Source of the DNA: a virus
Length of the DNA stretch: 64,000 nucleotides
IMG/VR virus record: IMGVR_UViG_3300032011_002687
Location: 1-64,000 of that record
Reading direction: 5' to 3' (one strand)
Positions 1-64,000 of this stretch are shown piece by piece (position 1 is the stretch's first letter; the number at the start of each line of letters is the position of its first letter). The notes beneath the pieces were generated by a model. The model made no database searches. It saw only the letters and a list, made by a program, of their open reading frames with translations, and was not told the DNA's origin. A program made the translations under genes and the position numbers.

Positions 1-764
1 TTCTTCATAAACACCTGTCCTGCAGGATTTCTTATCGCACCATCTTTAAATCTACTACCTCTACAAGTCATATGATACACGAACCCCTGCCAAGTTTGAA
101 TAAATGTATATCCAGCAAGATAAAACCTATTGAATATATCTGAATCTTCTTTACTTTGTGGTGCAAATATAGGGTCATGTCCACCAATGAAATCCCAATC
201 CTCTTTCATAATAGCCCAAGGAGCGAATATTCCCTCTGATGTTTCTCGGTTTAATGCGAGTGGGCCATACTTAATTCCATCTGAGTTTTTACTCTGTAAA
301 TCCTTTACAAACTCTAATAACTCATCTCTCTTAAACTCTTCAGGTTCTATACCAAAATCCATTAATATCTTCTCAGGCCCATCTGGATGTAGTGGTGGTT
401 CTATTCTCGTTAATGATACAACTTTACCCTTTTCTAAATACTTATCAACCTCTTTATCTGAATTAGGTGTTAGAATCATATCCGCGTGGAATATCATAAC
501 CCTATCGTGTGTTGCATAATCATTAATTAGTGTATCATATAGTATTGTATGTCCCAATCTATCTGGGCCTTTGTTGATATGAAGTTTGATATTCTTATCT
601 CTCTTCATCCAAACTAATACTTGTTCCATTGTTCCATCAGTACTTGCATCATCTGCAATACATATCTCGTGTTCTACCGATTGGTTTTCACGAATACTCT
701 CATATGCCTGTTTTAAATACTTTAGATTATTCCTCGATGGAATGATAAAACTAATTGGATTCAT
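1..764 (-). CDS. Family 2 glycosyltransferase, truncated by the window edge
   Basis: The C-terminus runs off the left edge, so about 254 residues are visible. The protein opens with the GT-A nucleotide-sugar fold: SFIIPSRNN at 5-13, a DDASTDG loop at 38-44 and a DxD-like HAD at 93-95. It should transfer a sugar from a nucleotide donor in the cytoplasm; donor and acceptor cannot be read. The start at 764 overlaps the end of the upstream epimerase gene by 14 bases, so it belongs to the same minus-strand operon. The family call is solid, the specificity unknown. Confidence 0.85.
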   Translation of the reverse strand, partial: MNPISFIIPSRNNLKYLKQAYESIRENQSVEHEICIADDASTDGTMEQVLVWMKRDKNIKLHINKGPDRLGHTILYDTLINDYATHDRVMIFHADMILTPNSDKEVDKYLEKGKVVSLTRIEPPLHPDGPEKILMDFGIEPEEFKRDELLEFVKDLQSKNSDGIKYGPLALNRETSEGIFAPWAIMKEDWDFIGGHDPIFAPQSKEDSDIFNRFYLAGYTFIQTWQGFVYHMTCRGSRFKDGAIRNPAGQVFMK

Positions 765-1617
765 TCACTTGTTCCTTTACCCATTTTATTAGGTTTTCTT
801 TTGGTGCCCATCCGAGTAACTCACTTGCAGATTCATCTGTACAAAGTGTTTCTCTCATCTCACCTGGTCTTTTTGGTACTTTTACTTTTGGATGTTCTCC
901 AAATGCATCTGCCAATTCATTAATAGAATAGTTTACTCCACTACCCAACTCAAAGAAGTTTCCATTAACTTCACCATCAACCAATTTCTCGGCTGATTTA
1001 ACTAATCCATCTACAATATCGTAAACATGCGTGAAATCTCTTCTTTGTTCTCCATCCCAAGTAATGGTTATATCTCTATTCTCTTCCCATTGTTTCATAA
1101 ATACACCTACGACAGTACAATATTCCCCATCCACTAATTGTTTAGGCCCATATACATTGTAGAACCTACATACTATTGTTGGTAAATCATATATCTGATG
1201 ATATAGTTTCACTAATTCTTCACCTTGCCATTTACTAAATGAATAAGGATTTGCGTGTACATCTCCGTGTACTGATGATGAACCAGCATAAACTAATGGT
1301 ATGTTTTCTTTTCTAGCATATTCTAATACTCTCTGTGTACCTTGTGTGTTTGTATCAATTGTACTCGTTGGGTCATCAAATGATGGTTGTATCCTTGCCA
1401 ATGCAGCTAAATGAAATATACAATCAATACCATCTATCCCATCAAGAATACCATCCTCTCTAATATCTCCGTGAATGTATCTGGCTTGTCCATGCTCGTT
1501 TGATTTAAAACCTGTGTAGTAATTATCTATTGAAATTACCTCGTGTCCATCTTCTAATAACCTTTTGATTAAATTAGTGCCGATGAACCCAGCACCACCT
1601 GTTACTAATATATTCAT
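751..1617 (-). CDS. NAD-dependent nucleotide-sugar epimerase/dehydratase
   Basis: This is an extended short-chain dehydrogenase of 288 residues. The Rossmann motif TGGAGFIG lies at residues 6-13, a catalytic serine in the GSSS stretch near 113, and the YxxxK pair (YSFSK) near 125-129. The family oxidises and reduces NDP-hexoses to epimerise or dehydrate them. The start at 1617 is preferred over an in-frame ATG at 1647 because it forms an ATGA overlap with the stop of the preceding gene and puts the Rossmann strand at the N-terminus. It probably supplies a donor for the surrounding glycosyltransferases; the exact sugar is not determinable. Confidence 0.9.
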   Translation of the reverse strand: MNILVTGGAGFIGTNLIKRLLEDGHEVISIDNYYTGFKSNEHGQARYIHGDIREDGILDGIDGIDCIFHLAALARIQPSFDDPTSTIDTNTQGTQRVLEYARKENIPLVYAGSSSVHGDVHANPYSFSKWQGEELVKLYHQIYDLPTIVCRFYNVYGPKQLVDGEYCTVVGVFMKQWEENRDITITWDGEQRRDFTHVYDIVDGLVKSAEKLVDGEVNGNFFELGSGVNYSINELADAFGEHPKVKVPKRPGEMRETLCTDESASELLGWAPKENLIKWVKEQVNESN

Positions 1618-2528
1618 TTGTTTCTTAACTCCCAATTTCGTTTCCATACTTCTTCAGTATAGTTTGATTCATATCGTTTTCTTATTGTTTCACTACATAA
1701 CTTGTAGAACTTATCATTCTCTTTTAATTTCTTTCCAATTCTTTTTGCTTCATCTAAATCACCAACCTCGACTGTAGTCAATGGATGAAGTATTTCTTGT
1801 GTATCCAATCCTTTGTATCCAATACAAGGTATTCCGTGAAACCCACAATTTAATGCGAATGTTCCTGCTGCGTGTGTTCTCATCATATGAACACCTATAT
1901 TATATTGTCCTAAATTAGTAACCCATTCTCTCCAATTCATATAAGGTAGGTAATTTATATCCTCTATCATATCTTCTTGTTCTTGTTTTCTACCCATTGA
2001 TGGTGCAGATATAGGATTACCTATTTCCCTTGCTACCATATACGAATCAAATCCACCATACCAACTTACCATATTACCACCAACCATTGTACCATCACCC
2101 CACTCATTTCGTGGAACTAAACCATCTGTAATCATCAAACTTCTCATCACCCTTACATCTTTACAACCTAATCCAAGATAGTAATTCACATCAGATTCAT
2201 TATGACAATAAACCCAATCTGCATCCATCAATGAATTGAAATATTTAAATTGTTTATCAACTGAATAATCTTGGAAGTACCAATGTGGGCCTTCTTGCAT
2301 TACTGCCACCTTATCACAAAATTGTTTGAAGTGATTAATATCTACTTCAGGATTATTCTTTGGTATAATTACTATTCCTAAATCATATCTCTTTCTTCGT
2401 GGTGTATCCTTGATAGGTGACCACTCAGCATCTAATGCTATTGACCATGCATATTCTGTTCTGGCGTTCTCAAAATCTCTTGGAACTTTACCATATATTT
2501 GACTCTCTGAAAAAAATACTATGTTCAT
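1614..2528 (-). CDS. Putative glycosyltransferase (GT-B-like)
   Basis: A 304-residue protein without membrane segments. It starts with a short beta strand (MNIVFFSES). Its second half has a pattern seen in GT-B enzymes: HAAGTFALNCGFHGIPCIG near 235-255 resembles the donor-binding 'xxAxGxPxI' helix start. The context (epimerase downstream, deacetylase upstream, 4-base overlaps at both ends) supports a role in glycan building. I do not recognise a specific family; another sugar-related role is possible. Confidence 0.55.
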   Translation of the reverse strand: MNIVFFSESQIYGKVPRDFENARTEYAWSIALDAEWSPIKDTPRRKRYDLGIVIIPKNNPEVDINHFKQFCDKVAVMQEGPHWYFQDYSVDKQFKYFNSLMDADWVYCHNESDVNYYLGLGCKDVRVMRSLMITDGLVPRNEWGDGTMVGGNMVSWYGGFDSYMVAREIGNPISAPSMGRKQEQEDMIEDINYLPYMNWREWVTNLGQYNIGVHMMRTHAAGTFALNCGFHGIPCIGYKGLDTQEILHPLTTVEVGDLDEAKRIGKKLKENDKFYKLCSETIRKRYESNYTEEVWKRNWELRNK

Positions 2529-3190
2529 TTTATCTCTGATATTGTAACAAATTGTAAATCATATTGTGATAATAAGTATTCAATAACTCTGTCAAAATGT
2601 AAAAAATTTTCCTCTTTCCACACATTATCATTGTGTGTTCCATTGATGTGTGATTGAAACATAAATGTATTTCCATATAAACTTATATTGTCTGATTCAT
2701 TAATACCATCACATCCCTCGAAGAAATCACACCCCCAAGTTATCCCTTTATTGATTTCACTATGTCCTGCAACCCATTGAAAATAATTACTGATTGCATC
2801 TGCACTTTGTTGGTTCACTCCCCAACCTGGTGCTCTAAATCCTTTTGGTATATAACCACAACTCTCCCACAAATCTTGTGATGTTTGGATTCGCTGTGTT
2901 GCATCACCATATTGTAATTCATAATATTCCATCTCACCAATATCTTCAGTTTGACATGCATGAAAATGACCGTGATTACTCATCTCCACCCAATCGTATT
3001 GTTTCCAAAAATTAACAAACTCTTTTGTGATTGGATACTTATCGTGATAATTACTTGGTATGAATAAATTAAACTTTACACCATACTTTTTATTGAGCTC
3101 AGAGAGATACTCAACTTGAATATCTCCCTCAACTCCCCAACCTTTTTCTGGATGTATATCATCTATCGCGACAACTACATTATTTTTCAT
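2525..3190 (-). CDS. Polysaccharide deacetylase (NodB/CE4-like)
   Basis: The 221-residue protein shows the NodB homology order: an Asp-Asp pair (AIDDI, about 8-12), the metal-binding H-x-x-x-H motif (HGHFH, near 72-76), and a third motif RAPGW near 119-123. CE4 enzymes remove N- or O-acetyl groups from sugars using a divalent metal. There is no signal peptide, so it should act in the cytoplasm on a sugar intermediate rather than on the cell wall. The length is close to a bare CE4 domain. Confidence 0.8.
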   Translation of the reverse strand: MKNNVVVAIDDIHPEKGWGVEGDIQVEYLSELNKKYGVKFNLFIPSNYHDKYPITKEFVNFWKQYDWVEMSNHGHFHACQTEDIGEMEYYELQYGDATQRIQTSQDLWESCGYIPKGFRAPGWGVNQQSADAISNYFQWVAGHSEINKGITWGCDFFEGCDGINESDNISLYGNTFMFQSHINGTHNDNVWKEENFLHFDRVIEYLLSQYDLQFVTISEIK

Positions 3191-3580
3191 CTACCATCCC
3201 TCTTCGAATGGATATTCTTTTGTTGATGGTTTACTATCTTTACTATTGACATAAATCCATTTAACATCAGGTAATATCTCATTCCTAATTTGTTTTCTTT
3301 GGTCTGCATATGGACATATAGATGCTATAACTACATTTTTTCCTTGTACCCATAACACTCTTGCTATCCTCGCCAACCTATCATTCTGTTTTCTTCTACC
3401 CTTTTCACTAAAATCCAAATCATCCCAAACACTCTCTCTAAAATCATCTGCATCCAAAACTATTTTGTTTGGTACATCGAACTTCAAAGCAATGTTTGTC
3501 TTTCCACTTCCGCTATTTCCGTGAAACCACCACACTTGTCCTGGTCTATCATCAGGTATTACTCTGTGTATTGCTCCCAT
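3191..3580 (-). CDS. APS-kinase-like P-loop kinase (CysC family)
   Basis: The visible Walker A is GNSGSGKT, near residue 21, close to the GxSGxGKS form of adenylylsulfate kinases, followed by LDADDFRE, the position of the family's LDGDxxR. APS kinase makes PAPS, the donor for sulfotransferases. At 129 residues it is shorter than CysC (about 200), so the C-terminal lid is reduced. The start at 3580 has a Shine-Dalgarno AAAGGG; an upstream in-frame start at 3613 has no better site. It could instead phosphorylate another small substrate, and no sulfotransferase is recognised nearby. Confidence 0.65.
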   Translation of the reverse strand: MGAIHRVIPDDRPGQVWWFHGNSGSGKTNIALKFDVPNKIVLDADDFRESVWDDLDFSEKGRRKQNDRLARIARVLWVQGKNVVIASICPYADQRKQIRNEILPDVKWIYVNSKDSKPSTKEYPFEEGW

Positions 3581-4625
3581 CTTCAACCCTTTCGTAGTCT
3601 TTAAAGACATCACTCCAACTATAAGTGTATGCCTGTTTACTTAAATTGAATGCATTTTGTTGGGACATTTTATCTGCGTTAGGAAACCAATATTGTTTCT
3701 TTCTCATCACAGTCATATCATCTGTTGTGAAATCCTGTCCCTTTATATACATTCGTTTATTTGGTAATTTTCTATTGTGAACCAATAGAATATTTTTAAT
3801 TATATATTGTGTTAATTGGCCTTGAAAGTGTATTAAACAATTATTCATAAATGCTGTATCTTCGTGTACAAAGAATACACTTTTTGGTATATTAACTCCA
3901 CTCTTAATTACATCTGATGATATAACTAATCCACACCCATTAAACTTTAGGTTTTGAGTAACTTGTATATCTAAATCCTCAACCTTTTCATTAATCAAAT
4001 CCATTTCTTGCTGTTTCATATTGTATCGTAAACTCCACCAATTTGTTAAATCACCCTCTATGAATGGTTTATCTGTGAAGTCTGGATGTTCTAATATTTT
4101 CCAAGTATCATCCCACATTTTACAAGTACTGAAAAATCCAACATACTTTGGTGTTGTTTCTTTTGCTGCAGTATGTAGATTATCTAATATTTCAAATGTT
4201 TGTTTTGGTATCAATGAATCACTCTCACCCCACATAAGTATATCTACTTCTTCACAATACTTTTCATTAAACTCTCTACGATAATCAGCAATAGTATAAA
4301 TATCTTCTCGATGGTCTCCACCATTCCTATCGTGTTCTACTAATCTTAAATTATATTCTAATGTTGAATCAAAGTGGTGGTCATATCCAAATATACCCTT
4401 TAATATTTCTCTGAAGTTATCTCGTAGTTCACCAATAGTTATTTTCTTTGTATCAACTTGTTCCAACCCTTGATTTAAATTAAAACAAATGTCAATAACC
4501 ACATTCTCTTTGTTTTCAATATCAGTTAATGCTTTTTGTACACTAAGTAGATAATCTTTTATGATATCTATTTCATAGAATTGTACTAAACATCCGATTG
4601 CAATCTTATTAGTTAACTTATGCAT
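3552..4625 (-). CDS. Putative GT-A glycosyltransferase
   Basis: A 357-residue protein beginning with a glycosyltransferase-like strand (KIAIGCLVQFYEI). An acidic triad WGESDSL near residue 132 could be the DxD-type metal and donor site. Downstream FNGCGLVISSDV resembles the 'CG' acceptor loop of GT-A enzymes. The stop codon lies inside the next gene, a 29-base overlap. It belongs to the sugar operon. Family and specificity are not identified. Confidence 0.55.
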   Translation of the reverse strand: MHKLTNKIAIGCLVQFYEIDIIKDYLLSVQKALTDIENKENVVIDICFNLNQGLEQVDTKKITIGELRDNFREILKGIFGYDHHFDSTLEYNLRLVEHDRNGGDHREDIYTIADYRREFNEKYCEEVDILMWGESDSLIPKQTFEILDNLHTAAKETTPKYVGFFSTCKMWDDTWKILEHPDFTDKPFIEGDLTNWWSLRYNMKQQEMDLINEKVEDLDIQVTQNLKFNGCGLVISSDVIKSGVNIPKSVFFVHEDTAFMNNCLIHFQGQLTQYIIKNILLVHNRKLPNKRMYIKGQDFTTDDMTVMRKKQYWFPNADKMSQQNAFNLSKQAYTYSWSDVFKDYERVEDGSNTQSNT

Positions 4626-5382
4626 AATTGTGTTTTACTCTCTCCCATACATTCTTCATCAAAGCATTTCGTTCTGTTTTTTCAAATCCATTAAAATGCC
4701 AAACCCAACCAACATTCCATAGTAAATCACTCTGTAATACTCCTCGTAGATGTAATTGTTGTAGATTAAATCTCTCATCTAAAAACTCAATATCGTGTTC
4801 ACTATTTCGTATCATATAATTAATAGGTGTTTGGTCTGAACCCTTTTTTACAGTCTCGTGTTGTCTCATTCGTATTTCATCTTCGTTCTTATAGTAAAAA
4901 TCTGTAACACTCTTACACCATTCTTTGTGTTTCTTATTCAATACAATGAAACCACAATTAAAATAACTTAACCAATCAAATTTAATATCAGGCCAAAAAT
5001 CTTGATAACCTTGAATACTATTATGAGTCCACTCTATAAAGAATCTATCTTGTATTGCACCAAACTCACCTTTTGATGCTTCAAAAAAATCTGGACAATC
5101 CCAATGTACCATCGTATCAATATCAACTAATGCTACATTATCATATTCTATACCATTTGCATCCAATACTTCCATCGCATGCCATCTTTGCCAAGTGGGT
5201 TTCATACCTGGAACTTTCATTGTTCCATCACCCTTTGGTCTTAACTCATCTTCTAATATGAATAACTCTACATCATTCTTATCACACCAATATTGCCACG
5301 ATTTATAACACCACTCAGCATAATCTAATCTATCTGGTGCATCTACCATTGCAGTCATAAATACTACATTTTTACTCTTCAT
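4618..5382 (-). CDS. GT8-like glycosyltransferase
   Basis: 254 residues with GT8-like landmarks: LVDIDTMVH near residue 83 supplies a DxD metal site, FNCGFIVLNK is the conserved 'NxG' acceptor loop, and DQTPINY is the family's D-Q motif. The chosen start at 5382 has GAGG eight bases upstream; an in-frame start at 5415 lies inside the preceding gene without a better site. The family transfers hexoses with retention of configuration. Donor unknown. Confidence 0.72.
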   Translation of the reverse strand: MKSKNVVFMTAMVDAPDRLDYAEWCYKSWQYWCDKNDVELFILEDELRPKGDGTMKVPGMKPTWQRWHAMEVLDANGIEYDNVALVDIDTMVHWDCPDFFEASKGEFGAIQDRFFIEWTHNSIQGYQDFWPDIKFDWLSYFNCGFIVLNKKHKEWCKSVTDFYYKNEDEIRMRQHETVKKGSDQTPINYMIRNSEHDIEFLDERFNLQQLHLRGVLQSDLLWNVGWVWHFNGFEKTERNALMKNVWERVKHNYA

Positions 5383-5611
5383 TAAAAACCTCAATACATA
5401 ATATGTTTTTATCATTAACCATTACCCAAGTACCATCAGTTTGTTTAAATTTAGTAAACTGTCCTTGTAATAATGATTTTGATATGACATGGTTAAATGT
5501 TCTTTTCTCCCCACCAACAAAATGTATGATTTGTGTTACCACTTCACCAACCGCATTTACTGATGACCTTAAATCTGTATATTCTCTCTCCACTAACTCT
5601 TTCACCATCAT
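5372..5611 (-). CDS. Small conserved-looking protein, function unknown
   Basis: A 79-residue soluble protein with no motif I recognise. The start region is ATGATG; AAAGGAG lies two bases before the first ATG and five before the second, so 5608 may be the true start. It overlaps the upstream nucleotidyltransferase gene by four bases and the downstream glycosyltransferase gene by 11. That tight packing and the good Shine-Dalgarno site are the reasons to call it a gene. Confidence 0.65.
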   Translation of the reverse strand: MMVKELVEREYTDLRSSVNAVGEVVTQIIHFVGGEKRTFNHVISKSLLQGQFTKFKQTDGTWVMVNDKNILCIEVFNEE

Positions 5612-6162
5612 AACTCCTTTATTTGATTTAACAAATCACTACTGATTGTAAATCCCATCTTCTTAAATTTATCTATTCTACCAAGTAATTGTTCAATGGT
5701 ATGATAATTCTCAACTCTTAGTGGCCAATGATTACAAATTAACCTTTTATGTGATATATCATCAAAATATGTAGGTGAATATCTAAACATTTCGTTTTTA
5801 AACTCGTATCCACCAGTGATTATAGTGAAATCAAAATTAGAAACCACATCATCGTAACTTCCCTTTCCCCACCTCACATTATCATCGTTGTTCCATATCA
5901 ATTGAACAATTAAATCCTTACATTTATAATTTTTGAATGCATTAGTTTCTTCTATACATTCAAATGAATCTCTAAAATAATCATCTACATTTTTGTATTT
6001 TTCGTAATCTCTAAAATATAAATCTAAATCTGAATCTAATGGTAACTCCATCATTAATTTTAGAATACTACCACCCATTAAACAAACATCATTCTCTTTC
6101 AAAATATCTATATTTATATCATTTGATTCTAATATAGTTAATAACTCTTTTTGTTTATTCAC
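5608..6162 (-). CDS. Nucleotidyltransferase-fold protein (Pol-beta superfamily)
   Basis: 184 residues. The GGS motif near 30-32 followed by DSDLDLYF near 43-50 is the GGS...DxDxxF signature of the Pol-beta nucleotidyltransferase superfamily, with a possible third Asp in SNFDFTI. Such enzymes attach NMP groups to proteins, nucleic acids or small molecules. The start is GTG, forming a GTGA overlap with the preceding methyltransferase stop. The substrate is not clear; the neighbourhood suggests a metabolite or surface-related target. Confidence 0.65.
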   Translation of the reverse strand: MNKQKELLTILESNDINIDILKENDVCLMGGSILKLMMELPLDSDLDLYFRDYEKYKNVDDYFRDSFECIEETNAFKNYKCKDLIVQLIWNNDDNVRWGKGSYDDVVSNFDFTIITGGYEFKNEMFRYSPTYFDDISHKRLICNHWPLRVENYHTIEQLLGRIDKFKKMGFTISSDLLNQIKEL

Positions 6163-6776
6163 TTCTTTTTCAATCCTACTATCGTTTGTCCACCATCTCC
6201 TACTTGCGTATCTTTTATACTAACAACTTCAGTATAATAATCAAACACTTTATGGTACTCTGGTCTTGGCCAGAAATCGTGTATGAACACGATGGAATTT
6301 TCATCTATATAATTCAATACTTTATAAGCACAATCTGTTCTTGCTCTACCATCTATAAATACTATATCAAAATGGTCAACCCCCAAGTTATCTACATAAT
6401 CTATGTACTCACCCCAAACATATTTATCTCTTGGATATACACAATCATCTAACTTTGGTATATTATGATTATCTAAATGTTCTGAAGCATATAGTATATT
6501 ATCATCATACTTGTTCCAAAATTCCTCTCTATTGGTTGGTACACCCTTTGGTATATCACATAAGTGTATTTCTGCGTTATCAAGTTTATCATCATATATC
6601 TCCTGTTGTACATTCCAATACCAATCTAAGTTATGTTCTATACTATAAAACTTCTTTACATACTTTGGGAATATTGTAGTACTACCACCACAACCCCACT
6701 CTAACATTACCGAATCATCTTTGCAATAACTCTGTACTAATTCTATTTCTCGTGGATGTATATTAGGTGTTAACAT
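6159..6776 (-). CDS. Class I SAM-dependent methyltransferase-like protein
   Basis: 205 residues. LEWGCGGSTT near 25-34 fits motif I (E/DxGxGxG), YSIEHN near 44-49 gives the acidic ribose-binding residue of motif II, and FIDGRAR near 140 corresponds to motif IV. IVFIHDFWPR follows, as in the methyltransferases often found in sugar clusters. It probably methylates a sugar or a sugar intermediate. The substrate is unknown. Confidence 0.72.
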   Translation of the reverse strand: MLTPNIHPREIELVQSYCKDDSVMLEWGCGGSTTIFPKYVKKFYSIEHNLDWYWNVQQEIYDDKLDNAEIHLCDIPKGVPTNREEFWNKYDDNILYASEHLDNHNIPKLDDCVYPRDKYVWGEYIDYVDNLGVDHFDIVFIDGRARTDCAYKVLNYIDENSIVFIHDFWPRPEYHKVFDYYTEVVSIKDTQVGDGGQTIVGLKKK

Positions 6777-6779
6777 AAT

Positions 6780-7946
6780 CTACCAGCCTTTTTTAATAGT
6801 CTGAACGATATACTCTCGTTCTTTTTTAGTAACCCACCAACCAACTGGTATTGCAATTAATCTTGGTGTAATCTTATCAAGTGTAGGTAGGTTTCTTTCA
6901 AATTCTTTTACACAACTATGAATATCATTTCTTTCGTGTACTTGTGATACCATAATATCGTGTTTCTTCATATGTTCCATAAACTCATCTTTTCTATCAA
7001 CTAATAAACTATAAATCCAAAATGATGATTTGTGATTAGGTTTTCTTTCTAATAATTGTACATCTGTTACATCACTTAACTCTTCATCATAGTATTGTGC
7101 ATTCTCTTGATGTTTACTAACTATCTCATCTAAATGTTTAAAGTTCTCAATACCAAGTGTTGCAGCAATATCATTCATATGAAATTTATATCCCCACTCT
7201 TTGATATCTTCTTCACATCTGAAATCTTTCTTATTAGATTCTCTATCTATACCATACCACCTTAACAACTTAGACCTATCATAAGATTCTCTATCTGGTG
7301 TGATTAATATTCCACCATCACCCGTTGTGATGTGTTTAATTGCTTGAAAACTAAATGTACACCAATTTCCGTGAGAACCTATTGGTTTGTTATTATATGT
7401 AGAACCCATCGCGTGAGCACAATCTTCTATAATTGCTGGTTTAAAACCAAATCGTTTTTCTGCGTTCCTTGCAATCATATCTAATCTATCTAAATCGACT
7501 GGATAACCACCCCAATGTACAACAAATATAACTTTTGTTTTCTTTGTTATCTTTCTTTCTAAATCAACCAAGTCCATATTCAATGTTTTCTCATCTACAT
7601 CAACCCATTTTATCTTTAGGTTATTTGCAAGTATTGGCCAGTTGGTTGCAGTACAAGTTAATGGTGTGGTTAATACTTCATCACCATCCTCTAATCCAGG
7701 CCAGATATTTCTTGATGCACAACCCTCAAATACTTCATCTATTGGTTTTTTTAATTGGTGTAATGCTAAATGTTCTGCAGATGTTGCAGCATTTACAGTC
7801 GAGATATAATCAACTCCAAAGTATTCTTTTAAATTACTTTCAAACTCTTCTACCTTTGGTCCTTGTCCTATAAACCCACTCTCCAATACTTTTCGTACTG
7901 ATTTGTGAGCATTCTTGTCCATAAATACTTTAAATAGTGGTATCAT
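6780..7946 (-). CDS. DegT/DnrJ/EryC1/StrS-type PLP aminotransferase
   Basis: 388 residues, full length for the family. Visible are the NAATSAEH substrate and cofactor loop near 55-62, the IEDCAHAMG segment with the PLP-binding Asp, and the Schiff-base lysine in SFQAIKHITTGDGG. These enzymes convert NDP-ketosugars to NDP-aminosugars. With an epimerase and an acetyl-sugar deacetylase in the same operon it likely makes an amino-sugar for the phage glycan. Alternative: a non-sugar aminotransferase of the same fold, less likely here. Confidence 0.92.
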   Translation of the reverse strand: MIPLFKVFMDKNAHKSVRKVLESGFIGQGPKVEEFESNLKEYFGVDYISTVNAATSAEHLALHQLKKPIDEVFEGCASRNIWPGLEDGDEVLTTPLTCTATNWPILANNLKIKWVDVDEKTLNMDLVDLERKITKKTKVIFVVHWGGYPVDLDRLDMIARNAEKRFGFKPAIIEDCAHAMGSTYNNKPIGSHGNWCTFSFQAIKHITTGDGGILITPDRESYDRSKLLRWYGIDRESNKKDFRCEEDIKEWGYKFHMNDIAATLGIENFKHLDEIVSKHQENAQYYDEELSDVTDVQLLERKPNHKSSFWIYSLLVDRKDEFMEHMKKHDIMVSQVHERNDIHSCVKEFERNLPTLDKITPRLIAIPVGWWVTKKEREYIVQTIKKGW

Positions 7947-8658
7947 CTAAGTATCTCCTCGCTTCCTTGTTCCATAAATCTATGGTTTCTTGTGGTCTTG
8001 TTTCTCCTCTACCATAATGGAAGAAGAATGGTTTTTGATTGATTGAACATTGTTCTCCGTGTGGTAAATTTAAAATGTGTTTTGATTTATCACCAACATA
8101 TTGTCCTTGCATTGTAAATGCTGTATTCTCTAATATAATACAACTCTCTCTATTCTCTGCTGCTACCTTAGTTATGTTACCACAACTATCTATGTGAGTT
8201 GCATCTGGATACAAATCATACTTCTCAAAATTCTCTCGTTTAAATATCATAAACATTTCTCTACATATACTTCTATCAAATCTATTACTCACCAAGAAAA
8301 CATTTTCTATTAGTGGTAGTATATCCTCTGTCCAAGTATCAAGGAATAATATATCTGAATCTAAAAAACAAACTATTGGATTGGAAGTATTTTTCATACC
8401 CATTGTTAATCCTGCAGAATGATTTATACTACCATCACCTGGTTTCTTCCACACCCCATCTTGTGGGCCTTTTAATATCTGATAGTTATCCTTATCTTTA
8501 TAGATTTCTTTGTATCTTTCTACATCATCACCATTATCAATTATGGTTACATCAAATGGATGGTCTACGAATTTCTCTACACTTTCAAGTGCAAGTTTTA
8601 CATATTCTGTATTTTTAAAACTTACTATTATAAAATCAATTTTGTTAGAATGGTTCAT
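7930..8658 (-). CDS. Family 2-like glycosyltransferase
   Basis: 242 residues. The N-terminus IDFIIVSFKNTEY and the IIDNGDD loop near residue 40 match the GT2 nucleotide-binding region; FLDSDILFL near 98-106 is the DxD metal site. No membrane segment is present. It overlaps the downstream aminotransferase gene by 17 bases. Donor and acceptor unknown. Confidence 0.78.
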   Translation of the reverse strand: MNHSNKIDFIIVSFKNTEYVKLALESVEKFVDHPFDVTIIDNGDDVERYKEIYKDKDNYQILKGPQDGVWKKPGDGSINHSAGLTMGMKNTSNPIVCFLDSDILFLDTWTEDILPLIENVFLVSNRFDRSICREMFMIFKRENFEKYDLYPDATHIDSCGNITKVAAENRESCIILENTAFTMQGQYVGDKSKHILNLPHGEQCSINQKPFFFHYGRGETRPQETIDLWNKEARRYLDDTTI

Positions 8659-9337
8659 AAGTATTTCCCTCTAACCCCATATTCCAAAAAGGATTTAATG
8701 AATAAATATTACACCCATAAACCTCTTTAATTTTATCTCTAACTTCTATATTCATATCTTTAATAAGTCCTAACCATTCAGTAATTCCACCATAGTTATC
8801 TGAAGATTGCCAGTGACCTTCCATATAACCATTGTAGTATTTATCCCCATTTACTGCTCCATTATCTGCACCACTTATTATAATATTTTTTGCACCCATA
8901 TATGCTGCTATATTCATTGCACTCGTTATACTTGACCTTACACAAACCATCTTATCTGTTCCAATACAATCTAAATCTAAACTACCATCTGTTTTTTTAT
9001 TGTTCCCATTATCCATATGGTCAAACATATAAAAGTTGTCTGAATATTCAGGTTTATTTTCTCCAGAACTATAATGTCCAGCGTGAAACTTTGAGAATAA
9101 TAGTTTTAACTCAGCACCTTTCAATTCGTCAATACTTGCATCAAACCTTGAAGATTCTGATAAATCTTTCATCACTGCATAATCACAAGGAAAGTGTCGG
9201 TACACTTGATTTAACCCAATTGTTATTTTGTTCTCGAAGAAACTTGAATTAATATAATTCATTGAACCACCTGCACATATAATCCAAATATCATCACCAA
9301 GATGTTTATCTTTTAATTCTAATATTTCTTTATACAT
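8645..9337 (-). CDS. Maf/MptE-like (DUF115-type) protein, candidate nonulosonate transferase
   Basis: 230 residues. IICAGGSMNYI at about 19-29 and the later SSITSAMNIAAYMGAKNII and ISGADNG segments resemble the DUF115/MptE-like domain of motility accessory factors, some of which transfer nonulosonic acids to proteins. The adjacent upstream gene is a CMP-nonulosonate-synthetase-like enzyme, which fits. The core domain is seen; its use as a glycosyltransferase is inference. Confidence 0.6.
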   Translation of the reverse strand: MYKEILELKDKHLGDDIWIICAGGSMNYINSSFFENKITIGLNQVYRHFPCDYAVMKDLSESSRFDASIDELKGAELKLLFSKFHAGHYSSGENKPEYSDNFYMFDHMDNGNNKKTDGSLDLDCIGTDKMVCVRSSITSAMNIAAYMGAKNIIISGADNGAVNGDKYYNGYMEGHWQSSDNYGGITEWLGLIKDMNIEVRDKIKEVYGCNIYSLNPFWNMGLEGNTYEPF

Positions 9338-9983
9338 TTAACTCCCCATAAATATACTCTGCAACTTTGAAATCAAACTCTGTATCAATATCAATTGATT
9401 CTATTTCATCTGTTAAAAAAAATGTTGGTTCAAATACAACATTTTTGTGTTTGTGTAAATCTTCTTTAGATAAAATACAACATCCATAATTTACCGAATA
9501 TATATCAGGTAAATCTTGTGAATTTGGTGAATCACTTGGATTGTAATTTAATGGTCTACCATCTAACCACATATGATGCTTGTGTGATATAGCAGTAACA
9601 ATGTTTTTAAAATTACCTGTCTTATACTTAGTAACTATCTCTGTAATCGTTTCACTACTTAATAGTGGTGATGTACAAGGTGCAAACATAATATCACCAT
9701 CTTCAACTATTGTGGATAGGTTTTGCATAAAATCACTATTGTTAACTTCATTACTTGCAAAGTGTTCATCTCTCTTATGAGTACTAACATTGTACTTAGT
9801 GGCAATATCCAACATCTTTTCTGAATCACTTGTTACAACTATCTCATCGATACCTTGAACTCGTTTAAGTGTTTCTATTTTTATTTCTAATAGAGTAGTT
9901 CCTGCAAAAGGTTTTATATTTTTATCCTTAACTCTTTGTGAACCCGCTCTTACTGGTATTATTGCTGTTAATTTATTACTCAT
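9330..9983 (-). CDS. Acylneuraminate cytidylyltransferase-like CMP-sugar synthetase (NeuA/PseF type)
   Basis: 217 residues. The CTP-binding loop IIPVRAGSQRVKDKNIKPF near 8-26 is characteristic of CMP-acylneuraminate and CMP-nonulosonate synthetases, followed by VTSDSEKML and the FAPCTSPLL stretch. The reaction is CTP plus a 2-keto sugar acid giving CMP-sugar plus pyrophosphate. Nonulosonate synthases (NeuB/NeuC) are not in this window, so the sugar acid may come from the host or from genes outside. Confidence 0.87.
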   Translation of the reverse strand: MSNKLTAIIPVRAGSQRVKDKNIKPFAGTTLLEIKIETLKRVQGIDEIVVTSDSEKMLDIATKYNVSTHKRDEHFASNEVNNSDFMQNLSTIVEDGDIMFAPCTSPLLSSETITEIVTKYKTGNFKNIVTAISHKHHMWLDGRPLNYNPSDSPNSQDLPDIYSVNYGCCILSKEDLHKHKNVVFEPTFFLTDEIESIDIDTEFDFKVAEYIYGELNV

Positions 9984-10666
9984 AATTGACCTCCATTTAT
10001 ATCAAGTGTTGTTCCTGTGATGTAAGATGATTCATCTGAACACAAAAACAATATTCCATTCACAACTTCTTGTCTTGTTGCGATTCTACCCAATGGTATT
10101 AATTTCCCTAATTCTTTTAATTCTTTTTCTGTCATAGATTCCTCTAACATATCGGTTCTTGTTTGACTTGGACAAACTGCATTCACATTAATATTTCTTT
10201 CACCAACCTCGTGAGCAATTTGTTTTGTTAATCCTATTATACCTGCTTTACTCGATGTATAATGTACTCCAGCATTACCAATACTTTTGTTTCTACCAGC
10301 AATTGATGATACATTTACTATCCTACCACCCATTGACATATTCCATAGTACTTGTTTAGTGATATAGAAAAAACTTCTAAGATTTGTATCAATTACACTA
10401 TCCCACTCATCTACTGAAATATCTTCGATTTTCTTTGCAAATGTTATACCTGCATTATTTACTAATATATCTATCTCATCTGGTAAATTGTGTGTAAAGT
10501 AAGAATCAATCTCCTCTATGTTAGAGATATCACAATTACTACTATTAATACCATATACATCTGCTCCTGCAGCAACAAAGTTTGCAAAAAGACATTCACC
10601 GATACCTCGTGAATCTCCCACAATTAAAACTTTTCTATCAGTAAAATCCCACTTAATATTACTCAT
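9980..10666 (-). CDS. Short-chain dehydrogenase/reductase
   Basis: A classical SDR of 228 residues: GDSRGIG (TGxxxGIG-like) near 15-21, NNAG, the catalytic Ser in VSSIAGR, YTSSK for YxxxK, and a C-terminal GTTLDINGG as in FabG-like enzymes. The start at 10666 is chosen because GAGG lies just upstream and it overlaps the cupin gene by only 8 bases; a longer frame to 10732 lies mostly inside that gene. It probably reduces a keto-sugar for the surrounding pathway. Confidence 0.85.
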   Translation of the reverse strand: MSNIKWDFTDRKVLIVGDSRGIGECLFANFVAAGADVYGINSSNCDISNIEEIDSYFTHNLPDEIDILVNNAGITFAKKIEDISVDEWDSVIDTNLRSFFYITKQVLWNMSMGGRIVNVSSIAGRNKSIGNAGVHYTSSKAGIIGLTKQIAHEVGERNINVNAVCPSQTRTDMLEESMTEKELKELGKLIPLGRIATRQEVVNGILFLCSDESSYITGTTLDINGGQL

Positions 10667-11093
10667 CATCATCCTCATACACATGCATAACATCTGGCCA
10701 ATTGATAGCATATCTAACTGCTGGTTCATCACTAATACAAGTTATCTGATGCCAAGTTCCTTTTTTAACATTAATGATATCGCCTGTTTTAACTTTCATA
10801 GTTCCTTTCCCATCAATCCACCACTCAAACTCACCATCCATTATTATCCAATTCTCATCAGCTTCTGGATGATAGTGTTTTCTATTACCCTCACCTGGTT
10901 GTTGTTGAATTACTACTCCTTGATAATTTGTATTAAATGAAGTTCTAACTGCCCAAGAACCTAGTCCTAACTCGTCTCTCAATTCTTTAAGACTTATATT
11001 TGTAACATTTTCATATTTTTTTAAGGTATCCCAATCAACTGCGGACATCCCATCACCTCTTAAAACACTCTCTAAATTTGAATCTTTTTTCAT
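10659..11093 (-). CDS. Cupin-domain protein
   Basis: 144 residues. The cupin metal motif is visible as HYHPEADENW near 80-89 (HxH...E) with a second motif around GTWHQI. Small cupins in sugar operons can be isomerases or metal-dependent binding proteins. It sits between the SDR gene and the PIG-L deacetylase gene. The reaction is unknown. Confidence 0.75.
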   Translation of the reverse strand: MKKDSNLESVLRGDGMSAVDWDTLKKYENVTNISLKELRDELGLGSWAVRTSFNTNYQGVVIQQQPGEGNRKHYHPEADENWIIMDGEFEWWIDGKGTMKVKTGDIINVKKGTWHQITCISDEPAVRYAINWPDVMHVYEDDDE

Positions 11094-11114
11094 AATATAA
11101 CCTTTAATAAATAG

Positions 11115-11741
11115 TTAATAAATTTTGTAAAGAGAACATTTTTTTGTCTCTGTTTCTGGTGTATTCCAATATGTCCATGCGTTTCCATTTTTGTATATGT
11201 TGTAGATATCTGTGTACATCTCAACATTCAACTCACAATCAAACAACTTGTGTTTGTAGAAATCCATTTCGATTCTTCTCGGTATCTTCTTATGTGATGG
11301 CCAATGTGTTTCAGATTGTAATAAATCTGTAATTAATAATGGTTTATCAACTCTATTGTACATCAACTCAAAAATCATTTTATGGTCTATGTGTCCATAT
11401 TCTCCCATAGGATTATGTGTGAAAACAAAATCACATTCCTTTGAATCTACACAATCAACTATCGTGTTTTGCATATCCTCTAATGTAGTACCACGAGTTT
11501 CTAATTTATAAAACTCTGATGGATAATCAAAACAAGTTAATGGTATGTTATATTTATCACACACCTCTTGTAGTAAAAACTTTCTGTGAGCATATTCCTG
11601 TCTTGCTGGATTATTAAAATCTGAACTACACATAATGATTTCCTTTTCGTAATCATCATCTTGAAATATTGGCCAACCAAATATTATTTCATCGTCTGGA
11701 TGTGCCATCACCATTACTACTTTTGTTTTCTTTTCTTCCAT
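11115..11741 (-). CDS. PIG-L/LmbE-family deacetylase
   Basis: 208 residues. The zinc motif AHPDDE at 13-18 and the distal HIDH near 126-129 define the family, which removes acetyl groups from N-acetylglucosamine-type sugars. It is the second deacetylase of the operon, of a different fold from the NodB-like one. No signal peptide; cytoplasmic. Confidence 0.87.
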   Translation of the reverse strand: MEEKKTKVVMVMAHPDDEIIFGWPIFQDDDYEKEIIMCSSDFNNPARQEYAHRKFLLQEVCDKYNIPLTCFDYPSEFYKLETRGTTLEDMQNTIVDCVDSKECDFVFTHNPMGEYGHIDHKMIFELMYNRVDKPLLITDLLQSETHWPSHKKIPRRIEMDFYKHKLFDCELNVEMYTDIYNIYKNGNAWTYWNTPETETKKCSLYKIY

Positions 11742-11743
11742 AG

Positions 11744-12505
11744 TTATTTCTCCAAATAATAATCTGCAACTTTTTTATGACCAGTATGTAAACAAATCAC
11801 ATCATTAATACCAACACTCATATCACAAACACACCATTGAAATGGTAATATGTTTGGATTCCAACCTTGTTTCCATATTGCTCTCCACATTGATAATGGA
11901 CCTCTTGCAGGATTAGTTTCCATTTCATTACAATATTCTTTTAATACATCTCTTGCTTTTTGATTTGATGTATCTAAGGTGATTGGTGACATATTAGTTA
12001 TCATACCATTTCCACGCGTTGGGTCTTCGTCTAAAGTATAGTTTCCATCCATTCCTCTAATCCCATCAAACCTAACCTGTAATCTTGGATTCTCTGGTAT
12101 ACACATACCAAATTTTTGTGTGAGTGGTACAATTGTTTTAAACTCATCATTAACTACATACATATCAGAATCCATACATATAGCAATATCTGCATCTGAT
12201 TCCAACAACCCCTTTACTTTATAGTAATCATTACTTCTGTTACCATATCTTGCTTCACCTCTTTGTGAAGTAGAATTACCCTCAAATATATTATCGGTAA
12301 TCATCTCGACTGTATATGGTAATTCTGTATTTATAGATACCTCTGTATCTGTTATTAATGTTAAACTTACATCATAATCATCACCCATTACTTTTGAAAA
12401 TGTAGATAATGTTGGGTCTAATCTCTGTGAACCCTCGAATAAGTTTCCACCCATATTTTTTCGTTCTTCTCCGAACTCTGCCATTATTAATTCTATACTA
12501 ACCAT
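11744..12505 (-). CDS. Putative GT-A glycosyltransferase
   Basis: 253 residues. ICMDSDMYV near 108-116 gives a DxD site in the usual strand-end setting, preceded by a GT-like helix (KVKGLLESDADI). The last residues overlap nothing on the downstream side (two bases to the deacetylase gene). The start overlaps the cytidylyltransferase stop by eight bases. Family unassigned. Confidence 0.6.
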   Translation of the reverse strand: MVSIELIMAEFGEERKNMGGNLFEGSQRLDPTLSTFSKVMGDDYDVSLTLITDTEVSINTELPYTVEMITDNIFEGNSTSQRGEARYGNRSNDYYKVKGLLESDADIAICMDSDMYVVNDEFKTIVPLTQKFGMCIPENPRLQVRFDGIRGMDGNYTLDEDPTRGNGMITNMSPITLDTSNQKARDVLKEYCNEMETNPARGPLSMWRAIWKQGWNPNILPFQWCVCDMSVGINDVICLHTGHKKVADYYLEK

Positions 12506-12920
12506 TTTCTAATATCCTTTTTCTTAACTCGGTTGATGAGTAATTATGGTCTCTCGTATTAAATACTATTTTGATTGGTAAATCTATACCAGTCAAATTT
12601 GGATTACCTTTCCAATCCTCACCTACAAATCTAACATCAGGACTAATCTCCTTTAACAACTCAATCAAATCCTCTTCTGTATCATATTCAATTATCTCAT
12701 CTATATATTTTACTGCTTCTAATTGTATTCTTCTTTCCTCTACTGATTGTATAGGTTTATTCTTTTCAGGTCTATCAATCGTTGGGTCTCTATGTAAACC
12801 AACTATTAAATAATGACATTGTTCTTTTACTTCTTTCAACATCAATATATGTCCTGCGTGTAATAAATCCATTGTTCCAGCCGTAAATCCTCTTCTCGTT
12901 TTTCCCATCAATATCGCCAT
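12498..12920 (-). CDS. Glycerol-3-phosphate cytidylyltransferase-like enzyme (TagD/RfaE-C type)
   Basis: 140 residues, the normal length for TagD-like enzymes. GTMDLLHAGH near 15-24 contains the HxGH nucleotide-binding motif, EERRIQLEAVKYID is the family's central helix, and NYSSTELRKR is the ISTTxIRxR-like C-terminal motif. It would couple CTP (or ATP) to a phosphorylated polyol or sugar. The start at 12920 has GGAG six bases upstream; the ATG at 12908 would also give an ATGA overlap but has no such site. Confidence 0.85.
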   Translation of the reverse strand: MAILMGKTRRGFTAGTMDLLHAGHILMLKEVKEQCHYLIVGLHRDPTIDRPEKNKPIQSVEERRIQLEAVKYIDEIIEYDTEEDLIELLKEISPDVRFVGEDWKGNPNLTGIDLPIKIVFNTRDHNYSSTELRKRILENG

Positions 12921-13747
12921 GCTAATCTCCTATCGTCTTTGTTATCTACCTTTATTTTTGGATAATACTTTGGATGTAAGTGTCTAAATATTTCTTGGTC
13001 ATCTGACATTTGTTTATGTTCAGGTGCTTCTGGTGGGTGTTGTGTGAACCTTTTATCATCTTTATACTTTAATGCTTCTCTCAATATTTCAATCATAAAA
13101 TCTGTTCTTCCTATAACTACCCCACAATTCAAATAATAACCATATTGATTATCTTCGTGATTCATAGCTTTCTCACCCCATTCTCCGTGAAATCCACCCT
13201 TGTTTCCAGCTCTGAATGTTGTTCCCATAAATAACAATTCACAATCATACTCATAAAATATATCTATAATTTTTTGTGGGTCATCTTTGAATATTACATC
13301 ACCAGCATCACACCACATCGTTAATTCTGTTGTTTTGTTGTTTTCCAAATACTCAAGTATCCATTGTTCTTTCATTAAGTGAGAATACATACCATACTCC
13401 TCAACTATCTTCTCGTCCGTTATATGGTGGCCACACACGGGTTTAGAAACAACTACGGGTGTTCCTATACCTAAATGTATTAAATTTTTCTCAAATATAC
13501 TAACCTTTTTACCATCTTCTAATTCATATAATTGATTGTGTCTATGTAGTTTAGATTCAGCACTTCCCAACTCATCATCAACATAATTGTGGGCAGTGAT
13601 AAAGGTTATGTTATCTGGTTTAGTATATTTATTTTTTAAATAACCAGTATCAAGCATATAATTCATTGCATCTCTGGCGTGTGGACCAGCGTGTATGATT
13701 GGTTGTTTTATTTCTAATTGTGGTGCTTTCATATGTGTATCACTCAT
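12908..13747 (-). CDS. PLOD/procollagen-type glycosyltransferase-like protein
   Basis: 279 residues. MWCDAGDVIFKDD near 140-152 matches the DxxD donor and metal site in the glycosyltransferase domain of procollagen lysyl hydroxylases and relatives; YLNCGVVIGR and MSDDQEIFRHL match the following conserved blocks. The family moves galactose or glucose from UDP-sugars. The neighbouring genes overlap at both ends. Confident in the fold, not in the substrate. Confidence 0.68.
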   Translation of the reverse strand: MSDTHMKAPQLEIKQPIIHAGPHARDAMNYMLDTGYLKNKYTKPDNITFITAHNYVDDELGSAESKLHRHNQLYELEDGKKVSIFEKNLIHLGIGTPVVVSKPVCGHHITDEKIVEEYGMYSHLMKEQWILEYLENNKTTELTMWCDAGDVIFKDDPQKIIDIFYEYDCELLFMGTTFRAGNKGGFHGEWGEKAMNHEDNQYGYYLNCGVVIGRTDFMIEILREALKYKDDKRFTQHPPEAPEHKQMSDDQEIFRHLHPKYYPKIKVDNKDDRRLAWRY

Positions 13748-14418
13748 AATCTATCCATTATATATTCTGCAAATAATTCGTGAGCTTTTTCATTTGGATG
13801 ATGGTCTGGTTTTAATCCAGCATACTCTAATGAAAACTCACGAAAGGTTTCACTTGGATTAACTAAACTTGGGAATCTATCCGTATCAATATTTTGTATA
13901 TACAATTTATTAATTTTATCTAAATCAAACCCATCAATTATCTCTGCTCCAGTCTGATTCCACATAATATGTTCTCCTGCATCAATCTTAAAGAAGAAAT
14001 AATTTATATTGTGTTTTTTTAGGAATGATTCCACAACCATAACTTCCCACATAAAATCCAACATATCCTTTTCTGTAGATTGAAATACTCCATAATAATA
14101 ATATGGAGCATCTTGTCTATCACTTACTGAGTTTGGTGTTAAACCTTTCCAACCATTATCAAAATATTCCCATCTTGAAACTAAACTCCAACCTATTACT
14201 ACATCCAAATCTTTTGGGTCATTTCCATCATCGATATACTTCATAAGATAATCCATAGTTTTTCTACAAATCTCTTCATTCCCAGCTCCACATCTTGCCT
14301 CATTTACAACATACATATCTCTCGTATATGCAATCAGATTTGGAAACCTTTCAACTTCAGGATGATTTAACTCATCCCCAAGTGTAAAACTACAACCATT
14401 TGCGTATAATGTTCTCAT
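13744..14418 (-). CDS. SGNH-type hydrolase-like protein
   Basis: 224 residues. The N-terminal GCSFT supplies the nucleophile serine at residue 10 (block I), a GAGN stretch at about 43-46 resembles blocks II and III, and the C-terminal PDHHPNEKAH provides the DxxH of block V. SGNH enzymes are esterases, often acetyl or acyl hydrolases acting on glycans. Marine phages often carry such genes in glycan clusters (general knowledge). The real substrate is unknown. Confidence 0.7.
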   Translation of the reverse strand: MRTLYANGCSFTLGDELNHPEVERFPNLIAYTRDMYVVNEARCGAGNEEICRKTMDYLMKYIDDGNDPKDLDVVIGWSLVSRWEYFDNGWKGLTPNSVSDRQDAPYYYYGVFQSTEKDMLDFMWEVMVVESFLKKHNINYFFFKIDAGEHIMWNQTGAEIIDGFDLDKINKLYIQNIDTDRFPSLVNPSETFREFSLEYAGLKPDHHPNEKAHELFAEYIMDRL

Positions 14419-15326
14419 ACTTTTGGCATCCTCTCAAAATAGTGTTGAATCATTCTTCCATTTTTAGAATCATATATCCAATCCAACCCATGCTTATCTA
14501 TTAATTTTGTTAATTGTTTTGGTGTGGGATTATCTAATGCCCAACCTTGATTTGTATTTGCCTGTGTTTTAATAACTTGAGTACCAACTTCAATTCCATC
14601 CTCATTATATTCAGAGAATCTATAAGGTTCTCTTATTAATAATGATAATCCACCATTCTGTGGTTTCATAACACAAATCCCATTTAAGTGTAAGTGTTCT
14701 GCTGGAAATACATGCATTAACACCTCACCATCATAATCTTTATTCATCCACATATCATCAAACATTTTTGAAAATATATCAAACACTTTTGGTGAACCTA
14801 AAAAATAATAATCGTGTGTCCAAAATGAATGATTCCATTTCTCCAGTTCTGGTGAGTAAACACTATGAATTTTCATCCCACTCTTAGAAAACATATTTCT
14901 ATCAGTTATTTGATTTCTCGTGAGTTCATCTACAAGACCATCTAAAGTTTTTCTAAGTATTACCATATCACATCTTGTTTGTAATACAGCATCATATTCT
15001 TCATCGTGTGAGTTTCTCAAATCATTTACTTTTTTAAGTGTATAACAATAATGTGGTTGATGATGTCCTGCCTCGTGTGATTTCAAATCATAAGGACAAT
15101 CTTCTTCTTTTAATACTTCCCATTTAGTAGTCCAATCGAGTTCATTATAATCTAATGCGGTATCAAATTTTTCATAATCATTATCAATTGTATCCCAAAT
15201 ACTCACAAAAAAATCAAACTCTATATTATCATATAAATTATTCCAATGTTTAAATAAATGTTGAGTGGTTTCCAAGTGTTTTGGATGTCCGTTTAACATA
15301 ACCGCTATTTTAAAATTATCTTTCAT
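14415..15326 (-). CDS. Putative glycosyltransferase-like protein
   Basis: 303 residues, soluble. It starts with KIAVMLNGHPKHL, as in glycosyltransferases that describe 'hexosyl transfer' in phage and capsule clusters, and contains LQTRCDMVILRK near 127-138, a position where related enzymes have an RxD triad. Its ATG overlaps the stop of a newly noted 47-residue ORF. Function assigned mainly by context. Confidence 0.5.
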   Translation of the reverse strand: MKDNFKIAVMLNGHPKHLETTQHLFKHWNNLYDNIEFDFFVSIWDTIDNDYEKFDTALDYNELDWTTKWEVLKEEDCPYDLKSHEAGHHQPHYCYTLKKVNDLRNSHDEEYDAVLQTRCDMVILRKTLDGLVDELTRNQITDRNMFSKSGMKIHSVYSPELEKWNHSFWTHDYYFLGSPKVFDIFSKMFDDMWMNKDYDGEVLMHVFPAEHLHLNGICVMKPQNGGLSLLIREPYRFSEYNEDGIEVGTQVIKTQANTNQGWALDNPTPKQLTKLIDKHGLDWIYDSKNGRMIQHYFERMPKV

Positions 15327-15466
15327 TTGTAAATAAATGGGTCCTTAGATTTTAATTTTTTCAGTTTCTTATCAATTTTTCTTTTGAGTTTCCAATCCCA
15401 ATACTTGTTTTTAAGCCAGTGATAGATTTTAAACTCACCCCAAAATAAATTATCCCAAAAACTCAC
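15323..15466 (-). CDS. 47-residue basic protein with GTG start
   Basis: This short frame fills the only gap in the left sugar operon. It starts at GTG inside a GTGA overlap with the stop of the SIS-HAD gene and ends in an ATGA overlap with the next gene, so it is translationally coupled on both sides. The product is rich in Trp, Tyr and Lys (many KK pairs in the second half). No family recognised. The double overlap is the main evidence that it is real. Confidence 0.6.
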   Translation of the reverse strand: MSFWDNLFWGEFKIYHWLKNKYWDWKLKRKIDKKLKKLKSKDPFIYK

Positions 15467-16446
15467 AATACTTCCTTTAAAATCTCATCCCAATTATTGG
15501 TAAATTTGATACCTCTATCATCAATGTAATATTCTGCTCTTGGCTTTTCCCAAGTAATCTCATCTACATATTGTAACACATCGTGTTTATCTAACCATTC
15601 CTCTACCAACTCAATACCAGTCTTTCCATTTACTAATGGTCTATCTGGTCTACCTTTTGCAGTGAAGATTATTATATTCCATTTACTATACAATTGTTTT
15701 AACGCATCTAAACTACCTGGTAGTGGTTCTCCGTAACAAGTACCATCATACCAACCTTTATCCATATTATGAATAACACCATCAAAATCAACTGCAATAT
15801 TCTTTTGTTCATCTTCAAATCCAGGTGGTACATTTAGATTAGATATTTCTGTATTAACTTCTGATTCTATTCCCAATTCATCAAATCTTCTTTGATTTGC
15901 TTTTCCAGCAATCGTAGGACATTTGAACCCAGCACTATGTATTAGTTCGTAAGTTAACGCGAGTGATAATATTTCTGAAGTATGGTAGTTTATAACATCA
16001 AAACTTATAGGGATAATTCTTTCATCTAAATCTTCCTTTGGTTGTGCACTCCATAAACATCCATCCATACCATTTTCAACTGCATAATTCAACGCGTTTA
16101 CTAATGAGTTTGATGATGCTCCAGTCGTTGAACAACTCATACCGATTGCCAAACATTTAGAAGTATCCAATCCTCGTGTTCTTATCTCTAACCATTTTGC
16201 TAACCAAGTTTCAAATGATTCATCTGAAATAATTGATGTTGCAAGAACTCCACTACCTGGTGCAATAACATTCTTATCTGTTAACCTTGAGATATCTATT
16301 GCTGCATGGTCTGCGACTCCAAGATTACCACCATGTCCAAACAAAAATATATGTTCTGCATCATTGAACTTTCTCTGTAGTTCTTTCCACTCATTGGTTC
16401 TACCTATACTATTAAACTTTCTATCAAAATTTTCTATATTAACCAT
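15463..16446 (-). CDS. SIS-domain / HAD-phosphatase fusion
   Basis: 327 residues. The first half is a SIS sugar-isomerase domain like GmhA: FLFGHGGNLGVADHAAID near 34-51, then CSTTGASSN. The second half, from about 210, is a HAD domain with IAVDFDGVIHN (nucleophile Asp in DxDG), IIIFTAKG and YIDDRG. Fusing an isomerase to a phosphatase suggests two consecutive steps on a sugar phosphate, as GmhA and GmhB do in heptose synthesis. The start at 16446 leaves an 8-base overlap; an in-frame start at 16482 lies inside the preceding gene. Confidence 0.8.
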   Translation of the reverse strand: MVNIENFDRKFNSIGRTNEWKELQRKFNDAEHIFLFGHGGNLGVADHAAIDISRLTDKNVIAPGSGVLATSIISDESFETWLAKWLEIRTRGLDTSKCLAIGMSCSTTGASSNSLVNALNYAVENGMDGCLWSAQPKEDLDERIIPISFDVINYHTSEILSLALTYELIHSAGFKCPTIAGKANQRRFDELGIESEVNTEISNLNVPPGFEDEQKNIAVDFDGVIHNMDKGWYDGTCYGEPLPGSLDALKQLYSKWNIIIFTAKGRPDRPLVNGKTGIELVEEWLDKHDVLQYVDEITWEKPRAEYYIDDRGIKFTNNWDEILKEVL

Positions 16447-17467
16447 TTGTCTCTTCCTCATTAATTTCCTTAAACATCTCAACTACATGCTCTATATAAT
16501 TTCGTGCATCGTACACTTTTAAATATTGCTCTCTTGCATAATGAGTTACTTTTTCGTTAAGATTATCAAAATCATCTATAATACTACTAATCACCTCATT
16601 TAAATTTGACCAATCATACTGACAACCAAAATAAGTTTTACCATCTATATACATATTAGGTGCAGTATCAATTAAATCCATCGTTGGTTTAACCATTATT
16701 GTACTCGTTGCCCATATCTCAAAATCTCTGAAACATATCTCACCCATACCAAATGGTGATAAACAAACCTTTGAATTATATAAATAGTTAATATACTCTT
16801 GATAAGGTAATTTATCTTTATTGGATATGAAATCAATACTTAACTCATCCCAAGCACCCTTTCTATGTTTGGTGTATGGAATATCATTTCGTATCTCGTG
16901 TTCGTAATTCTCTTTGTGTTCTGCTTGATATATTGCACAAACATCGTGTGGTTTTACATTTGCTGGTGGCATAATTAAATTCTGGTCAAATAGATGTCCT
17001 TGTAGATAACCAAGATTCCATCCACTCAATGCTATCTTTTTCCACTCATCTTCAGTTATATCGTAACTTAGATTATTATCACCTTTACCCCAAAACCATC
17101 TTCCAAAATCCATCGGATTATTATACAACTCTCGCTTTAATAATTGGTTTTTTATGTAACGCGTTGGATTAGTATTTCGCATTACCTCAATACCACCCAT
17201 TAACGATGTTGAATCTGAACCATCGAACATCATAAACCTACCACCTTGTGATAGTTTTTCTACATTTTCACTTCCCCACTCAATACTATATTTCAATGGT
17301 ATTTTCTTGTTTATGAAATCATGCATACCAATAAACATTACATCAAAATCATCTGATTCAGTTATTTCTATACCATAATTTTTGAAGTGTTCTCTACACG
17401 CCATAAATATTCTGAATGTTGGTTCGTTCCTATCGAGTGTAGGATTTATAACTTTTACTTTTATCAT
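16439..17467 (-). CDS. Exostosin-like (GT47-type) glycosyltransferase, tentative
   Basis: 342 residues without membrane segments. The C-terminal block SKVCLSPFGMGEICFRDFEIW followed by IMVKPTMDLID resembles the donor-binding region of GT-B enzymes of the exostosin group (short 'P.G....R.fEal..G.iPv' pattern). The rest is unremarkable. It overlaps its neighbours by 4 to 8 bases. Confidence 0.58.
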   Translation of the reverse strand: MIKVKVINPTLDRNEPTFRIFMACREHFKNYGIEITESDDFDVMFIGMHDFINKKIPLKYSIEWGSENVEKLSQGGRFMMFDGSDSTSLMGGIEVMRNTNPTRYIKNQLLKRELYNNPMDFGRWFWGKGDNNLSYDITEDEWKKIALSGWNLGYLQGHLFDQNLIMPPANVKPHDVCAIYQAEHKENYEHEIRNDIPYTKHRKGAWDELSIDFISNKDKLPYQEYINYLYNSKVCLSPFGMGEICFRDFEIWATSTIMVKPTMDLIDTAPNMYIDGKTYFGCQYDWSNLNEVISSIIDDFDNLNEKVTHYAREQYLKVYDARNYIEHVVEMFKEINEEETNG

Positions 17468-18084
17468 AAATAATTATCCATTGTTATTGCAGTATATAAC
17501 TGATTTTGGGTTTCTTGTTTGTGTATTGTTTTAGGATGATACAAACTCAATTCCTCTTGTGGTGGGATATGAGCATATGTTTTACAACCTGTAATTTGTT
17601 CGTGTACTGGTCGTTGCCATCTAATTCTTTTATCATTTTTAAAAACTCTTGATTGGTAATCTGGATAATTAATCCAACCTTGTTCTGTTTGTTTCCAACC
17701 CCAAGTGTTTAAGTGTGCTTGAGTAATACCATCGACTGTATTTATTCTTGGTATCCAAATTAAATCAACTTGATTTATCTCAAGTATTTGTTTTAATTGT
17801 TGAACCAATATAACATTTGGATATTCATCCGCATCTATGTGAAAGATGTAATCACCACTACATTTTTCAATTACAAAATTTTTATGTTTTGCAAAATCAC
17901 CACCAAGTTTTCTTTGATGATGTTCTACATCATATTTCTTAATTATATTTTGAGTTTCTTCATTTGAAAAATCATCAACTATAACAACTTCATCTTCAGA
18001 ATCTATATTCTCTGTTAATATTTCTAATAACTGATTTAACTCTTCGTGTTCATTGTGGACAGTGATTCCATAACTAATTTTCAA
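17464..18084 (-). CDS. Family 2 glycosyltransferase, probable TTG start
   Basis: About 206 residues from TTG at 18084: ISYGITVHNEHEEL at the N-terminus, VVIVDDFSNEET for the DD loop, and FHIDADEYP for the DxD site, all standard GT2. An ATG at 18138 would overlap the preceding gene by 65 bases and add a lysine-rich extension before the first strand. The TTG has GAGG six bases upstream, overlaps by only 11 and starts exactly at the conserved strand, so I prefer it. Confidence 0.83.
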   Translation of the reverse strand: MKISYGITVHNEHEELNQLLEILTENIDSEDEVVIVDDFSNEETQNIIKKYDVEHHQRKLGGDFAKHKNFVIEKCSGDYIFHIDADEYPNVILVQQLKQILEINQVDLIWIPRINTVDGITQAHLNTWGWKQTEQGWINYPDYQSRVFKNDKRIRWQRPVHEQITGCKTYAHIPPQEELSLYHPKTIHKQETQNQLYTAITMDNYL

Positions 18085-18580
18085 TTCCAGCCTCAATTTG
18101 TTTTTGGAACTTTCGTTCCATTTCTTTACTAAATTCATCTAATGTATCTTTTGGTATTTTACTATAATCTACTTCAAGATACACTCTTCGTTTTAAACAT
18201 TCTCTTCTATCAAATGTTCTGTAATTTTGATATTGACCAACCAATTGTTTTAATCTTTTATACATTACTGATGTTTGTGCTTTTGAAACTCTATCAGGTA
18301 AATCTGCTGCAATAGAACCCTCTTCAAATTCTAATCCACCAAGTTTACCAAATAATTTTTCAATTTTAGTTTCAGTTAATGGTCTTGTTATTGCGGTATC
18401 TAATACTAATCCTGCAACAAATCTTTTAATTCTTTTGGTAGTTTTTTTTCTAAATCGTAAATCTGGATTTAACATCAAGATGGTTCTCTTATATCCACGA
18501 GTCTCACCTTTTGATTTATACATAAAGGTTACTATTTGACCTGGTTCAACTTGATGCCATGCTGTATTCTTTATCGCCAC
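18074..18580 (-). CDS. Conserved phage-type protein, function unknown
   Basis: 168 residues, very basic (RFRKKTTKRIKRF near 42-54). The N-terminus, EPGQIVTFMYKSKG, looks like a small beta-barrel. A GTG start overlaps the preceding stop by one base. It lies next to a zinc-ribbon protein gene within the sugar operon, and a nucleic-acid-binding role is possible from its charge alone. I do not recognise the family. Confidence 0.6.
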   Translation of the reverse strand: MAIKNTAWHQVEPGQIVTFMYKSKGETRGYKRTILMLNPDLRFRKKTTKRIKRFVAGLVLDTAITRPLTETKIEKLFGKLGGLEFEEGSIAADLPDRVSKAQTSVMYKRLKQLVGQYQNYRTFDRRECLKRRVYLEVDYSKIPKDTLDEFSKEMERKFQKQIEAGIEN

Positions 18581-19041
18581 TAATCAAGGTCCTTGATTAT
18601 ACCCATATCCTTACAAGCATCTAAAAACTCATATTGCCCATAGGTTTTTGCAGTTTCTACATCTAATATACTATCGTGACCTTTGTATTTATCATCCTTT
18701 AATTCTAATGCAGTTAATTTACGAACTTCTGCTAATTTATAGTTCCAACTATTTTGAGTACCATCTGGATAAATTACTCCCAACTTTCCCATATTTAAAA
18801 CTGATGGAAACCACATAAGTTTTCTCTCTTCATCATAAAAAGAAATATCATTCATCAATTGTGATGAACCTAATTGTGCTTTTTTAAGTTCTGGTGAATC
18901 CCACTCGTATGTTGAATTACTTGTGAATCCACAATTAAAACACATATACGATTTAAAATCTTTACCCTCAACTTCTTGAGTATCTTCAAAACATCTCTTG
19001 TCATTAAAACAATTTGGACAGGTTATTATTTTTTCAGCCAT
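18580..19041 (-). CDS. Zinc-ribbon protein, function unknown
   Basis: 153 residues. Two Cys pairs, CPNC (8-11) and CFNC (34-37), form a likely zinc ribbon at the N-terminus; the remainder is a soluble domain without known motifs. It follows the basic protein gene directly. Possibly a nucleic-acid-binding or regulatory protein. Confidence 0.65.
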   Translation of the reverse strand: MAEKIITCPNCFNDKRCFEDTQEVEGKDFKSYMCFNCGFTSNSTYEWDSPELKKAQLGSSQLMNDISFYDEERKLMWFPSVLNMGKLGVIYPDGTQNSWNYKLAEVRKLTALELKDDKYKGHDSILDVETAKTYGQYEFLDACKDMGIIKDLD

Positions 19042-19042
19042 T

Positions 19043-20356
19043 TTACACCTTTTTCAGTTTGGGTAATTTCAACCCTTTATTATCTTCTACTTTATTTAAC
19101 TTAGGTAGTTTCAATTCTACTGCTTTTGGAACTGATTCTACTATTGGGTCAATGATAGATTCAAGTTTATTCTTCATTGATTCATACGAGAATTGCTTCT
19201 TTGTGTATGCTTGTAATTGTTTTCCCTTTACTTGGTACTTACTATAATTATTATGAATCTCACTAAAAACACTTGATGCTACATTATAATTGACTGTAAT
19301 CCATTTATTTTCTGGACTATTGAATGCCATATCCTTTGGAAATGCTTCCATAGGAACTTTAGTTAATGAACCAGGTAATAACTGAGCATAGTTTTTATGT
19401 AAGAAATCTACATGTCCACTCCAACCTGGTGCAACTACTGGTTTACCACTCTGTGCTGCTTCTAATAATGGTCTACCAAATCCCTCTCCGTGAGTGAATG
19501 TGACATGAGCTTTTACCTTTGGATGATTATACATTTCATTCATCTCATTATCTGTAAAATCTCCGTGTATTAAATAGATATTTGGAAGTTTACTACCAAC
19601 TATACCTTTTTTGATATATTTAATTTTCTTTAAAATATCTTCCCTATCTAATATAGAAAAATCTGCACCACTTGTTTTAAGTAATAAAGCAGGTTGATTT
19701 CTTGTATTCTTGAATGTTTCTAAAAATACTTTAATCAACATACCTACATCTTTTCTATCTTGTCCAATTGAACCACCCAACCAATGACCAGTAAATAAAT
19801 AACAAAAATCTTCTGTAATAGGTTTGAATGCATCTTTAACCGTCTTACCAATCTTCTTGGTTTCCTTATAAACATTTGTATCAACACCCTCAAATAAAAC
19901 CTCTGATGGTTTTTGCATTTTTATTTGTCTCTGTTGTTTCTCATCATTAAATTCTGCTTGTTCGAAAACATTTTTAGAAAACTCTGAAGTGAATATTGTG
20001 GTATCCATTCTATTTACACCATCTACCCAACTCGGTATTGGTATAGTGGATTCCATTCCAGCTGTCATACCAATATTTTTTTTACCTATTGGTTGAAACT
20101 CACTTGGAATAACTATATGTAAATGTACATCAGGTTGTTTTTCTAAGTTTGGACCTGAAATTAAATGTGATTTAATTTTATCGTGTTGTGGATTACCATC
20201 TTCCAATGCAGTCATCGGTGTACTTCCCCATCTTACGGAATTAATTTTCACATTGTATTTATCTGATTCAATCAACGCAGAACAAATATCTCGTGAGTGA
20301 TTTCCGTACCCACTACGAGTTTTTACTGGTGCTGTTACTAATATTAATGGTTTCAT
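19043..20356 (-). CDS. GT-B glycosyltransferase (GT4-like)
   Basis: 437 residues. The N-terminus KTRSGYGNHSRDI resembles the 'GG...v..L' acceptor loop of GT4, and the C-terminal block THGEGFGRPLLEAAQSGKPVVAP is the donor-binding E-x7-E motif. The last 25 residues repeat LKLPKLNKVEDN and LKLPKLKKV, a short motif also found at the N-terminus of the neighbouring glycosyltransferase (IKLPKLKSVKEV), suggesting a docking tail or a shared duplication. Confidence 0.85.
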   Translation of the reverse strand: MKPLILVTAPVKTRSGYGNHSRDICSALIESDKYNVKINSVRWGSTPMTALEDGNPQHDKIKSHLISGPNLEKQPDVHLHIVIPSEFQPIGKKNIGMTAGMESTIPIPSWVDGVNRMDTTIFTSEFSKNVFEQAEFNDEKQQRQIKMQKPSEVLFEGVDTNVYKETKKIGKTVKDAFKPITEDFCYLFTGHWLGGSIGQDRKDVGMLIKVFLETFKNTRNQPALLLKTSGADFSILDREDILKKIKYIKKGIVGSKLPNIYLIHGDFTDNEMNEMYNHPKVKAHVTFTHGEGFGRPLLEAAQSGKPVVAPGWSGHVDFLHKNYAQLLPGSLTKVPMEAFPKDMAFNSPENKWITVNYNVASSVFSEIHNNYSKYQVKGKQLQAYTKKQFSYESMKNKLESIIDPIVESVPKAVELKLPKLNKVEDNKGLKLPKLKKV

Positions 20357-20359
20357 ATC

Positions 20360-21796
20360 TTACGCCTTATATGTGTTAACTTTTTTTCTTGGTGTCCATT
20401 TTTCAAATGCAGTTTCCATATGGTCTATGAAATTTTTACACATCCATCGTGCACTCATCATAGATTCATCTCCACTAACCCATTCGTGTCCTTTGAACCC
20501 ACACTCATCTCTTGCTTCTTTACCCATCTCATACCATTCTTTAATCCTAACGGCAGCATCTTGCCAATCACATCTGTCATCAAAAATGTATGGTGTTGGA
20601 ACTGAACCCATCAATGAACGAGTCTTAGGCCAAACTGGTTTACACCACTCACCCCAAGTTAATTCTTCATTGTGTTCCCACTCTTTCCAATTATGTAGAG
20701 ATTTGATTTCTTTATAATCTTCTGCAGTTAAAAGTTTATCATTTACTTTAAATCCTGCTTGGTCTTGTAATCCACCTGTAACATTCACGATGATTGGTGT
20801 TCCACTCATTAATGATTCACAAGTTCCTAATCCGAATCCCTCGTTGGATGCAAGGTTCATTGTAACATCTGCAATATTGTATAAGAAATTCATTTGTTTA
20901 TTTTCAAGTTTCTTAGTACTAAACACCACATTTATTTCTGGTGCAATAGCATTAATTAATGCTGGTAAATCAGTTCCATTTCCATCAACTGGTTGTGTAT
21001 GCATTACATATGTAACTTTATCTCTATCTTCCTTTGGAATGGTACTTACAAATTCTTTAAATGCAAGAATACAATCACCCATCATCTTTCTACGAATATT
21101 TCTATTCACATACAATAATGTAAATTTATGTGGTTTATTACCTAATAACTCATTCTTAAATTTTCTCATCTCTAACAATTCCGCTTCATCCTTAATTGGA
21201 TAGAATTGTGTTTCATTAATTCCGTGTGGTAAGTATGTAGAATCCCAATCTGTTCTTGGTTTTTTCTTTGCAACCTCATCAACTAACCCAACTGTCTGTT
21301 TAGAAATATTCATAATCAAATCACAACTCTCATAAAAGAACTCGTTGTAATGTGGTGCAGGTAAATCATCCCAAATATTGTAATAGAAAATAGGTATGTT
21401 CTGTCTTAACTCGTGTTCCATATGATACAACCATCCCCAAAATCTTGGGTCTGTGTAGTGTAGAATTGCATCTGGCTTTTCAAGTTCCATAATTTCTTTT
21501 AGAATATCTGGATTACCATAACCATCAATTGGATAAACTTTTAAGTATCCATCTGTAACACCAGTTTCTTCTTTTACAGCATCGTGCATATCAACCACTT
21601 TACCCTTATCTGGATGTTCTATTGCTCCACCAATCTGAACCCAATCGTATTTATCAATCGTACCCAATACAAATTCTCTCGACATCGTACCAACCCCACT
21701 TGACATACGAAGGTCATCTGATAGTAAAAGAATCTTTTTCTTCTTACGAGCTTGTACTTCTTTTACTGACTTTAATTTTGGTAATTTAATATCCAT
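20360..21796 (-). CDS. GT-B glycosyltransferase (GT4-like)
   Basis: 478 residues. After an N-terminal IKLPKLKSVKEV tail comes SSGVGTMSREF, the acceptor loop, and near 310-340 NEGFGLGTCESLMSGTPIIV, the E-x7-E donor motif. It is a near neighbour and probable old paralogue of the next enzyme in the operon; the two may act in succession or form a pair through their matching LPKL motifs (inference). Confidence 0.85.
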   Translation of the reverse strand: MDIKLPKLKSVKEVQARKKKKILLLSDDLRMSSGVGTMSREFVLGTIDKYDWVQIGGAIEHPDKGKVVDMHDAVKEETGVTDGYLKVYPIDGYGNPDILKEIMELEKPDAILHYTDPRFWGWLYHMEHELRQNIPIFYYNIWDDLPAPHYNEFFYESCDLIMNISKQTVGLVDEVAKKKPRTDWDSTYLPHGINETQFYPIKDEAELLEMRKFKNELLGNKPHKFTLLYVNRNIRRKMMGDCILAFKEFVSTIPKEDRDKVTYVMHTQPVDGNGTDLPALINAIAPEINVVFSTKKLENKQMNFLYNIADVTMNLASNEGFGLGTCESLMSGTPIIVNVTGGLQDQAGFKVNDKLLTAEDYKEIKSLHNWKEWEHNEELTWGEWCKPVWPKTRSLMGSVPTPYIFDDRCDWQDAAVRIKEWYEMGKEARDECGFKGHEWVSGDESMMSARWMCKNFIDHMETAFEKWTPRKKVNTYKA

Positions 21797-21817
21797 TTAT
21801 AACCCTTATTATTTAAC

Positions 21818-22012
21818 TTAAAATTTACTTCCACTCTGTGTTAACTTATCGTGTTCGAGAATTTCTTTTCGAAACTCTTCATCATAAACAAACTTATTCA
21901 GCGTCCTGTTTACCAACTTCTGTAGTGAGAACTCCGACTCAATTGTCTCACTTTTAAACTTACTATATAACTCCGATATTACTTTTACCGAAGTTAATTT
22001 AATCTCTTTCAT
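21818..22012 (-). CDS. Small ribbon-helix-helix-like protein
   Basis: 64 residues. A short beta-like segment (KEIKLTSVKVI) followed by two helices, FSLQKLVNRTLNKF and EEFRKEIL, recalls phage ribbon-helix-helix regulators. It is the first gene of the sugar operon, with an AT-rich candidate promoter 29 bases upstream, so it could regulate it. Similarity is by eye only. Confidence 0.5.
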   Translation of the reverse strand: MKEIKLTSVKVISELYSKFKSETIESEFSLQKLVNRTLNKFVYDEEFRKEILEHDKLTQSGSKF

Positions 22013-22040
22013 AATATATCCTCAATCATTATATACATAT

Positions 22041-22050
22041 ATATAAATAT
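22041..22050 (-). promoter_or_regulatory. Candidate late-type promoter element before the sugar operon
   Basis: On the minus strand ATATTTATAT lies about 29 bases before the first gene of the sugar operon, in an AT-only tract. It resembles the GATATWTATTAT elements before structural genes but lacks the leading G. The AT-rich setting makes chance similarity likely. Confidence 0.3.
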
Positions 22051-22054
22051 ATAC

Positions 22055-22462
22055 TTAATCAATAATAATGTATTTTTTTTCTATTTTATGTGAATACTTT
22101 AATGCGGATAATGTACCATTAGTTACCTCACCATTAGTACAAAATGCAACTACTTTATCACTATACTCTACTAAATCTTTATTTCTTCTATGATAATGTC
22201 CCACATTATATGGTTTACCATATCTAAATGATTCCATTACACAATGCATATTATGTGATTCGTGGTATGCAGGAAACTCAGAATATTTTACATCGAAATC
22301 TAATGCAAACTTCTTAGCATATTTATCTGCTCCATCTTTTGCACCACCACTAACGATTTCTAATCTATTCTTAAACTTTTCTTTTAGTTCCCAAATAAAT
22401 TTTTGAATCTTTCTGTTATTTGTGTAACTCCGACTTCCGATGATTGCTATCTTCACCGTCAT
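22055..22462 (-). CDS. SLOG-superfamily protein (YspA/DUF2493-like)
   Basis: About 135 residues from ATG 22462. IAIIGSRSYTN at the N-terminus and IVSGGAKDGADKYA near 40-53 are the two nucleotide-binding loops of the SLOG/DprA-like Rossmann fold, and VAFCTNG follows. Relatives bind or process nucleotide or sugar-nucleotide ligands. A longer frame from 22507 would overlap the upstream gene by 92 bases and adds no conserved part. Confidence 0.7.
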   Translation of the reverse strand: MTVKIAIIGSRSYTNNRKIQKFIWELKEKFKNRLEIVSGGAKDGADKYAKKFALDFDVKYSEFPAYHESHNMHCVMESFRYGKPYNVGHYHRRNKDLVEYSDKVVAFCTNGEVTNGTLSALKYSHKIEKKYIIID

Positions 22463-22898
22463 TTCTTTTTTGTTTTTTGATTGGTTTATCATTTGTAACG
22501 AACTCATATATAACTTTAAATTCTTCTAATCCCTCTATAATATCTTTAGGTTCTACATATCTCCACGAGAATCTTGTATATTGATTCTTAATACCCGTTG
22601 CATCTGGTGTAAGGGAATCCACCATTTTGTATGACATTACATCATACCATATAAAATCATTTTGTGTATCAAAATAGTATGGTCTGATAATAGTTTTAAA
22701 ATTTGTGTGCTTTTCACTTTCCCAACTATCAAGAAAATCTTTTACTTCTTTTGCTTTTAAATCTGGTTCGTGATACCAAAAATATAATCTTGCACTACGA
22801 ACATCATTTGAAATATCAGTTAACATCTTTATAATCTCTTCAGTATAACCACCTTTAATAACATCTGGTAAGTACAATCTTATATTTGGATTTATCAT
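22416..22898 (-). CDS. Conserved-looking protein, function unknown
   Basis: 160 residues, soluble, aromatic-rich, with no recognised motif; the C-terminus is charged (KKQKRNDGED). It overlaps the nuclease gene upstream by four bases, placing it in one transcript with the Nmad1-like and PD-(D/E)XK genes. Confidence 0.6.
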   Translation of the reverse strand: MINPNIRLYLPDVIKGGYTEEIIKMLTDISNDVRSARLYFWYHEPDLKAKEVKDFLDSWESEKHTNFKTIIRPYYFDTQNDFIWYDVMSYKMVDSLTPDATGIKNQYTRFSWRYVEPKDIIEGLEEFKVIYEFVTNDKPIKKQKRNDGEDSNHRKSELHK

Positions 22899-23761
22899 TT
22901 CATATTCCTATCACATAAATCTGGTTTAGTTTTGAACTCACAATATTTACAATTCTTTGCTGATGCAATCTTAGTATATTCTTTCAGCACTTGTTTACCC
23001 TCTGAATCAAAACAATCATCAATAAACTCTTGTAACCTTTTCATAACCCTATTTACACTTGGTGTTCCACTTGCTGGTGAAAAGGTTTGTATTCTCTTTT
23101 GTGGATATTGTAAGTTCTCATACAATTTTCTCTTCAATATTAAATATTCAATATCTATTTTATCGACTGAAATATCTCGTTGTTTTGCAAAGAAATGTTT
23201 ATATAATAGTAACTGATTAGTTTTATTCTTATCGGCTTTTTGCCATTTGTTCCAACCCATCGTAGATGTTTTGATATCTATAATCTTAACTCTACCTCTT
23301 CGTTTATCGTGTATAACTACATCCATATACCCAATGAACTTCATTTGGTTTGGTAAATCAAAATTCAAATCTAATTCTATCCCAAGTAACTCGTGGTCTT
23401 TTTTAGGGAAGTATCTATTTTTTAACTTTAAGAACTCACCAATAATATTTAACCCATCTTGGTAAAACTCTTTCATCTCTGGCAAAGTTATTGGTAATTC
23501 ATTTTCTGAAGAGGCAACTGCCTTCTTGTAGTTTTCTTCCATTCTGTATAGTAGAATTTCTTTTAATGGAAGTGAATCTGCTTTCTTTATGGTTTTCTCA
23601 TAATAACAAACTAAGTATGCTTGGATTGTTTCGTGAACCGCAGTTCCAAAGACCGTGTAGATATTACCCTCGAATGTACCGAGTTTATCTACATAGTTAA
23701 GTTTCCACATTTGTGGGCATTTATCCCATTGTGAAAATTGACTATAACTTATTCTGGCCAA
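22895..23761 (-). CDS. PD-(D/E)XK exonuclease, Cas4/RecB-like with Fe-S cysteines
   Basis: 288 residues. SYSQFSQWDKCPQMWKL near 5-21 is the usual N-terminal helix with its Cys, GTAVHETIQAYL supplies the conserved His, GYMDVV the Asp and IIDIKTS the E/DxK lysine. Three C-terminal cysteines (CKYC...C) complete a four-Cys cluster as in Cas4/AddB enzymes. It likely degrades or trims DNA ends during replication or recombination. The start is TTG, immediately after the upstream stop. Confidence 0.85.
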   Translation of the reverse strand: MARISYSQFSQWDKCPQMWKLNYVDKLGTFEGNIYTVFGTAVHETIQAYLVCYYEKTIKKADSLPLKEILLYRMEENYKKAVASSENELPITLPEMKEFYQDGLNIIGEFLKLKNRYFPKKDHELLGIELDLNFDLPNQMKFIGYMDVVIHDKRRGRVKIIDIKTSTMGWNKWQKADKNKTNQLLLYKHFFAKQRDISVDKIDIEYLILKRKLYENLQYPQKRIQTFSPASGTPSVNRVMKRLQEFIDDCFDSEGKQVLKEYTKIASAKNCKYCEFKTKPDLCDRNMK

Positions 23762-24157
23762 TTATCTACCCCATTTTCCATTTTTAACAATTGTTGCCAT
23801 AATACCATAATTAGATACATCTAAGAACGCATCTTCCATTGGTTCATCCTTTACAGCATTTACCCTACCACTCATCAATAGAGTTTTCAACCTCTGTATT
23901 TTATCGTTCATCCTAAACCATAAACCAGTAAGAGATAATTTAATATCCTCTTCTGTTTTTAGTGGTGAACCAACTGATATATTACCTGGGCCATAATCGT
24001 GTTGTTTGTGTAGGAACAATTCATATTGTTCTCGTTGTAATCTACGAAACTCTGTAGTCATCTCTGGCCATTCTTTTTCCATCTGTGCAATAATATTTGC
24101 ACTTGTTTTATCAACTACTTGTTTTGTAGATTTATCTTTTATATATGTTTCACTCAT
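23762..24157 (-). CDS. Nmad1-type (DUF1599) nucleotide-modification-associated protein
   Basis: 131 residues. The helix with HKQHDYGPGN near 50-59, GLWFRMNDKIQRLKTL and MEDAFLDVSNYGIMA are the conserved blocks of this all-alpha family, related by name to nucleotide modification. Its catalytic role is not established. First gene behind the sigma70-type promoter at 24181-24210, so probably expressed early. Confidence 0.72.
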   Translation of the reverse strand: MSETYIKDKSTKQVVDKTSANIIAQMEKEWPEMTTEFRRLQREQYELFLHKQHDYGPGNISVGSPLKTEEDIKLSLTGLWFRMNDKIQRLKTLLMSGRVNAVKDEPMEDAFLDVSNYGIMATIVKNGKWGR

Positions 24158-24180
24158 ATTTTACTCCGATTTCATACTTG

Positions 24181-24210
24181 AATATACGACATTTTTCATA
24201 TAAGAGTCAA
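24181..24210 (-). promoter_or_regulatory. Sigma70-type early promoter
   Basis: On the minus strand TTGACT at 24210-24205 is followed by 18 bases and TATATT at 24186-24181. The upstream AAAAAAGTAC stretch is shared with the promoter before the polymerase gene. It points at the Nmad1-nuclease-SLOG block. Confidence 0.78.
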
Positions 24211-24218
24211 GTACTTTT

Positions 24219-24785
24219 TTAAATAATTTTATCGATGATACCATATTCTAAACATTGTGCGGCATCTAAGTATGTATCGTTTCTATTCATTCTCTTCCAA
24301 AACTTCACATCCTTGTTAGTTACTTCTGCAAGTAACTCATTAATATCTTTTGCTAATTCCTTTAAGTGGTCAACACCTCTCATAACATCTGTAGATTTAC
24401 CAACCTCTACTGCTGAACCCTCGTGTACCATCACAGTCGAATGTTTTGTCATTGTTCTTTCACCAGTACCACATGCTAATAAAACTGCTGCAGCACTCAT
24501 ACAAGTTCCAACACAATGTGTATTCACTTTAATATCCATATTGTGTATATAATCTACCAATCCTAACATAGCATAAACATCACCACCATAGGAAGCAATA
24601 TTAAGATTTATAGCATTCAAATGTGGATTTACTCTTACCAAATAATCTAACTTAACTATCGTACTATACAAACTATCAATATCAAATTCAAAATTCATAT
24701 AGGTAGTGTTGGTTTTTGAATTAACACCCCACTCCATCTCTGACATTGCGAATTGTTCTTCTTTTTTAAAACCTTGTTCTGCCAT
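24219..24785 (-). CDS. ClpP-like serine protease
   Basis: 188 residues. The ClpP crotonase fold is visible: NIASYGGDVYAMLGLVDYI, catalytic Ser in THCVGTCMSAAAVLLACG (S97) and His in HSTVMVHEG (H121). Length is near that of ClpP. Phage ClpP-like enzymes are used for prohead maturation or for protein turnover; here it sits among replication genes rather than head genes, so its role is open. There is no ClpX-binding signature I can judge. Confidence 0.85.
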   Translation of the reverse strand: MAEQGFKKEEQFAMSEMEWGVNSKTNTTYMNFEFDIDSLYSTIVKLDYLVRVNPHLNAINLNIASYGGDVYAMLGLVDYIHNMDIKVNTHCVGTCMSAAAVLLACGTGERTMTKHSTVMVHEGSAVEVGKSTDVMRGVDHLKELAKDINELLAEVTNKDVKFWKRMNRNDTYLDAAQCLEYGIIDKII

Positions 24786-25219
24786 TACTTACTCCATATT
24801 TTTTTTAATTGTTTATCATCCACACCATATCTCATTATAATGCTTGTTACTTGTTGTTTTGTTAATATATCCAAATGTTGTTCAACTTCTCGTGTACTAC
24901 ATTCAAAGTAATCCACTAAATGTTCCATAGCCCATTTTTCAACTTTTGATTTCTTTTTAGATTTGGTATATCTAAGAAATGTTCTACCTCTTGGTATTAT
25001 GTCAATATAAAACTGATACAAATTCTTTGGTTTTAGTTCCCAATACTTTTGTATCTCATTTACAACCTCTAACCATTCAGATTTCATACTAAGAAATCGA
25101 TGTACCATATAGTTACTCCAAGTTTTTTTATCAGCATCTGATAAGGAGTCCCAATACATAGTATTTTGAACATTAGTAATTTGTTTTATGTGGTCGAATA
25201 ACGATTTTGTTTTTGCCAT
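24785..25219 (-). CDS. 62: Clamp-loader small subunit (T4 gp62-like)
   Basis: 144 residues. WSNYMVHRFLSM and YQFYIDIIPRGRTFLRYTK resemble the gp62 blocks of marine T4-type phages (short residues before an RxKRFxKW-like motif), then YFECSTREVEQHLDILT matches the C-terminal helices. It partners gp44 in loading the gp45 clamp. In this genome gp44 lies over 4 kb away, separated by oxygenase genes, unlike the adjacent T4 arrangement. The call rests on pattern similarity in a divergent family. Confidence 0.7.
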   Translation of the reverse strand: MAKTKSLFDHIKQITNVQNTMYWDSLSDADKKTWSNYMVHRFLSMKSEWLEVVNEIQKYWELKPKNLYQFYIDIIPRGRTFLRYTKSKKKSKVEKWAMEHLVDYFECSTREVEQHLDILTKQQVTSIIMRYGVDDKQLKKIWSK

Positions 25220-25233
25220 AATAACCTTTTGAT

Positions 25234-25245
25234 GTATATAAATAG
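25234..25245 (-). promoter_or_regulatory. Candidate late-type promoter element before gp62
   Basis: CTATTTATATAC on the minus strand, about 20 bases before the gp62 start, followed by an AGAGA/TCTCT hairpin on its upstream side (25244-25259). Weak member of the GATATWTATTAT set. Confidence 0.3.
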
Positions 25246-25269
25246 AGAATATAATCTCTAAAATTTAAT

Positions 25270-25866
25270 TTATTTAAAAGTGTTTCCTGCAACCCAACAA
25301 ACACTTGTGTACCTTACACCTTTAGTAACTGGTGTAACTTGGTGTCCTGCAAATGATGGAAATATAATCAATCTACCTGGTTCTGGTTCAATTATAGTAT
25401 CATCAAATAATATAAAATCTCCACCCTCATATTCATTATTTAAAAATAATACTGCAGTCATTTTAACTATACTGAAATCATCTGATGGATGAAAATCTGC
25501 GTGTGGTGTGTACCAATCTCCAACTTCATATTTATGACCAGTATATTCATTTCTATGAATCCCACCGATATCAAATTTATAATAAAGTTGATTTGCTAGT
25601 TTAAATGCGTTCCAATATTTTGTTAATATTTCCTCATCCGTATAGAGTGCAACATTTAAGTTACAAACTGCAGGGTCTTTTTTATACTTAGGATTAGAAT
25701 CTGCACCATAGTAAACATCCTTTTGTTTCTTCACACAATCTTTATCAATTCGTGTTATAAACTCATCACACTCTTCTTGAGTAATAAAGTTTTTTCTATC
25801 CACCCACCATCTAAAATTTGGATTAGGTGTAAAGTTCTGTTCTACTGGTTTATACAAAGGTATCAC
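25270..25866 (-). CDS. 2OG-Fe(II) oxygenase (prolyl-4-hydroxylase-like), copy 1
   Basis: 198 residues with the metal triad H122-x-D124 (PHAD) and H175 (AGHQVTP) and the 2-oxoglutarate-binding Arg185 (KGVRYT). GTG start, 17-base overlap with the next copy. The family hydroxylates proline or other residues or small molecules, using 2-oxoglutarate and O2. Substrate unknown. Confidence 0.87.
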   Translation of the reverse strand: MIPLYKPVEQNFTPNPNFRWWVDRKNFITQEECDEFITRIDKDCVKKQKDVYYGADSNPKYKKDPAVCNLNVALYTDEEILTKYWNAFKLANQLYYKFDIGGIHRNEYTGHKYEVGDWYTPHADFHPSDDFSIVKMTAVLFLNNEYEGGDFILFDDTIIEPEPGRLIIFPSFAGHQVTPVTKGVRYTSVCWVAGNTFK

Positions 25867-26458
25867 CTATTATAAATTCTTGAATACAATGTCGTATTCC
25901 CTTTGTAACTGGAGTTACTCTATGAAAAAATATTGGTGAGAATACAATTAAAGTTCCCTTTTCTTGTGGAATTGTATAATACTCCATAGAATGTGGGTCT
26001 TGTATAGCAAATTGTGTTTTACCACCCTCATATTCACTTGGGTCTGTTAATTGTACAATACACGCTAACTTTCTTAAAGAACTTTGACCTGCATTAAAAT
26101 CTGAATGCCAAGTATAAAAATCTTCAGTCTCTCCATTATACTGAATCATTTTTATATTGTTTTCTACTTCTTGAATATTAAAGTTCCAAGATAACTGATT
26201 CATTACTTTTGCAGATAGAAATAATTTCTGTTGTATATCTGAATAATCACCCTTTGCATAATCTCTCATATCTTTATGTAAATACCATTCTTTAACACTT
26301 CTAAATTCTAAATTATGGTCTGAACCCATATGTGGTTCTATACAACCTGTCTCACCCTTTTCCGTACTTTTAACCCTTTCAATAAACTCATCACATTCTT
26401 CTGGTGTAAAGAAGTTTGGTTTTGTCATATACCATTGAAAGTTTTCATTCTTTTTCAT
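25850..26458 (-). CDS. 2OG-Fe(II) oxygenase, copy 2
   Basis: 202 residues: HSD (H118, D120), distal HRVTPV and KGIRHC supply the complete facial triad and the 2OG Arg. Sequence blocks such as YEGG and VTPVTKG match copy 1, indicating tandem duplication. Overlaps copies 1 and 3 by 17 and 4 bases. Confidence 0.87.
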   Translation of the reverse strand: MKKNENFQWYMTKPNFFTPEECDEFIERVKSTEKGETGCIEPHMGSDHNLEFRSVKEWYLHKDMRDYAKGDYSDIQQKLFLSAKVMNQLSWNFNIQEVENNIKMIQYNGETEDFYTWHSDFNAGQSSLRKLACIVQLTDPSEYEGGKTQFAIQDPHSMEYYTIPQEKGTLIVFSPIFFHRVTPVTKGIRHCIQEFIIGDTFV

Positions 26459-27063
26459 CTTAGTGGTTCTCCTATGTAGGTTTCTCTCATTATAAATCTT
26501 TCTCCACTTTTAAGTGGTGTAACCATATGGTTCGTAAACGATGGGAACATAAATAAATATCCTTGTTTATATGGACATTTAAAAAAATCTTCTTTTTCAT
26601 TACTAAATGCAAAATGTAAATCACCACCATCAAAATCTTTTGGGTCGGATATTTGAATCAAGCAAGTTATTTTGTTTAATGATAGTATTCCAGCATCTGT
26701 ACCCGAATGCCAATTGAAATGGTCTCCCTTTTGATATTCAATAGTTCTAAAATCCCCTTGATTTCGTTCAATATCGAATTTCCAAACCCTATCATTTGTA
26801 ATCTTTACTATAGTATTTAGTTTATCTACCAACCAACTATAATCATTCTTTATATTACTATTTAATTCTGGTAATAAATATATTTCATTACAATCACGAT
26901 GGTGAGATGGATTAACTTTTGTAGGCTCTTCTTCTTGTGGATTATATGTTCCACCTTGAACCCAACTATCTTCACCCTTAACTTTTTTTACTAAATCATT
27001 ACATTGTTCTACACTAAGAAATGGTAAATGTATAAACCATTTAAAATCATTGTTTTCTTTCAC
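26455..27063 (-). CDS. 2OG-Fe(II) oxygenase-like, copy 3, altered metal motif
   Basis: 202 residues aligned over its full length with its neighbours. Where copies 1, 2 and 4 read HAD, HSD or HPD, this one reads HSG followed by TD, so the metal Asp is lost or shifted by two residues. The distal MVTPL and GERF elements remain. GTG start in a GTGA overlap. It may be inactive or a binding subunit. Confidence 0.8.
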   Translation of the reverse strand: MKENNDFKWFIHLPFLSVEQCNDLVKKVKGEDSWVQGGTYNPQEEEPTKVNPSHHRDCNEIYLLPELNSNIKNDYSWLVDKLNTIVKITNDRVWKFDIERNQGDFRTIEYQKGDHFNWHSGTDAGILSLNKITCLIQISDPKDFDGGDLHFAFSNEKEDFFKCPYKQGYLFMFPSFTNHMVTPLKSGERFIMRETYIGEPLR

Positions 27064-27650
27064 CTAAAAGTATCTCCGTGTAACCAACCAACGATGGAAT
27101 ATCTTGAGCCAGAAAGTAATGGTGTAATTCTATGTATTACTAATGGATTAAAAATAATTACACTCCCCTTTTTTCTCGTACCCTTAACAAAACTATCACT
27201 ATCTTTGGTTGTTAATGCAAACTCTAAATCTCCACCATCATAATCATCACCATCTGATAATTGAACTATAACACTTAATTTTCTCGTTGATTCATCACCT
27301 TTACCAAAATCTGGATGCCATCCATACCCATCACCCTTTACATATTTTAATAGTTTGAAATTCTCGTAAGAATCCCAATCAATATCGTAATTGAAATGTA
27401 GTTTATTAGCAACCTTAGTGAGATTTAATATTTTATCAGTAATTTTACTACTTTCTATTTGGAACTCTGTTGCTTTTCTGTAATCTCTAACCTCACTACC
27501 ACCCAAACCAACAAGTTCGGCTCTACTACCATTGGTATTGATTGTGTGTTGAGATTCACCAAAACTTTTATTTTTAATAAAATCTATTTCTGAATCACTT
27601 AGAAAGTTTTCCTTTTCAACATAATACTTAAAACCATTATTTTTTTTCAT
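27060..27650 (-). CDS. 2OG-Fe(II) oxygenase, copy 4
   Basis: 196 residues: WHPDFGKG has the HxD pair, HRITPLLSG the distal His and SRYSI the Arg. First of the four tandem copies in transcription order after the Hint-protein gene. All elements intact. Substrate unknown. Confidence 0.87.
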   Translation of the reverse strand: MKKNNGFKYYVEKENFLSDSEIDFIKNKSFGESQHTINTNGSRAELVGLGGSEVRDYRKATEFQIESSKITDKILNLTKVANKLHFNYDIDWDSYENFKLLKYVKGDGYGWHPDFGKGDESTRKLSVIVQLSDGDDYDGGDLEFALTTKDSDSFVKGTRKKGSVIIFNPLVIHRITPLLSGSRYSIVGWLHGDTFR

Positions 27651-27659
27651 ACTTACTCT

Positions 27660-29186
27660 TTAAGGTCCTTTTGGTGGTAAGTTATGAACTAATATATCAC
27701 TTGAAAAATAAGTATCAATATCCTCTACATCTAATGAATAGAAAGTTTCATCGCTAGTTACTTCGACTGTTGATGTTACCTCTACAAGATTACCATCTTT
27801 ATCCAGTAGTTCATCACCAACTTCAATTTCAAATCCTCTAAGGAACTTATACTCGCCTGCTCGTTTTACAAATATCATCCCCATCCAACCAAACTTATAA
27901 GTATCATTTATTACATAATGTTCTGGCTGTACATTAGAAGATACCTCAAGTACAACTGAACCACTCGAAACACTATTGGTTAAATCTGTTGATGAATATG
28001 CTGCAAAATCGTGGTCACTTAAACTCATTCCAACTGGTTGATATGATTTAACCACATCACCAACTTCTACATCTTGTATTTGTTTAGTACTACCATCATA
28101 CATACGAATTAAACTTCCACTCGGTGTTGTAGTACCTCTATTTGCAAGTAGTTTCCACTTATACCAATCATTATCTGCAGATGAACTTACACCTGTAGGT
28201 GGATTTATTTGTATGTATTGTGGACTATAATAAGAACACAATACATCTGTATGTTGTGGTGTGAATAATACATATGCCCTACCAGTCCCTAAGTATTTAT
28301 TTCCATTACTATCTAAACTACCAGAAGATGGAATAAATTTTTCTGGATAAGTAGATATACCAGCACTCGTCTCAATATCATACCAATATGTCATACTCTC
28401 TTTATAATCCGAATTTGATTCCCAGGTTTGTTCAACTCCATCCGCATCTACATAGGTAGATGAGTATATATTCTGTTGTTCTGCATTACTTACATATGAG
28501 TTAAAACTTATATTGAATGGACTAACTAATAATGAACCATCTTCAGTTTTAGATTTTAAAACAAAATCTGGCCAAGTTCCTACACCAGTATTAGCTGTAA
28601 CTGATGATGAAACAAAATTATCTATAAATGTCTCACCAACATTTGCACTCTGAAGTATAGTTCTAAAATTAGTTTTATCCATAGAACCAGTACCCATTCT
28701 ATATAATGTATCATCTGCTCCGTAACCATTTGGTGTATCAACGAAAAGATGAAATTTACTTGAAGATGCCTCTACACGAGAATTAACATATGGTGCTGAA
28801 CTCTCATAAACAAAAGAAGAACTTATGTTATGATTAGCAAAACTTGCGGATATACTTTGAAGTTTAGTTTGTCTTGGATTTTGCATATCTGCCCAAGTAG
28901 AACCATAAACATTTACACTACTATAACTTTGTGTAACAGCATATTGTGCAATTCTATCAAAGAAATCCGAACCTTGTACTGATAAAGGTATCTGTACACT
29001 TGGATTTGTATTAAACTCAAATATTTTTGTATCATTACTACCACTCTCAATAGTAAAATCATATGCACCAATAAATGCTGAATAACTATGGTCTGGCCAA
29101 TCTCCTGCACTACCTGTTATGTAATCACTAAGTTCTTTTACTTTAGCGTTTACATCTGATTTTTGTGTATAATTTACTATACTCAT
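27660..29186 (-). CDS. Large protein with C-terminal Hint (intein-like) domain
   Basis: 508 residues. The last 152 form a Hint domain: GSLIRMYDGSTKQI at 357-370 with DVEVGDVV is the N-terminal splicing block, and YFSSDILVHN ending at 502 is the C-terminal block with its HN pair. The first residue is Ser and the residue after Asn is Leu, so full splicing is unlikely, whereas N-S shift cleavage is possible. The first 350 residues are Ser/Thr-rich, beta-rich and unlike anything I know, with IFEFNTNPSV near 75. Possibly a virion or secreted protein that cuts itself. Confidence 0.75.
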   Translation of the reverse strand: MSIVNYTQKSDVNAKVKELSDYITGSAGDWPDHSYSAFIGAYDFTIESGSNDTKIFEFNTNPSVQIPLSVQGSDFFDRIAQYAVTQSYSSVNVYGSTWADMQNPRQTKLQSISASFANHNISSSFVYESSAPYVNSRVEASSSKFHLFVDTPNGYGADDTLYRMGTGSMDKTNFRTILQSANVGETFIDNFVSSSVTANTGVGTWPDFVLKSKTEDGSLLVSPFNISFNSYVSNAEQQNIYSSTYVDADGVEQTWESNSDYKESMTYWYDIETSAGISTYPEKFIPSSGSLDSNGNKYLGTGRAYVLFTPQHTDVLCSYYSPQYIQINPPTGVSSSADNDWYKWKLLANRGTTTPSGSLIRMYDGSTKQIQDVEVGDVVKSYQPVGMSLSDHDFAAYSSTDLTNSVSSGSVVLEVSSNVQPEHYVINDTYKFGWMGMIFVKRAGEYKFLRGFEIEVGDELLDKDGNLVEVTSTVEVTSDETFYSLDVEDIDTYFSSDILVHNLPPKGP

Positions 29187-29212
29187 TAACTTCTCCTAAT
29201 GATACTTTTATT

Positions 29213-29226
29213 CATATATAAATATC
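29213..29226 (-). promoter_or_regulatory. Candidate late promoter element (GATATTTATATATG)
   Basis: Minus-strand match to the recurring GATATWTATTAT motif, 27 bases before the start of the Hint-protein gene, similar spacing to the copies before tail genes. Confidence 0.55.
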
Positions 29227-29644
29227 ATATTTTTACATTATAGTTACTATTTAGGAACATCTTCTGTGCGGATTTATTCCAACTATCTGATTGTGCCCAC
29301 CAAGTATCCCAATCTTGGCAATATCTATGTAGTGAATTAACAATCTCACCACCTATACCTTTATTTCTATATTTAGGATTTACATAGATATTACATATTT
29401 CCCTTGTTTCTGTATTTAACCAACCCCAACCTTGAATTATTGATTGTGGATTAAATACTACAAACTTCCATCCATTGTCTAATCTGATTTTTGCTTTAGG
29501 TAAATCCCACATACCATCCCATTTGATTATTGAATTAAAGTAATCTATCTCATATTGTAAATTATATAAGGTACACTCATCATAATCAAACGATGGACAT
29601 AAATCAGATACTTCTGCATCCTCTCTGTTGATGCTGAACAACAT
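29225..29644 (-). CDS. GNAT-family N-acetyltransferase
   Basis: 139 residues from ATG 29644. Motif A of the GNAT fold is NIYVNPKYRNKGIGGEIV, with the R/KxxGIG pyrophosphate loop that binds acetyl-CoA. A longer frame from 29701 overlaps the zinc-ribbon gene; 29644 starts just after its stop. The acceptor is unknown; neighbouring genes give no clear hint. Confidence 0.78.
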   Translation of the reverse strand: MLFSINREDAEVSDLCPSFDYDECTLYNLQYEIDYFNSIIKWDGMWDLPKAKIRLDNGWKFVVFNPQSIIQGWGWLNTETREICNIYVNPKYRNKGIGGEIVNSLHRYCQDWDTWWAQSDSWNKSAQKMFLNSNYNVKI

Positions 29645-29646
29645 CT

Positions 29647-29895
29647 TTAAGGTGTTTCTAAACCTGTACCCTTTAACATCTCTTTTGGTACTTGACCACA
29701 ATTACCACAACTAAATACTTCAATTGGAATTAATCCCTCTTGACCATTTGGTGACATAATTGCAGATATCTTTTTGATAATTGTTGATGTTATAAATAAA
29801 TAATTACCACACGCTTGACAATTTAATGTATCTGCTTTACTTAAATCTAATTTCTGTTGTGGTTTACCTATTGGTTTTTGTGCTTTCATATTCAT
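29647..29895 (-). CDS. Small zinc-ribbon protein
   Basis: 82 residues. CQAC near 26-29 and CGNC near 63-66 form a two-knuckle zinc site. It overlaps the end of the gp44 gene by four bases. Such small proteins are common near marine-phage replication genes, with unknown role. Confidence 0.68.
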   Translation of the reverse strand: MNMKAQKPIGKPQQKLDLSKADTLNCQACGNYLFITSTIIKKISAIMSPNGQEGLIPIEVFSCGNCGQVPKEMLKGTGLETP

Positions 29896-30815
29896 TTTAC
29901 TTTTCCTATTATCTCAACAAACATTGCCATAGCATTTATTTCCTTATCCACTACTACTGCATCACTTTGTTGGTATTGACTCAATACTAAGATACATTCT
30001 GCTACATGTCCTCTACCCCAATCATCGACTGTATCAAATAACAACCTAAACATATCACTAAAATCTGTAACTTTGGAATCTGCCAATAGTTGTCGAATGT
30101 TCTTAAAACTATTCTTCTTATCTTGTGTTTTCAAGATTTCTAAAACTTCTAACTTGTAATCGTTTTGTGTACTCATCGCTTCATCTATAACGAGTTTTTC
30201 ATCTACTACTTGTCTCTGAGCAGCATTGATTACTCTTCTGATATCGGGATAACCACCATTTACTATCGTTACGATATCATCTACTTTTGCATCTACCGAT
30301 TCTTTCTGTAAGATATTCGACATATGCATCGCGACTTGTTTTCTATCGGGTGGGATAATCTGAAAGGATTGACATCTTGATTGGATTGGGTCAATTATTC
30401 TTTCAACATAATTACAAGTTAGGATAAACCTACAATGTTTTGAAAATGTTTCCATTAGATTTCTTAATGCTGCTTGAGCATTCGGTGTAATATAATCACA
30501 CTCATCTAATATTATAATCTTCATCTCTGAAAATCCAAGTGTTGATGCGAAGTTCTTTACTTTATCACGAACTACATCTACACTATTTTCATCAGATGCG
30601 TTAATATATAAATAATCACAATCTATATTATTAACGAGTAATTTAGCGAGAGTGGTTTTACCTGTACCTGCACGCCCATACAATAATAAATGTGGTAAAT
30701 CCCCACTCTCCAAATACACCTTTACCTTACTCTTGAGATGTTCATTCCCAATGTAAGTTTCAAGCGATTGCGGCCGATACTTTTCTACCCATAGGGTATT
30801 TTTAATTTCTTCCAT
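29892..30815 (-). CDS. 44: Clamp-loader ATPase large subunit (T4 gp44-like)
   Basis: 307 residues, T4-like length (319). AAA+ features: Walker A GRAGTGKT at 47-54, Walker B ILDECD at about 102-107, and the SRC motif (PIQSRCQSF) at 146-148 with the arginine finger. With gp62 it opens the gp45 ring and places it on primed DNA. Confidence 0.94.
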   Translation of the reverse strand: MEEIKNTLWVEKYRPQSLETYIGNEHLKSKVKVYLESGDLPHLLLYGRAGTGKTTLAKLLVNNIDCDYLYINASDENSVDVVRDKVKNFASTLGFSEMKIIILDECDYITPNAQAALRNLMETFSKHCRFILTCNYVERIIDPIQSRCQSFQIIPPDRKQVAMHMSNILQKESVDAKVDDIVTIVNGGYPDIRRVINAAQRQVVDEKLVIDEAMSTQNDYKLEVLEILKTQDKKNSFKNIRQLLADSKVTDFSDMFRLLFDTVDDWGRGHVAECILVLSQYQQSDAVVVDKEINAMAMFVEIIGKVK

Positions 30816-30816
30816 A

Positions 30817-31371
30817 CTATTCCTTTATTGCATCTTGTTCTAAAAATATCTGAACACTCCATCGAATACCAGATGTAACTTCATTTACCCAATGTAAATG
30901 TTTATCTGCTATCCAAACATACCCAGCATCTTGTTTCATTGTTCTAACACCATCGTTAGTTTCAAATTGTAATTCTCCACCCTCATATTCACCATACTCT
31001 TTATCAGATAATTGAATACCAATCGTAAAACATCTCTTCCTTAGAATTTCACCCTCAGTACCTGTCATAACATCATCTATATGTGGTTTAAAATAACAAC
31101 CTTTACTATAGTGACATATTATCATTGAGTAACCAAGATTATCAATGTTTAAATCTAAGGTATCTGTCCAATCCTTAATCCTATTATAAACCCAAGATAT
31201 ATCATAAGGTGAGTTACCCCAAGGCAAAGTATCTGATAACATTTTACTACCAACCTTTTCATATTCGTTATGGTAGACATCAATTACTCTAACTTTTAAT
31301 TTAGCATATGATTTTATTTTTTCACATTCTTCTTTAGTAAATAATCTTTTTTCTATTAAAGTTTTTTCCAT
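30817..31371 (-). CDS. 2OG-Fe(II) oxygenase, fifth copy
   Basis: 184 residues. HIDD (metal H and D), HWVNEV and GIRWSVQ supply the triad and the 2OG Arg. It is more distant from the four tandem copies (FKPH before the motif) and lies between gp44 and a DNA methyltransferase gene. The ATG at 31371 is preferred; an in-frame TTG at 31377 is possible. Both have weak ribosome sites. Confidence 0.83.
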   Translation of the reverse strand: MEKTLIEKRLFTKEECEKIKSYAKLKVRVIDVYHNEYEKVGSKMLSDTLPWGNSPYDISWVYNRIKDWTDTLDLNIDNLGYSMIICHYSKGCYFKPHIDDVMTGTEGEILRKRCFTIGIQLSDKEYGEYEGGELQFETNDGVRTMKQDAGYVWIADKHLHWVNEVTSGIRWSVQIFLEQDAIKE

Positions 31372-32603
31372 ATCCAAATCGGTTCACAAAATGTTTTATC
31401 TTTTGTTTGTTCCGCCAGTTCCCTCGTCTCATCTTTGAATCTATCTTCTGCTGCAGTTCCTGCACCACCACTATTAGGTCGTTTAGCCATTTCCATTCCA
31501 ATACAACCTTGATACTCTGAATCAGTAAATGTTGATACAAAATCATTCATAGGATTACAAATCTCCAACCAATACTTACCATTAGTACCCATCTTCTTTT
31601 GTTTTGCTCCACTACTTGCATAAACATCACTTATATTCACTAATAAATATCCACCACTTTTTATAGAACACCATAATTTTTTAATAGTTGCCTGTAAAAA
31701 TTTATCATTCCATTCATCAATAGTTTTATATCTAACCCAACTTTGAGTATCATCATAACTATACCTCTCTACACCAAAATATGGTGGTGATGTAAAGACG
31801 GTGTCAAATATATCTTTGTACTCTTCAAACTCCACATCTTCTGCTGGTGATTCTAAAAACTCTGAATCTTTATCAACCTCGAAAAACATATTTCTGTGTT
31901 TTTCATAGAACTCTTTTTGTTCTCTGTAGATAGGATGGTTTTCTTTTCGTGGGTCTATCCCAAGATAATACTTACCACTCTCACTACCATAGAATCCTGC
32001 TAATCTATCTCCCCAGCCTGCAGAGAAATCTAATATGTTCTCACTACCCAATTTATCATACAATACTTTTGCAACATTAGGTTTAAATTGAGAACAAATA
32101 TACTTCCTCAAACTCAACATAATCCTAAGATTACCCGCAGTAATTTTTGGTAACTTCAAAGTATATGCAGCACCCATAAGTGATGTCATATATTTTTCTG
32201 TTTCCCAAGTTCTCTTTGGGCCTGGTGCAATTGTTCCATCCACACTCCAACGATTGACTTGTTGGAAGAAATTACTGGCAGCATTACCTGTGTTGATTCT
32301 TCTAAAGTATTGTTGTTTACCCTCAAATTCTAAACCATATCTGTATGCAGTTCCCTCTCGAGCAAACCACTCTCCCTCTACCAATATTTCATTATGTCTC
32401 ATACCCTTTAACTTCATTAAAGCTTTATAAGCATCATCCTCTGAAATAGTGGCATAGGGAATCTCATAAGTCATTGCTACTTTTGCAAGACTCTCTTTGA
32501 CATCATCCTTTTCGAATGTTTCTTTGATATACTCCCACTCTTTCTCATCTATTTCAAGATAAGGAGTCATACCTTTAAATTTATCAAAGTATTCTAAATA
32601 CAT
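31356..32603 (-). CDS. DNA N4/N6-methyltransferase-like protein
   Basis: 415 residues. Motif I ILDFSAGWGDRLAGF near 190-204 binds SAM, and motif IV TSPPYF near 270-275 is the form used by N4-cytosine and some N6-adenine methyltransferases. The N-terminal 180 residues could be a recognition region. No restriction partner is nearby, so protection from host enzymes is the likely purpose. It lies between gp45 and gp44 genes. Confidence 0.82.
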   Translation of the reverse strand: MYLEYFDKFKGMTPYLEIDEKEWEYIKETFEKDDVKESLAKVAMTYEIPYATISEDDAYKALMKLKGMRHNEILVEGEWFAREGTAYRYGLEFEGKQQYFRRINTGNAASNFFQQVNRWSVDGTIAPGPKRTWETEKYMTSLMGAAYTLKLPKITAGNLRIMLSLRKYICSQFKPNVAKVLYDKLGSENILDFSAGWGDRLAGFYGSESGKYYLGIDPRKENHPIYREQKEFYEKHRNMFFEVDKDSEFLESPAEDVEFEEYKDIFDTVFTSPPYFGVERYSYDDTQSWVRYKTIDEWNDKFLQATIKKLWCSIKSGGYLLVNISDVYASSGAKQKKMGTNGKYWLEICNPMNDFVSTFTDSEYQGCIGMEMAKRPNSGGAGTAAEDRFKDETRELAEQTKDKTFCEPIWIWKKL

Positions 32604-33335
32604 TTATGTAACTTGTTGAGTTGCCACCAAGAAGTAATCTGATTTATAATCATCAATATTAAAACTGATTGTAGCTAATCCATCTGAACTAACCTTTAAT
32701 ACAGCTTTCTCACATTCTTTATTTGCTTGTAATATATTAGCAAACATATTTGCATTAAATGAGATTGGTTCAGTATCACTAAACTCTTCACACTCAACTG
32801 GTATTGTTACTCTATTGGTTGCAACATTACTGAAACCAATAACTACTTTTGCTTTATCATCTTTTGCAATAATAGTAAATGTATCGGTATCTGGTAACGC
32901 ACCTTTACCACTAATAAATGTATCAATGAAATACCTATCAATCTTTAATTCTAATTCGAATGTTGATGGTAAATTTTTAAGTTCTGGTGGTGTTGGTATA
33001 ACTGATAAATCACTTAACATATACTTTGTGTTAGTACCATGCTGTGAATCTTTCATATCAACACTTACAAACTTATCACCCATCTTCTGTAAACCAAAAT
33101 CTACATCTTCACCTAAGATAGATAATAAAGATACTAATTGTGGTGTATTATACACCCCAACTTCTGATGCCTCTACATCATTAAAGTTGTCTACTACTAC
33201 TGAACCAACCAAAGATTTATCTCCACTAATGAATCGTGTAGATAACTTTTGTCCGTTGGATGTCCATTTTACTGATTTAATTTCGCCACCAAGTGAATAC
33301 TTGTTAATAAAGCGAAGTAAATTACTTTTATTCAT
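32604..33335 (-). CDS. 45: Sliding clamp (T4 gp45-like)
   Basis: 243 residues (T4 gp45 has 228), beta-rich and without catalytic motifs, with SVKWTSNGQKLSTRF and the duplicated-fold pattern expected of PCNA-like clamps. It lies directly downstream of the DNA polymerase gene, as a replication block would. Identification comes from family feel plus position. Confidence 0.82.
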   Translation of the reverse strand: MNKSNLLRFINKYSLGGEIKSVKWTSNGQKLSTRFISGDKSLVGSVVVDNFNDVEASEVGVYNTPQLVSLLSILGEDVDFGLQKMGDKFVSVDMKDSQHGTNTKYMLSDLSVIPTPPELKNLPSTFELELKIDRYFIDTFISGKGALPDTDTFTIIAKDDKAKVVIGFSNVATNRVTIPVECEEFSDTEPISFNANMFANILQANKECEKAVLKVSSDGLATISFNIDDYKSDYFLVATQQVT

Positions 33336-33413
33336 AACCTTTTGTCTCCAATTTGTTAATAGTTATTATTTAATAATCCGTATATATATACATATATACA
33401 AGAAATCTCAAAA

Positions 33414-35918
33414 TCAAAAAAATCTTTCAATACTTTGTTTTTTATCTACCACTGCTTCCCAACTTAATGCTTGATAGAACATTCCTATTTTTTTACTCAT
33501 TGCTTGTTCAAACATTCTATTGTGGTCGATATTATTTTTAATAAATTCTAATATTTGTGGTGGGTCCTCATATCCTTTATAACCAATTGCATCAAAACCA
33601 AACTCGTTATTCTTTAAATACACCCACTTAATTTTATTCCCATTGGTAATCTTCTCATATTTTCTACCCTCAAACCAATGTAGTAAAATAGAATTATAAT
33701 TGATTGCGGCCTTTACATGCACTGGTGCACCTTTCTTATATTTACTGAATGATGTTTCTTCATCCTCTTCAATATACTTTCCTATACCCTTTACTCCAAT
33801 AGGATTTGCCATTACCTCATAAGATAGGTTATGCATATTTCTTTTGAATACTGATATTCTTTCATCAATCTTTTCTTTTGGAACATCTGCAAGAATATCA
33901 TCTAATACATTTTGTAATAAATCTTTCATAGCAGGAGCAAAATTACTTCTGACTGTATCCAAACCCTTTACTTGTGTTTTGTTTACTTTTCTACCCGCAT
34001 CATTAATGATTCGTAATCCGTATCGTTTCTTTGTAACAAATAATCCAGTCTTTGCAACAACTTCTTGTTTAATATCAAATACATGCTTATCGATATTCAA
34101 AAACTTCTTGGCAAAATAATCATAACTTGTGTTCAGATAATCTTGTACCTCTCCACATATCTCCATAATCCTCTGTGTCATCATTGTTTCAGATAATTTC
34201 TCATTGGGAAATCTTTTCTCTACCAAAGGAACTGCAGATGCAAAAATAGAATCTGTATCAATGTAGATAACATAATCTTCATTTGTTCCTAATTCTTTAT
34301 TGTAGAAATGATTAGTAATCTTTTTACTAAACTTAATTAATGATTGACCTGTTGTTGTGGTTGCTTCTGCATTATCCAAATCATAGAATCTAAATACTGG
34401 TAACCCCAATACACCATATAATGAGTTTAAAAGAATCTTCTGTAGGTATTGTCTCCTATCAAAATATTGAGATTTCTTTTTATCACCTTGTTCGTGAAAC
34501 TTCTTCACGAGTTTTCTCATCTCAACTCGTTCATTAAACCACTTTGTAAGTAGAGCAGGAATCAAACCTTGTTTATCTGTACGATACATAACACCATTAC
34601 TCGATATACTCAATCCAGTCTCATCCAAATAACTCTTTAATTCTGTATTGGTTATCTTTTGTATTTCCTTACCCTTTGTATTAATCATAGAATAAGTTTT
34701 ATTGTGTCCTACCTTTAGATATTGTTCTGCATTCCAATCCTTTACTTGACCAACCTTAGTTTCAGGAGATATGTTCAATGAACGAATCACACTTGGATAC
34801 ATACTCGTGATATCCAAATCATAAACCCAATCGTGTTTACCTTTTTGTGGGTCTTGCACATATGCACCAGAGAACTTTTCATCATCCCCTCTTCGTTTAG
34901 GATTTCTTGGTTTGTTTGGTGCAACAATACCCATCTTCTTTAAATAAACTAATATCGCACCCTCAAGATATCTTGAACTCATAAACACATCTTCATAAGG
35001 AACATGTCCTAAGTGTGCTATACCACACGCAACTCCAATGTAATCTAACTTATCATTTAATTCTACGAGAATACGAACATCTCGAATATTATAATCTATA
35101 AACTTCTGTAAATCTTTTTCAAATAAATCATTGAGTGTTCCCTCATACTCAATCTTCTTCATACCAACTTCAACTTCACCAATATAATCTAAACGATAAC
35201 TTGATTGTTGAATTGGTGAAAACTTTTTATATAATGCAAGATAATCTAACACACTAACACCTGCAATAACAAACTTCTTTTTATATTCATTGTAGTAACA
35301 ATGTCTAATAGGTGATAACATCTTTGCAACTTCTGAACCCAAAACTCTGACTGTTCTATTATATAGATAAGGGATATCAAAGAAATCTATATTCCAACCA
35401 CTTAATATCGTTGGTTGTATTTCTGAATATTTTTGGTAAAATCTTGTTAATAATTCGTGTTCAGTTTTGAATAACTCTACAAGTGTATCACCATCTTCAT
35501 AATTTTGTATAGTATTTTTAGAATCTAAGGTATAACATATATACTTCTTTAGTATCTCATCATATAATGCAATAGATGTAATTGCAGTTTCTGCCTTCTC
35601 TACATCTGGAAAACCATCAACCACTTCCACCTCGATATCAAAATAGAAAGTTCTATTTCCCTCTGCAACATCATCTGAATCCGTGTATTGGTCAACTAAA
35701 AATCTTGTAGTGATTGGTACATCACTTTCATATAAACTTGGGTCATCATCATCCCATTGGTAAACTTTTTTAACTTTAGTACCATCAAGTGTGTGGTGTA
35801 ACCCACTTGCATTTTTTACATATGCGTATTTTTTATAAGGTACAATAAGATGACCTCTTCTGTCATCCCAAACATGCACTTTGTTTTTTCTCTTATCATA
35901 AAAAACATTTTGATACAT
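33414..35918 (-). CDS. 43: Family B replicative DNA polymerase (T4 gp43-like)
   Basis: 834 residues. Proofreading exonuclease: DIE at 94-96. Polymerase: motif A DLDITSMYPS at 367-376, motif B KILLNSLYG at 494-502, motif C YIDTDS at 552-557. All catalytic Asp residues are present. The C-terminal end ERFF resembles a clamp-binding tail. It copies the phage genome with gp45, gp44/62 and gp41. A sigma70-type promoter (35951-35980) reads into it. Confidence 0.97.
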   Translation of the reverse strand: MYQNVFYDKRKNKVHVWDDRRGHLIVPYKKYAYVKNASGLHHTLDGTKVKKVYQWDDDDPSLYESDVPITTRFLVDQYTDSDDVAEGNRTFYFDIEVEVVDGFPDVEKAETAITSIALYDEILKKYICYTLDSKNTIQNYEDGDTLVELFKTEHELLTRFYQKYSEIQPTILSGWNIDFFDIPYLYNRTVRVLGSEVAKMLSPIRHCYYNEYKKKFVIAGVSVLDYLALYKKFSPIQQSSYRLDYIGEVEVGMKKIEYEGTLNDLFEKDLQKFIDYNIRDVRILVELNDKLDYIGVACGIAHLGHVPYEDVFMSSRYLEGAILVYLKKMGIVAPNKPRNPKRRGDDEKFSGAYVQDPQKGKHDWVYDLDITSMYPSVIRSLNISPETKVGQVKDWNAEQYLKVGHNKTYSMINTKGKEIQKITNTELKSYLDETGLSISSNGVMYRTDKQGLIPALLTKWFNERVEMRKLVKKFHEQGDKKKSQYFDRRQYLQKILLNSLYGVLGLPVFRFYDLDNAEATTTTGQSLIKFSKKITNHFYNKELGTNEDYVIYIDTDSIFASAVPLVEKRFPNEKLSETMMTQRIMEICGEVQDYLNTSYDYFAKKFLNIDKHVFDIKQEVVAKTGLFVTKKRYGLRIINDAGRKVNKTQVKGLDTVRSNFAPAMKDLLQNVLDDILADVPKEKIDERISVFKRNMHNLSYEVMANPIGVKGIGKYIEEDEETSFSKYKKGAPVHVKAAINYNSILLHWFEGRKYEKITNGNKIKWVYLKNNEFGFDAIGYKGYEDPPQILEFIKNNIDHNRMFEQAMSKKIGMFYQALSWEAVVDKKQSIERFF

Positions 35919-35950
35919 TTATGTTGTAATCTCCGAATTTATCATATCTG

Positions 35951-35980
35951 AATATAACACTAAAACCATATACTTGTCAA
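35951..35980 (-). promoter_or_regulatory. Sigma70-type early promoter before gp43
   Basis: Minus strand: TTGACA at 35980-35975, 18 bases, TATATT at 35956-35951, 33 bases before the polymerase start. The preceding AAAAAAGTAC is identical with that of the 24.2-kb promoter, suggesting a conserved early element. Confidence 0.82.
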
Positions 35981-35996
35981 GTACTTTTTTGATAAA

Positions 35997-36020
35997 TGGG
36001 GGATATTTTTCAATCCCCCA
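35997..36020 (-). terminator. Hairpin terminator of the receptor gene
   Basis: TGGGGGAT (35997-36004) pairs perfectly with ATCCCCCA (36013-36020) across an 8-base loop, about 10 bases after the receptor stop. On the minus strand the stem is followed by a short T-rich tract (TTTAT), so termination may be partial. Confidence 0.65.
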
Positions 36021-36030
36021 AATCACCATT

Positions 36031-38769
36031 TTAAAAATCAATAGTTAATCCTATGTTTGCATATCTTGGTGTTCCAAGAAATACTTCAGAATTATGAGCT
36101 AAGTGAAGTTTATCACCATACCCATTGTATTTACTATTGTCAACGGCATCTTGTACGAAAACTTCATCAAGTGCGTTAAAGATGTGACCTGTAATAGTCA
36201 AATCTAAACCACCAATACTTGGAAGTTTGTAAGATGCGTGTAAATCAAGTTTTGAGTAACCAGGAGCTTCCCAAACTTGTGTTCTATCTGCAACTCCATC
36301 AGAATCCACTTCTCTTGAATCAGGACTCCAATCTGCATAGTTCTTATCATATACATTGTAAAGTGCTTGTAATCTCAATCCCTTAATAGGTTTAAGTGTT
36401 ACACCCAATATATAAGATGATTGTGGTTGGTCACCAACAAATAAACCATCAAGTGCATATGCATATTCAGTAGTTTGATAACCAATTACTTGGTTGTCAT
36501 CGTTATATTGAGATTCTTGGTAAGTACCATTGGCATCACCATCGAATTTCCAACCACCGAATGAAGCAATTAAATCAAGTTCTACCATATCGTGTGGTAA
36601 TACTTTTACTTCAAGTTCTGTACCTTGATGTTTCTGATTAACACCTCTTAAAAAGATTACATCAGTATCACCTGAATCACCTTGACCCGTGTCAACATTA
36701 CGAGTAAGGTTTCTATCTTTCCAATCTGTGTTATATACGGAAACATTAACTGCAACTTTATCATTTGCATATCCCAGTCCAACTTCTGTTGATAAGAATT
36801 TCTCATTATCTGGGTCGGATGAGACCGTACCAGAATAATCAATTACATTATCAAGAATTGGTGCTTTTTCTACATATCCTGAGTTGATGAATGAAGTAAC
36901 ACCTGGAATAATTTCATAGTGTACTCCACCTTTAACTTGAAATGATGAAATAGCATCGGCAGTAATTTTCTCGTTTTCTACTGAAAAATGGTCTTGATAT
37001 GAGTATTGAATAGATGATACCCCACCCATTCCATATACATTTAGATTATCTTTCGTGTAGTTACCTTGAACAAATCCACCTAACCAATCGACAGTAGTAG
37101 TGTTGTGATAAGCAATAATATCACCTAAACCAACAACTTTCCCATCTGGTGCATTTTTATCTGCAAAATCAACATAGTAATCACCACCTAATAAATCACG
37201 AACTTCACGAGCGTGTTCTATTTCAGCAGTTCTCCAGTCAATACCTGTCTGAAACTCTAAATTATCATTTACTTTGTAATTTAATTTAGAGATTAATCCG
37301 TATGTGTCCTGTCTGTTGATTGAGTTTCTAAGAATACCTGTGGAACGCTTGTCTGTTTCAGAGTAATCAGCATCGATATTAGTACGATTCTGTTCAATCT
37401 CTCCATTCCAATCCCACATCCAAGGCGAACTTGAATACCAAGCATTATCTGCTACAGCAGGTGTTCTCATTACACTACCATAAGTACCAGTTCCACCACC
37501 TGAACCACCACTCCAATAAAGAACTGATGATAATTTAGTTTTATCATTTATCTCTAAAAAGTGATTTAGATTCACTAATGGTTTATGGAAGAAATTCTCC
37601 CTTTCATTAAGAAAGTTTGAATTGTATCTTTTGGTTGTGTTTGCTCCATACATATACCAATATTGTTCTCCAGTGTAGTCGGAACTAACTGGTGCCCAAT
37701 TTTGACTAAAGAATCTACCAGCTTCAGTTTCGAATTTGTTACCCTCTGCAAAAGCATCAGTATCATATCCGTCAATATCACCAGCTAACTCTTGTGAGTA
37801 AGTAGCAATATTCTGTTTGTATAGATTTTGTCCGTGTCTTTGTGGAGCACCGATTGCATACAACTCAAATCGTTGTTTATCGGATACTGCGTAAGAACTT
37901 CCAAAATAATAAGCCCAAGCATCTGTCCAGTTTCCATCAATGATACCATCACCAGTCTTACGAACAATTGTTCCAGCCAGTGCAAGTTTATCACCAATTA
38001 AACCTGTATTATAGTTAATAGTAGTTTTAAGAAAACCACCATCTCCTGTTTCTTGTTTGAACTTACCACCCTTTTCATATTTAGCAGGGTCTGTAATGAT
38101 ATTCATAGTTCCACCAATAGAAGGTGTTGCTAAATTAACAGCAGATAGTCCTCTTTGTAACTGAATAGATTGAGCAGCATCTGCAACTCCATCCCAATTA
38201 CTCCAATAAACCCATCCGTTCTCCATATCATTTTGGGGAACACCATTAATCATTACCGCAACATTTCGTTGGTTAAATCCACGAACATTGATTCTTGCAT
38301 CACCAGCACCACCACCTTGTTGAGTTGCATATACACTTGGTGTAGTATTCAAAGCCATTGGAACATCTTGAGAACCTAATCTCAATTCCATTTCTTCTTT
38401 ACTAACCATTGAATAAGCAACAGGTGTTGTTGCAACAGCTCTTGAAGCCAAAACTTCAACATCTGTTAGAGTAAGAGCATCAACTGCCAAAGCAATATCT
38501 ACTTTTACTTCACTATCACTCACAACAACCTCTTTAGATTGAGATGAGTATCCTATGAATGAAGCAGTAATAGTATAAGTTCCAGCTTCTACTGAAATTG
38601 TAGTAAGACCTGTCTCGTTAGTAACACCACCGAGTTCAGTTCCCTCTACCACTACATTTGCTCCAACCAAAGGGTTATATTCTGCATCTTTAACATCAAC
38701 AACGATGGATTGAGCGAACAATCCTGTCATCAATACGAAAGATGCTATTAGTTTACGATATATATTCAT
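36031..38769 (-). CDS. TonB-dependent outer-membrane receptor
   Basis: 912 residues. Signal peptide 1-19 (ends GLFAQ), a carboxypeptidase-regulatory-like beta sandwich at about 20-95 (GANVVVEGTELGG, FIGYSSQ), plug at about 110-230 with RINVRGFNQRNVAVMINGVPQND and GGTMNIIT, and a barrel to the end, closing with a terminal Phe (IGLTIDF). Such proteins import siderophores, glycans or vitamins with TonB energy. Finding one between phage polymerase and reductase genes is unusual. It has its own promoter, strong AGAGGAG ribosome site and terminator. The substrate is unknown. Confidence 0.93.
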   Translation of the reverse strand: MNIYRKLIASFVLMTGLFAQSIVVDVKDAEYNPLVGANVVVEGTELGGVTNETGLTTISVEAGTYTITASFIGYSSQSKEVVVSDSEVKVDIALAVDALTLTDVEVLASRAVATTPVAYSMVSKEEMELRLGSQDVPMALNTTPSVYATQQGGGAGDARINVRGFNQRNVAVMINGVPQNDMENGWVYWSNWDGVADAAQSIQLQRGLSAVNLATPSIGGTMNIITDPAKYEKGGKFKQETGDGGFLKTTINYNTGLIGDKLALAGTIVRKTGDGIIDGNWTDAWAYYFGSSYAVSDKQRFELYAIGAPQRHGQNLYKQNIATYSQELAGDIDGYDTDAFAEGNKFETEAGRFFSQNWAPVSSDYTGEQYWYMYGANTTKRYNSNFLNERENFFHKPLVNLNHFLEINDKTKLSSVLYWSGGSGGGTGTYGSVMRTPAVADNAWYSSSPWMWDWNGEIEQNRTNIDADYSETDKRSTGILRNSINRQDTYGLISKLNYKVNDNLEFQTGIDWRTAEIEHAREVRDLLGGDYYVDFADKNAPDGKVVGLGDIIAYHNTTTVDWLGGFVQGNYTKDNLNVYGMGGVSSIQYSYQDHFSVENEKITADAISSFQVKGGVHYEIIPGVTSFINSGYVEKAPILDNVIDYSGTVSSDPDNEKFLSTEVGLGYANDKVAVNVSVYNTDWKDRNLTRNVDTGQGDSGDTDVIFLRGVNQKHQGTELEVKVLPHDMVELDLIASFGGWKFDGDANGTYQESQYNDDNQVIGYQTTEYAYALDGLFVGDQPQSSYILGVTLKPIKGLRLQALYNVYDKNYADWSPDSREVDSDGVADRTQVWEAPGYSKLDLHASYKLPSIGGLDLTITGHIFNALDEVFVQDAVDNSKYNGYGDKLHLAHNSEVFLGTPRYANIGLTIDF

Positions 38770-38793
38770 AAATCGTCTCCTCTGTTTGTTTTG

Positions 38794-38823
38794 TTAAGAC
38801 ACATTTTTTACCAGGTGTGTCAA
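38794..38823 (-). promoter_or_regulatory. Promoter of the receptor gene with overlapping inverted repeat
   Basis: Minus strand TTGACA at 38823-38818, 18 bases, TCTTAA at 38799-38794. A perfect 6-base inverted repeat (GACACA at 38798-38803, TGTGTC at 38816-38821) spans the spacer and could be an operator. Start codon 25 bases downstream. Confidence 0.6.
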
Positions 38824-38853
38824 CTGCCTGTGTATGTGAAGTTTTCCACATAT

Positions 38854-40875
38854 TTAGTTTGCGTAATCTTGGTCATCATTATCACCAGTTGTCGGTGTGA
38901 TTTCTACATCACAAAAATCACCATCACAAAATTTTTCTATATTTGCTTCTTCCGCCTTGATTACACCAAAGTTTAATTTACCAAGTTTCTTAACATCTTT
39001 ATTATATTGTTTTTCATCAATTGCTTCATACGGCATTTGTTTGTATGCTCCATAATCGTGTCTTGGTAGTAAACTAATTCCCTTTAAATGATATTGAAAA
39101 TAGTTTAATACTTGTGGTATCATTTCACCCTCTGTATCAGGATTAAATGTGACAGTACAACTTACTTGATTATCAGCCCAATGTCTTTGCATAAATGCTG
39201 CTAAACTGAATTGTTCCCAAATGGATAATTCTCCGACTGTTCTAATTCCCTCTCCTACATCGACAGGAACTTCAACAACCATAGTGGTATCCTCTGAACC
39301 AAATGCAGGTTCTACTTTATATCCTGCCTTTTTCAATGGTTCTAACAAATCTGAATGTTTCGATACTCTAATTCTTCTTGTATAGAATCTTGATTCAGGA
39401 TAATGTAATCCAGGTGTTGAACCTGCTAATAGTGATACTGTCCCACTTGGTTTAACACTTGTAGTTTTAATTGATTTTGGTACTGCAAACCAATCTGAAT
39501 ACATATTATCCCATTCTTGTATAGTATCGTATCCCTCTTCTAACCAATTCTTTAATTCGTGTAAACCACGATTAGTAATGAACTGAGCAATTCCACTCAC
39601 ACTACATCCAATTCTACGATTTCTCAACATCACACGATTAGTATCACTCCAATGAGTTCTACCTAATGTTACTGTCTTTGCATACAAATAAGCATATTTT
39701 AATGTTCTCTGATAATCCTCTAATGAATCGTGGTTACTTGGAAATGTTTCCACTAAACAACATAACTCATATGATTCTAATGATTGTTCCAAACAAGGAT
39801 TACCACCCATTACTCTATGGTCTTTATCATCTCCACCATTTTTCATACGAGAATAATGTCTCATATTTTCTAACCACGCAAATCCAGGTTCACCATTATC
39901 ATTAATTCTTTTTGATGCCTCTGTATAATCCATACCAAGTTCAGCAAATATTGAATTATTAGATGTCCAACCATATTGTTCTCTATGTGGATTTACTTTA
40001 TAGTTCTTTAAATCTAAATACTCTTCATTGTGTGGGTCACCAAATACAATCTCTGCAGTTCTTCTCACATTACCCGCAACAACACACTTACCGATTAGAT
40101 TCATAATATCTACGATGGTTGTTATTGTTATTGGTTTTCCACTATTTTTTTCTAATGTTTCTCTAACAGTCTCGTGTACTTCCATTAGTGGTTCAGGACC
40201 TGAACTTACTCCTCCAAAACCTTTGATTGGAACACCTGCTAATCTGATTAAACTATAATCAAATACAACTTCCCCTTGTCCGTGAAAGTAACTTTCTAAT
40301 AAAAGTTGTAGTGATTCTACCCAACCCTCACGAGTATCTGGTATTTGGAAATTCTGCTCATCTCTTTTGATATCAATACCTTTAATATCTATCTCACCAG
40401 CACCCTTTGTATCGAAACCAACACCAACTCCTAACATACTTGCATCCATCAAGAAACAAAATGGTTTGGAATAATCTTCTTTGATTGTTTTTGTTGATAC
40501 GAATGCACAATTATTTAGTGCTGCATATAAACCTTTTTCTTCTGTGATTGCCGTTCCCATAGCCCATAAACCACGACCTGGTGGAAGAAACTTCATTGTA
40601 AAGATTCTTTCATACATATCTTGTGCGGATTTTTGTGCTTGCCAAGGATTCCAACCTAATTGATGAGATTCAATCCAATTCATTTGCATTGTATAAGTTC
40701 CCTCTACAACTCTTTGGACAGTTTCCCACCATCTTTCATTTTTTCCATCTTCTTTAATTCTTGAATAAGTTCTCATATAAACTAATTCACCTAACCCATT
40801 AAAACCGAAAGGCGGTTTCTTTCTTTTGTACTTATCTATAAAGTTATCTGATAACTTGAACTTATGTTTTCCCAT
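38854..40875 (-). CDS. Class II (cobalamin-dependent) ribonucleotide reductase, monomeric RTPR type
   Basis: 673 residues. The active-site set is visible: Cys in NNCAFVST near 123, NPCLE near 359-363 (radical Cys and Glu), LCCL near 372, the phosphate-binding SVKPSGTVS, and a C-terminal CDGDFC redox pair (CX4C) as in RTPR. It makes deoxynucleotides from ribonucleotides with adenosylcobalamin, so the phage depends on host B12. Start 40875 is used because GGAG, inside an upstream in-frame ATGGAG at 40890, is placed correctly for it. Confidence 0.93.
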   Translation of the reverse strand: MGKHKFKLSDNFIDKYKRKKPPFGFNGLGELVYMRTYSRIKEDGKNERWWETVQRVVEGTYTMQMNWIESHQLGWNPWQAQKSAQDMYERIFTMKFLPPGRGLWAMGTAITEEKGLYAALNNCAFVSTKTIKEDYSKPFCFLMDASMLGVGVGFDTKGAGEIDIKGIDIKRDEQNFQIPDTREGWVESLQLLLESYFHGQGEVVFDYSLIRLAGVPIKGFGGVSSGPEPLMEVHETVRETLEKNSGKPITITTIVDIMNLIGKCVVAGNVRRTAEIVFGDPHNEEYLDLKNYKVNPHREQYGWTSNNSIFAELGMDYTEASKRINDNGEPGFAWLENMRHYSRMKNGGDDKDHRVMGGNPCLEQSLESYELCCLVETFPSNHDSLEDYQRTLKYAYLYAKTVTLGRTHWSDTNRVMLRNRRIGCSVSGIAQFITNRGLHELKNWLEEGYDTIQEWDNMYSDWFAVPKSIKTTSVKPSGTVSLLAGSTPGLHYPESRFYTRRIRVSKHSDLLEPLKKAGYKVEPAFGSEDTTMVVEVPVDVGEGIRTVGELSIWEQFSLAAFMQRHWADNQVSCTVTFNPDTEGEMIPQVLNYFQYHLKGISLLPRHDYGAYKQMPYEAIDEKQYNKDVKKLGKLNFGVIKAEEANIEKFCDGDFCDVEITPTTGDNDDQDYAN

Positions 40876-40991
40876 TTTGAAACTCTCCATTTTTAAATTT
40901 AATTATACCTATTATATGTATGATATATACTTGATTATATTAGCAATATATACATTTTTTTCGAAGTTTAAAAAAGATTTTCTTTGAAGTT

Positions 40992-42353
40992 TTATTCAAA
41001 CCCCTCACCATCGAAATCTTTCTTCTTTTGAGCCAAGGTTTTACGAAGATACTCATCTGCATTATTCATTTTACCTTGTACTTCTTTACCACCTTGAGTG
41101 TTGGTATCATATATTTGTATGAAACCTGTGTTTGTGTTGATGGTTGCTGGGAAAGTGATTCCATCAGGTCCAAATCTGTTTTTAATGACATGGAATCTAC
41201 CTGTATTTGCTATCTTATCCTCAACCTTTCTTGACATACTCATTACAAAATCTGAAGTCATAACTTTAGAGTAATCCTCTGATACTTTACTTGCATCAAT
41301 TACATCTTCTTCTAATGATGAACGATTTGCTTGTGATGCAGTCCATACTGGAATATCAAATTCCCCTGCCATACCACGAAGTTCCTCATAGACATGTCCT
41401 ATCTGATGTCGTTTCTCTGTGAAGTTAGATGTTGATTTCATAATATCAGCATAATCCACAATAACCATATCAGGTTTGATACCTTGCAGTTCACATTGTT
41501 GTAAATGTGCAGTTATTGTGTTTACACTTGCAGTTCTTGTTGGGTAATACTTAATGATTAAATTACCTTTAAGTTTACCTATTGCTTTTAATACTTCTTC
41601 TTTATAATATTGTAAGTTACCCGTTGGTTGTCCACTAACAATTGTATCATATCGTAACCCAACATACTGAGCATTTAACTCTAATGTATAATGGATTACG
41701 GTCTTACCTTGTTTAACTGCGTGAGCACCAATAGCTTGTAATGTCCAAGATTTACCAATACCAGCAGGAGCAACTACAACTCCAAGTTCACCACCTGCCA
41801 AACCACCATCCATCAAATCATTTACACTATCCCAACCTGTAGGTAAACATTCTCTTGCTTGTTGATTCATCCTTTCATCAAAACCTGTAATGTACTCGTG
41901 TCCGATATCTCTCTCCATACCAGCAGTCATCGCTTTATCAATCAAACCCTTGATTTCATCATATCTTTGAGCTTCTAACAACTCAACACTATCCATAATT
42001 GCATTCTTAACAACTTGATTCTTACAAAACTCTAATGTTTTTTCTTTTACAAACTCTAAATCAGTAGATTCCCTATACCCCCATGCATTTCTCAATGAAT
42101 CAACTATAGTAGTTTTTAATGTAGGATTATCTACCCCATCTATAATAACTTTAATTGCCTCCATTGTTGGTGGTGTTTTATATTTTTCAAAGTAATCTTT
42201 AATATTTTTGATAAGATATTTTGTAGAATCTGTATCAAAGTAACTTACTTCTAATATATCTACAATTTGTTTTGTAAACTTATTATCAAGCATTAAACTT
42301 GTAATTATTTTTGATTGGAACGATGTTCCGTATTGTACTAAATTTTCGCTCAT
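40992..42353 (-). CDS. 41: Replicative DnaB-type helicase (T4 gp41-like)
   Basis: 453 residues (T4: 475). Walker A APAGIGKS at 195-202, Walker B MVIVDYADIM, the conserved Gln/Asn strand VWTASQANRSS, and an N-terminal helical domain. It unwinds DNA ahead of the polymerase. No gp59 loader or gp61 primase is seen in this window. Confidence 0.92.
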   Translation of the reverse strand: MSENLVQYGTSFQSKIITSLMLDNKFTKQIVDILEVSYFDTDSTKYLIKNIKDYFEKYKTPPTMEAIKVIIDGVDNPTLKTTIVDSLRNAWGYRESTDLEFVKEKTLEFCKNQVVKNAIMDSVELLEAQRYDEIKGLIDKAMTAGMERDIGHEYITGFDERMNQQARECLPTGWDSVNDLMDGGLAGGELGVVVAPAGIGKSWTLQAIGAHAVKQGKTVIHYTLELNAQYVGLRYDTIVSGQPTGNLQYYKEEVLKAIGKLKGNLIIKYYPTRTASVNTITAHLQQCELQGIKPDMVIVDYADIMKSTSNFTEKRHQIGHVYEELRGMAGEFDIPVWTASQANRSSLEEDVIDASKVSEDYSKVMTSDFVMSMSRKVEDKIANTGRFHVIKNRFGPDGITFPATINTNTGFIQIYDTNTQGGKEVQGKMNNADEYLRKTLAQKKKDFDGEGFE

Positions 42354-42365
42354 TATAACTCTATA

Positions 42366-42554
42366 TTAAATATCCAGATTTGAGTACAAATCTTGAACTT
42401 TTTTATCATAAAACTCTTTTCTTTTCTTATCACGATATCTCTGTCGTGCTTTTGCTTTTATCTCTTCAGCATTCCTCTTATAATGCTCCATCTGCCATTT
42501 CTTTTGAGCATCGCGTTTCTCTTTATCTGAAAAGTATTTACGCTTTCTTCCCAT
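42366..42554 (-). CDS. Small basic protein, function unknown
   Basis: 62 residues, nearly one third Lys/Arg (MGRKRKYFSD, then KARQRYRDKK), a type of small protein seen beside HNH or replication genes in phages, probably nucleic-acid binding. GGAG lies six bases before the start; 17-base overlap with the RNase H gene. Confidence 0.68.
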   Translation of the reverse strand: MGRKRKYFSDKEKRDAQKKWQMEHYKRNAEEIKAKARQRYRDKKRKEFYDKKVQDLYSNLDI

Positions 42555-43602
42555 GCGTTTTCTCCGCCATAAAGTTTAATCTATTAAATGTTGAATGTAA
42601 CCAACTATCTAAATTTGGTAAAGCAGTGTACATTTTATCTTCCAAAAACATTTTTTGGAATTTATGTTTTACTAATCTCTGTATAGGATTCCCACAAATT
42701 TCTTGAATTTTTAACTTACTACTACCAGATATATTTATATCATCTAAATCCATAAGTTTCTTATTTAAAAGTAACTGGTCTGAAGAATTAGAAATTGCTT
42801 CACACAATTTATATTGCTTCTTCTTAGCATCTGCACTCTTAATAACATCCTCTATGGTGAACTTATGTGGTGATTCAAGCCAAGGAAACAATTTTAAAAG
42901 TGTTTTTATTCCTGCACCCTTGATACCTGGTATCCCATCAGATTTATCCCCATCCATAGTTCTGAATAGTAAAAAGTTTGTGGAACTTATACCATACTCT
43001 TTCAAGATTCGTTCTTCATCATACATTTTTTTCTTAGTAGGTGAGTACACCTTTATCCTATCATCAACCAATTGTAAGAAATCTTTATCGGTTGACATAA
43101 TAGTAACATTTTCCTTAAAAACATGCTTTGCTGAATATCCAATCACATCATCTGCTTCTATATTTTCTGCAGTAGTAACTGTCAATGGTAATAGTTCTAA
43201 GTATTCGATTACTCTATTTAACTGAGCAATCATCATCTTGTGTTCTTGTTCACGAGTTAAAGATATCCCATCTGTTCTATTCAAACGAAGAGACATCTTT
43301 CTTCCTGCCTTATACTCTGGAAATAATTTCCTACGGCGGTTAGACCCACCCTTACCATCAAATACTATGATAGTTCGAGTAGGTCTTACCATATTAATAG
43401 CGAATGCAACTGACCTTAAAAAACCTACTATTCCACCAATGTGAACCCCATCCTCATTAGTAGTAGGTACTGCGGTAAATACTCTAATAAAAGTATTTAA
43501 ACCATCAATCAATAAAACCGAGTCATTTGGCTCTCCACTATCTACCTTTCCGCCAGATTTTTTAATCTCTTCGAGTATAGATAAATGTTTCTGATTAATC
43601 AC
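42538..43602 (-). CDS. 5'-3' exonuclease / RNase H (FEN family, T4 rnh-like)
   Basis: 354 residues. N-terminal LLIDGLNTF (Asp), VFDGKGGSNRRRK, the EADDVIGY acidic cluster, STDKDFLQL and the MDGDKSDGIPGIKGAGIKT helix-hairpin-helix loop are the FEN set. It removes RNA primers. The start is GTG with GAGG six bases upstream, overlapping the UvsX stop by eight bases. Confidence 0.92.
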   Translation of the reverse strand: MINQKHLSILEEIKKSGGKVDSGEPNDSVLLIDGLNTFIRVFTAVPTTNEDGVHIGGIVGFLRSVAFAINMVRPTRTIIVFDGKGGSNRRRKLFPEYKAGRKMSLRLNRTDGISLTREQEHKMMIAQLNRVIEYLELLPLTVTTAENIEADDVIGYSAKHVFKENVTIMSTDKDFLQLVDDRIKVYSPTKKKMYDEERILKEYGISSTNFLLFRTMDGDKSDGIPGIKGAGIKTLLKLFPWLESPHKFTIEDVIKSADAKKKQYKLCEAISNSSDQLLLNKKLMDLDDINISGSSKLKIQEICGNPIQRLVKHKFQKMFLEDKMYTALPNLDSWLHSTFNRLNFMAEKTHGKKA

Positions 43603-44698
43603 CTAAGACCTCATCTGTGAACTCTACATCATCAATACCAAGTTTTTCTTTGTATTTTAATATAACCTTTTCACAAATGATACCATAGACATAGTCTTTC
43701 AACTCATCATCACTGGTAATCAACTCTTCCCAATCCTTTGATAAAAACTTATGGTCTTTACCATTCTGGTCTGTAAGAGTGTACCACGCACCACCTGATT
43801 TAACTAACTTGTGTTCTTTCAACACAGTCAACCAAGCTCCGTAGTTATCGATACCTCTATCAAAGTACATATCATAATCTGCATGTCGTAAAGGTGGACC
43901 AAGTCTGTTTTTCACAATCTGTGCTCTACACTTCATACCCAATACATTTTTAGCTGTATCTTTGATTTGTCCCATATTCTTCAACCTAATTCTTGTTGAA
44001 GCGTGGAATGGTAATGCTTTTCCACCACTTGTTGTCCAAGGGTCTCCGAACATTACTCCGAGTTTTTGTCTTAATTGATTAGTAAACACAAGTGCAACCT
44101 TTTGTCTACCAATCATTTGAGTAATCTTTCTCATTGCTTTTGATATAATGATTGCTTTTGCAGTAGCCCAACCATCTTTATCAAAATCTGCTTCCAACTC
44201 TACTTTCGTAGTAGCTGCGGCGAGTGAATCAACCATAATAGTTACTAACCTATCTTTGTCTGATTCTCTAACCTTAGTTACGATTTCTACAATCGCTTCA
44301 AAAATATCTTCTACTGTCTCTAAGTGTAAGTATAACATCTTACCCATATCAATTCCAATAACTGACATAAACTCTTGAGAAACTGATGTTTCAGTATCAA
44401 TATAAACTGCCACACCACCTTTCTTTTGAGTCTCTGCAAGTAGATGAGCACCAAGTAGTGATTTACCACTTGATTCTAATCCATTGATTTCTGTAATTCT
44501 ACCAACTGCAATTCCACCATCTGGTCTATTTGAAATAGCCAAATCTAACATAGAACTACCAGTAGAAATAAAATCCTTAATATCGGTAGGTGTATTATCC
44601 GTACCATCAAGAAAGTATGCTACTTTATTATCTTTGAATTTTTTATTTAAACTATCGGCCAATGTATCGGCCAACACATCGTGTACTGATGATGCCAT
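43595..44698 (-). CDS. uvsX: RecA-family recombinase (UvsX role)
   Basis: 367 residues. Walker A GLESSGKS at 73-80, YIDTETSVS with the catalytic Glu, MVDSLAAAT as Walker B, FTNQLRQKLGVMFGDP with the sensor Gln, followed by the L2 region. Strand exchange for recombination-dependent replication. The L1/L2 wording resembles bacterial RecA as much as T4 UvsX, so the family label is RecA-like. Confidence 0.92.
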   Translation of the reverse strand: MASSVHDVLADTLADSLNKKFKDNKVAYFLDGTDNTPTDIKDFISTGSSMLDLAISNRPDGGIAVGRITEINGLESSGKSLLGAHLLAETQKKGGVAVYIDTETSVSQEFMSVIGIDMGKMLYLHLETVEDIFEAIVEIVTKVRESDKDRLVTIMVDSLAAATTKVELEADFDKDGWATAKAIIISKAMRKITQMIGRQKVALVFTNQLRQKLGVMFGDPWTTSGGKALPFHASTRIRLKNMGQIKDTAKNVLGMKCRAQIVKNRLGPPLRHADYDMYFDRGIDNYGAWLTVLKEHKLVKSGGAWYTLTDQNGKDHKFLSKDWEELITSDDELKDYVYGIICEKVILKYKEKLGIDDVEFTDEVLGD

Positions 44699-44719
44699 AT
44701 TTTTTTCCTTATCAAATTA

Positions 44720-44785
44720 ATAGTGTGTAGTTAGGGAATACAATAACACCCATCTCTACTTTTGTTGTATGTTGCCACACACTAT
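44720..44785 (-). promoter_or_regulatory. Nested stem-loop between gp32 and uvsX genes
   Basis: A perfect 9-base stem (ATAGTGTGT at 44720-44728, ACACACTAT at 44777-44785) encloses a second 6-base stem (ATACAA at 44738-44743, TTGTAT at 44765-44770). No T-run follows on the minus strand, so it is not a plain terminator; a transcript-processing or translational control element between ssDNA-binding protein and recombinase is more likely. Confidence 0.7.
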
Positions 44786-44796
44786 ATTGTTATTAT

Positions 44797-45573
44797 TTAC
44801 GAGTTAAACAACTCATCAAAAGCATCACCAGTATTACTTACTTTAGATGTTTCGATTTCAGCTACATTTTCTTTAACGGCTTTCTCAGTTGATGATACTT
44901 CTGAATTTGTTGTTTCAGTAGTTTCCCCATCTGGATTTAACCATTCATTCAATACATCTGTCATATCATCATATGATAATTCTTGATATATCTCTGTAAT
45001 GTCTTGTTGTGCTTTAACTTTTTCCAATACTTCAGGTTCATCTGAGATTGGTGTTTGATTAGGTTTTACACGAATGTTAGTTTTAGGATAACTTGCTCCA
45101 CTCTCTTCTGCAGAGATAAACTCAACAACCACATCACGACCATTTACTGGGTCTGTAATATCACCATAATCAGGGTCTGCGATTACTGAAAGTAGTTCTT
45201 GATAAACTGTCTTTCCAAATCCCCAAAACTTCACACCTTGTGATTCTTCACCACGAACAATGACAGGAGCAAAAGTTCTCATTTTTGCTTCAAGTTTGCG
45301 TGATAACTGATAATCTTCCTTATTACCACTTGCTTTTAGTTTTTGAGCAAACTCTTCAATAGGGTCTGGTCTACCAAAAGAAATTGGTGATAAATAAGAG
45401 CGATTGCTCAGATTGTAGTGAAAAAATAATTCAATAAAAGGATTATCTTTATTGAATGAGTAAGGTACGATACGAATTTGAGTTTTACCTGGTTGTGGTT
45501 TCCAAAGACTGGAAGTTCGATTGTTAGTAGTTTGTAACTGCCCGAGGCGTTTTTTTATTGCATTTAAATCCAT
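44797..45573 (-). CDS. 32: Single-stranded DNA-binding protein (T4 gp32-like)
   Basis: 258 residues. N-terminal LNAIKKRLGQL resembles the gp32 'B' region for cooperativity; KTQIRIVPY, FFHYNL, VKFWGFGK belong to the core, and the C-terminal 60 residues are acidic. T4 gp32 holds zinc through three Cys and a His; this protein has no cysteine. It lies right before uvsX, fitting replication and recombination use. Confidence 0.85.
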   Translation of the reverse strand: MDLNAIKKRLGQLQTTNNRTSSLWKPQPGKTQIRIVPYSFNKDNPFIELFFHYNLSNRSYLSPISFGRPDPIEEFAQKLKASGNKEDYQLSRKLEAKMRTFAPVIVRGEESQGVKFWGFGKTVYQELLSVIADPDYGDITDPVNGRDVVVEFISAEESGASYPKTNIRVKPNQTPISDEPEVLEKVKAQQDITEIYQELSYDDMTDVLNEWLNPDGETTETTNSEVSSTEKAVKENVAEIETSKVSNTGDAFDELFNS

Positions 45574-45633
45574 TTCATATTCTCCATTTGTTTATGTTCA
45601 TTTTTCATTTGTTAATCAAGTGTAACCTTGATA

Positions 45634-45647
45634 CAATAATATATATC
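45634..45647 (-). promoter_or_regulatory. Candidate promoter element (GATATATATTATTG) before gp32
   Basis: Minus-strand member of the GATATWTATTATTR set, 60 bases before the gp32 start. T at position 6 is replaced by A compared with copies before tail genes. Confidence 0.45.
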
Positions 45648-45689
45648 AATTAAGATAGTTAAAATGTAATTTATTTTAGTTTTTTGCAA

Positions 45690-46154
45690 AAAAAAGGTTC
45701 GGTCGATATTTTAAGTTTATTTATAAGTGGAAACTAAAATTTCGGTTGAACCTTTTTTTAATTAAAGAATTTGGGGGATGTAGGATTTGCGATTACCTAC
45801 AACTTTTAGCTCAGATTTTATTACTTCATACCTAACATCTACCAGTTACGATAGTTATTCTTAAATGATGGTTAATCATCGTAGAATCGAGTACAACCTC
45901 TATGTCATTGCTTTATCTCTCTGAGTATAGATTAATTCAGCCATTAAGTGGGATTTCAGTTTTACCCTTACCCACAATGAAGTCCAAGAATCGCTCTTGT
46001 TTTTTCTAAAAGTACATTCCAAATTATATGTCTATAAGGACCGTTACACCTCTACAACATTTAGCAGAGTTCCTGTCACCACAACATTTGGTAGATTACC
46101 TTATGGGCTTCTAAGTAGCACCCATTATTCGGTCAATCCCATATTGAGATAATT
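45690..46154 (-). ncRNA. Candidate large structured noncoding RNA
   Basis: No protein frame fits here. Reading the minus strand, a sigma70-like promoter (46161-46189) is followed by a set of short perfect stems: 46136-46140/45775-45779 (closing), 46130-46134/46039-46043, 46121-46125/46103-46107, 46064-46069/46050-46055, 45995-45999/45985-45989, 45971-45975/45948-45952, 45943-45947/45932-45936, 45883-45887/45857-45861 with an inner 45875-45879/45865-45869, and 45796-45801/45779-45784. Two adjacent hairpins share the loop sequence AAATGTTGT. It ends at the hairpin terminator. Size near 400-460 nt recalls ornate phage RNAs such as ROOL or GOLLD, but no specific match is claimed. Confidence 0.55.
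45696..45759. terminator. Bidirectional hairpin terminator
   Basis: GGTTC at 45696-45700 pairs with GAACC at 45748-45752 and the stem continues inward for about 18 pairs with one mismatch when read as plus-strand RNA (three G-U pairs). T7 follows on the plus strand and T8 on the minus strand. It closes the region containing the candidate structured RNA. Confidence 0.72.
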
Positions 46155-46160
46155 ACTCTC

Positions 46161-46189
46161 AATACTTTCACAAAATTCTAAATTGTCAA
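46161..46189 (-). promoter_or_regulatory. Sigma70-like promoter of the candidate RNA
   Basis: Minus strand TTGACA at 46189-46184, 17 bases, AGTATT at 46166-46161. The -35 is perfect, the -10 moderate. No coding frame follows for more than 500 bases, which supports an RNA gene. Confidence 0.55.
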
Positions 46190-46278
46190 AAAACTTTGTA
46201 TCTCAATCTTGATACATTAATATATATGTATATAAATTCCCAAAATACATTTTTTTTTCAAAAAAAGTAAAAAAAGTT

Positions 46279-46291
46279 GATATTTATTGTT
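46279..46291 (+). promoter_or_regulatory. Candidate late promoter element on the plus strand
   Basis: GATATTTATTGTT lies about 50 bases before the lone rightward gene of this region. Its orientation follows the gene, as do the minus-strand copies, which indicates that the motif is directional. Confidence 0.55.
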
Positions 46292-46340
46292 AATTAACCG
46301 ATTATGAGTTAATTTCAACGCGTTATCTCAGGAGTTTAGT

Positions 46341-46535
46341 ATGAAAACAATACTAACTGGTATACTTTCTTTATTTATTTTCTTTGGAGCAGTTCCGCAA
46401 GTGAATGCTATGGATATGAAAATGGATAATATGGAAGAAGTCAAGAAGAAGAAAAAGAAGAAAAAGAAACTTGGTGGAAGTAAAGGTAAGAAATCTAAAA
46501 AAGGGTTCTTTTCTAAAATCTTTGGAAGTAAGTAA
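46341..46535 (+). CDS. Secreted lysine-rich small protein
   Basis: 64 residues. A signal peptide of about 23 residues (hydrophobic core LTGILSLFIFFGAV, likely cut after VNA) precedes a 41-residue tail with nine lysines in a row and further Lys/Gly, ending GFFSKIFGSK. AGGAG stands six bases before the ATG and a hairpin terminator follows 12 bases after the stop, so it is a complete unit opposed to its neighbours. Function unknown: a cationic periplasmic peptide that could act on membranes, lysis or the outer surface (inference). Confidence 0.75.
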   Translation: MKTILTGILSLFIFFGAVPQVNAMDMKMDNMEEVKKKKKKKKKLGGSKGKKSKKGFFSKIFGSK

Positions 46536-46546
46536 TCTTCAATAAA

Positions 46547-46579
46547 TAAAAAAGGGGAATGTTTAGTTCCCCTTTTTTT
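46547..46579. terminator. Bidirectional rho-independent terminator
   Basis: AAAAAGGGGAA and TTCCCCTTTTTTT form a strong stem with loop tgtttag, with A/T runs on both sides, between two converging genes. It serves both the plus-strand peptide gene and the minus-strand TonB-domain gene. Confidence 0.92.
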
Positions 46580-46586
46580 GTGCCCC

Positions 46587-46955
46587 CTACTGAAAAATTA
46601 TTGGAAGTTTGAATCTTACTTTTACTGGTCTACCATTTTGTGTTGCAGGTTTGTACTTGGTTTGTTTTACTTTATCAATTACTACTTCATTTAACTCAAC
46701 ATTAAATGTGTCTATTACGATTGGATTTTCTACTTCACCATTCTCATTTATTTCAAATTCAACTTCCACTTTTCCAACTGGTTTTATTATACTTGGTGGG
46801 AGGTCAAACTCATATAATTCAAATGGCCTAATAGGTTGTGGGATTTCAGAATTATTATTCTGCCTATTCCAATCCTCTTGGACTTCAAGGTCTATCTCGG
46901 TTAATTGAGCATATAAAGGTAATTGTAATAAGAGTAAACAAAAGAGTCGCTTCAT
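46587..46955 (-). CDS. Secreted TonB C-terminal-domain protein
   Basis: 122 residues. A cleavable signal peptide (MKRLFCLLLLQLPLYA) is followed by a short linker and a TonB C-terminal-type domain: KVEVEFEINENGEVENPIV, then VNP-like turns, KVKQTKYKPATQNGRPVKVRFKLPI. Normal TonB is anchored in the inner membrane by an N-terminal helix and a Pro-rich spacer that binds ExbB/D; here the anchor and spacer are missing. It might occupy the TonB box of receptors without passing energy. Last gene of the envelope island. Confidence 0.75.
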   Translation of the reverse strand: MKRLFCLLLLQLPLYAQLTEIDLEVQEDWNRQNNNSEIPQPIRPFELYEFDLPPSIIKPVGKVEVEFEINENGEVENPIVIDTFNVELNEVVIDKVKQTKYKPATQNGRPVKVRFKLPIIFQ

Positions 46956-47014
46956 TTGTTATCTCCGTGTTTAGGATTAAAGGATTATGTTAACACTCGA
47001 TTCTCTTCGAATCA

Positions 47015-47028
47015 ACTATAAATATAAT
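47015..47028 (-). promoter_or_regulatory. Weak candidate late element before the TonB-domain gene
   Basis: ATTATATTTATAGT on the minus strand, 60 bases before the gene, with a GATTC/GAATC hairpin (47000-47014) in between. Confidence 0.3.
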
Positions 47029-47042
47029 ACTACAATTTTATA

Positions 47043-47435
47043 TTATGAGTTTTGTATTTTATTTCTTAAATAATTAAGATATGAATTAACTTTCTTTAAT
47101 TCTTGTGGGTCTTTTATAGTTTCTAATTTATTATGTAACTTTCCGTATGCTTTTTGTAAATCTATTAATGCAATCCCTCTCATAGATTTTCTGTAATATA
47201 AATGATGTAATGCTTCATCTTCTGCTTCTGCACCTCGAACACCAGCAACAGCAGTGACTTGTTCCACTTCGTAATAAACATCAACAACATCTTCTATTTC
47301 TTCCCATATGTGTGTTTCCCATAAGTTTTCCAAATCTAAATCTACATCTAAGGAATCTTCCTCACCTCTTGCTACTTGTAATGTGAAGAATATTATTATA
47401 AAGTATTTTAAAATTTTAATCAATATCGATTTCAA
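47043..47435 (-). CDS. Secreted protein of the envelope island, function unknown
   Basis: About 130 residues from TTG 47435, which has GAGGG eight bases upstream and overlaps the preceding gene by 20 bases; an ATG at 47456 would put charged residues before the signal. The N-terminus is a signal peptide (LIKILKYFIIIFFTLQVARG), the rest acidic then helical (LQKAYGKLHNKLETIK). No family recognised. Probably periplasmic or outer-membrane associated. Confidence 0.62.
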   Translation of the reverse strand: MKSILIKILKYFIIIFFTLQVARGEEDSLDVDLDLENLWETHIWEEIEDVVDVYYEVEQVTAVAGVRGAEAEDEALHHLYYRKSMRGIALIDLQKAYGKLHNKLETIKDPQELKKVNSYLNYLRNKIQNS

Positions 47436-47841
47436 TTGTTTTCCCTCTTCTATCATAATCAGTACCAACGATTATTGCATATTCACCAGCACCAATTCTA
47501 TCTGTCCATTCTGTACGATATAACTTCCATACATATGTTTCTATTCGTTCTCTACCATCACCATATGGACTTAATGATATTGGTTGTTTATGCACTACTT
47601 CTCCGTACTTATCAACCATATACAATTTAGTTTTCATTCTATCAACTAAGTATCGTACTTTTACAACATCACCACCCTTATCAGTATCACGCCAAGCTTG
47701 GACTGGATACTCATAAAAACTTTCCATTTCTGGTTCTACAAAACTTTCATCTTCTATATCTGGTGAAAAGAGAATAAACCCCACCACAACTATAATAGCT
47801 GTGATGAGGCCCAATTCTATCTTGTTTTCTAAGTTACTCAT
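47416..47841 (-). CDS. Membrane-anchored protein with extracytoplasmic domain
   Basis: 142 residues from ATG 47841. One membrane helix (IELGLITAIIVVVGFILF) near the N-terminus, then about 110 residues outside, ending with GAGEYAIIVGTDYDRRGKTIEI, which recalls the FlgD/secretion-tail Ig-like pattern. It immediately follows the prepilin gene (8-base overlap), so it may be a minor pilin or assembly partner. A longer frame from 47952 is inside the pilin gene. Confidence 0.65.
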   Translation of the reverse strand: MSNLENKIELGLITAIIVVVGFILFSPDIEDESFVEPEMESFYEYPVQAWRDTDKGGDVVKVRYLVDRMKTKLYMVDKYGEVVHKQPISLSPYGDGRERIETYVWKLYRTEWTDRIGAGEYAIIVGTDYDRRGKTIEIDID

Positions 47842-48274
47842 TGGTGTATAGAGTAGGTAGTTCATCCAATTCAAATGTTGTTGAATCGTATTTGTAGTAA
47901 TAGATTTCATCATTTCTTCTGTGATGAAATATTGCTGGTTCACCAACTGCATCTATACTAAACTGCCACTCGTTATCTTCATCAGGTATTCCCTCAAACA
48001 ATGTAACTGATAAGTTACGACTTCTACCAATAGTAGTTAACGGATTATAAGGCCATGCTTCAAGACCAAACTCAGTCAATCTTTCAGAAGCCTCTTGTTC
48101 ACAACCTGCCCACACCATATCGACAAATGCCTTTTCAGCGGTTGCTTCTGCATTATCAACTGTCTGTTGATATCTTGGAATAGCAACTGCTGCTAAGATT
48201 CCCAATATGATTGTTACCATTACTAATTCAATCAATGTGAATCCTTTACTTGTGTTTTTGATTATGTTCTTCAT
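47834..48274 (-). CDS. Type IV prepilin/pseudopilin
   Basis: 146 residues. The N-terminus KNTSKGFTLIELVMVTIILGI is the classic prepilin site: cleavage after Gly, methylated Phe, Glu at +5, then a hydrophobic helix and the AAVAIPRYQ motif. The remainder is a globular domain with two Cys not in an obvious pair. Processing needs a host prepilin peptidase; no peptidase or ATPase gene is in the window. A very unusual cargo for a T4-type phage. Confidence 0.9.
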   Translation of the reverse strand: MKNIIKNTSKGFTLIELVMVTIILGILAAVAIPRYQQTVDNAEATAEKAFVDMVWAGCEQEASERLTEFGLEAWPYNPLTTIGRSRNLSVTLFEGIPDEDNEWQFSIDAVGEPAIFHHRRNDEIYYYKYDSTTFELDELPTLYTNE

Positions 48275-48308
48275 TTTTATTTTCCTTTCAGGACTATGTG
48301 TTTACGAT

Positions 48309-48956
48309 TTAAGGTACTAAAGTTTTGTGTAGTTTAGATGGATTTTCAGTATCTATTACCACTACAACTGGTGCTTGTGCAGATGTACCACTTCCACTAC
48401 CAGGTATTACTAAATAAGCGTATGAACCATCCTGAAATGGACTTGTCATACCATTGTTACCAAAGTCTTGTTTGAAATCAAGAGCACCAATTTCATCACC
48501 AGCATCATATCCAACTGATGTCTCTAAACTCATCCAATCCCCTTGAAGTGCATCATCATCATCACTTGTTGGTGAGAATACATATACGAACTCACCCAAC
48601 TCTGATGTATAAGAATTTTTCGAATCAAGGATAGTTTCAACATAAGCCTCAAGAGTTTCATCAGTTTGTGCACCTTCAGCAAGAGTGATACCACCAACAG
48701 CGACATCATACTTTTCTTGACCTGGGAATCTACCTTTACCCTCTTCAGATAATGTTTGATTATAAAAATTGTTAGCCACAGTCAAGATTTTATCAATATT
48801 ATTCATTGTTTTCTTTTCTTTAGCTCCTGCACCAACTTGTCCAAATTTTGGAGCAGCGGTTGTAGCAAGTGTTGCCATCATAGCTGTGGTTACTGCGAAT
48901 TCAGCAAGTGAGTTTCCTCTCCTACTCTTCAATCTTTTAATAAGGTTTTTGAACAT
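48309..48956 (-). CDS. Second prepilin-like protein
   Basis: 215 residues. RRGNSLAEFAVTTAMMATLATTAAPKF has the basic leader, a Gly, Glu at +5 and a hydrophobic helix, so it can be a class III signal peptide of a divergent pilin. The following domain contains acidic loops (SPTSDDDDALQ) and ends with a beta stretch (APVVVVIDTENP). Strong ribosome site (AAAGGAG). First gene of the pilin-to-TonB operon. Confidence 0.75.
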   Translation of the reverse strand: MFKNLIKRLKSRRGNSLAEFAVTTAMMATLATTAAPKFGQVGAGAKEKKTMNNIDKILTVANNFYNQTLSEEGKGRFPGQEKYDVAVGGITLAEGAQTDETLEAYVETILDSKNSYTSELGEFVYVFSPTSDDDDALQGDWMSLETSVGYDAGDEIGALDFKQDFGNNGMTSPFQDGSYAYLVIPGSGSGTSAQAPVVVVIDTENPSKLHKTLVP

Positions 48957-49020
48957 CTTCGTTCTCCTTTTGTTTAGTTTGAGATTTCATCCTTATGATT
49001 ACATCTTCTATAGCTTATAG

Positions 49021-49037
49021 TACAAGAAGTGTACCAA
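49021..49037 (-). promoter_or_regulatory. Possible sigma54-like element before the pilin operon
   Basis: Minus strand TTGGTACACTTCTTGTA has the GG and the following TTG at the -24/-12 spacing of sigma54 promoters, but the -12 GC is GT. Pilin genes of several bacteria use sigma54, which makes it worth recording. Weak. Confidence 0.25.
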
Positions 49038-49103
49038 AGTGGCCCTTTTTTGAAAAATAATTTAATTTATTTTTAAGTGTAGATATTGTGGAAGTTATAG
49101 GCA

Positions 49104-49130
49104 CAAAAAAACCACTCGATTAAAGTGGTT
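49104..49130 (-). terminator. Rho-independent terminator of the structural operon
   Basis: On the minus strand AACCACT (49130-49124) pairs with AGTGGTT (49116-49110) and is followed by T5 or more. It lies 62 bases after the last gene of the leftward operon that begins with the tail tube gene. Confidence 0.88.
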
Positions 49131-49191
49131 ATAAGTATTAAAAATTGTAGTGTATTATTTTGATACTAACAAAATGTTACAGCCTGTAACA

Positions 49192-49599
49192 TTATGTGTC
49201 CCATTCCTTTACATTTACGATTTGATGTATTTTTGTAGGTATTATATTTAAACCAGTTTCGTTGGTTAGTAGTAAAGTGTTCTGATACTCACTCCAATCA
49301 ACATTAAATCTCTTATCTAAGATTCCTTTATTCTTTGCTCTTATAACTTCATTCAAAGCGTTAATAGTATATAGTGTATTACTTTGTTTCTTTCTATGTA
49401 GTGAAATAGTATTCTCTATATTCTCTTCATAGTTATCAATAAACTCTACATTATAAGTACAAATCAATTGTGTGGTATCATCCATATTCTGAAATATATA
49501 AATCTTATCATAGAGTATATCATTACACTCCATAATAACACTAAGTGTTTCATTTAATCTCGATAAACGAGTGAATGTGCATAGTAATTGAGTTCTCAT
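49192..49599 (-). CDS. Conserved-looking protein, function unknown
   Basis: 135 residues, soluble. It looks alpha/beta (LLCTFTRLSRLNETL at the start) with NTISLHRKKQSN in the middle; no motif recognised. Its start touches the stop of the gene before it, and it is the last gene of the operon. A capsid-accessory or metabolic role cannot be chosen. Confidence 0.58.
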   Translation of the reverse strand: MRTQLLCTFTRLSRLNETLSVIMECNDILYDKIYIFQNMDDTTQLICTYNVEFIDNYEENIENTISLHRKKQSNTLYTINALNEVIRAKNKGILDKRFNVDWSEYQNTLLLTNETGLNIIPTKIHQIVNVKEWDT

Positions 49600-51467
49600 T
49601 ATTGATTATCCTTTATCAATTTTTGAAACTCTGGTGTCCATTTATATACAGTCTGTAATTTTCCAAGTGGGCCATCTTTTGTTCTTTGTCTTTTTTCCAT
49701 AATTGGAACTTCTTTATCACCAATCATCATATAAGCTAATCCTGTCGAACCTGTAACTCTATCCTCTTTTGATAATTGTACTTGAGTTTTTTTAACTTTT
49801 AATTTCTTTATAAAATCTTCTTTTGATTCAACACCCAATGCTTTTTTCATAACATTACCATCTAAGACCGCACCTGCATGATTTGTTTCAAACATACCTC
49901 TATGTTTATGTACACCCTTTTTACCACCTATTGCATCCATATGTCCTTGTTTCCAAATATTATTTCCCTCAATATAAGTTCCTACACCTACACCATCAAC
50001 TTCTATTTGGTCAAGGTCTGATATTTGTTTATCAAGTAATTCTATAGATTCTTTTCTAATATTTTCTACCGAATCTGCAACACTTGGACCACCATTTTCA
50101 TCATTTGCTTTACCAATCATTTTTTGTTGTGGGCCTGTTAATTCTTTTACACCCGATGTAGAATAATTTAAAAGAGCTTCTGTAATCTGCTTATCTGTTG
50201 GTGGTGTATCAGAACCTTTTGGTAAGAAATCTGAATATTTTTTATCTGTTTTTGGAATCTTTGAATCACTACTAAATTTTTTCTTTTCAGCATCAAAATA
50301 TTTTCTTGGATTTGCACCTTTAGATGAGTTAATCATAGAATCAACAACCTTATCATCAAAATTATCTTTAAGATAATTAGCTGGTTCATTAGTTACACTC
50401 TTTAATTTAGTTTCTGTTTCTTTTAAACCCTCAGCATAATTTCTTCTCTCACCAGCAACTGCCTCAGATTCCTCTGATGATAACTTCCCATCATCACCTA
50501 ATTGTAAAATTGCATCATCTGTTTGTGTGGATTCAGCTTTTGTAGATGATTGGGCTATAATTGCGTTGGTTGAATCTTTATCGGATGTGAATAGTATGGT
50601 TGCATCACCTTTATCATTCTTAATAATAGTTGCAGTATCTGATGGATTATCTCCACCCCCACCAGCTCTAATTAATTCTATTATTTCGTCTTTTGGTATT
50701 TCATTACCATCTAAATCAACTACCTTTGATGCAGATTTAATATCTTCTTCTTGTTTTTTTAATCCAACTGAATCACCAAAATATTCTGTTGTTTGTGAAT
50801 TTTCCCAACCTAAATCTTTTACAGCACTTTGTGACCGTTGATGTTTTCTTTTACCACTTCTAACTGCAATCAATGTCTTGGTATATAGTTCTCTTTCTTC
50901 TTTTGGTAAATTTTCTGGTAACTCACTTGTTTTTAGACCACCTGCCATTTTACCACTTGAGTTCTGTTTTGCTAAATTAGAATCACCATATTTATCTAAA
51001 ATACTTTTTACCAAATCTTCTTCTGTTGCATCAGAATTATCTTGTAATAAATCAGAAACCTCTCCACTCATAATCTCGTTATACATAGAACCAGCATTAC
51101 CTGGTGCAGCACCCTTTACAAAACCACTTGATATATGTTTTTGTTTCGATTCGTGGTCACCTTTAACTTTAGGTTTTTCTTTAGTATCTGTTTTTGCAGG
51201 TTCACCTGTTTTAGGATTACCCATATAATATTTACCACCACGAGGTCCAACTTGAACTTTAGCATTCTCTGGTGGATTACCTGTATAATAAACTTTTCCA
51301 ACTTCAGTAAGGTTCTTGATTAAATGGACTCGAGATTCAATTGGCCAATCGTGTTCTTTCAACACATCATACAACTTCATTAAGTGTTGTTCTTTAGTTA
51401 AATCTGGCGTACCATCCTTAACTCTATAACTTAACTCATTTAATATTTTATCGAAGTCTGTGTTCAT
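49599..51467 (-). CDS. Large hydrophilic protein, probably virion-associated
   Basis: 622 residues, rich in Lys, Asp, Ser and Gly, with little hydrophobic content. The segment KVQVGPRGGKYYMGNPKTG near 66-84 is a short motif seen in phage packaged proteins (VxxGPRGGxYY). The remainder suggests disordered and helical parts. It lies between a polymerase-like gene and the operon end. A packaged internal protein or a tail-fibre-like component are possible, unproven. Confidence 0.5.
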   Translation of the reverse strand: MNTDFDKILNELSYRVKDGTPDLTKEQHLMKLYDVLKEHDWPIESRVHLIKNLTEVGKVYYTGNPPENAKVQVGPRGGKYYMGNPKTGEPAKTDTKEKPKVKGDHESKQKHISSGFVKGAAPGNAGSMYNEIMSGEVSDLLQDNSDATEEDLVKSILDKYGDSNLAKQNSSGKMAGGLKTSELPENLPKEERELYTKTLIAVRSGKRKHQRSQSAVKDLGWENSQTTEYFGDSVGLKKQEEDIKSASKVVDLDGNEIPKDEIIELIRAGGGGDNPSDTATIIKNDKGDATILFTSDKDSTNAIIAQSSTKAESTQTDDAILQLGDDGKLSSEESEAVAGERRNYAEGLKETETKLKSVTNEPANYLKDNFDDKVVDSMINSSKGANPRKYFDAEKKKFSSDSKIPKTDKKYSDFLPKGSDTPPTDKQITEALLNYSTSGVKELTGPQQKMIGKANDENGGPSVADSVENIRKESIELLDKQISDLDQIEVDGVGVGTYIEGNNIWKQGHMDAIGGKKGVHKHRGMFETNHAGAVLDGNVMKKALGVESKEDFIKKLKVKKTQVQLSKEDRVTGSTGLAYMMIGDKEVPIMEKRQRTKDGPLGKLQTVYKWTPEFQKLIKDNQ

Positions 51468-52759
51468 AATTTCTCTGTTATGTCCTGCATCTTGTGATAG
51501 TTATCTCCCATCGCAACTTTAGTTGGATACTTACCACCTTGTTCTAATATCTTCTTTACCTCTTTCAAATACTCCAAACCATCTCCCTTTACATCGAAAT
51601 CTAACAAAAAAGCATCATAATTGTAAAGAACTATTTTACTATTATATTTTTCATCTAATGGTAGTAATTCATCCAATATACGAATGTTATTTTCGGTTTC
51701 CGATAATTGTATCATATAATTGAACAATTTGTTCGGATTCATATCGTGCAGGTTTTCCTTATATATTTCTCTATTATAAATATCAGATTTAATACTTTTT
51801 GATGATTTCCAAGTACTCCACAGTCCCTTTATAAACTCATCTACCCTACCAAAAAACGGGTTTTGTTTCATTTCGGTAGTTATACCACCATATAAATACT
51901 TGAATGTTAATTGTTTTCCATCATCATAACCCAATCCATATGTTTCTGCTAAGTGTTTGTGTGCAGAACCTTTAGGGAATTTATAATCAATCATCTCTCC
52001 AATTAATCGTGGATGATATGCATCAAAATCAAACTCCACCAATACACCTTTATCAAATCTACTGATGAATTGTTTTCTACTACCATCTTTTTTATTTAGT
52101 GCTGCGAAGTTCATACCACCAAAACGATTACTTGGTCTACCTGTTGATGTATAGGGATTATATTCTGTATAAACCATACCCTTTGTGGTTTTTAATCCAT
52201 TCTTCTCTATTTTTGATAAAACACTTAAAATATCTTGTTGATAATGTGGTAATGCTGGAATACTACCATCAGTTTCTAACTTATCCAATAAATCAATTGC
52301 TATTTTATGTAAATACTCTCCGTGTTTAACCAATGGAACTATATCATTTACATTTTCTTTATCGTAATGTAATCTGTAATTGTGGTGGTGTGCATTGGTT
52401 AAGTGTTTATCAAAATCATATGGTTGATTTGTTTTCATATAATGACACCAATTTAAATCTATTGTTCCGAATGTTGTAGAAGTATAATCTCGTATAACCA
52501 TTGAGTTATGATAGTGTTGTTTAATGTCTGCAACACATATAGTTTCTTCGGTTTCTACACTTTCAATACGACCAAATCTTTCATTATGATTTACTGGTAT
52601 GATGTAACTCTGTGTCATCATTCCAACATAAAAACAAGATATACGATTCTGTTTAGAATGTTTGTTCACATCCGATAACATTTGTAGATATACGAATGGT
52701 TGTGTTCTCATTTTTCGTTGTAACACATCCCACTCTTTTTTAGTGTTTACTATAACCAT
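51464..52759 (-). CDS. Divergent family-A (PolA-type) DNA polymerase
   Basis: 431 residues, only a polymerase domain. TSTGRPSNR at 204-212 is the PolA 'TxTGRxSS' motif, FDFDAYHPRLIGE at 243-255 corresponds to motif A, KQLTFKYLYGG near 282-292 to motif B (KxxxxxxxYG), and LYNYDAFLLD at 378-387 to motif C with its catalytic Asp but no canonical HDE. No DEDDy exonuclease at the N-terminus. Unexpected beside gp43, in the late operon. Possibly repair or translesion synthesis, or an unusual polymerase. Confidence 0.72.
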   Translation of the reverse strand: MVIVNTKKEWDVLQRKMRTQPFVYLQMLSDVNKHSKQNRISCFYVGMMTQSYIIPVNHNERFGRIESVETEETICVADIKQHYHNSMVIRDYTSTTFGTIDLNWCHYMKTNQPYDFDKHLTNAHHHNYRLHYDKENVNDIVPLVKHGEYLHKIAIDLLDKLETDGSIPALPHYQQDILSVLSKIEKNGLKTTKGMVYTEYNPYTSTGRPSNRFGGMNFAALNKKDGSRKQFISRFDKGVLVEFDFDAYHPRLIGEMIDYKFPKGSAHKHLAETYGLGYDDGKQLTFKYLYGGITTEMKQNPFFGRVDEFIKGLWSTWKSSKSIKSDIYNREIYKENLHDMNPNKLFNYMIQLSETENNIRILDELLPLDEKYNSKIVLYNYDAFLLDFDVKGDGLEYLKEVKKILEQGGKYPTKVAMGDNYHKMQDITEKL

Positions 52760-53643
52760 TAATTTAATTTATTCTTTACATAAGTAACTATCTGTTCGGC
52801 AACTCTTATTTCAGTATATTTTTCCATACCTTGAAAACCAGGTGAAGAGTTAACCTCACATATTTTGTATCCATCCTCATCATATAATAAATCTACACCA
52901 CCTATATCTAATCCTAATAGTTTTGTAGATTCTAATGCAAGATATTCCATTTGTTCATCGAGTTCTACTGGTTTTGCACCACCACCTCGTGTAACATTTG
53001 CTCTAAAATCTCCATCTACTGATTCTCGTTTCATTGCTCCAATCACTTTACCACCCACTACAATAATTCTCAAATCTCTACCGAATGAATCCTTTACAAA
53101 TTCTTGTAATATGATATTAAACCTATCATTGAATTGTTCCATCATCTCTACTAATTGTTCGAAGTTTGATTTATTATCTGCAAGATAAACACCCTTTCCG
53201 TGAGTACCACTTAGTGATTTAACCACAATAGGAAATCCAATGTTTCTCTGTACATAATTTGAATCTATTGGATTCTTAACCAACATAGTTTTTGGATGTG
53301 GAATATTATTCTGTGATAGTATTTGCATTGTATAAAGTTTGTCTTTTACATTATCGATTGCATCACTACCATTGACAAACAATACACCCATTCTTTCTAA
53401 ATGTCTGAATACTGCTTTTTGGTAATATGTAGTTGCACTTCCAACTCTTGGTATAACAAAATCAGGTATTGATGTATGTTCATTCTCTACTAATACCGAT
53501 TTTCTATTATCTTTACTAATGAATATATCAACATTATTTGGATGTACAAAAAAACACTCTATACCCTCTTTATCAAAACATTCAATTAATCTTTTTGTTT
53601 CGTAAGATGGTGTAGTTTGCGTTGTAAATATCCAACCTTTCAC
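52759..53643 (-). CDS. ATP-grasp ligase, RimK-like
   Basis: 294 residues. ATP-grasp motifs: PIVVKSLSGTHGKGVYL near 138-154 (ATP-binding loop), ILQEFVKDSFGRDLRI, VIGAMKRE and the Mg-binding KICEVNSSPGF near 266-276. The family forms peptide bonds between a carboxyl group and an amine, as RimK adds Glu to ribosomal S6. The phage target is unknown: a ribosomal protein, a phage protein or a small molecule. GTG start. Confidence 0.85.
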   Translation of the reverse strand: MKGWIFTTQTTPSYETKRLIECFDKEGIECFFVHPNNVDIFISKDNRKSVLVENEHTSIPDFVIPRVGSATTYYQKAVFRHLERMGVLFVNGSDAIDNVKDKLYTMQILSQNNIPHPKTMLVKNPIDSNYVQRNIGFPIVVKSLSGTHGKGVYLADNKSNFEQLVEMMEQFNDRFNIILQEFVKDSFGRDLRIIVVGGKVIGAMKRESVDGDFRANVTRGGGAKPVELDEQMEYLALESTKLLGLDIGGVDLLYDEDGYKICEVNSSPGFQGMEKYTEIRVAEQIVTYVKNKLN

Positions 53644-54347
53644 TACTTATCCCAATAATTTTTACTCCACAACTTAGTGGTTTCAGGAAATGTTTTCATC
53701 ATCATTTCTTTTAATGCAATAGCATATTCCCTTATTTCCCATTGTGAAGTAGGTTCATCTCGTAATTCTATGAAGTTCATAACACTTTGAAAAGATGCTG
53801 TCCAATAAACCAATGTGTATTGTGATAGTGGTAATACAATTCTAGCTTGTTCCTTTGCCATCCCCATCTTTATAAAATGTTCATATGTTTCTGTCATCTT
53901 TCTCATCAAATCACCATAGTTAAGTAATGCCTGATTAGATTGGAACTTTGTTAATTCACCATCACTTGCTTGTTTATTATCATCACTCTGTTTTCTCCAT
54001 ACTTGTGGATAATAAAATTCTTTTACTGGCATATATCTACCACTTATCTCATTCCAAGCATGGTCTTTTGTAACACTTGATGATGTGGTTTCAATACCAA
54101 CAATATGTTTGTACCATTGTCTCATTACAAATTCTGGTGCTTTGATAATAACTTGAATGTGTTGATGTCTGAATGGTGAGAAGTGTTTGTGTTTAATCAG
54201 ATAGTTTGATAATTTTCTATCTTTATCCGTAAATTTATCACTCTTTGCACCAAATGATACACGAGCTGCATTTACTGGAGTTAAATCATCCCCCATACTA
54301 TCTACTAATTCTATGTAACCAATGTGGTCTAATACTTTTATCTTCAT
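53643..54347 (-). CDS. thyX: Flavin-dependent thymidylate synthase (ThyX)
   Basis: 234 residues. NAARVSFGAKS at the N-terminus, HFSPFRHQHIQ near 54-64, VMRQWYKHIVG for the RHRxxS-like site and NEISGRYMP near 119-127 complete the ThyX signature. It makes dTMP from dUMP with folate and FAD. The RHR triad reads RQW, so the variant should be checked. Preceded by a 48-residue ORF. Confidence 0.9.
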   Translation of the reverse strand: MKIKVLDHIGYIELVDSMGDDLTPVNAARVSFGAKSDKFTDKDRKLSNYLIKHKHFSPFRHQHIQVIIKAPEFVMRQWYKHIVGIETTSSSVTKDHAWNEISGRYMPVKEFYYPQVWRKQSDDNKQASDGELTKFQSNQALLNYGDLMRKMTETYEHFIKMGMAKEQARIVLPLSQYTLVYWTASFQSVMNFIELRDEPTSQWEIREYAIALKEMMMKTFPETTKLWSKNYWDK

Positions 54348-54493
54348 TATGCATTCCCTTTGGATTTTATAAGTTCTATTAATTCGTTGGTTCGTTTATC
54401 TTTGTACTTTTTGGCGTACTTTTTTCCATCTGTAGTGTATCGTATCCAATATTTTAGATAAATTGATGTGAATATATTTTTGAAATAATTCAT
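54347..54493 (-). CDS. 48-residue basic protein upstream of ThyX
   Basis: The gap before thyX holds an intact frame beginning MNYFKNIFTSIYLKYW, then RYTTDGKKYAKKYKDKRTN. AAGG stands five bases before the ATG, and the TAA shares its last A with the thyX ATG, so the two genes are coupled. Function unknown; basic and aromatic. Confidence 0.6.
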   Translation of the reverse strand: MNYFKNIFTSIYLKYWIRYTTDGKKYAKKYKDKRTNELIELIKSKGNA

Positions 54494-54504
54494 ATAACCT
54501 TAAT

Positions 54505-54518
54505 TAATAATATATATC
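54505..54518 (-). promoter_or_regulatory. Candidate promoter element (GATATATATTATTA)
   Basis: Minus-strand member of the GATATWTATTATTR family, 12 bases before the 48-residue ORF, after the end of the tail gene set. Confidence 0.4.
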
Positions 54519-54546
54519 AGTTTGAAACCTCAAATAAACTTTTATT

Positions 54547-57057
54547 TTACTCCGTTACTGATTCTTTTGGTTTATCTTCTTTTTGAGCATTTTGTTTAAA
54601 TTGTAACACACTCATTGTTTTGGTGTTATCATAATTTCTATTTATTTCAGTACCCTCACCCTCTTCATATCTACCTGCTTTTTTTGCTGCTTTGATTAAT
54701 GAATCCATATCCACTCTTAATAATCCACTTATCTTTGTATCCCAACCAGTCGTTGATAATGTGTGGTCAACTGCATTAACTTGAAATAAACCATAATCTC
54801 TGTATTGCTTTGGTAAGTAATCAACTGCAAATAAATCATACATACTAATCCCACCAATACCTGGTATAGTAAAACTAATGGTTAATGGTGTTAATGGGTC
54901 TACTTGTGCTTTTGCTTCTGATGATTTATTCATCAACCATAACATACTTTTCTGAAAACTATCCAACATATCCCCATCTGCAGTATAAACTAATGCATCA
55001 TCCATCTGTTGTGGATTATTCTCATCAAACCAATTATTAGCGGATGAAAATTCTGCTACATCATCTTCTTTTTTTACTAACAACTCTGTCTCTTTTTGTG
55101 TTTCTACCGCATCAGATAATCCTTGTAGATTAACATCACCACTTACATTTTTTAAAACCAAATTGGAATTAGAATCGTTTGTATCTTCTCGTTGAACCAT
55201 TAAAGGACCAGTATTATTATTTGGGTCTCCTAATATTGGTGACCAAATCTCATCAATTAAAAAATCTTTACCATCTTCCTGTCCTTGTGTATCTGCAGTT
55301 CTATCACTCATAGTTTGGTTTTGCATAGATGCCAATGCGGTTATTCCAATATCCTCTGGTTTACCACTTTCATCTTCACCTTGAGTACCAAAGTTTTTAT
55401 TACTATGGAACATTGCTTGTGTTGCCATTGCAGAACTTATATTTACATTTAAACTAAAATCTTTAAATAAAGAACGATTACTATAAAGTGGAAATACGAA
55501 ACAATGGTTTGGGTCTTTAAGTGTGGATTTTTTACCATCTAATTTAGGATTAACATCTTTAATTCTATTTTCAGTAACTAAATTATCAATAACACCTATA
55601 GTACCATTATTATTTTGGTCTTGTACTATTTTAAATTCCCAAAATGTACCATATTGTGCATTGACTGTAGACCAAAAACTTAGTAATCCCTCTTCTAAAT
55701 CTCTAATACCATTAAATTGTTGTTCAATAAAATCTGCACTAAATACTATATTTCTTATTGAACCATATTCTTCACCTGGTTCTACAAAATCATCAAATTC
55801 ATTTATAGATAAAAATGTTTCTGCTAAGTGTTTATATTTTTCACTAACTTTTGTATCAAAGCCTGACAGAATTTGATTACTAGCATTTCCTACTCCACCC
55901 AATCCAATGTACCTACCTGGAAATTGAATATGTCTACTTTTAGTATATAGATTAGAACTCATCCTACATTTATTATTACCAACTATGGTTTCAAATTGTT
56001 CAACTTCACTACCATCTTCAGTAGATTTAACTTTATATTTTGTACCTCTACTTTTAACTTGTGTTGTTAATGCATCTTTTGAACTCTGTCCTTTTTTCTT
56101 AGTTACAAACCCAAAGAATGTATTCAATACATTATCCTCAAACCAACCCCAAGTACAATATCCCTTATCAGAATTATTGTTATAATAAACATCTTTATCA
56201 CCTCTTGCAGCAACTGATGCAATATTTTCATTTAACTTTTTTATATAAAATTCAAAGGTTGTTTGTGATTTTTGAAATGCTTCTTCTGCAGTTTCAGCGT
56301 TTTTATTTCTAATTAATTCTGGTATTGCACTATCACTTGGGTCTACCTGTCCTTTAAATAAAGTACTACCCATTGAAGTTAATTCTGTAGTACAATCAAA
56401 TTCACCATTAACTCCTATATTATATTGAAATCCTTTGATAGTTCCTATTGCTGCATAATAATCACCACCACCTTTTATAATTCTTTCTTGTATTGCTTCA
56501 TAATATTGAATCATATCTTCTGGTTTCTCTACCTTTGGTAGTGTTACCATTTCAGGTGTTGACCATCCAAATTCTACTAAGATAGTTCTTCCGTGTTTTA
56601 AAAATGCTTTCTCATACACTTCAAAATCTTCTATATCGTATAATTTCCAATTTATTGTTACATTTTGTATTGAATGGTTCTTAAAACTTGTACTCACGCC
56701 CGTTACACCAGTATGTGGTCTCAATGTTGATGTTGGTGAGTTATTTAATAAATTTGTTTTTGAGGCGAGTGGTCGATTTAATGGTTGTCCACCTTTAAAC
56801 GCACTCGATAATCTCATAGGTGTATGACCTTCTTTTTCTAATGGATATATGTACTTACCCTTATCATCTTTTTTAAAATCTGGCACTGCAGCAGTTATTC
56901 TAACCCAACAAGATTTTGTCATCATTTCAGATACACTATTAGATTTTTGTTCAGTTTGTGGTCCTAATGGACTCATATTACCTGTTCTTGTTAATGCGTT
57001 CATTCTTTTGAACAAGGTTTTTTGTATGTTTGGTGGTATTTGATTAAACTGAAACAT
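54547..57057 (-). CDS. Putative baseplate or tail structural protein
   Basis: 836 residues, no enzymatic motif. Beta-rich stretches such as NVTINWKLYDIEDFEVYEKAF and TILVEFGWS near 130-165 resemble large baseplate-hub-associated proteins of marine T4-type phages (family feeling only). Immediately downstream of the LysM baseplate protein and last of the tail gene set. A precise T4 equivalent cannot be given. Confidence 0.55.
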   Translation of the reverse strand: MFQFNQIPPNIQKTLFKRMNALTRTGNMSPLGPQTEQKSNSVSEMMTKSCWVRITAAVPDFKKDDKGKYIYPLEKEGHTPMRLSSAFKGGQPLNRPLASKTNLLNNSPTSTLRPHTGVTGVSTSFKNHSIQNVTINWKLYDIEDFEVYEKAFLKHGRTILVEFGWSTPEMVTLPKVEKPEDMIQYYEAIQERIIKGGGDYYAAIGTIKGFQYNIGVNGEFDCTTELTSMGSTLFKGQVDPSDSAIPELIRNKNAETAEEAFQKSQTTFEFYIKKLNENIASVAARGDKDVYYNNNSDKGYCTWGWFEDNVLNTFFGFVTKKKGQSSKDALTTQVKSRGTKYKVKSTEDGSEVEQFETIVGNNKCRMSSNLYTKSRHIQFPGRYIGLGGVGNASNQILSGFDTKVSEKYKHLAETFLSINEFDDFVEPGEEYGSIRNIVFSADFIEQQFNGIRDLEEGLLSFWSTVNAQYGTFWEFKIVQDQNNNGTIGVIDNLVTENRIKDVNPKLDGKKSTLKDPNHCFVFPLYSNRSLFKDFSLNVNISSAMATQAMFHSNKNFGTQGEDESGKPEDIGITALASMQNQTMSDRTADTQGQEDGKDFLIDEIWSPILGDPNNNTGPLMVQREDTNDSNSNLVLKNVSGDVNLQGLSDAVETQKETELLVKKEDDVAEFSSANNWFDENNPQQMDDALVYTADGDMLDSFQKSMLWLMNKSSEAKAQVDPLTPLTISFTIPGIGGISMYDLFAVDYLPKQYRDYGLFQVNAVDHTLSTTGWDTKISGLLRVDMDSLIKAAKKAGRYEEGEGTEINRNYDNTKTMSVLQFKQNAQKEDKPKESVTE

Positions 57058-57059
57058 TG

Positions 57060-57368
57060 TTAATCCACTCTATTATTCAATCGTTCTAACTCCGATACTA
57101 TTTCACCGATTTCCATTGGTATAATTACTTTCTCACCAATTTTAAATTTGAGATTACCCTTAAAACCCTCGTTTGCTTTTGCAATAATCCACCACAATGA
57201 TTGGTCACTATAAAATCTATGTGCAAGTGAACCATATGAATCACCAAATCTTGTATAATAGGTTATATCACTATCTCTTGATACTATCTTTGGATAAAGA
57301 GTAGTGGATTTATATCTTATACCATCTACCTCATCTTTCTTAACTCGTGTAAATTTATATCTATTCAT
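57060..57368 (-). CDS. LysM-domain baseplate protein (T4 gp53/P2 gpX-like)
   Basis: 102 residues. YYTRFGDSYGSLAHRFY and LWWIIAKANEGF with the end KFKIGEKVIIPM are the LysM repeat used in small baseplate/tail proteins (gp53, gpX). T4 gp53 has 196 residues, so only the C-terminal domain is kept. Structural role in the tail tip. Confidence 0.75.
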   Translation of the reverse strand: MNRYKFTRVKKDEVDGIRYKSTTLYPKIVSRDSDITYYTRFGDSYGSLAHRFYSDQSLWWIIAKANEGFKGNLKFKIGEKVIIPMEIGEIVSELERLNNRVD

Positions 57369-58831
57369 TATTTAAGTCCTATTGCCCAACCAGGTCTTGT
57401 GGCAGTAGTTCCTATATCAGGTCTTTTTGAAGCATCGGGTGAACCTGCTGTTGGGTCATTCTTACCAAATGTCTGATACTTACCCTCACCAAAACCACTA
57501 TCTTTTAAATGTGGTACTTCATAATGTTTACTTAATGTTGTTGGTAAGTATTTACCGATATAAACAAAATTAACACTAACATTAAAAAACATAGGAATCT
57601 GTAATCCCTCATCAATTTCCCAAGTAGCATTTTCTTCCATAGTGATTGTGATATTATCAAAATATCCAGGTGTATTATTAAACAAATCACCAATGGTTAA
57701 ATAAACATAAGGTGATACTGGTCTACCCTCGTTATCTCCATCGAACATTGGTTTAAATGTTGGATATCCCAATCCCATTAAATAATTCATCTTCTCTTGA
57801 ATGATTGGTATTTCTTGTTTAGTAAATGCTGCTACTTTAAAATCAAATCCAACACTACGATTCGTACCTGTATAGATGTGAACACTATCAGGTCTACCAA
57901 TATATCTTTCTGTTGAATATTCTGGTGTGACAGTATCTGTTATTGTACCAAGATGAGCAGGGAATATTAACCACTTTCCATTTACTGCATCTCTAATTCT
58001 AAACTTTATAAAATCTTTAGGTAGTTTATTCTCAATAGTACCTGCGGCGTAACTTAACCGTCCGTATTGCCCGCCATATGGAACTTGTAGAGTATTGCTT
58101 GTACCTACCGAGTACAAACCAGTGGATTGACCATTTGATGAGTTTACCCTACCAGTACCGAGATTCATTGATTCACCCAAAATTGTACCATCAAGTGAAT
58201 CTCCACCAAATCCAAATGCATTTGCGATATTTTCCCCAATACTTGCTAAACCATCTCCCTCTACATTAGAAACATTTGCTGCCTTCATAGTTTCACTAGT
58301 CTCTACCTCATCTTGATATCGTGGTGGTGTACCTAAAGGATTAAGAAATGTTTTGTTATGTCTTTCTGCGTGTACTAATGGTGCGATAGATAACATCTGG
58401 CGTAGTGGATTATATTTTCTTGTTTCTTTTCTTGGATTTTGATTTTGTAATAATGCTTGTTTCAATCCAAAGATAACACCTCTTGGTGATGCTGCGAACT
58501 TTGCTATTCTAACAACATCTTCTGCAGTTCTCTGTACTTGTAGTGGTAAATCAACTGCCCATATTCCTGTATGAGCATAACTATCACCGATATCTCGTAT
58601 AATAAATGGTTCATCGAATCCTAAACCAGATGTATCTCTTAAAGATTCATTACCACCAAGTTTTTTATATTGTGCATCAATCTCACTACCTCTATCTCCC
58701 AATTCAGGAACTGGTGGTGTTATTGTGGCATCACCTACGGGCAAGTTCTCTTGATTGGAATCGTGTTTCTGTGATTTATCCCAATCAAAACTTGTTAGTT
58801 TATCCGTTTTTAATTTTTCAAATAATCCCAT
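57368..58831 (-). CDS. Putative baseplate/tail-tube-junction structural protein
   Basis: 487 residues. The C-terminal half is beta-rich, with FNVSVNFVYIGKYLP and WEIDEGLQIPMFFNVS as in T4-like baseplate proteins around the tail tube; the first 130 residues are polar and Pro/Gly-rich. It lies between tape measure and LysM protein genes, the right place for a tube initiator (gp48/gp54 role), but the match is not proven. Confidence 0.58.
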   Translation of the reverse strand: MGLFEKLKTDKLTSFDWDKSQKHDSNQENLPVGDATITPPVPELGDRGSEIDAQYKKLGGNESLRDTSGLGFDEPFIIRDIGDSYAHTGIWAVDLPLQVQRTAEDVVRIAKFAASPRGVIFGLKQALLQNQNPRKETRKYNPLRQMLSIAPLVHAERHNKTFLNPLGTPPRYQDEVETSETMKAANVSNVEGDGLASIGENIANAFGFGGDSLDGTILGESMNLGTGRVNSSNGQSTGLYSVGTSNTLQVPYGGQYGRLSYAAGTIENKLPKDFIKFRIRDAVNGKWLIFPAHLGTITDTVTPEYSTERYIGRPDSVHIYTGTNRSVGFDFKVAAFTKQEIPIIQEKMNYLMGLGYPTFKPMFDGDNEGRPVSPYVYLTIGDLFNNTPGYFDNITITMEENATWEIDEGLQIPMFFNVSVNFVYIGKYLPTTLSKHYEVPHLKDSGFGEGKYQTFGKNDPTAGSPDASKRPDIGTTATRPGWAIGLK

Positions 58832-58832
58832 T

Positions 58833-60989
58833 TTAATCCTTAGTTAAATTTTCAGTTGCCTGTATAATACCATCTTGTTTAGCAACTAATGTTTTTAATA
58901 ATTCTGCTACTTCGTTAGTATCACTAAATGGATTCATACTATCATATTTATCTATAAAAGCTTGCATTTGGTTTGCATTACCTGATAATGCTGCTTGTAA
59001 TTCCGCATCTTGTTCTGCGGTTAAATCTTTTCTTTCTTCTTCAATATTACCTAATACCTTTGCCTCTTCTGCTTTTTTCTGTTCAAGAGTTTCACTATTT
59101 TCAAAGTAATCACCAACTTTTTCTCCAATGTATTGTCCTGCCATACTTCCCACGACAGTTCCCATTGGTCCTAAGAAACTTCCTAAAGCACCACCGATAA
59201 TCATACCTGCACCACTACCGATATCACCTTTATCTCCACTCTTTACACCTGAAACTATATCAGCACCACCCAATACTGCAGATACACCTGGTATTCGTTT
59301 AGCAACTCCCTTACCTGCTTGTCCGAATGCTGCTTTTCCAATAGTACTCTTTGGTGCTCCAATCAATTTATCAACAACACCACCAGTTCTTGTACCTTTT
59401 AGTGTTTTACCTAAACCACTTGTTCTATTTAATCTACCACTCGTAGTTCTTTTGGTGTTCTTTAATTTATTACCTATTGAACTATTCTTTAAAGTTTTTC
59501 CTAAATCCATTAAAGCTTTAGCACCCATTACTCCAGTTAATGCTATTGTTGCATATGTCAATGCTTTTGTTGCAGAAGTAAGAATTTCTTGTCCAGTTTG
59601 TAATGTGTTCATTGCAGCAAGGTTTTGTTCCTCTACACTCTTGGTATCAGATTTAATATCTAACTTACCAGTTGCTAATCTACTTAACTCATCCGTTGAT
59701 ACCCCAATAGATTCTGCCAATGCTCTTCTTTGAAGAACATTCATTTTATTTAATTCTGCTGCTCCACCGATTTGTGATACAACATCTTTTGCAGCTCCTG
59801 CAATATCACCCTCAAGTGCAAGTTGTCTTGCTTTATTGAAGTTTAATTGTTTACCAATCATCATCGAAGCTTCCATTTCTTTTTCTATGGAAGATTCAAA
59901 ATCTAATAATGAATTAGCAATCTTAGCAGTGGTACTTAAATTTAATCCAAGTTTTCTTGCTTGAACTGCTGCTTCTGCAAGGTTTCTACCACCGTCTTTT
60001 GCAAAATCTGCAAATACTTCTGTATTATCTGCTAATTCTTTTACTACATCTCCAGGTCTTAAATCATTTGCTTCAGCAAGTTCTGCAGCCATTGTTTGGA
60101 AGTTTAATGATGCATCGTATGATGAACCAGTCAAACTCATAAATTCTTTTGATAGTTTTATACTATCCTCAACACTTATACCTAATAATCTTTTTTGTTG
60201 TCCTAATGCAATTAAGTTTTCTGATGTTGCTAAACTAACATCACCAAATGCATCAGCAAATGCTTTTGTAGTTGATGATACCTCAACACCTAATAGTCTT
60301 AATTGACCAAGTGCAGCAGGGTCTGCAAAACTTTTAGTTAACTTGATTGTTTGAGAAGCAGATGTACCGATAGAATCTTGTAATTCAAGACCAAATGTAA
60401 CTGCCTTCTTTAATGCCATTGCTGTTGCTGCAACTCCTGCGAGTAATAACAAATATGGATTAGTCATCACTGCTCTACCAAACAATATTGCTTGTTCTTT
60501 CATATCTTTCATAGCACCAACACTTAATCCAAGTGTACCTAATAACTTATCTTGAATCATCAATCTATGTTGAGATTCGTTTGCCATATCACGATTTACT
60601 TTAAGTGTGGCAAGTTCAGTTGCATTTATTTTGGTTAATGTTTTATATTCAGCTGTAGAAAATTTACTTTTATTCTTAATTAAATTTTTTGCTGCTGCTA
60701 ATCGTTTTTCTATTTTTTCGTTTGCATCTGCAACATCATAAGCAAGAGCTTTATCCTTTTCACCCATCTTGATGACTTCTTCTTTATTATCCCTAATAGA
60801 TTCTGCAAGTTTCTCTTGTTCTTTTAAGGCTTTTAATTCTTCTGCTTTGGCTTTTAAATATCTTACTTGATGTTGATAATCTTCACCTGAAGCCTGTGCA
60901 GCAGATTCCGTTAAACTCTTAATATTTTCTTCGAGTCTTTTTCGTTTCTCTGTGAGCTCTACTATTTGTGCTAGTTCTTTAGGTGTCAT
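58833..60989 (-). CDS. Tail tape-measure protein
   Basis: 718 residues. About 140 N-terminal residues are coiled coil (ELTEKRKRLEENI, LKAKAEELKALKEQE), then Ala/Leu-rich helices with hydrophobic segments (PYLLLLAGVAATAMAL, near 180), a Gly/Ala-rich hydrophobic region near 610-655, and a charged end. At about 0.15 nm per residue it predicts a tail near 105 nm, comparable with T4. It sits between the gp26-type chaperone genes and baseplate genes, typical of tail operons. Confidence 0.83.
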   Translation of the reverse strand: MTPKELAQIVELTEKRKRLEENIKSLTESAAQASGEDYQHQVRYLKAKAEELKALKEQEKLAESIRDNKEEVIKMGEKDKALAYDVADANEKIEKRLAAAKNLIKNKSKFSTAEYKTLTKINATELATLKVNRDMANESQHRLMIQDKLLGTLGLSVGAMKDMKEQAILFGRAVMTNPYLLLLAGVAATAMALKKAVTFGLELQDSIGTSASQTIKLTKSFADPAALGQLRLLGVEVSSTTKAFADAFGDVSLATSENLIALGQQKRLLGISVEDSIKLSKEFMSLTGSSYDASLNFQTMAAELAEANDLRPGDVVKELADNTEVFADFAKDGGRNLAEAAVQARKLGLNLSTTAKIANSLLDFESSIEKEMEASMMIGKQLNFNKARQLALEGDIAGAAKDVVSQIGGAAELNKMNVLQRRALAESIGVSTDELSRLATGKLDIKSDTKSVEEQNLAAMNTLQTGQEILTSATKALTYATIALTGVMGAKALMDLGKTLKNSSIGNKLKNTKRTTSGRLNRTSGLGKTLKGTRTGGVVDKLIGAPKSTIGKAAFGQAGKGVAKRIPGVSAVLGGADIVSGVKSGDKGDIGSGAGMIIGGALGSFLGPMGTVVGSMAGQYIGEKVGDYFENSETLEQKKAEEAKVLGNIEEERKDLTAEQDAELQAALSGNANQMQAFIDKYDSMNPFSDTNEVAELLKTLVAKQDGIIQATENLTKD

Positions 60990-61057
60990 TGAATACCAAA
61001 TCCATTGATGTTGTTAGTTATAATAAATTGAATTTCTTTTTTAAGAAAAGATAAACT

Positions 61058-61279
61058 TTAAGATAAATCTTTAATAAGGTCTTTTAACGCTTGTTCAGGG
61101 TCTTTTTTTATTTTCTTTAACAACCTTGCGTGTTCTTTGTTACCTCTTTTTAAAATCTTGTCTATATCTTTCTCTGTTTTACCGCGAATAGATTTCTCTA
61201 TACTCTTTACAAAGTTTCCTAATAGACCCTCTTTGTGTAACTTACGAAGAACTCTTTCTGAATTTTCATTAAACTTCAT
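61058..61279 (-). CDS. Small basic protein, function unknown
   Basis: 73 residues with about 19 Lys/Arg, helical (KSIEKSIRGKTEKDIDKILK). Located between the gp51-like frame and the tape measure gene, with a candidate late promoter 32 bases upstream. Possibly a tail-assembly factor. Confidence 0.62.
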   Translation of the reverse strand: MKFNENSERVLRKLHKEGLLGNFVKSIEKSIRGKTEKDIDKILKRGNKEHARLLKKIKKDPEQALKDLIKDLS

Positions 61280-61310
61280 CTAATCTTCCTTAAATAAGAA
61301 TGTTATTTAT

Positions 61311-61324
61311 CAATAATAAATATC
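61311..61324 (-). promoter_or_regulatory. Candidate late promoter element (GATATTTATTATTG)
   Basis: Exact member of the motif, 32 bases before the small basic protein gene that precedes the tape measure. Confidence 0.6.
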
Positions 61325-61330
61325 AAGTTT

Positions 61331-61528
61331 CTATTTTTTTGGTGTAGGTTGACGGCGAGATTTCATCTTATCATTTTCTTTTTTACGAGAATCAACCATC
61401 TTATTCATATAATAAGTTCTGAGATGGATAGGCATATGATATAACTCGGTGAAAGTGAATCCCTCTCCGTGAAATACCATTGAAAATATTTGGTCGTGAA
61501 GTATCTGTTTATAGTTCGGACTCAGGCC
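61331..61528 (-). CDS. gp51-like tail/hub assembly frame without its own start codon
   Basis: In the frame +1 to the gp26-like gene, 65 residues read from 61528 to TAG at 61331. They carry YKQILHDQIFSMVFHGEGFT and ELYHMPIHLRTYYMNK, the pattern of T4 gp51-like proteins ('LHdxIFxLxyyGxxFTxxdvYnMPixLRrfY'). No ATG, GTG or TTG is present before the conserved part; the first ATG (61480) would drop it. The frame is closed at 61544 upstream, so access must come within 61543-61509, which contains a T7 run (61535-61529). Most likely made as an extension of the gp26-like protein by frameshifting. Confidence 0.68.
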   Translation of the reverse strand, partial: GLSPNYKQILHDQIFSMVFHGEGFTFTELYHMPIHLRTYYMNKMVDSRKKENDKMKSRRQPTPKK

Positions 61529-62282
61529 AAAAAAATCGTACCCCTATTGGTATATTTACCTTGTGGGGCTCTCCTATTTGACTTGTGTATTCTGCTTCGA
61601 ATTTAATATCAGGTGATATTTCTACTAAGTGAGCACGAAACTCTCGTGTATCTCTAGCAAGAAACTGATTATCTACAAAATCATTAATTTTCATTCTATC
61701 TGTTTCACCATCTACTGAAATGATTTGTTTCTTTAATCGTGTAGTTAACTCATTAGAAACTCCAGTTGCTTGAGCTATTTTCTTATAACCCTCAACTTCT
61801 TTTTCAACATCTTTTTCATCTTTATGTGTCATTAGTTTAAATTCAATTACTCTTTTAGAGTGTGGTAATGTAAATTCAAACTTATTTCCATTCTTGAGTA
61901 AAGAGTCATCAACTTTTTTAGTTTCTAACTTTGTTAAATCAAAGGTATGTTCTACATCAAGACCTGTATCTGGGTCCTCTATGCTTACTACATAATCCTT
62001 ACCATAACCCAAAACTCTTGTACCTAACATTAATGCGTTCTTATCTCCCACTAACATATCATCCAATTTTACTTTGGGGTCTGCTATTACGGATTCAAGT
62101 AATCTATCAATTACTAATCCCTTTTCAATTAAATTTGAAGAAGTTAATATATCTTCTTCTCGTGCAGTCATATACTTGACTTCTATTGTTCCCTTACTTA
62201 ATGGACTATCCTTTGGATAAAGTAAACCTTTTGAAGGCAGTGATAGTTCTTCAGTAGGAAATGCGTACTGATTATCAGCCAT
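61509..62282 (-). CDS. gp26-like baseplate hub/tail assembly protein (T4_baseplate family)
   Basis: 257 residues. LPSKGLLYPKDSPLSKGTIEV and MTAREEDILTSSNLIEKG near 15-55 are the signature of the family that includes T4 gp26-type hub-assembly proteins. In tail operons such proteins precede the tape measure gene and chaperone it. The last codons, after a T7 run, overlap the gp51-like frame. Confidence 0.82.
   Translation of the reverse strand: MADNQYAFPTEELSLPSKGLLYPKDSPLSKGTIEVKYMTAREEDILTSSNLIEKGLVIDRLLESVIADPKVKLDDMLVGDKNALMLGTRVLGYGKDYVVSIEDPDTGLDVEHTFDLTKLETKKVDDSLLKNGNKFEFTLPHSKRVIEFKLMTHKDEKDVEKEVEGYKKIAQATGVSNELTTRLKKQIISVDGETDRMKINDFVDNQFLARDTREFRAHLVEISPDIKFEAEYTSQIGEPHKVNIPIGVRFFWPESEL
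61529..61535 (-). other. Candidate programmed frameshift site (T7 run)
   Basis: Minus-strand TTTTTTT read in the zero frame as CGA-TTT-TTT-TGG, six codons before the gp26-like stop. A +1 (or -2) slip moves into the gp51-like frame, GGC-CTG-AGT. Phage tail chaperones in other families are made by frameshifting at similar slippery runs. Confidence 0.55.
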
Positions 62283-62355
62283 TGTTATTTCTCCTATGAA
62301 ATGTATTTAAAACCATTATACTTATAACTATTAATTTACTTTCGTAAAATCAAAT

Positions 62356-62580
62356 TTATTTTTTTCCTAATACTTTTTCAGCTCCTGCGATTCCAAATGA
62401 ACCTAAAGTAGTGAATAGGAAAGAATTGTAAACAACATCGTTGATTACTAAATCTTTACCCATAATACCAGTTACAACATCTGCACCTGCAAATATTACC
62501 ATTATAGCAAACGCACCAAACCCTATGATTGATTTCTCGTTATATGAGTTATCATCTTTAAAAATGTCTTTAAAAGCCAT
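62356..62580 (-). CDS. Two-helix membrane protein, possibly holin-like
   Basis: 74 residues with two membrane segments (IIGFGAFAIMVIFAGADVV and FLFTTLGSFGIAG) and the NEKSIIGF entry motif common to small phage membrane proteins of unknown role or annotated as holins. It lies between tail tube and gp26-like genes, an odd place for a holin. No endolysin is found nearby. Confidence 0.55.
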   Translation of the reverse strand: MAFKDIFKDDNSYNEKSIIGFGAFAIMVIFAGADVVTGIMGKDLVINDVVYNSFLFTTLGSFGIAGAEKVLGKK

Positions 62581-62598
62581 TGTATTTTCCTTATGGTT

Positions 62599-63090
62599 TT
62601 AGAACGAGAGTACTGCGTAATCGTAACGAAGTGTTAACGATATATCAGCGACATCTGTTCCATTAGCAAAATCTAAATCGTTGAAGTTAGCAGTTTGAAT
62701 GAATGCTCCGTGAAGAACCCATTCCTCAACCTTATCACCAACTGGGCCTAAAAGATTGAATCTAACTTCTTTTTTGTAAAAATCAGAATACCCATCACGA
62801 CCTGTTACTGATTCGTGGTGTAATCTAACCCATTCCATAACTGCCTGTGCTCCACTTGGAACGATTGGGTCATATAGAGTAATTTCTAATGGCTCCCAAG
62901 TACCTTTACCTTTAACATATCGTTTTACATTGATATGATTAAGTTCGATTTCTTCAAAAGTAATCTGTGGTCTATTAGCTGTTTTTACGAAATAAGATGG
63001 TATTCCATCAATATACATAATGAACCTATTCTTTGTTTTCGGTTCAAACGCTTTAAAAAAGATTTCATCTGTTGTTAATATGTCGGCCAT
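62599..63090 (-). CDS. 19: Tail tube protein (T4 gp19-like)
   Basis: 163 residues from ATG 63090 (T4: 163). RFIMYIDGIPSYFVKTANRP and the NFNDLDFANGTDVADISLTLRYDYA C-terminus are typical of T4-like tail tube proteins. Two in-frame ATGs upstream (63102, 63096) overlap the GGAG that serves 63090 at six bases, so 63090 is preferred. Confidence 0.9.
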   Translation of the reverse strand: MADILTTDEIFFKAFEPKTKNRFIMYIDGIPSYFVKTANRPQITFEEIELNHINVKRYVKGKGTWEPLEITLYDPIVPSGAQAVMEWVRLHHESVTGRDGYSDFYKKEVRFNLLGPVGDKVEEWVLHGAFIQTANFNDLDFANGTDVADISLTLRYDYAVLSF

Positions 63091-63127
63091 TGCCATCTCC
63101 ATTTAAATTAATGCTGTTTTTTTCTTC

Positions 63128-63140
63128 GATAATAAATATC
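63128..63140 (-). promoter_or_regulatory. Candidate late promoter element before the tail tube gene
   Basis: GATATTTATTATC on the minus strand, 38 bases before the tail tube start; a T-rich stretch lies between. Best-placed copy of the motif, before a highly expressed structural gene. Confidence 0.62.
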
Positions 63141-63211
63141 AGGTTATTAAAAAATATGTAATTTCTTATATGATTCTTCGAAGTTTTTTTGAAGTTTTTT
63201 GAAAATAATCC

Positions 63212-63241
63212 TTGACTTGTATAGTATTTATGTCGTATATT
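63212..63241 (+). promoter_or_regulatory. Sigma70-type early promoter, rightward
   Basis: TTGACT (63212-63217), 18 bases ending in TGTCG, TATATT (63236-63241). The sequence TGTCGTATATT is shared with the promoter at 24.2 kb. It drives the LPD29-like gene. Confidence 0.8.
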
Positions 63242-63293
63242 AAGGTATGAGAAATGAGATAATAATAAAGAACTTAAATAAAGGAAATAAATA

Positions 63294-63638
63294 ATGGCTT
63301 ATATGAATCAAGAAAAGAAAAAAGAGTTAGCTCCAAATATTAAAAAGGCTTTGAAAAAGCATAATATGAAAGGAACTCTTTCTGTTGATAATTACTCTAC
63401 TTTAAGGTTGACTCTTCAATCTGGTTCTATTGATTTTGGTACTGATAATATAAACGAGTATTGGTATAAAGACCACTTCTCTGATAATCCTGAGGCACTT
63501 GCCTTCTTATCAGAAGTTATCCCAGCTATGAATGTTGGTAACTTTGATAAATCTGATATCCAAACTGATTACTTTCATGTCGGTTGGTATATATCTGTTA
63601 ATCTTGGTAAGTGGGATAAACCTTATGTTTTAAATTAA
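63294..63638 (+). CDS. LPD29-like conserved phage/plasmid protein
   Basis: 114 residues. MNQEKKKELAPNIKKALKKHNMKGTLSV, NYSTLRLTLQSGSIDF and the HVGWYISVNLGKWDKPY end agree with a small conserved domain found in many phages and mobile elements; function unknown. Separated from the next gene by its own early promoter. Likely made early. Confidence 0.72.
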   Translation: MAYMNQEKKKELAPNIKKALKKHNMKGTLSVDNYSTLRLTLQSGSIDFGTDNINEYWYKDHFSDNPEALAFLSEVIPAMNVGNFDKSDIQTDYFHVGWYISVNLGKWDKPYVLN

Positions 63639-63656
63639 AAAAAAATAAAAAAACAC

Positions 63657-63685
63657 TTGACAATGGTTTGAAAAAGCCTTATATT
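63657..63685 (+). promoter_or_regulatory. Sigma70-type early promoter, rightward
   Basis: TTGACA (63657-63662), 17 bases, TATATT (63680-63685), then ATAG. An A-rich tract precedes it. Confidence 0.8.
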
Positions 63686-63717
63686 ATAGTGTAATAATGA
63701 TTGAAAAGGATGAAAAT

Positions 63718-63942
63718 ATGGATATGGGAACTTTTGCTTTAGGTTGTATGAATTATGAATTGAATAGAGATGCTGGTAATTTACCAGAACACGATATTGA
63801 GTTTCAAGCAGAAACTGGTATTGGTCCAACCTATAATATGGGTAGACCATTAACAAGAGATGAACAAAGAGAAGCACTTGAAGAAGATGGAAGAATGACA
63901 CCACAAGAGATAGAAGAGTGGTTAGATTCTTTGGAAATGTAA
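63718..63942 (+). CDS. Small acidic protein, function unknown
   Basis: 74 residues from ATG 63718, which has AAGGA eight bases upstream; an ATG at 63697 has no ribosome site. Acidic (EEDGRMTPQEIEEWLDSLEM at the end), with TRDEQREALEE. No family known. Expressed from the promoter just upstream; possibly an early host-takeover protein (inference). Confidence 0.65.
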   Translation: MDMGTFALGCMNYELNRDAGNLPEHDIEFQAETGIGPTYNMGRPLTRDEQREALEEDGRMTPQEIEEWLDSLEM

Positions 63943-63952
63943 AGGAAAAATT

Positions 63953-64000
63953 ATGGCTAAAGATGCTAATAGATTTTTTGTAAATATATGTTTGGAAGTT
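63953..64000 (+). CDS. Start of a further rightward gene, truncated
   Basis: ATG at 63953 with AAAGGA seven bases upstream reads MAKDANRFFVNICLEV to the window edge. Only 16 codons are seen. Same early operon as the acidic protein. Confidence 0.55.
   Translation, partial: MAKDANRFFVNICLEV

Follow-up and report, generated by a model that had tools for sequence, protein, structure and literature searches.

A probable tandem manA RNA with strand-swapped architecture upstream of gp32 in a virus contig

The gp32 locus and its candidate transcription signals

The window, the whole 64,000-nucleotide stretch analysed (positions 1 to 64,000 of IMG/VR record IMGVR_UViG_3300032011_002687), belongs to a 67-kb virus contig carrying T4-like replication genes, namely gp32, a UvsX-like recombinase, a DnaB-like helicase and a family B DNA polymerase. 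The gp32 gene is nearest to those of Microcystis and Flavobacterium phages, at 42–45% identity. Upstream of gp32 lies a gene-free gap of the length given in the initial annotation, occupied by an RNA array flanked by two promoter-like motifs and a terminator:

44797–45573, minus strand: gp32-type single-strand DNA-binding protein gene (Pfam PF08804, E 1e-12; PHROG 1192, E 7e-18)
45573–46341: non-coding gap of 767 bases, from the gp32 start codon (45573, minus strand) to a plus-strand ORF (46341)
45627–45664, minus strand: candidate gp32 promoter P2, where the P1 motif recurs
45688–45757 (hairpin 45691–45757), minus strand: intrinsic terminator with a variable GC stem round the conserved core AUUUUUAGUUUCCAC...AACUUAAAA
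45775–45976, minus strand: manA copy 2 (3' copy), RF01745, 64.3 bits, E 1.2e-17 (gathering score 55.2)
45945–46164, minus strand: manA copy 1 (5' copy), RF01745, 37 bits, below the gathering score
46208–46245, minus strand: candidate phage promoter P1, ahead of the array (TTTTGGGAATTTATATACATATATATTAATGTATCAAG), with a putative function

The plus-strand ORF (46341–46535), which diverges from the array, encodes 64 amino acids; its start resembles a signal peptide, its tail is rich in lysine, and searches of PHROGs and NCBIfam gave no family match for it. Among the phage replication genes, a 912-aa TonB-dependent-receptor-like protein (36031–38769, minus strand) with Pfam Plug and CarboxypepD_reg-like domains is encoded beside a B12-dependent ribonucleotide reductase (38854–40890, minus strand). 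Near full-length relatives of the receptor-like protein, at 69–96% identity, occur in eight of ten related virus records, with a partial match in a ninth, and the protein is a candidate phage-borne outer-membrane receptor.

IMG/VR relatives were gathered by scanning proteins with gp32 and DNA with the conserved hairpin GGTAAGGGTAANACYGAA. The array is present in 69 distinct loci after removal of duplicates, 64 of them yielding full segments (the window's own included), and gp32, encoding the ssDNA-binding protein, lies within 1.5 kb downstream in 63 of the 69. Searched whole, 28 of 44 gp32 records contain manA at E ≤ 0.01. The isolated phages of INPHARED hold no similar DNA, and the tandem form occurs in no isolate among them; manA is absent throughout the records of Microcystis phage Mel-JY01 and Flavobacterium phage immuto, the phages closest in gp32. 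A further 76 full single manA RNAs, 74 of them distinct, were taken from marine phage contigs, and 64 were parsed for the X-Y helix described below. Two GTDB pattern hits (L318, L319) proved fortuitous, falling in coding-like sequence that has no array. A third manA copy, suspected from a short motif in L055, L062 and L081, was also discarded, as the extra stretch is a separate hairpin with no manA core. One tandem subgroup (L062, L081, L272) bears an additional hairpin, GGAAAGTATC...ACTTTCC, located after the array and before the terminator.

The core ATATATATTAWTGTATCAAG of the promoter-like motif occurs exactly twice in the window, at 46208–46227 and 45627–45646, against 0.06 occurrences expected by chance (≤3 mismatches). 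The AT-rich P1 motif is conserved in relatives, and gp32 relatives without manA keep, by eye, a similar promoter-like stretch directly before gp32. The initial annotation had proposed a sigma70-like promoter; its consensus is matched 4 times where chance predicts 5.2, never on the minus strand, and the duplicated AT-rich motif is the better promoter candidate.

The terminator core is nearly invariant among relatives (ATTTTTAGTTTCCAC...AACTTAAAA), whereas the outer stems differ yet remain complementary (GGTTC/GAACC, TGGCCA/TGGCCA, GCCCCA/TGGGGC, GTGAGCC/GGCTCAC). The 45 loci with the core display at least ten different complementary stems, and because the U-tract is kept in 44 of the 45 while the 5' A-tract is not, the terminator is directed to the minus strand. 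The terminator noticed initially is confirmed as a hairpin at 45757–45691. Elsewhere in the window the core has chance-level matches only, and its almost invariant inner sequence may be a putative binding site of its own. A late promoter, TATAAATA, considered in the terminator loop (about 45718–45725), is not conserved in relatives and was rejected.

Two manA copies and their covarying fold

An Rfam scan of the whole window returned a single match above the gathering score, a manA RNA (RF01745) on the minus strand corresponding to copy 2. Copy 1 by itself falls below that score and was found either when the region was scanned by itself or when a laxer threshold was applied to the whole record (37 bits); its first part (46032–46164) reaches 25.9 bits (E 1.5e-4) with the region scanned alone. 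Despite its 37-bit score, copy 1 keeps most of the manA secondary structure. Both copies score well below eight cyanophage-type single manA RNAs (64 and 37 bits versus 170–195). From 5' to 3' on the minus strand, the array comprises the following parts:

46198–46215, minus strand: 5' leader hairpin, GUAUC...GAUAC; relatives have other complementary arms
46141–46165, minus strand: P1 hairpin of copy 1; helix 1, 96% paired, three pairs with two-sided changes
46136–46140, minus strand: closing strand C5 of copy 1 (GGGAU); helix 2, partner C3 of copy 2
46098–46133, minus strand: P3/P3b hairpin of copy 1, core GACCGAAUAA...UAAGGU; helices 3–4, 96–100% paired, two-sided changes
46019–46091, minus strand: P4 multiloop of copy 1 (GUGGUG loop; GACA-loop hairpin); helices 5 and 7, helix 6 poorly aligned
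46006–46013, minus strand: strand X1 (ACUUUUAG); pairs with Y2, not Y1, two-sided changes in 6 of 8 pairs
45991–45994, minus strand: K1 (GCGA); contacts UCGC 45789–45792, the last hairpin loop of copy 2
45977–45983, minus strand: strand Y1 (ACUUCAU); pairs with X2, helix 10, 95% paired
45948–45975, minus strand: 3' hairpin H3 of copy 1 (GUGGGUAAGGGUAAAACUGAAAUCCCAC); helix 11, 100% paired
45910–45941, minus strand: P3/P3b hairpin of copy 2; helices 12–14, 100% paired, two-sided changes
45833–45907, minus strand: P4 multiloop of copy 2, three hairpins; helices 15–18, 98–100% paired, 13 two-sided pairs
45823–45829, minus strand: strand X2 (AUGAAGU); partner Y1
45802–45809, minus strand: strand Y2 (CUAAAAGU); partner X1
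45780–45800, minus strand: 3' hairpin H3 of copy 2 (GUAGG...CCUAC); helices 19 and 9, loop UCGC contacts K1
45775–45779, minus strand: closing strand C3 of copy 2 (AUCCC); helix 2

The leader hairpin arms vary among relatives, for example GTATCA/TGATAC in L009 and ATACTTAA/TTAAGTAT in L012, and were not formally counted. The H3 hairpin of copy 1 is also read as P1 of copy 2 by the Rfam model.

The complete structure model contains 93 pairs in 19 helices. Across 17 distinct sequences, 97.3% of cells are paired, compared with 81.8% in shuffles, and sliding the partners by 1–3 bases lowers pairing to 37–42%. Two-sided changes affect 58 of the 93 pairs in the same 17 sequences (shuffles 33.0, sd 3.0; 0 of 500 reach 58), pair counts here being numbers of sequences rather than of independent events. 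Folding energy is modestly better than in shuffles (z = −2.2 on the minus strand, −1.8 on the plus strand), and it is covariation, not folding energy, that proves a structured RNA. The large minus-strand RNA of the initial annotation was therefore confirmed by the Rfam scan and homologue covariation that it had itself proposed.

The helix said to close both ends of that RNA also stands. Closing helix 2 joins GGGAU 46140–46136 to AUCCC 45779–45775 (GGAAU/AUUCC in relatives), is 100% paired with a two-sided change in one pair, and is likewise 100% paired in 63 sequences. Together with the 3' hairpins of the GGUA...AAUCC type it corresponds to the 3' hairpin and closing helix of manA (helices 2, 11 and 19, each 100% paired). 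Both copies also possess the manA P3, with a covarying 2-bp closing helix beside GAAUAA...UAAGG and AU-to-GC changes in helices 3, 4, 12 and 13. The manA P4, a three-hairpin multiloop whose first loop is of the GUGGUG type, is present in copy 2 (helices 15–18, 98–100% paired) and in copy 1 (helices 5 and 7), where the middle hairpin was recognised by eye only and helix 6 (Pa of copy 1) is misaligned, with 57% of cells paired.

Two smaller motifs of the initial annotation fared differently. A four-way junction enclosed by 46130–46134/46039–46043 has its 3' strand in an insertion carried by the window's copy and lacking in most relatives, and bases 46133–46131 pair with 46100–46098 instead. Of two tandem hairpins said to share the loop AAATGTTGT, only the conserved YGUGGUGA part of the first is a manA element; the likeness between the two loops is peculiar to the window sequence. 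The P3-loop pseudoknot of copy 2 (CUCAGA 45920–45925 with 45810–45815) stays local, with CUCAGA/UCUGAG, CUUGGA/UCCAAG and CUCUGA/UCAGAG among the sequences. Pairings of K2 with H3 loop 1 and of P3 loop 1 with PKs1 were dropped, their support being absent or weak, so that copy 1 may lack a pseudoknot of its own.

The region had further been likened to the ornate phage RNAs ROOL and GOLLD, with no known class recognised. It is indeed large, multi-branched and pseudoknotted, and in this phage a promoter-like motif and a terminator flank it; however, it matches manA twice in Rfam and nothing else above the gathering score, and manA core motifs occur in both copies. The ROOL and GOLLD models gave no match at the gathering score in the window and none up to E 5 in the region. 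ROOL and GOLLD RNAs are larger than the array. A new large RNA of that ornate kind is hardly conceivable here. What stood of the overall first interpretation is a large minus-strand RNA with a closing helix; its class, its tandem nature and the exchange of strands had been missed.

Exchange of strands between the copies

All 64 parsed single manA RNAs have a local helix of 5–8 bp (7 in most) between strand X, which follows the P4 multiloop, and strand Y close by; many different complementary sequences make up this helix. The inner loop of this X-Y helix contacts the 3' hairpin loop, with changes such as CTGT/ACAG to ATGT/ACAT. The tandem array lacks the local helix and has crossed helices X1-Y2 and Y1-X2 instead, so that it is a manA variant and not a standard member. 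An unprejudiced search for covarying stems ranked first the helix 46013–46006/45809–45802, which joins the copy 1 linker to the end of copy 2.

In 63 sequences, counted with our own script on a MAFFT alignment and with kinship ignored (no phylogenetic null such as R-scape), the mean longest run is 8.0 for X1-Y2 and 7.1 for Y1-X2, versus 3.1 and 3.7 for the local X1-Y1 and X2-Y2, which do not pair. Helix 10 (Y1-X2) has two-sided changes in 4–5 of its 7 pairs. K1 contacts the 3'-hairpin loop of copy 2 in 63 of 63 sequences (GCGA/UCGC, AUGA/UCAU, UUGA/UCAA), and this helix 9 is 100% paired with two-sided changes in 3 of 4 pairs. Covariation in the tandem loci supports one manA pseudoknot and one loop-loop contact. 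Both crossed helices also form in the minimum-energy fold of the window's minus strand as a single sequence. In one exception, L022, X1-Y2 is broken; its X1 resembles that of L030 and its Y2 that of L012, and recombination or a mixed assembly is therefore likely.

Two ordinary manA domains following one another, each with a local X-Y helix, would render the crossed pairs a chance or alternative fold. The Rfam model does align separately to each copy, and tandem riboswitches of such a kind are common (PMC9481103). Nevertheless, local runs of 3–4 nt face crossed runs of 7–8 nt, in which compensatory changes recur across the 63 sequences, and the slid controls fail; at the level of covariation this serial arrangement is already refuted by the alignments, leaving it very improbable. 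X1-Y2, Y1-X2, the outer closing helix and the K1-loop contact are exchanged between the copies, as shown by covariation. All supported contacts fit a nested topology of one manA within another, in which the outer manA combines the 5' part of copy 1 with the 3' end of copy 2, and a circularly permuted inner manA is inserted between K1 and Y2 of the outer one. We regard it as highly probable that the array is a tandem manA pair on the minus strand with a strand-swapped architecture, a judgement that covers identity and architecture, not function.

Discrete RNA or leader of gp32, and relation to known RNAs

The doubled promoter-like motif and the terminator suggest either a discrete RNA of ~0.5 kb or a terminated leader. 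As a discrete RNA, transcription would begin at the AT-rich phage promoter near 46210 and end, after ~0.5 kb, at the terminator 45757–45688, and a second similar promoter downstream of the terminator would serve gp32. Besides the duplicated motif and the terminator, four observations favour the discrete RNA: the promoter-like stretch before gp32 persists in relatives that have no manA; L023, which has no manA, keeps the upstream promoter-like motif and the terminator hairpin core in similar form; another gene is inserted between array and gp32 in L268 and L293; and cognate terminator arms match the array no better than non-cognate arms do, so that a sought antiterminator pairing was rejected.

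Other arrangements count against a discrete RNA, because a cis-acting leader would look the same: in L222 and L300 the array immediately precedes an ORF and the conserved terminator core is missing, and in L225 it precedes an Hsp20-like ORF (named from sequence). Among the 72 single manA RNAs whose downstream ORF could be read, 13 are also followed by a gp32-like gene, 30–50 nt from RNA to start; two of these 13 genes were checked and belong to PHROG 224 (E 1e-117 or better). Such proximity, found in other marine phage contigs, resembles a cis-element and likewise argues against a discrete RNA. Other single manA RNAs precede transaldolase, ThyX and Hsp20 genes. A hairpin with a T-run, AGACCTAAGATGCAACTC...GAGTxGGGCAGATGGTCT, lies directly 3' of the single manA in L099, L113, L134, L153, L176 and others; it recurs after many cyanophage-type manA RNAs and had no Rfam match in the scanned loci that bear it.

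As a terminated leader (attenuator), the manA pair would be a two-domain riboswitch or protein-binding leader whose state sets the balance between a stop at 45757–45688 and read-through into gp32, and the interlocking of two domains would steepen the response. The 63 of 69 tandem loci with gp32 downstream agree with this, as do the 13 single manA RNAs directly before such a gene, and the motif-bearing loci have a terminator after the array, as do other loci on visual inspection. manA is typed cis-regulatory in Rfam and is presented as a riboswitch candidate in the manA account of Weinberg et al. 2010 (PMC2864571). As to a 5' UTR location, gp32 lies downstream in those 63 loci, but in the window the terminator and the second promoter-like motif come between it and the array. 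Against a leader stand the second promoter-like motif between terminator and gp32, the terminator core kept in L023 without manA, the genes that part array from gp32 in L268 and L293, and terminator arms no more complementary to the array than non-cognate ones, although a protein-bound or transcription-timed terminator would need no sequence complementarity. We consider the leader possible but on balance doubtful, and lean slightly towards a regulatory role for the tandem manA RNA as a discrete, terminated transcript of the replication region. More tentatively, and rather unlikely, the free-standing terminated transcript would be a naturally occurring RNA pseudo-dimer, its domains swapped within one molecule and the swap fixed by evolution.

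manA (RF01745) has remained an orphan among riboswitch candidates since 2010; the manA account in Weinberg et al. 2010 (PMC2864571) does not mention a gp32 link, and the accessible PMC text on the manA RNA motif reports neither a ligand nor a tandem form. The array shares with manA the UGAAUAA-like and UAAGGU-like strands, the GUGGUG-type loop, the GGUA...AAUCC 3' hairpin, the P3/P4 layout, the closing helix and the P3-loop pseudoknot, as well as an occurrence in marine phages and overlapping associated genes (gp32, Hsp20). It differs from single manA RNAs in the fusion of two copies, in the exchange of the X-Y helix, one loop contact and the closing helix, and in the terminator with a conserved core that follows. 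Tandem riboswitches (glycine, glnA and others; PMC9481103) likewise place two like domains in series on one transcript; those domains fold side by side, whereas here each is completed by the other's strand, and the words nested, intertwined and swapped are absent from that review. In RNA, domain swapping is mainly known from dimers formed by separate molecules (PMC7357161). In crystals of such homodimers (ZTP, preQ1-III, glutamine-II and others), strands are traded between like domains and the fold is rebuilt as in the array, but two molecules are involved and several dimers are thought absent in vivo, in contrast to a swap within one molecule fixed by evolution. ROOL and GOLLD ornate RNAs (PMC12286853) are likewise large and structured, some from phages, but have no covariance-model match to the array. 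A phrase search of the literature, with supplements, subscription journals and preprints outside its scope, found no description of a strand-exchanged tandem manA, and priority for this form cannot be claimed with certainty.

The interlocked family of 69 loci offers a strict, testable model of which manA parts must stay together, and the gp32 link, recurring in unlike phages with single and tandem manA, narrows what the RNA controls. If the pseudo-dimer reading is true, the manA fold would work as a two-fold unit, single manA RNAs may pair in trans, and manA would not simply be a riboswitch for the gene beside it but a regulatory RNA of the phage. Should the topology be confirmed, the array would represent natural domain swapping fixed inside one RNA molecule.
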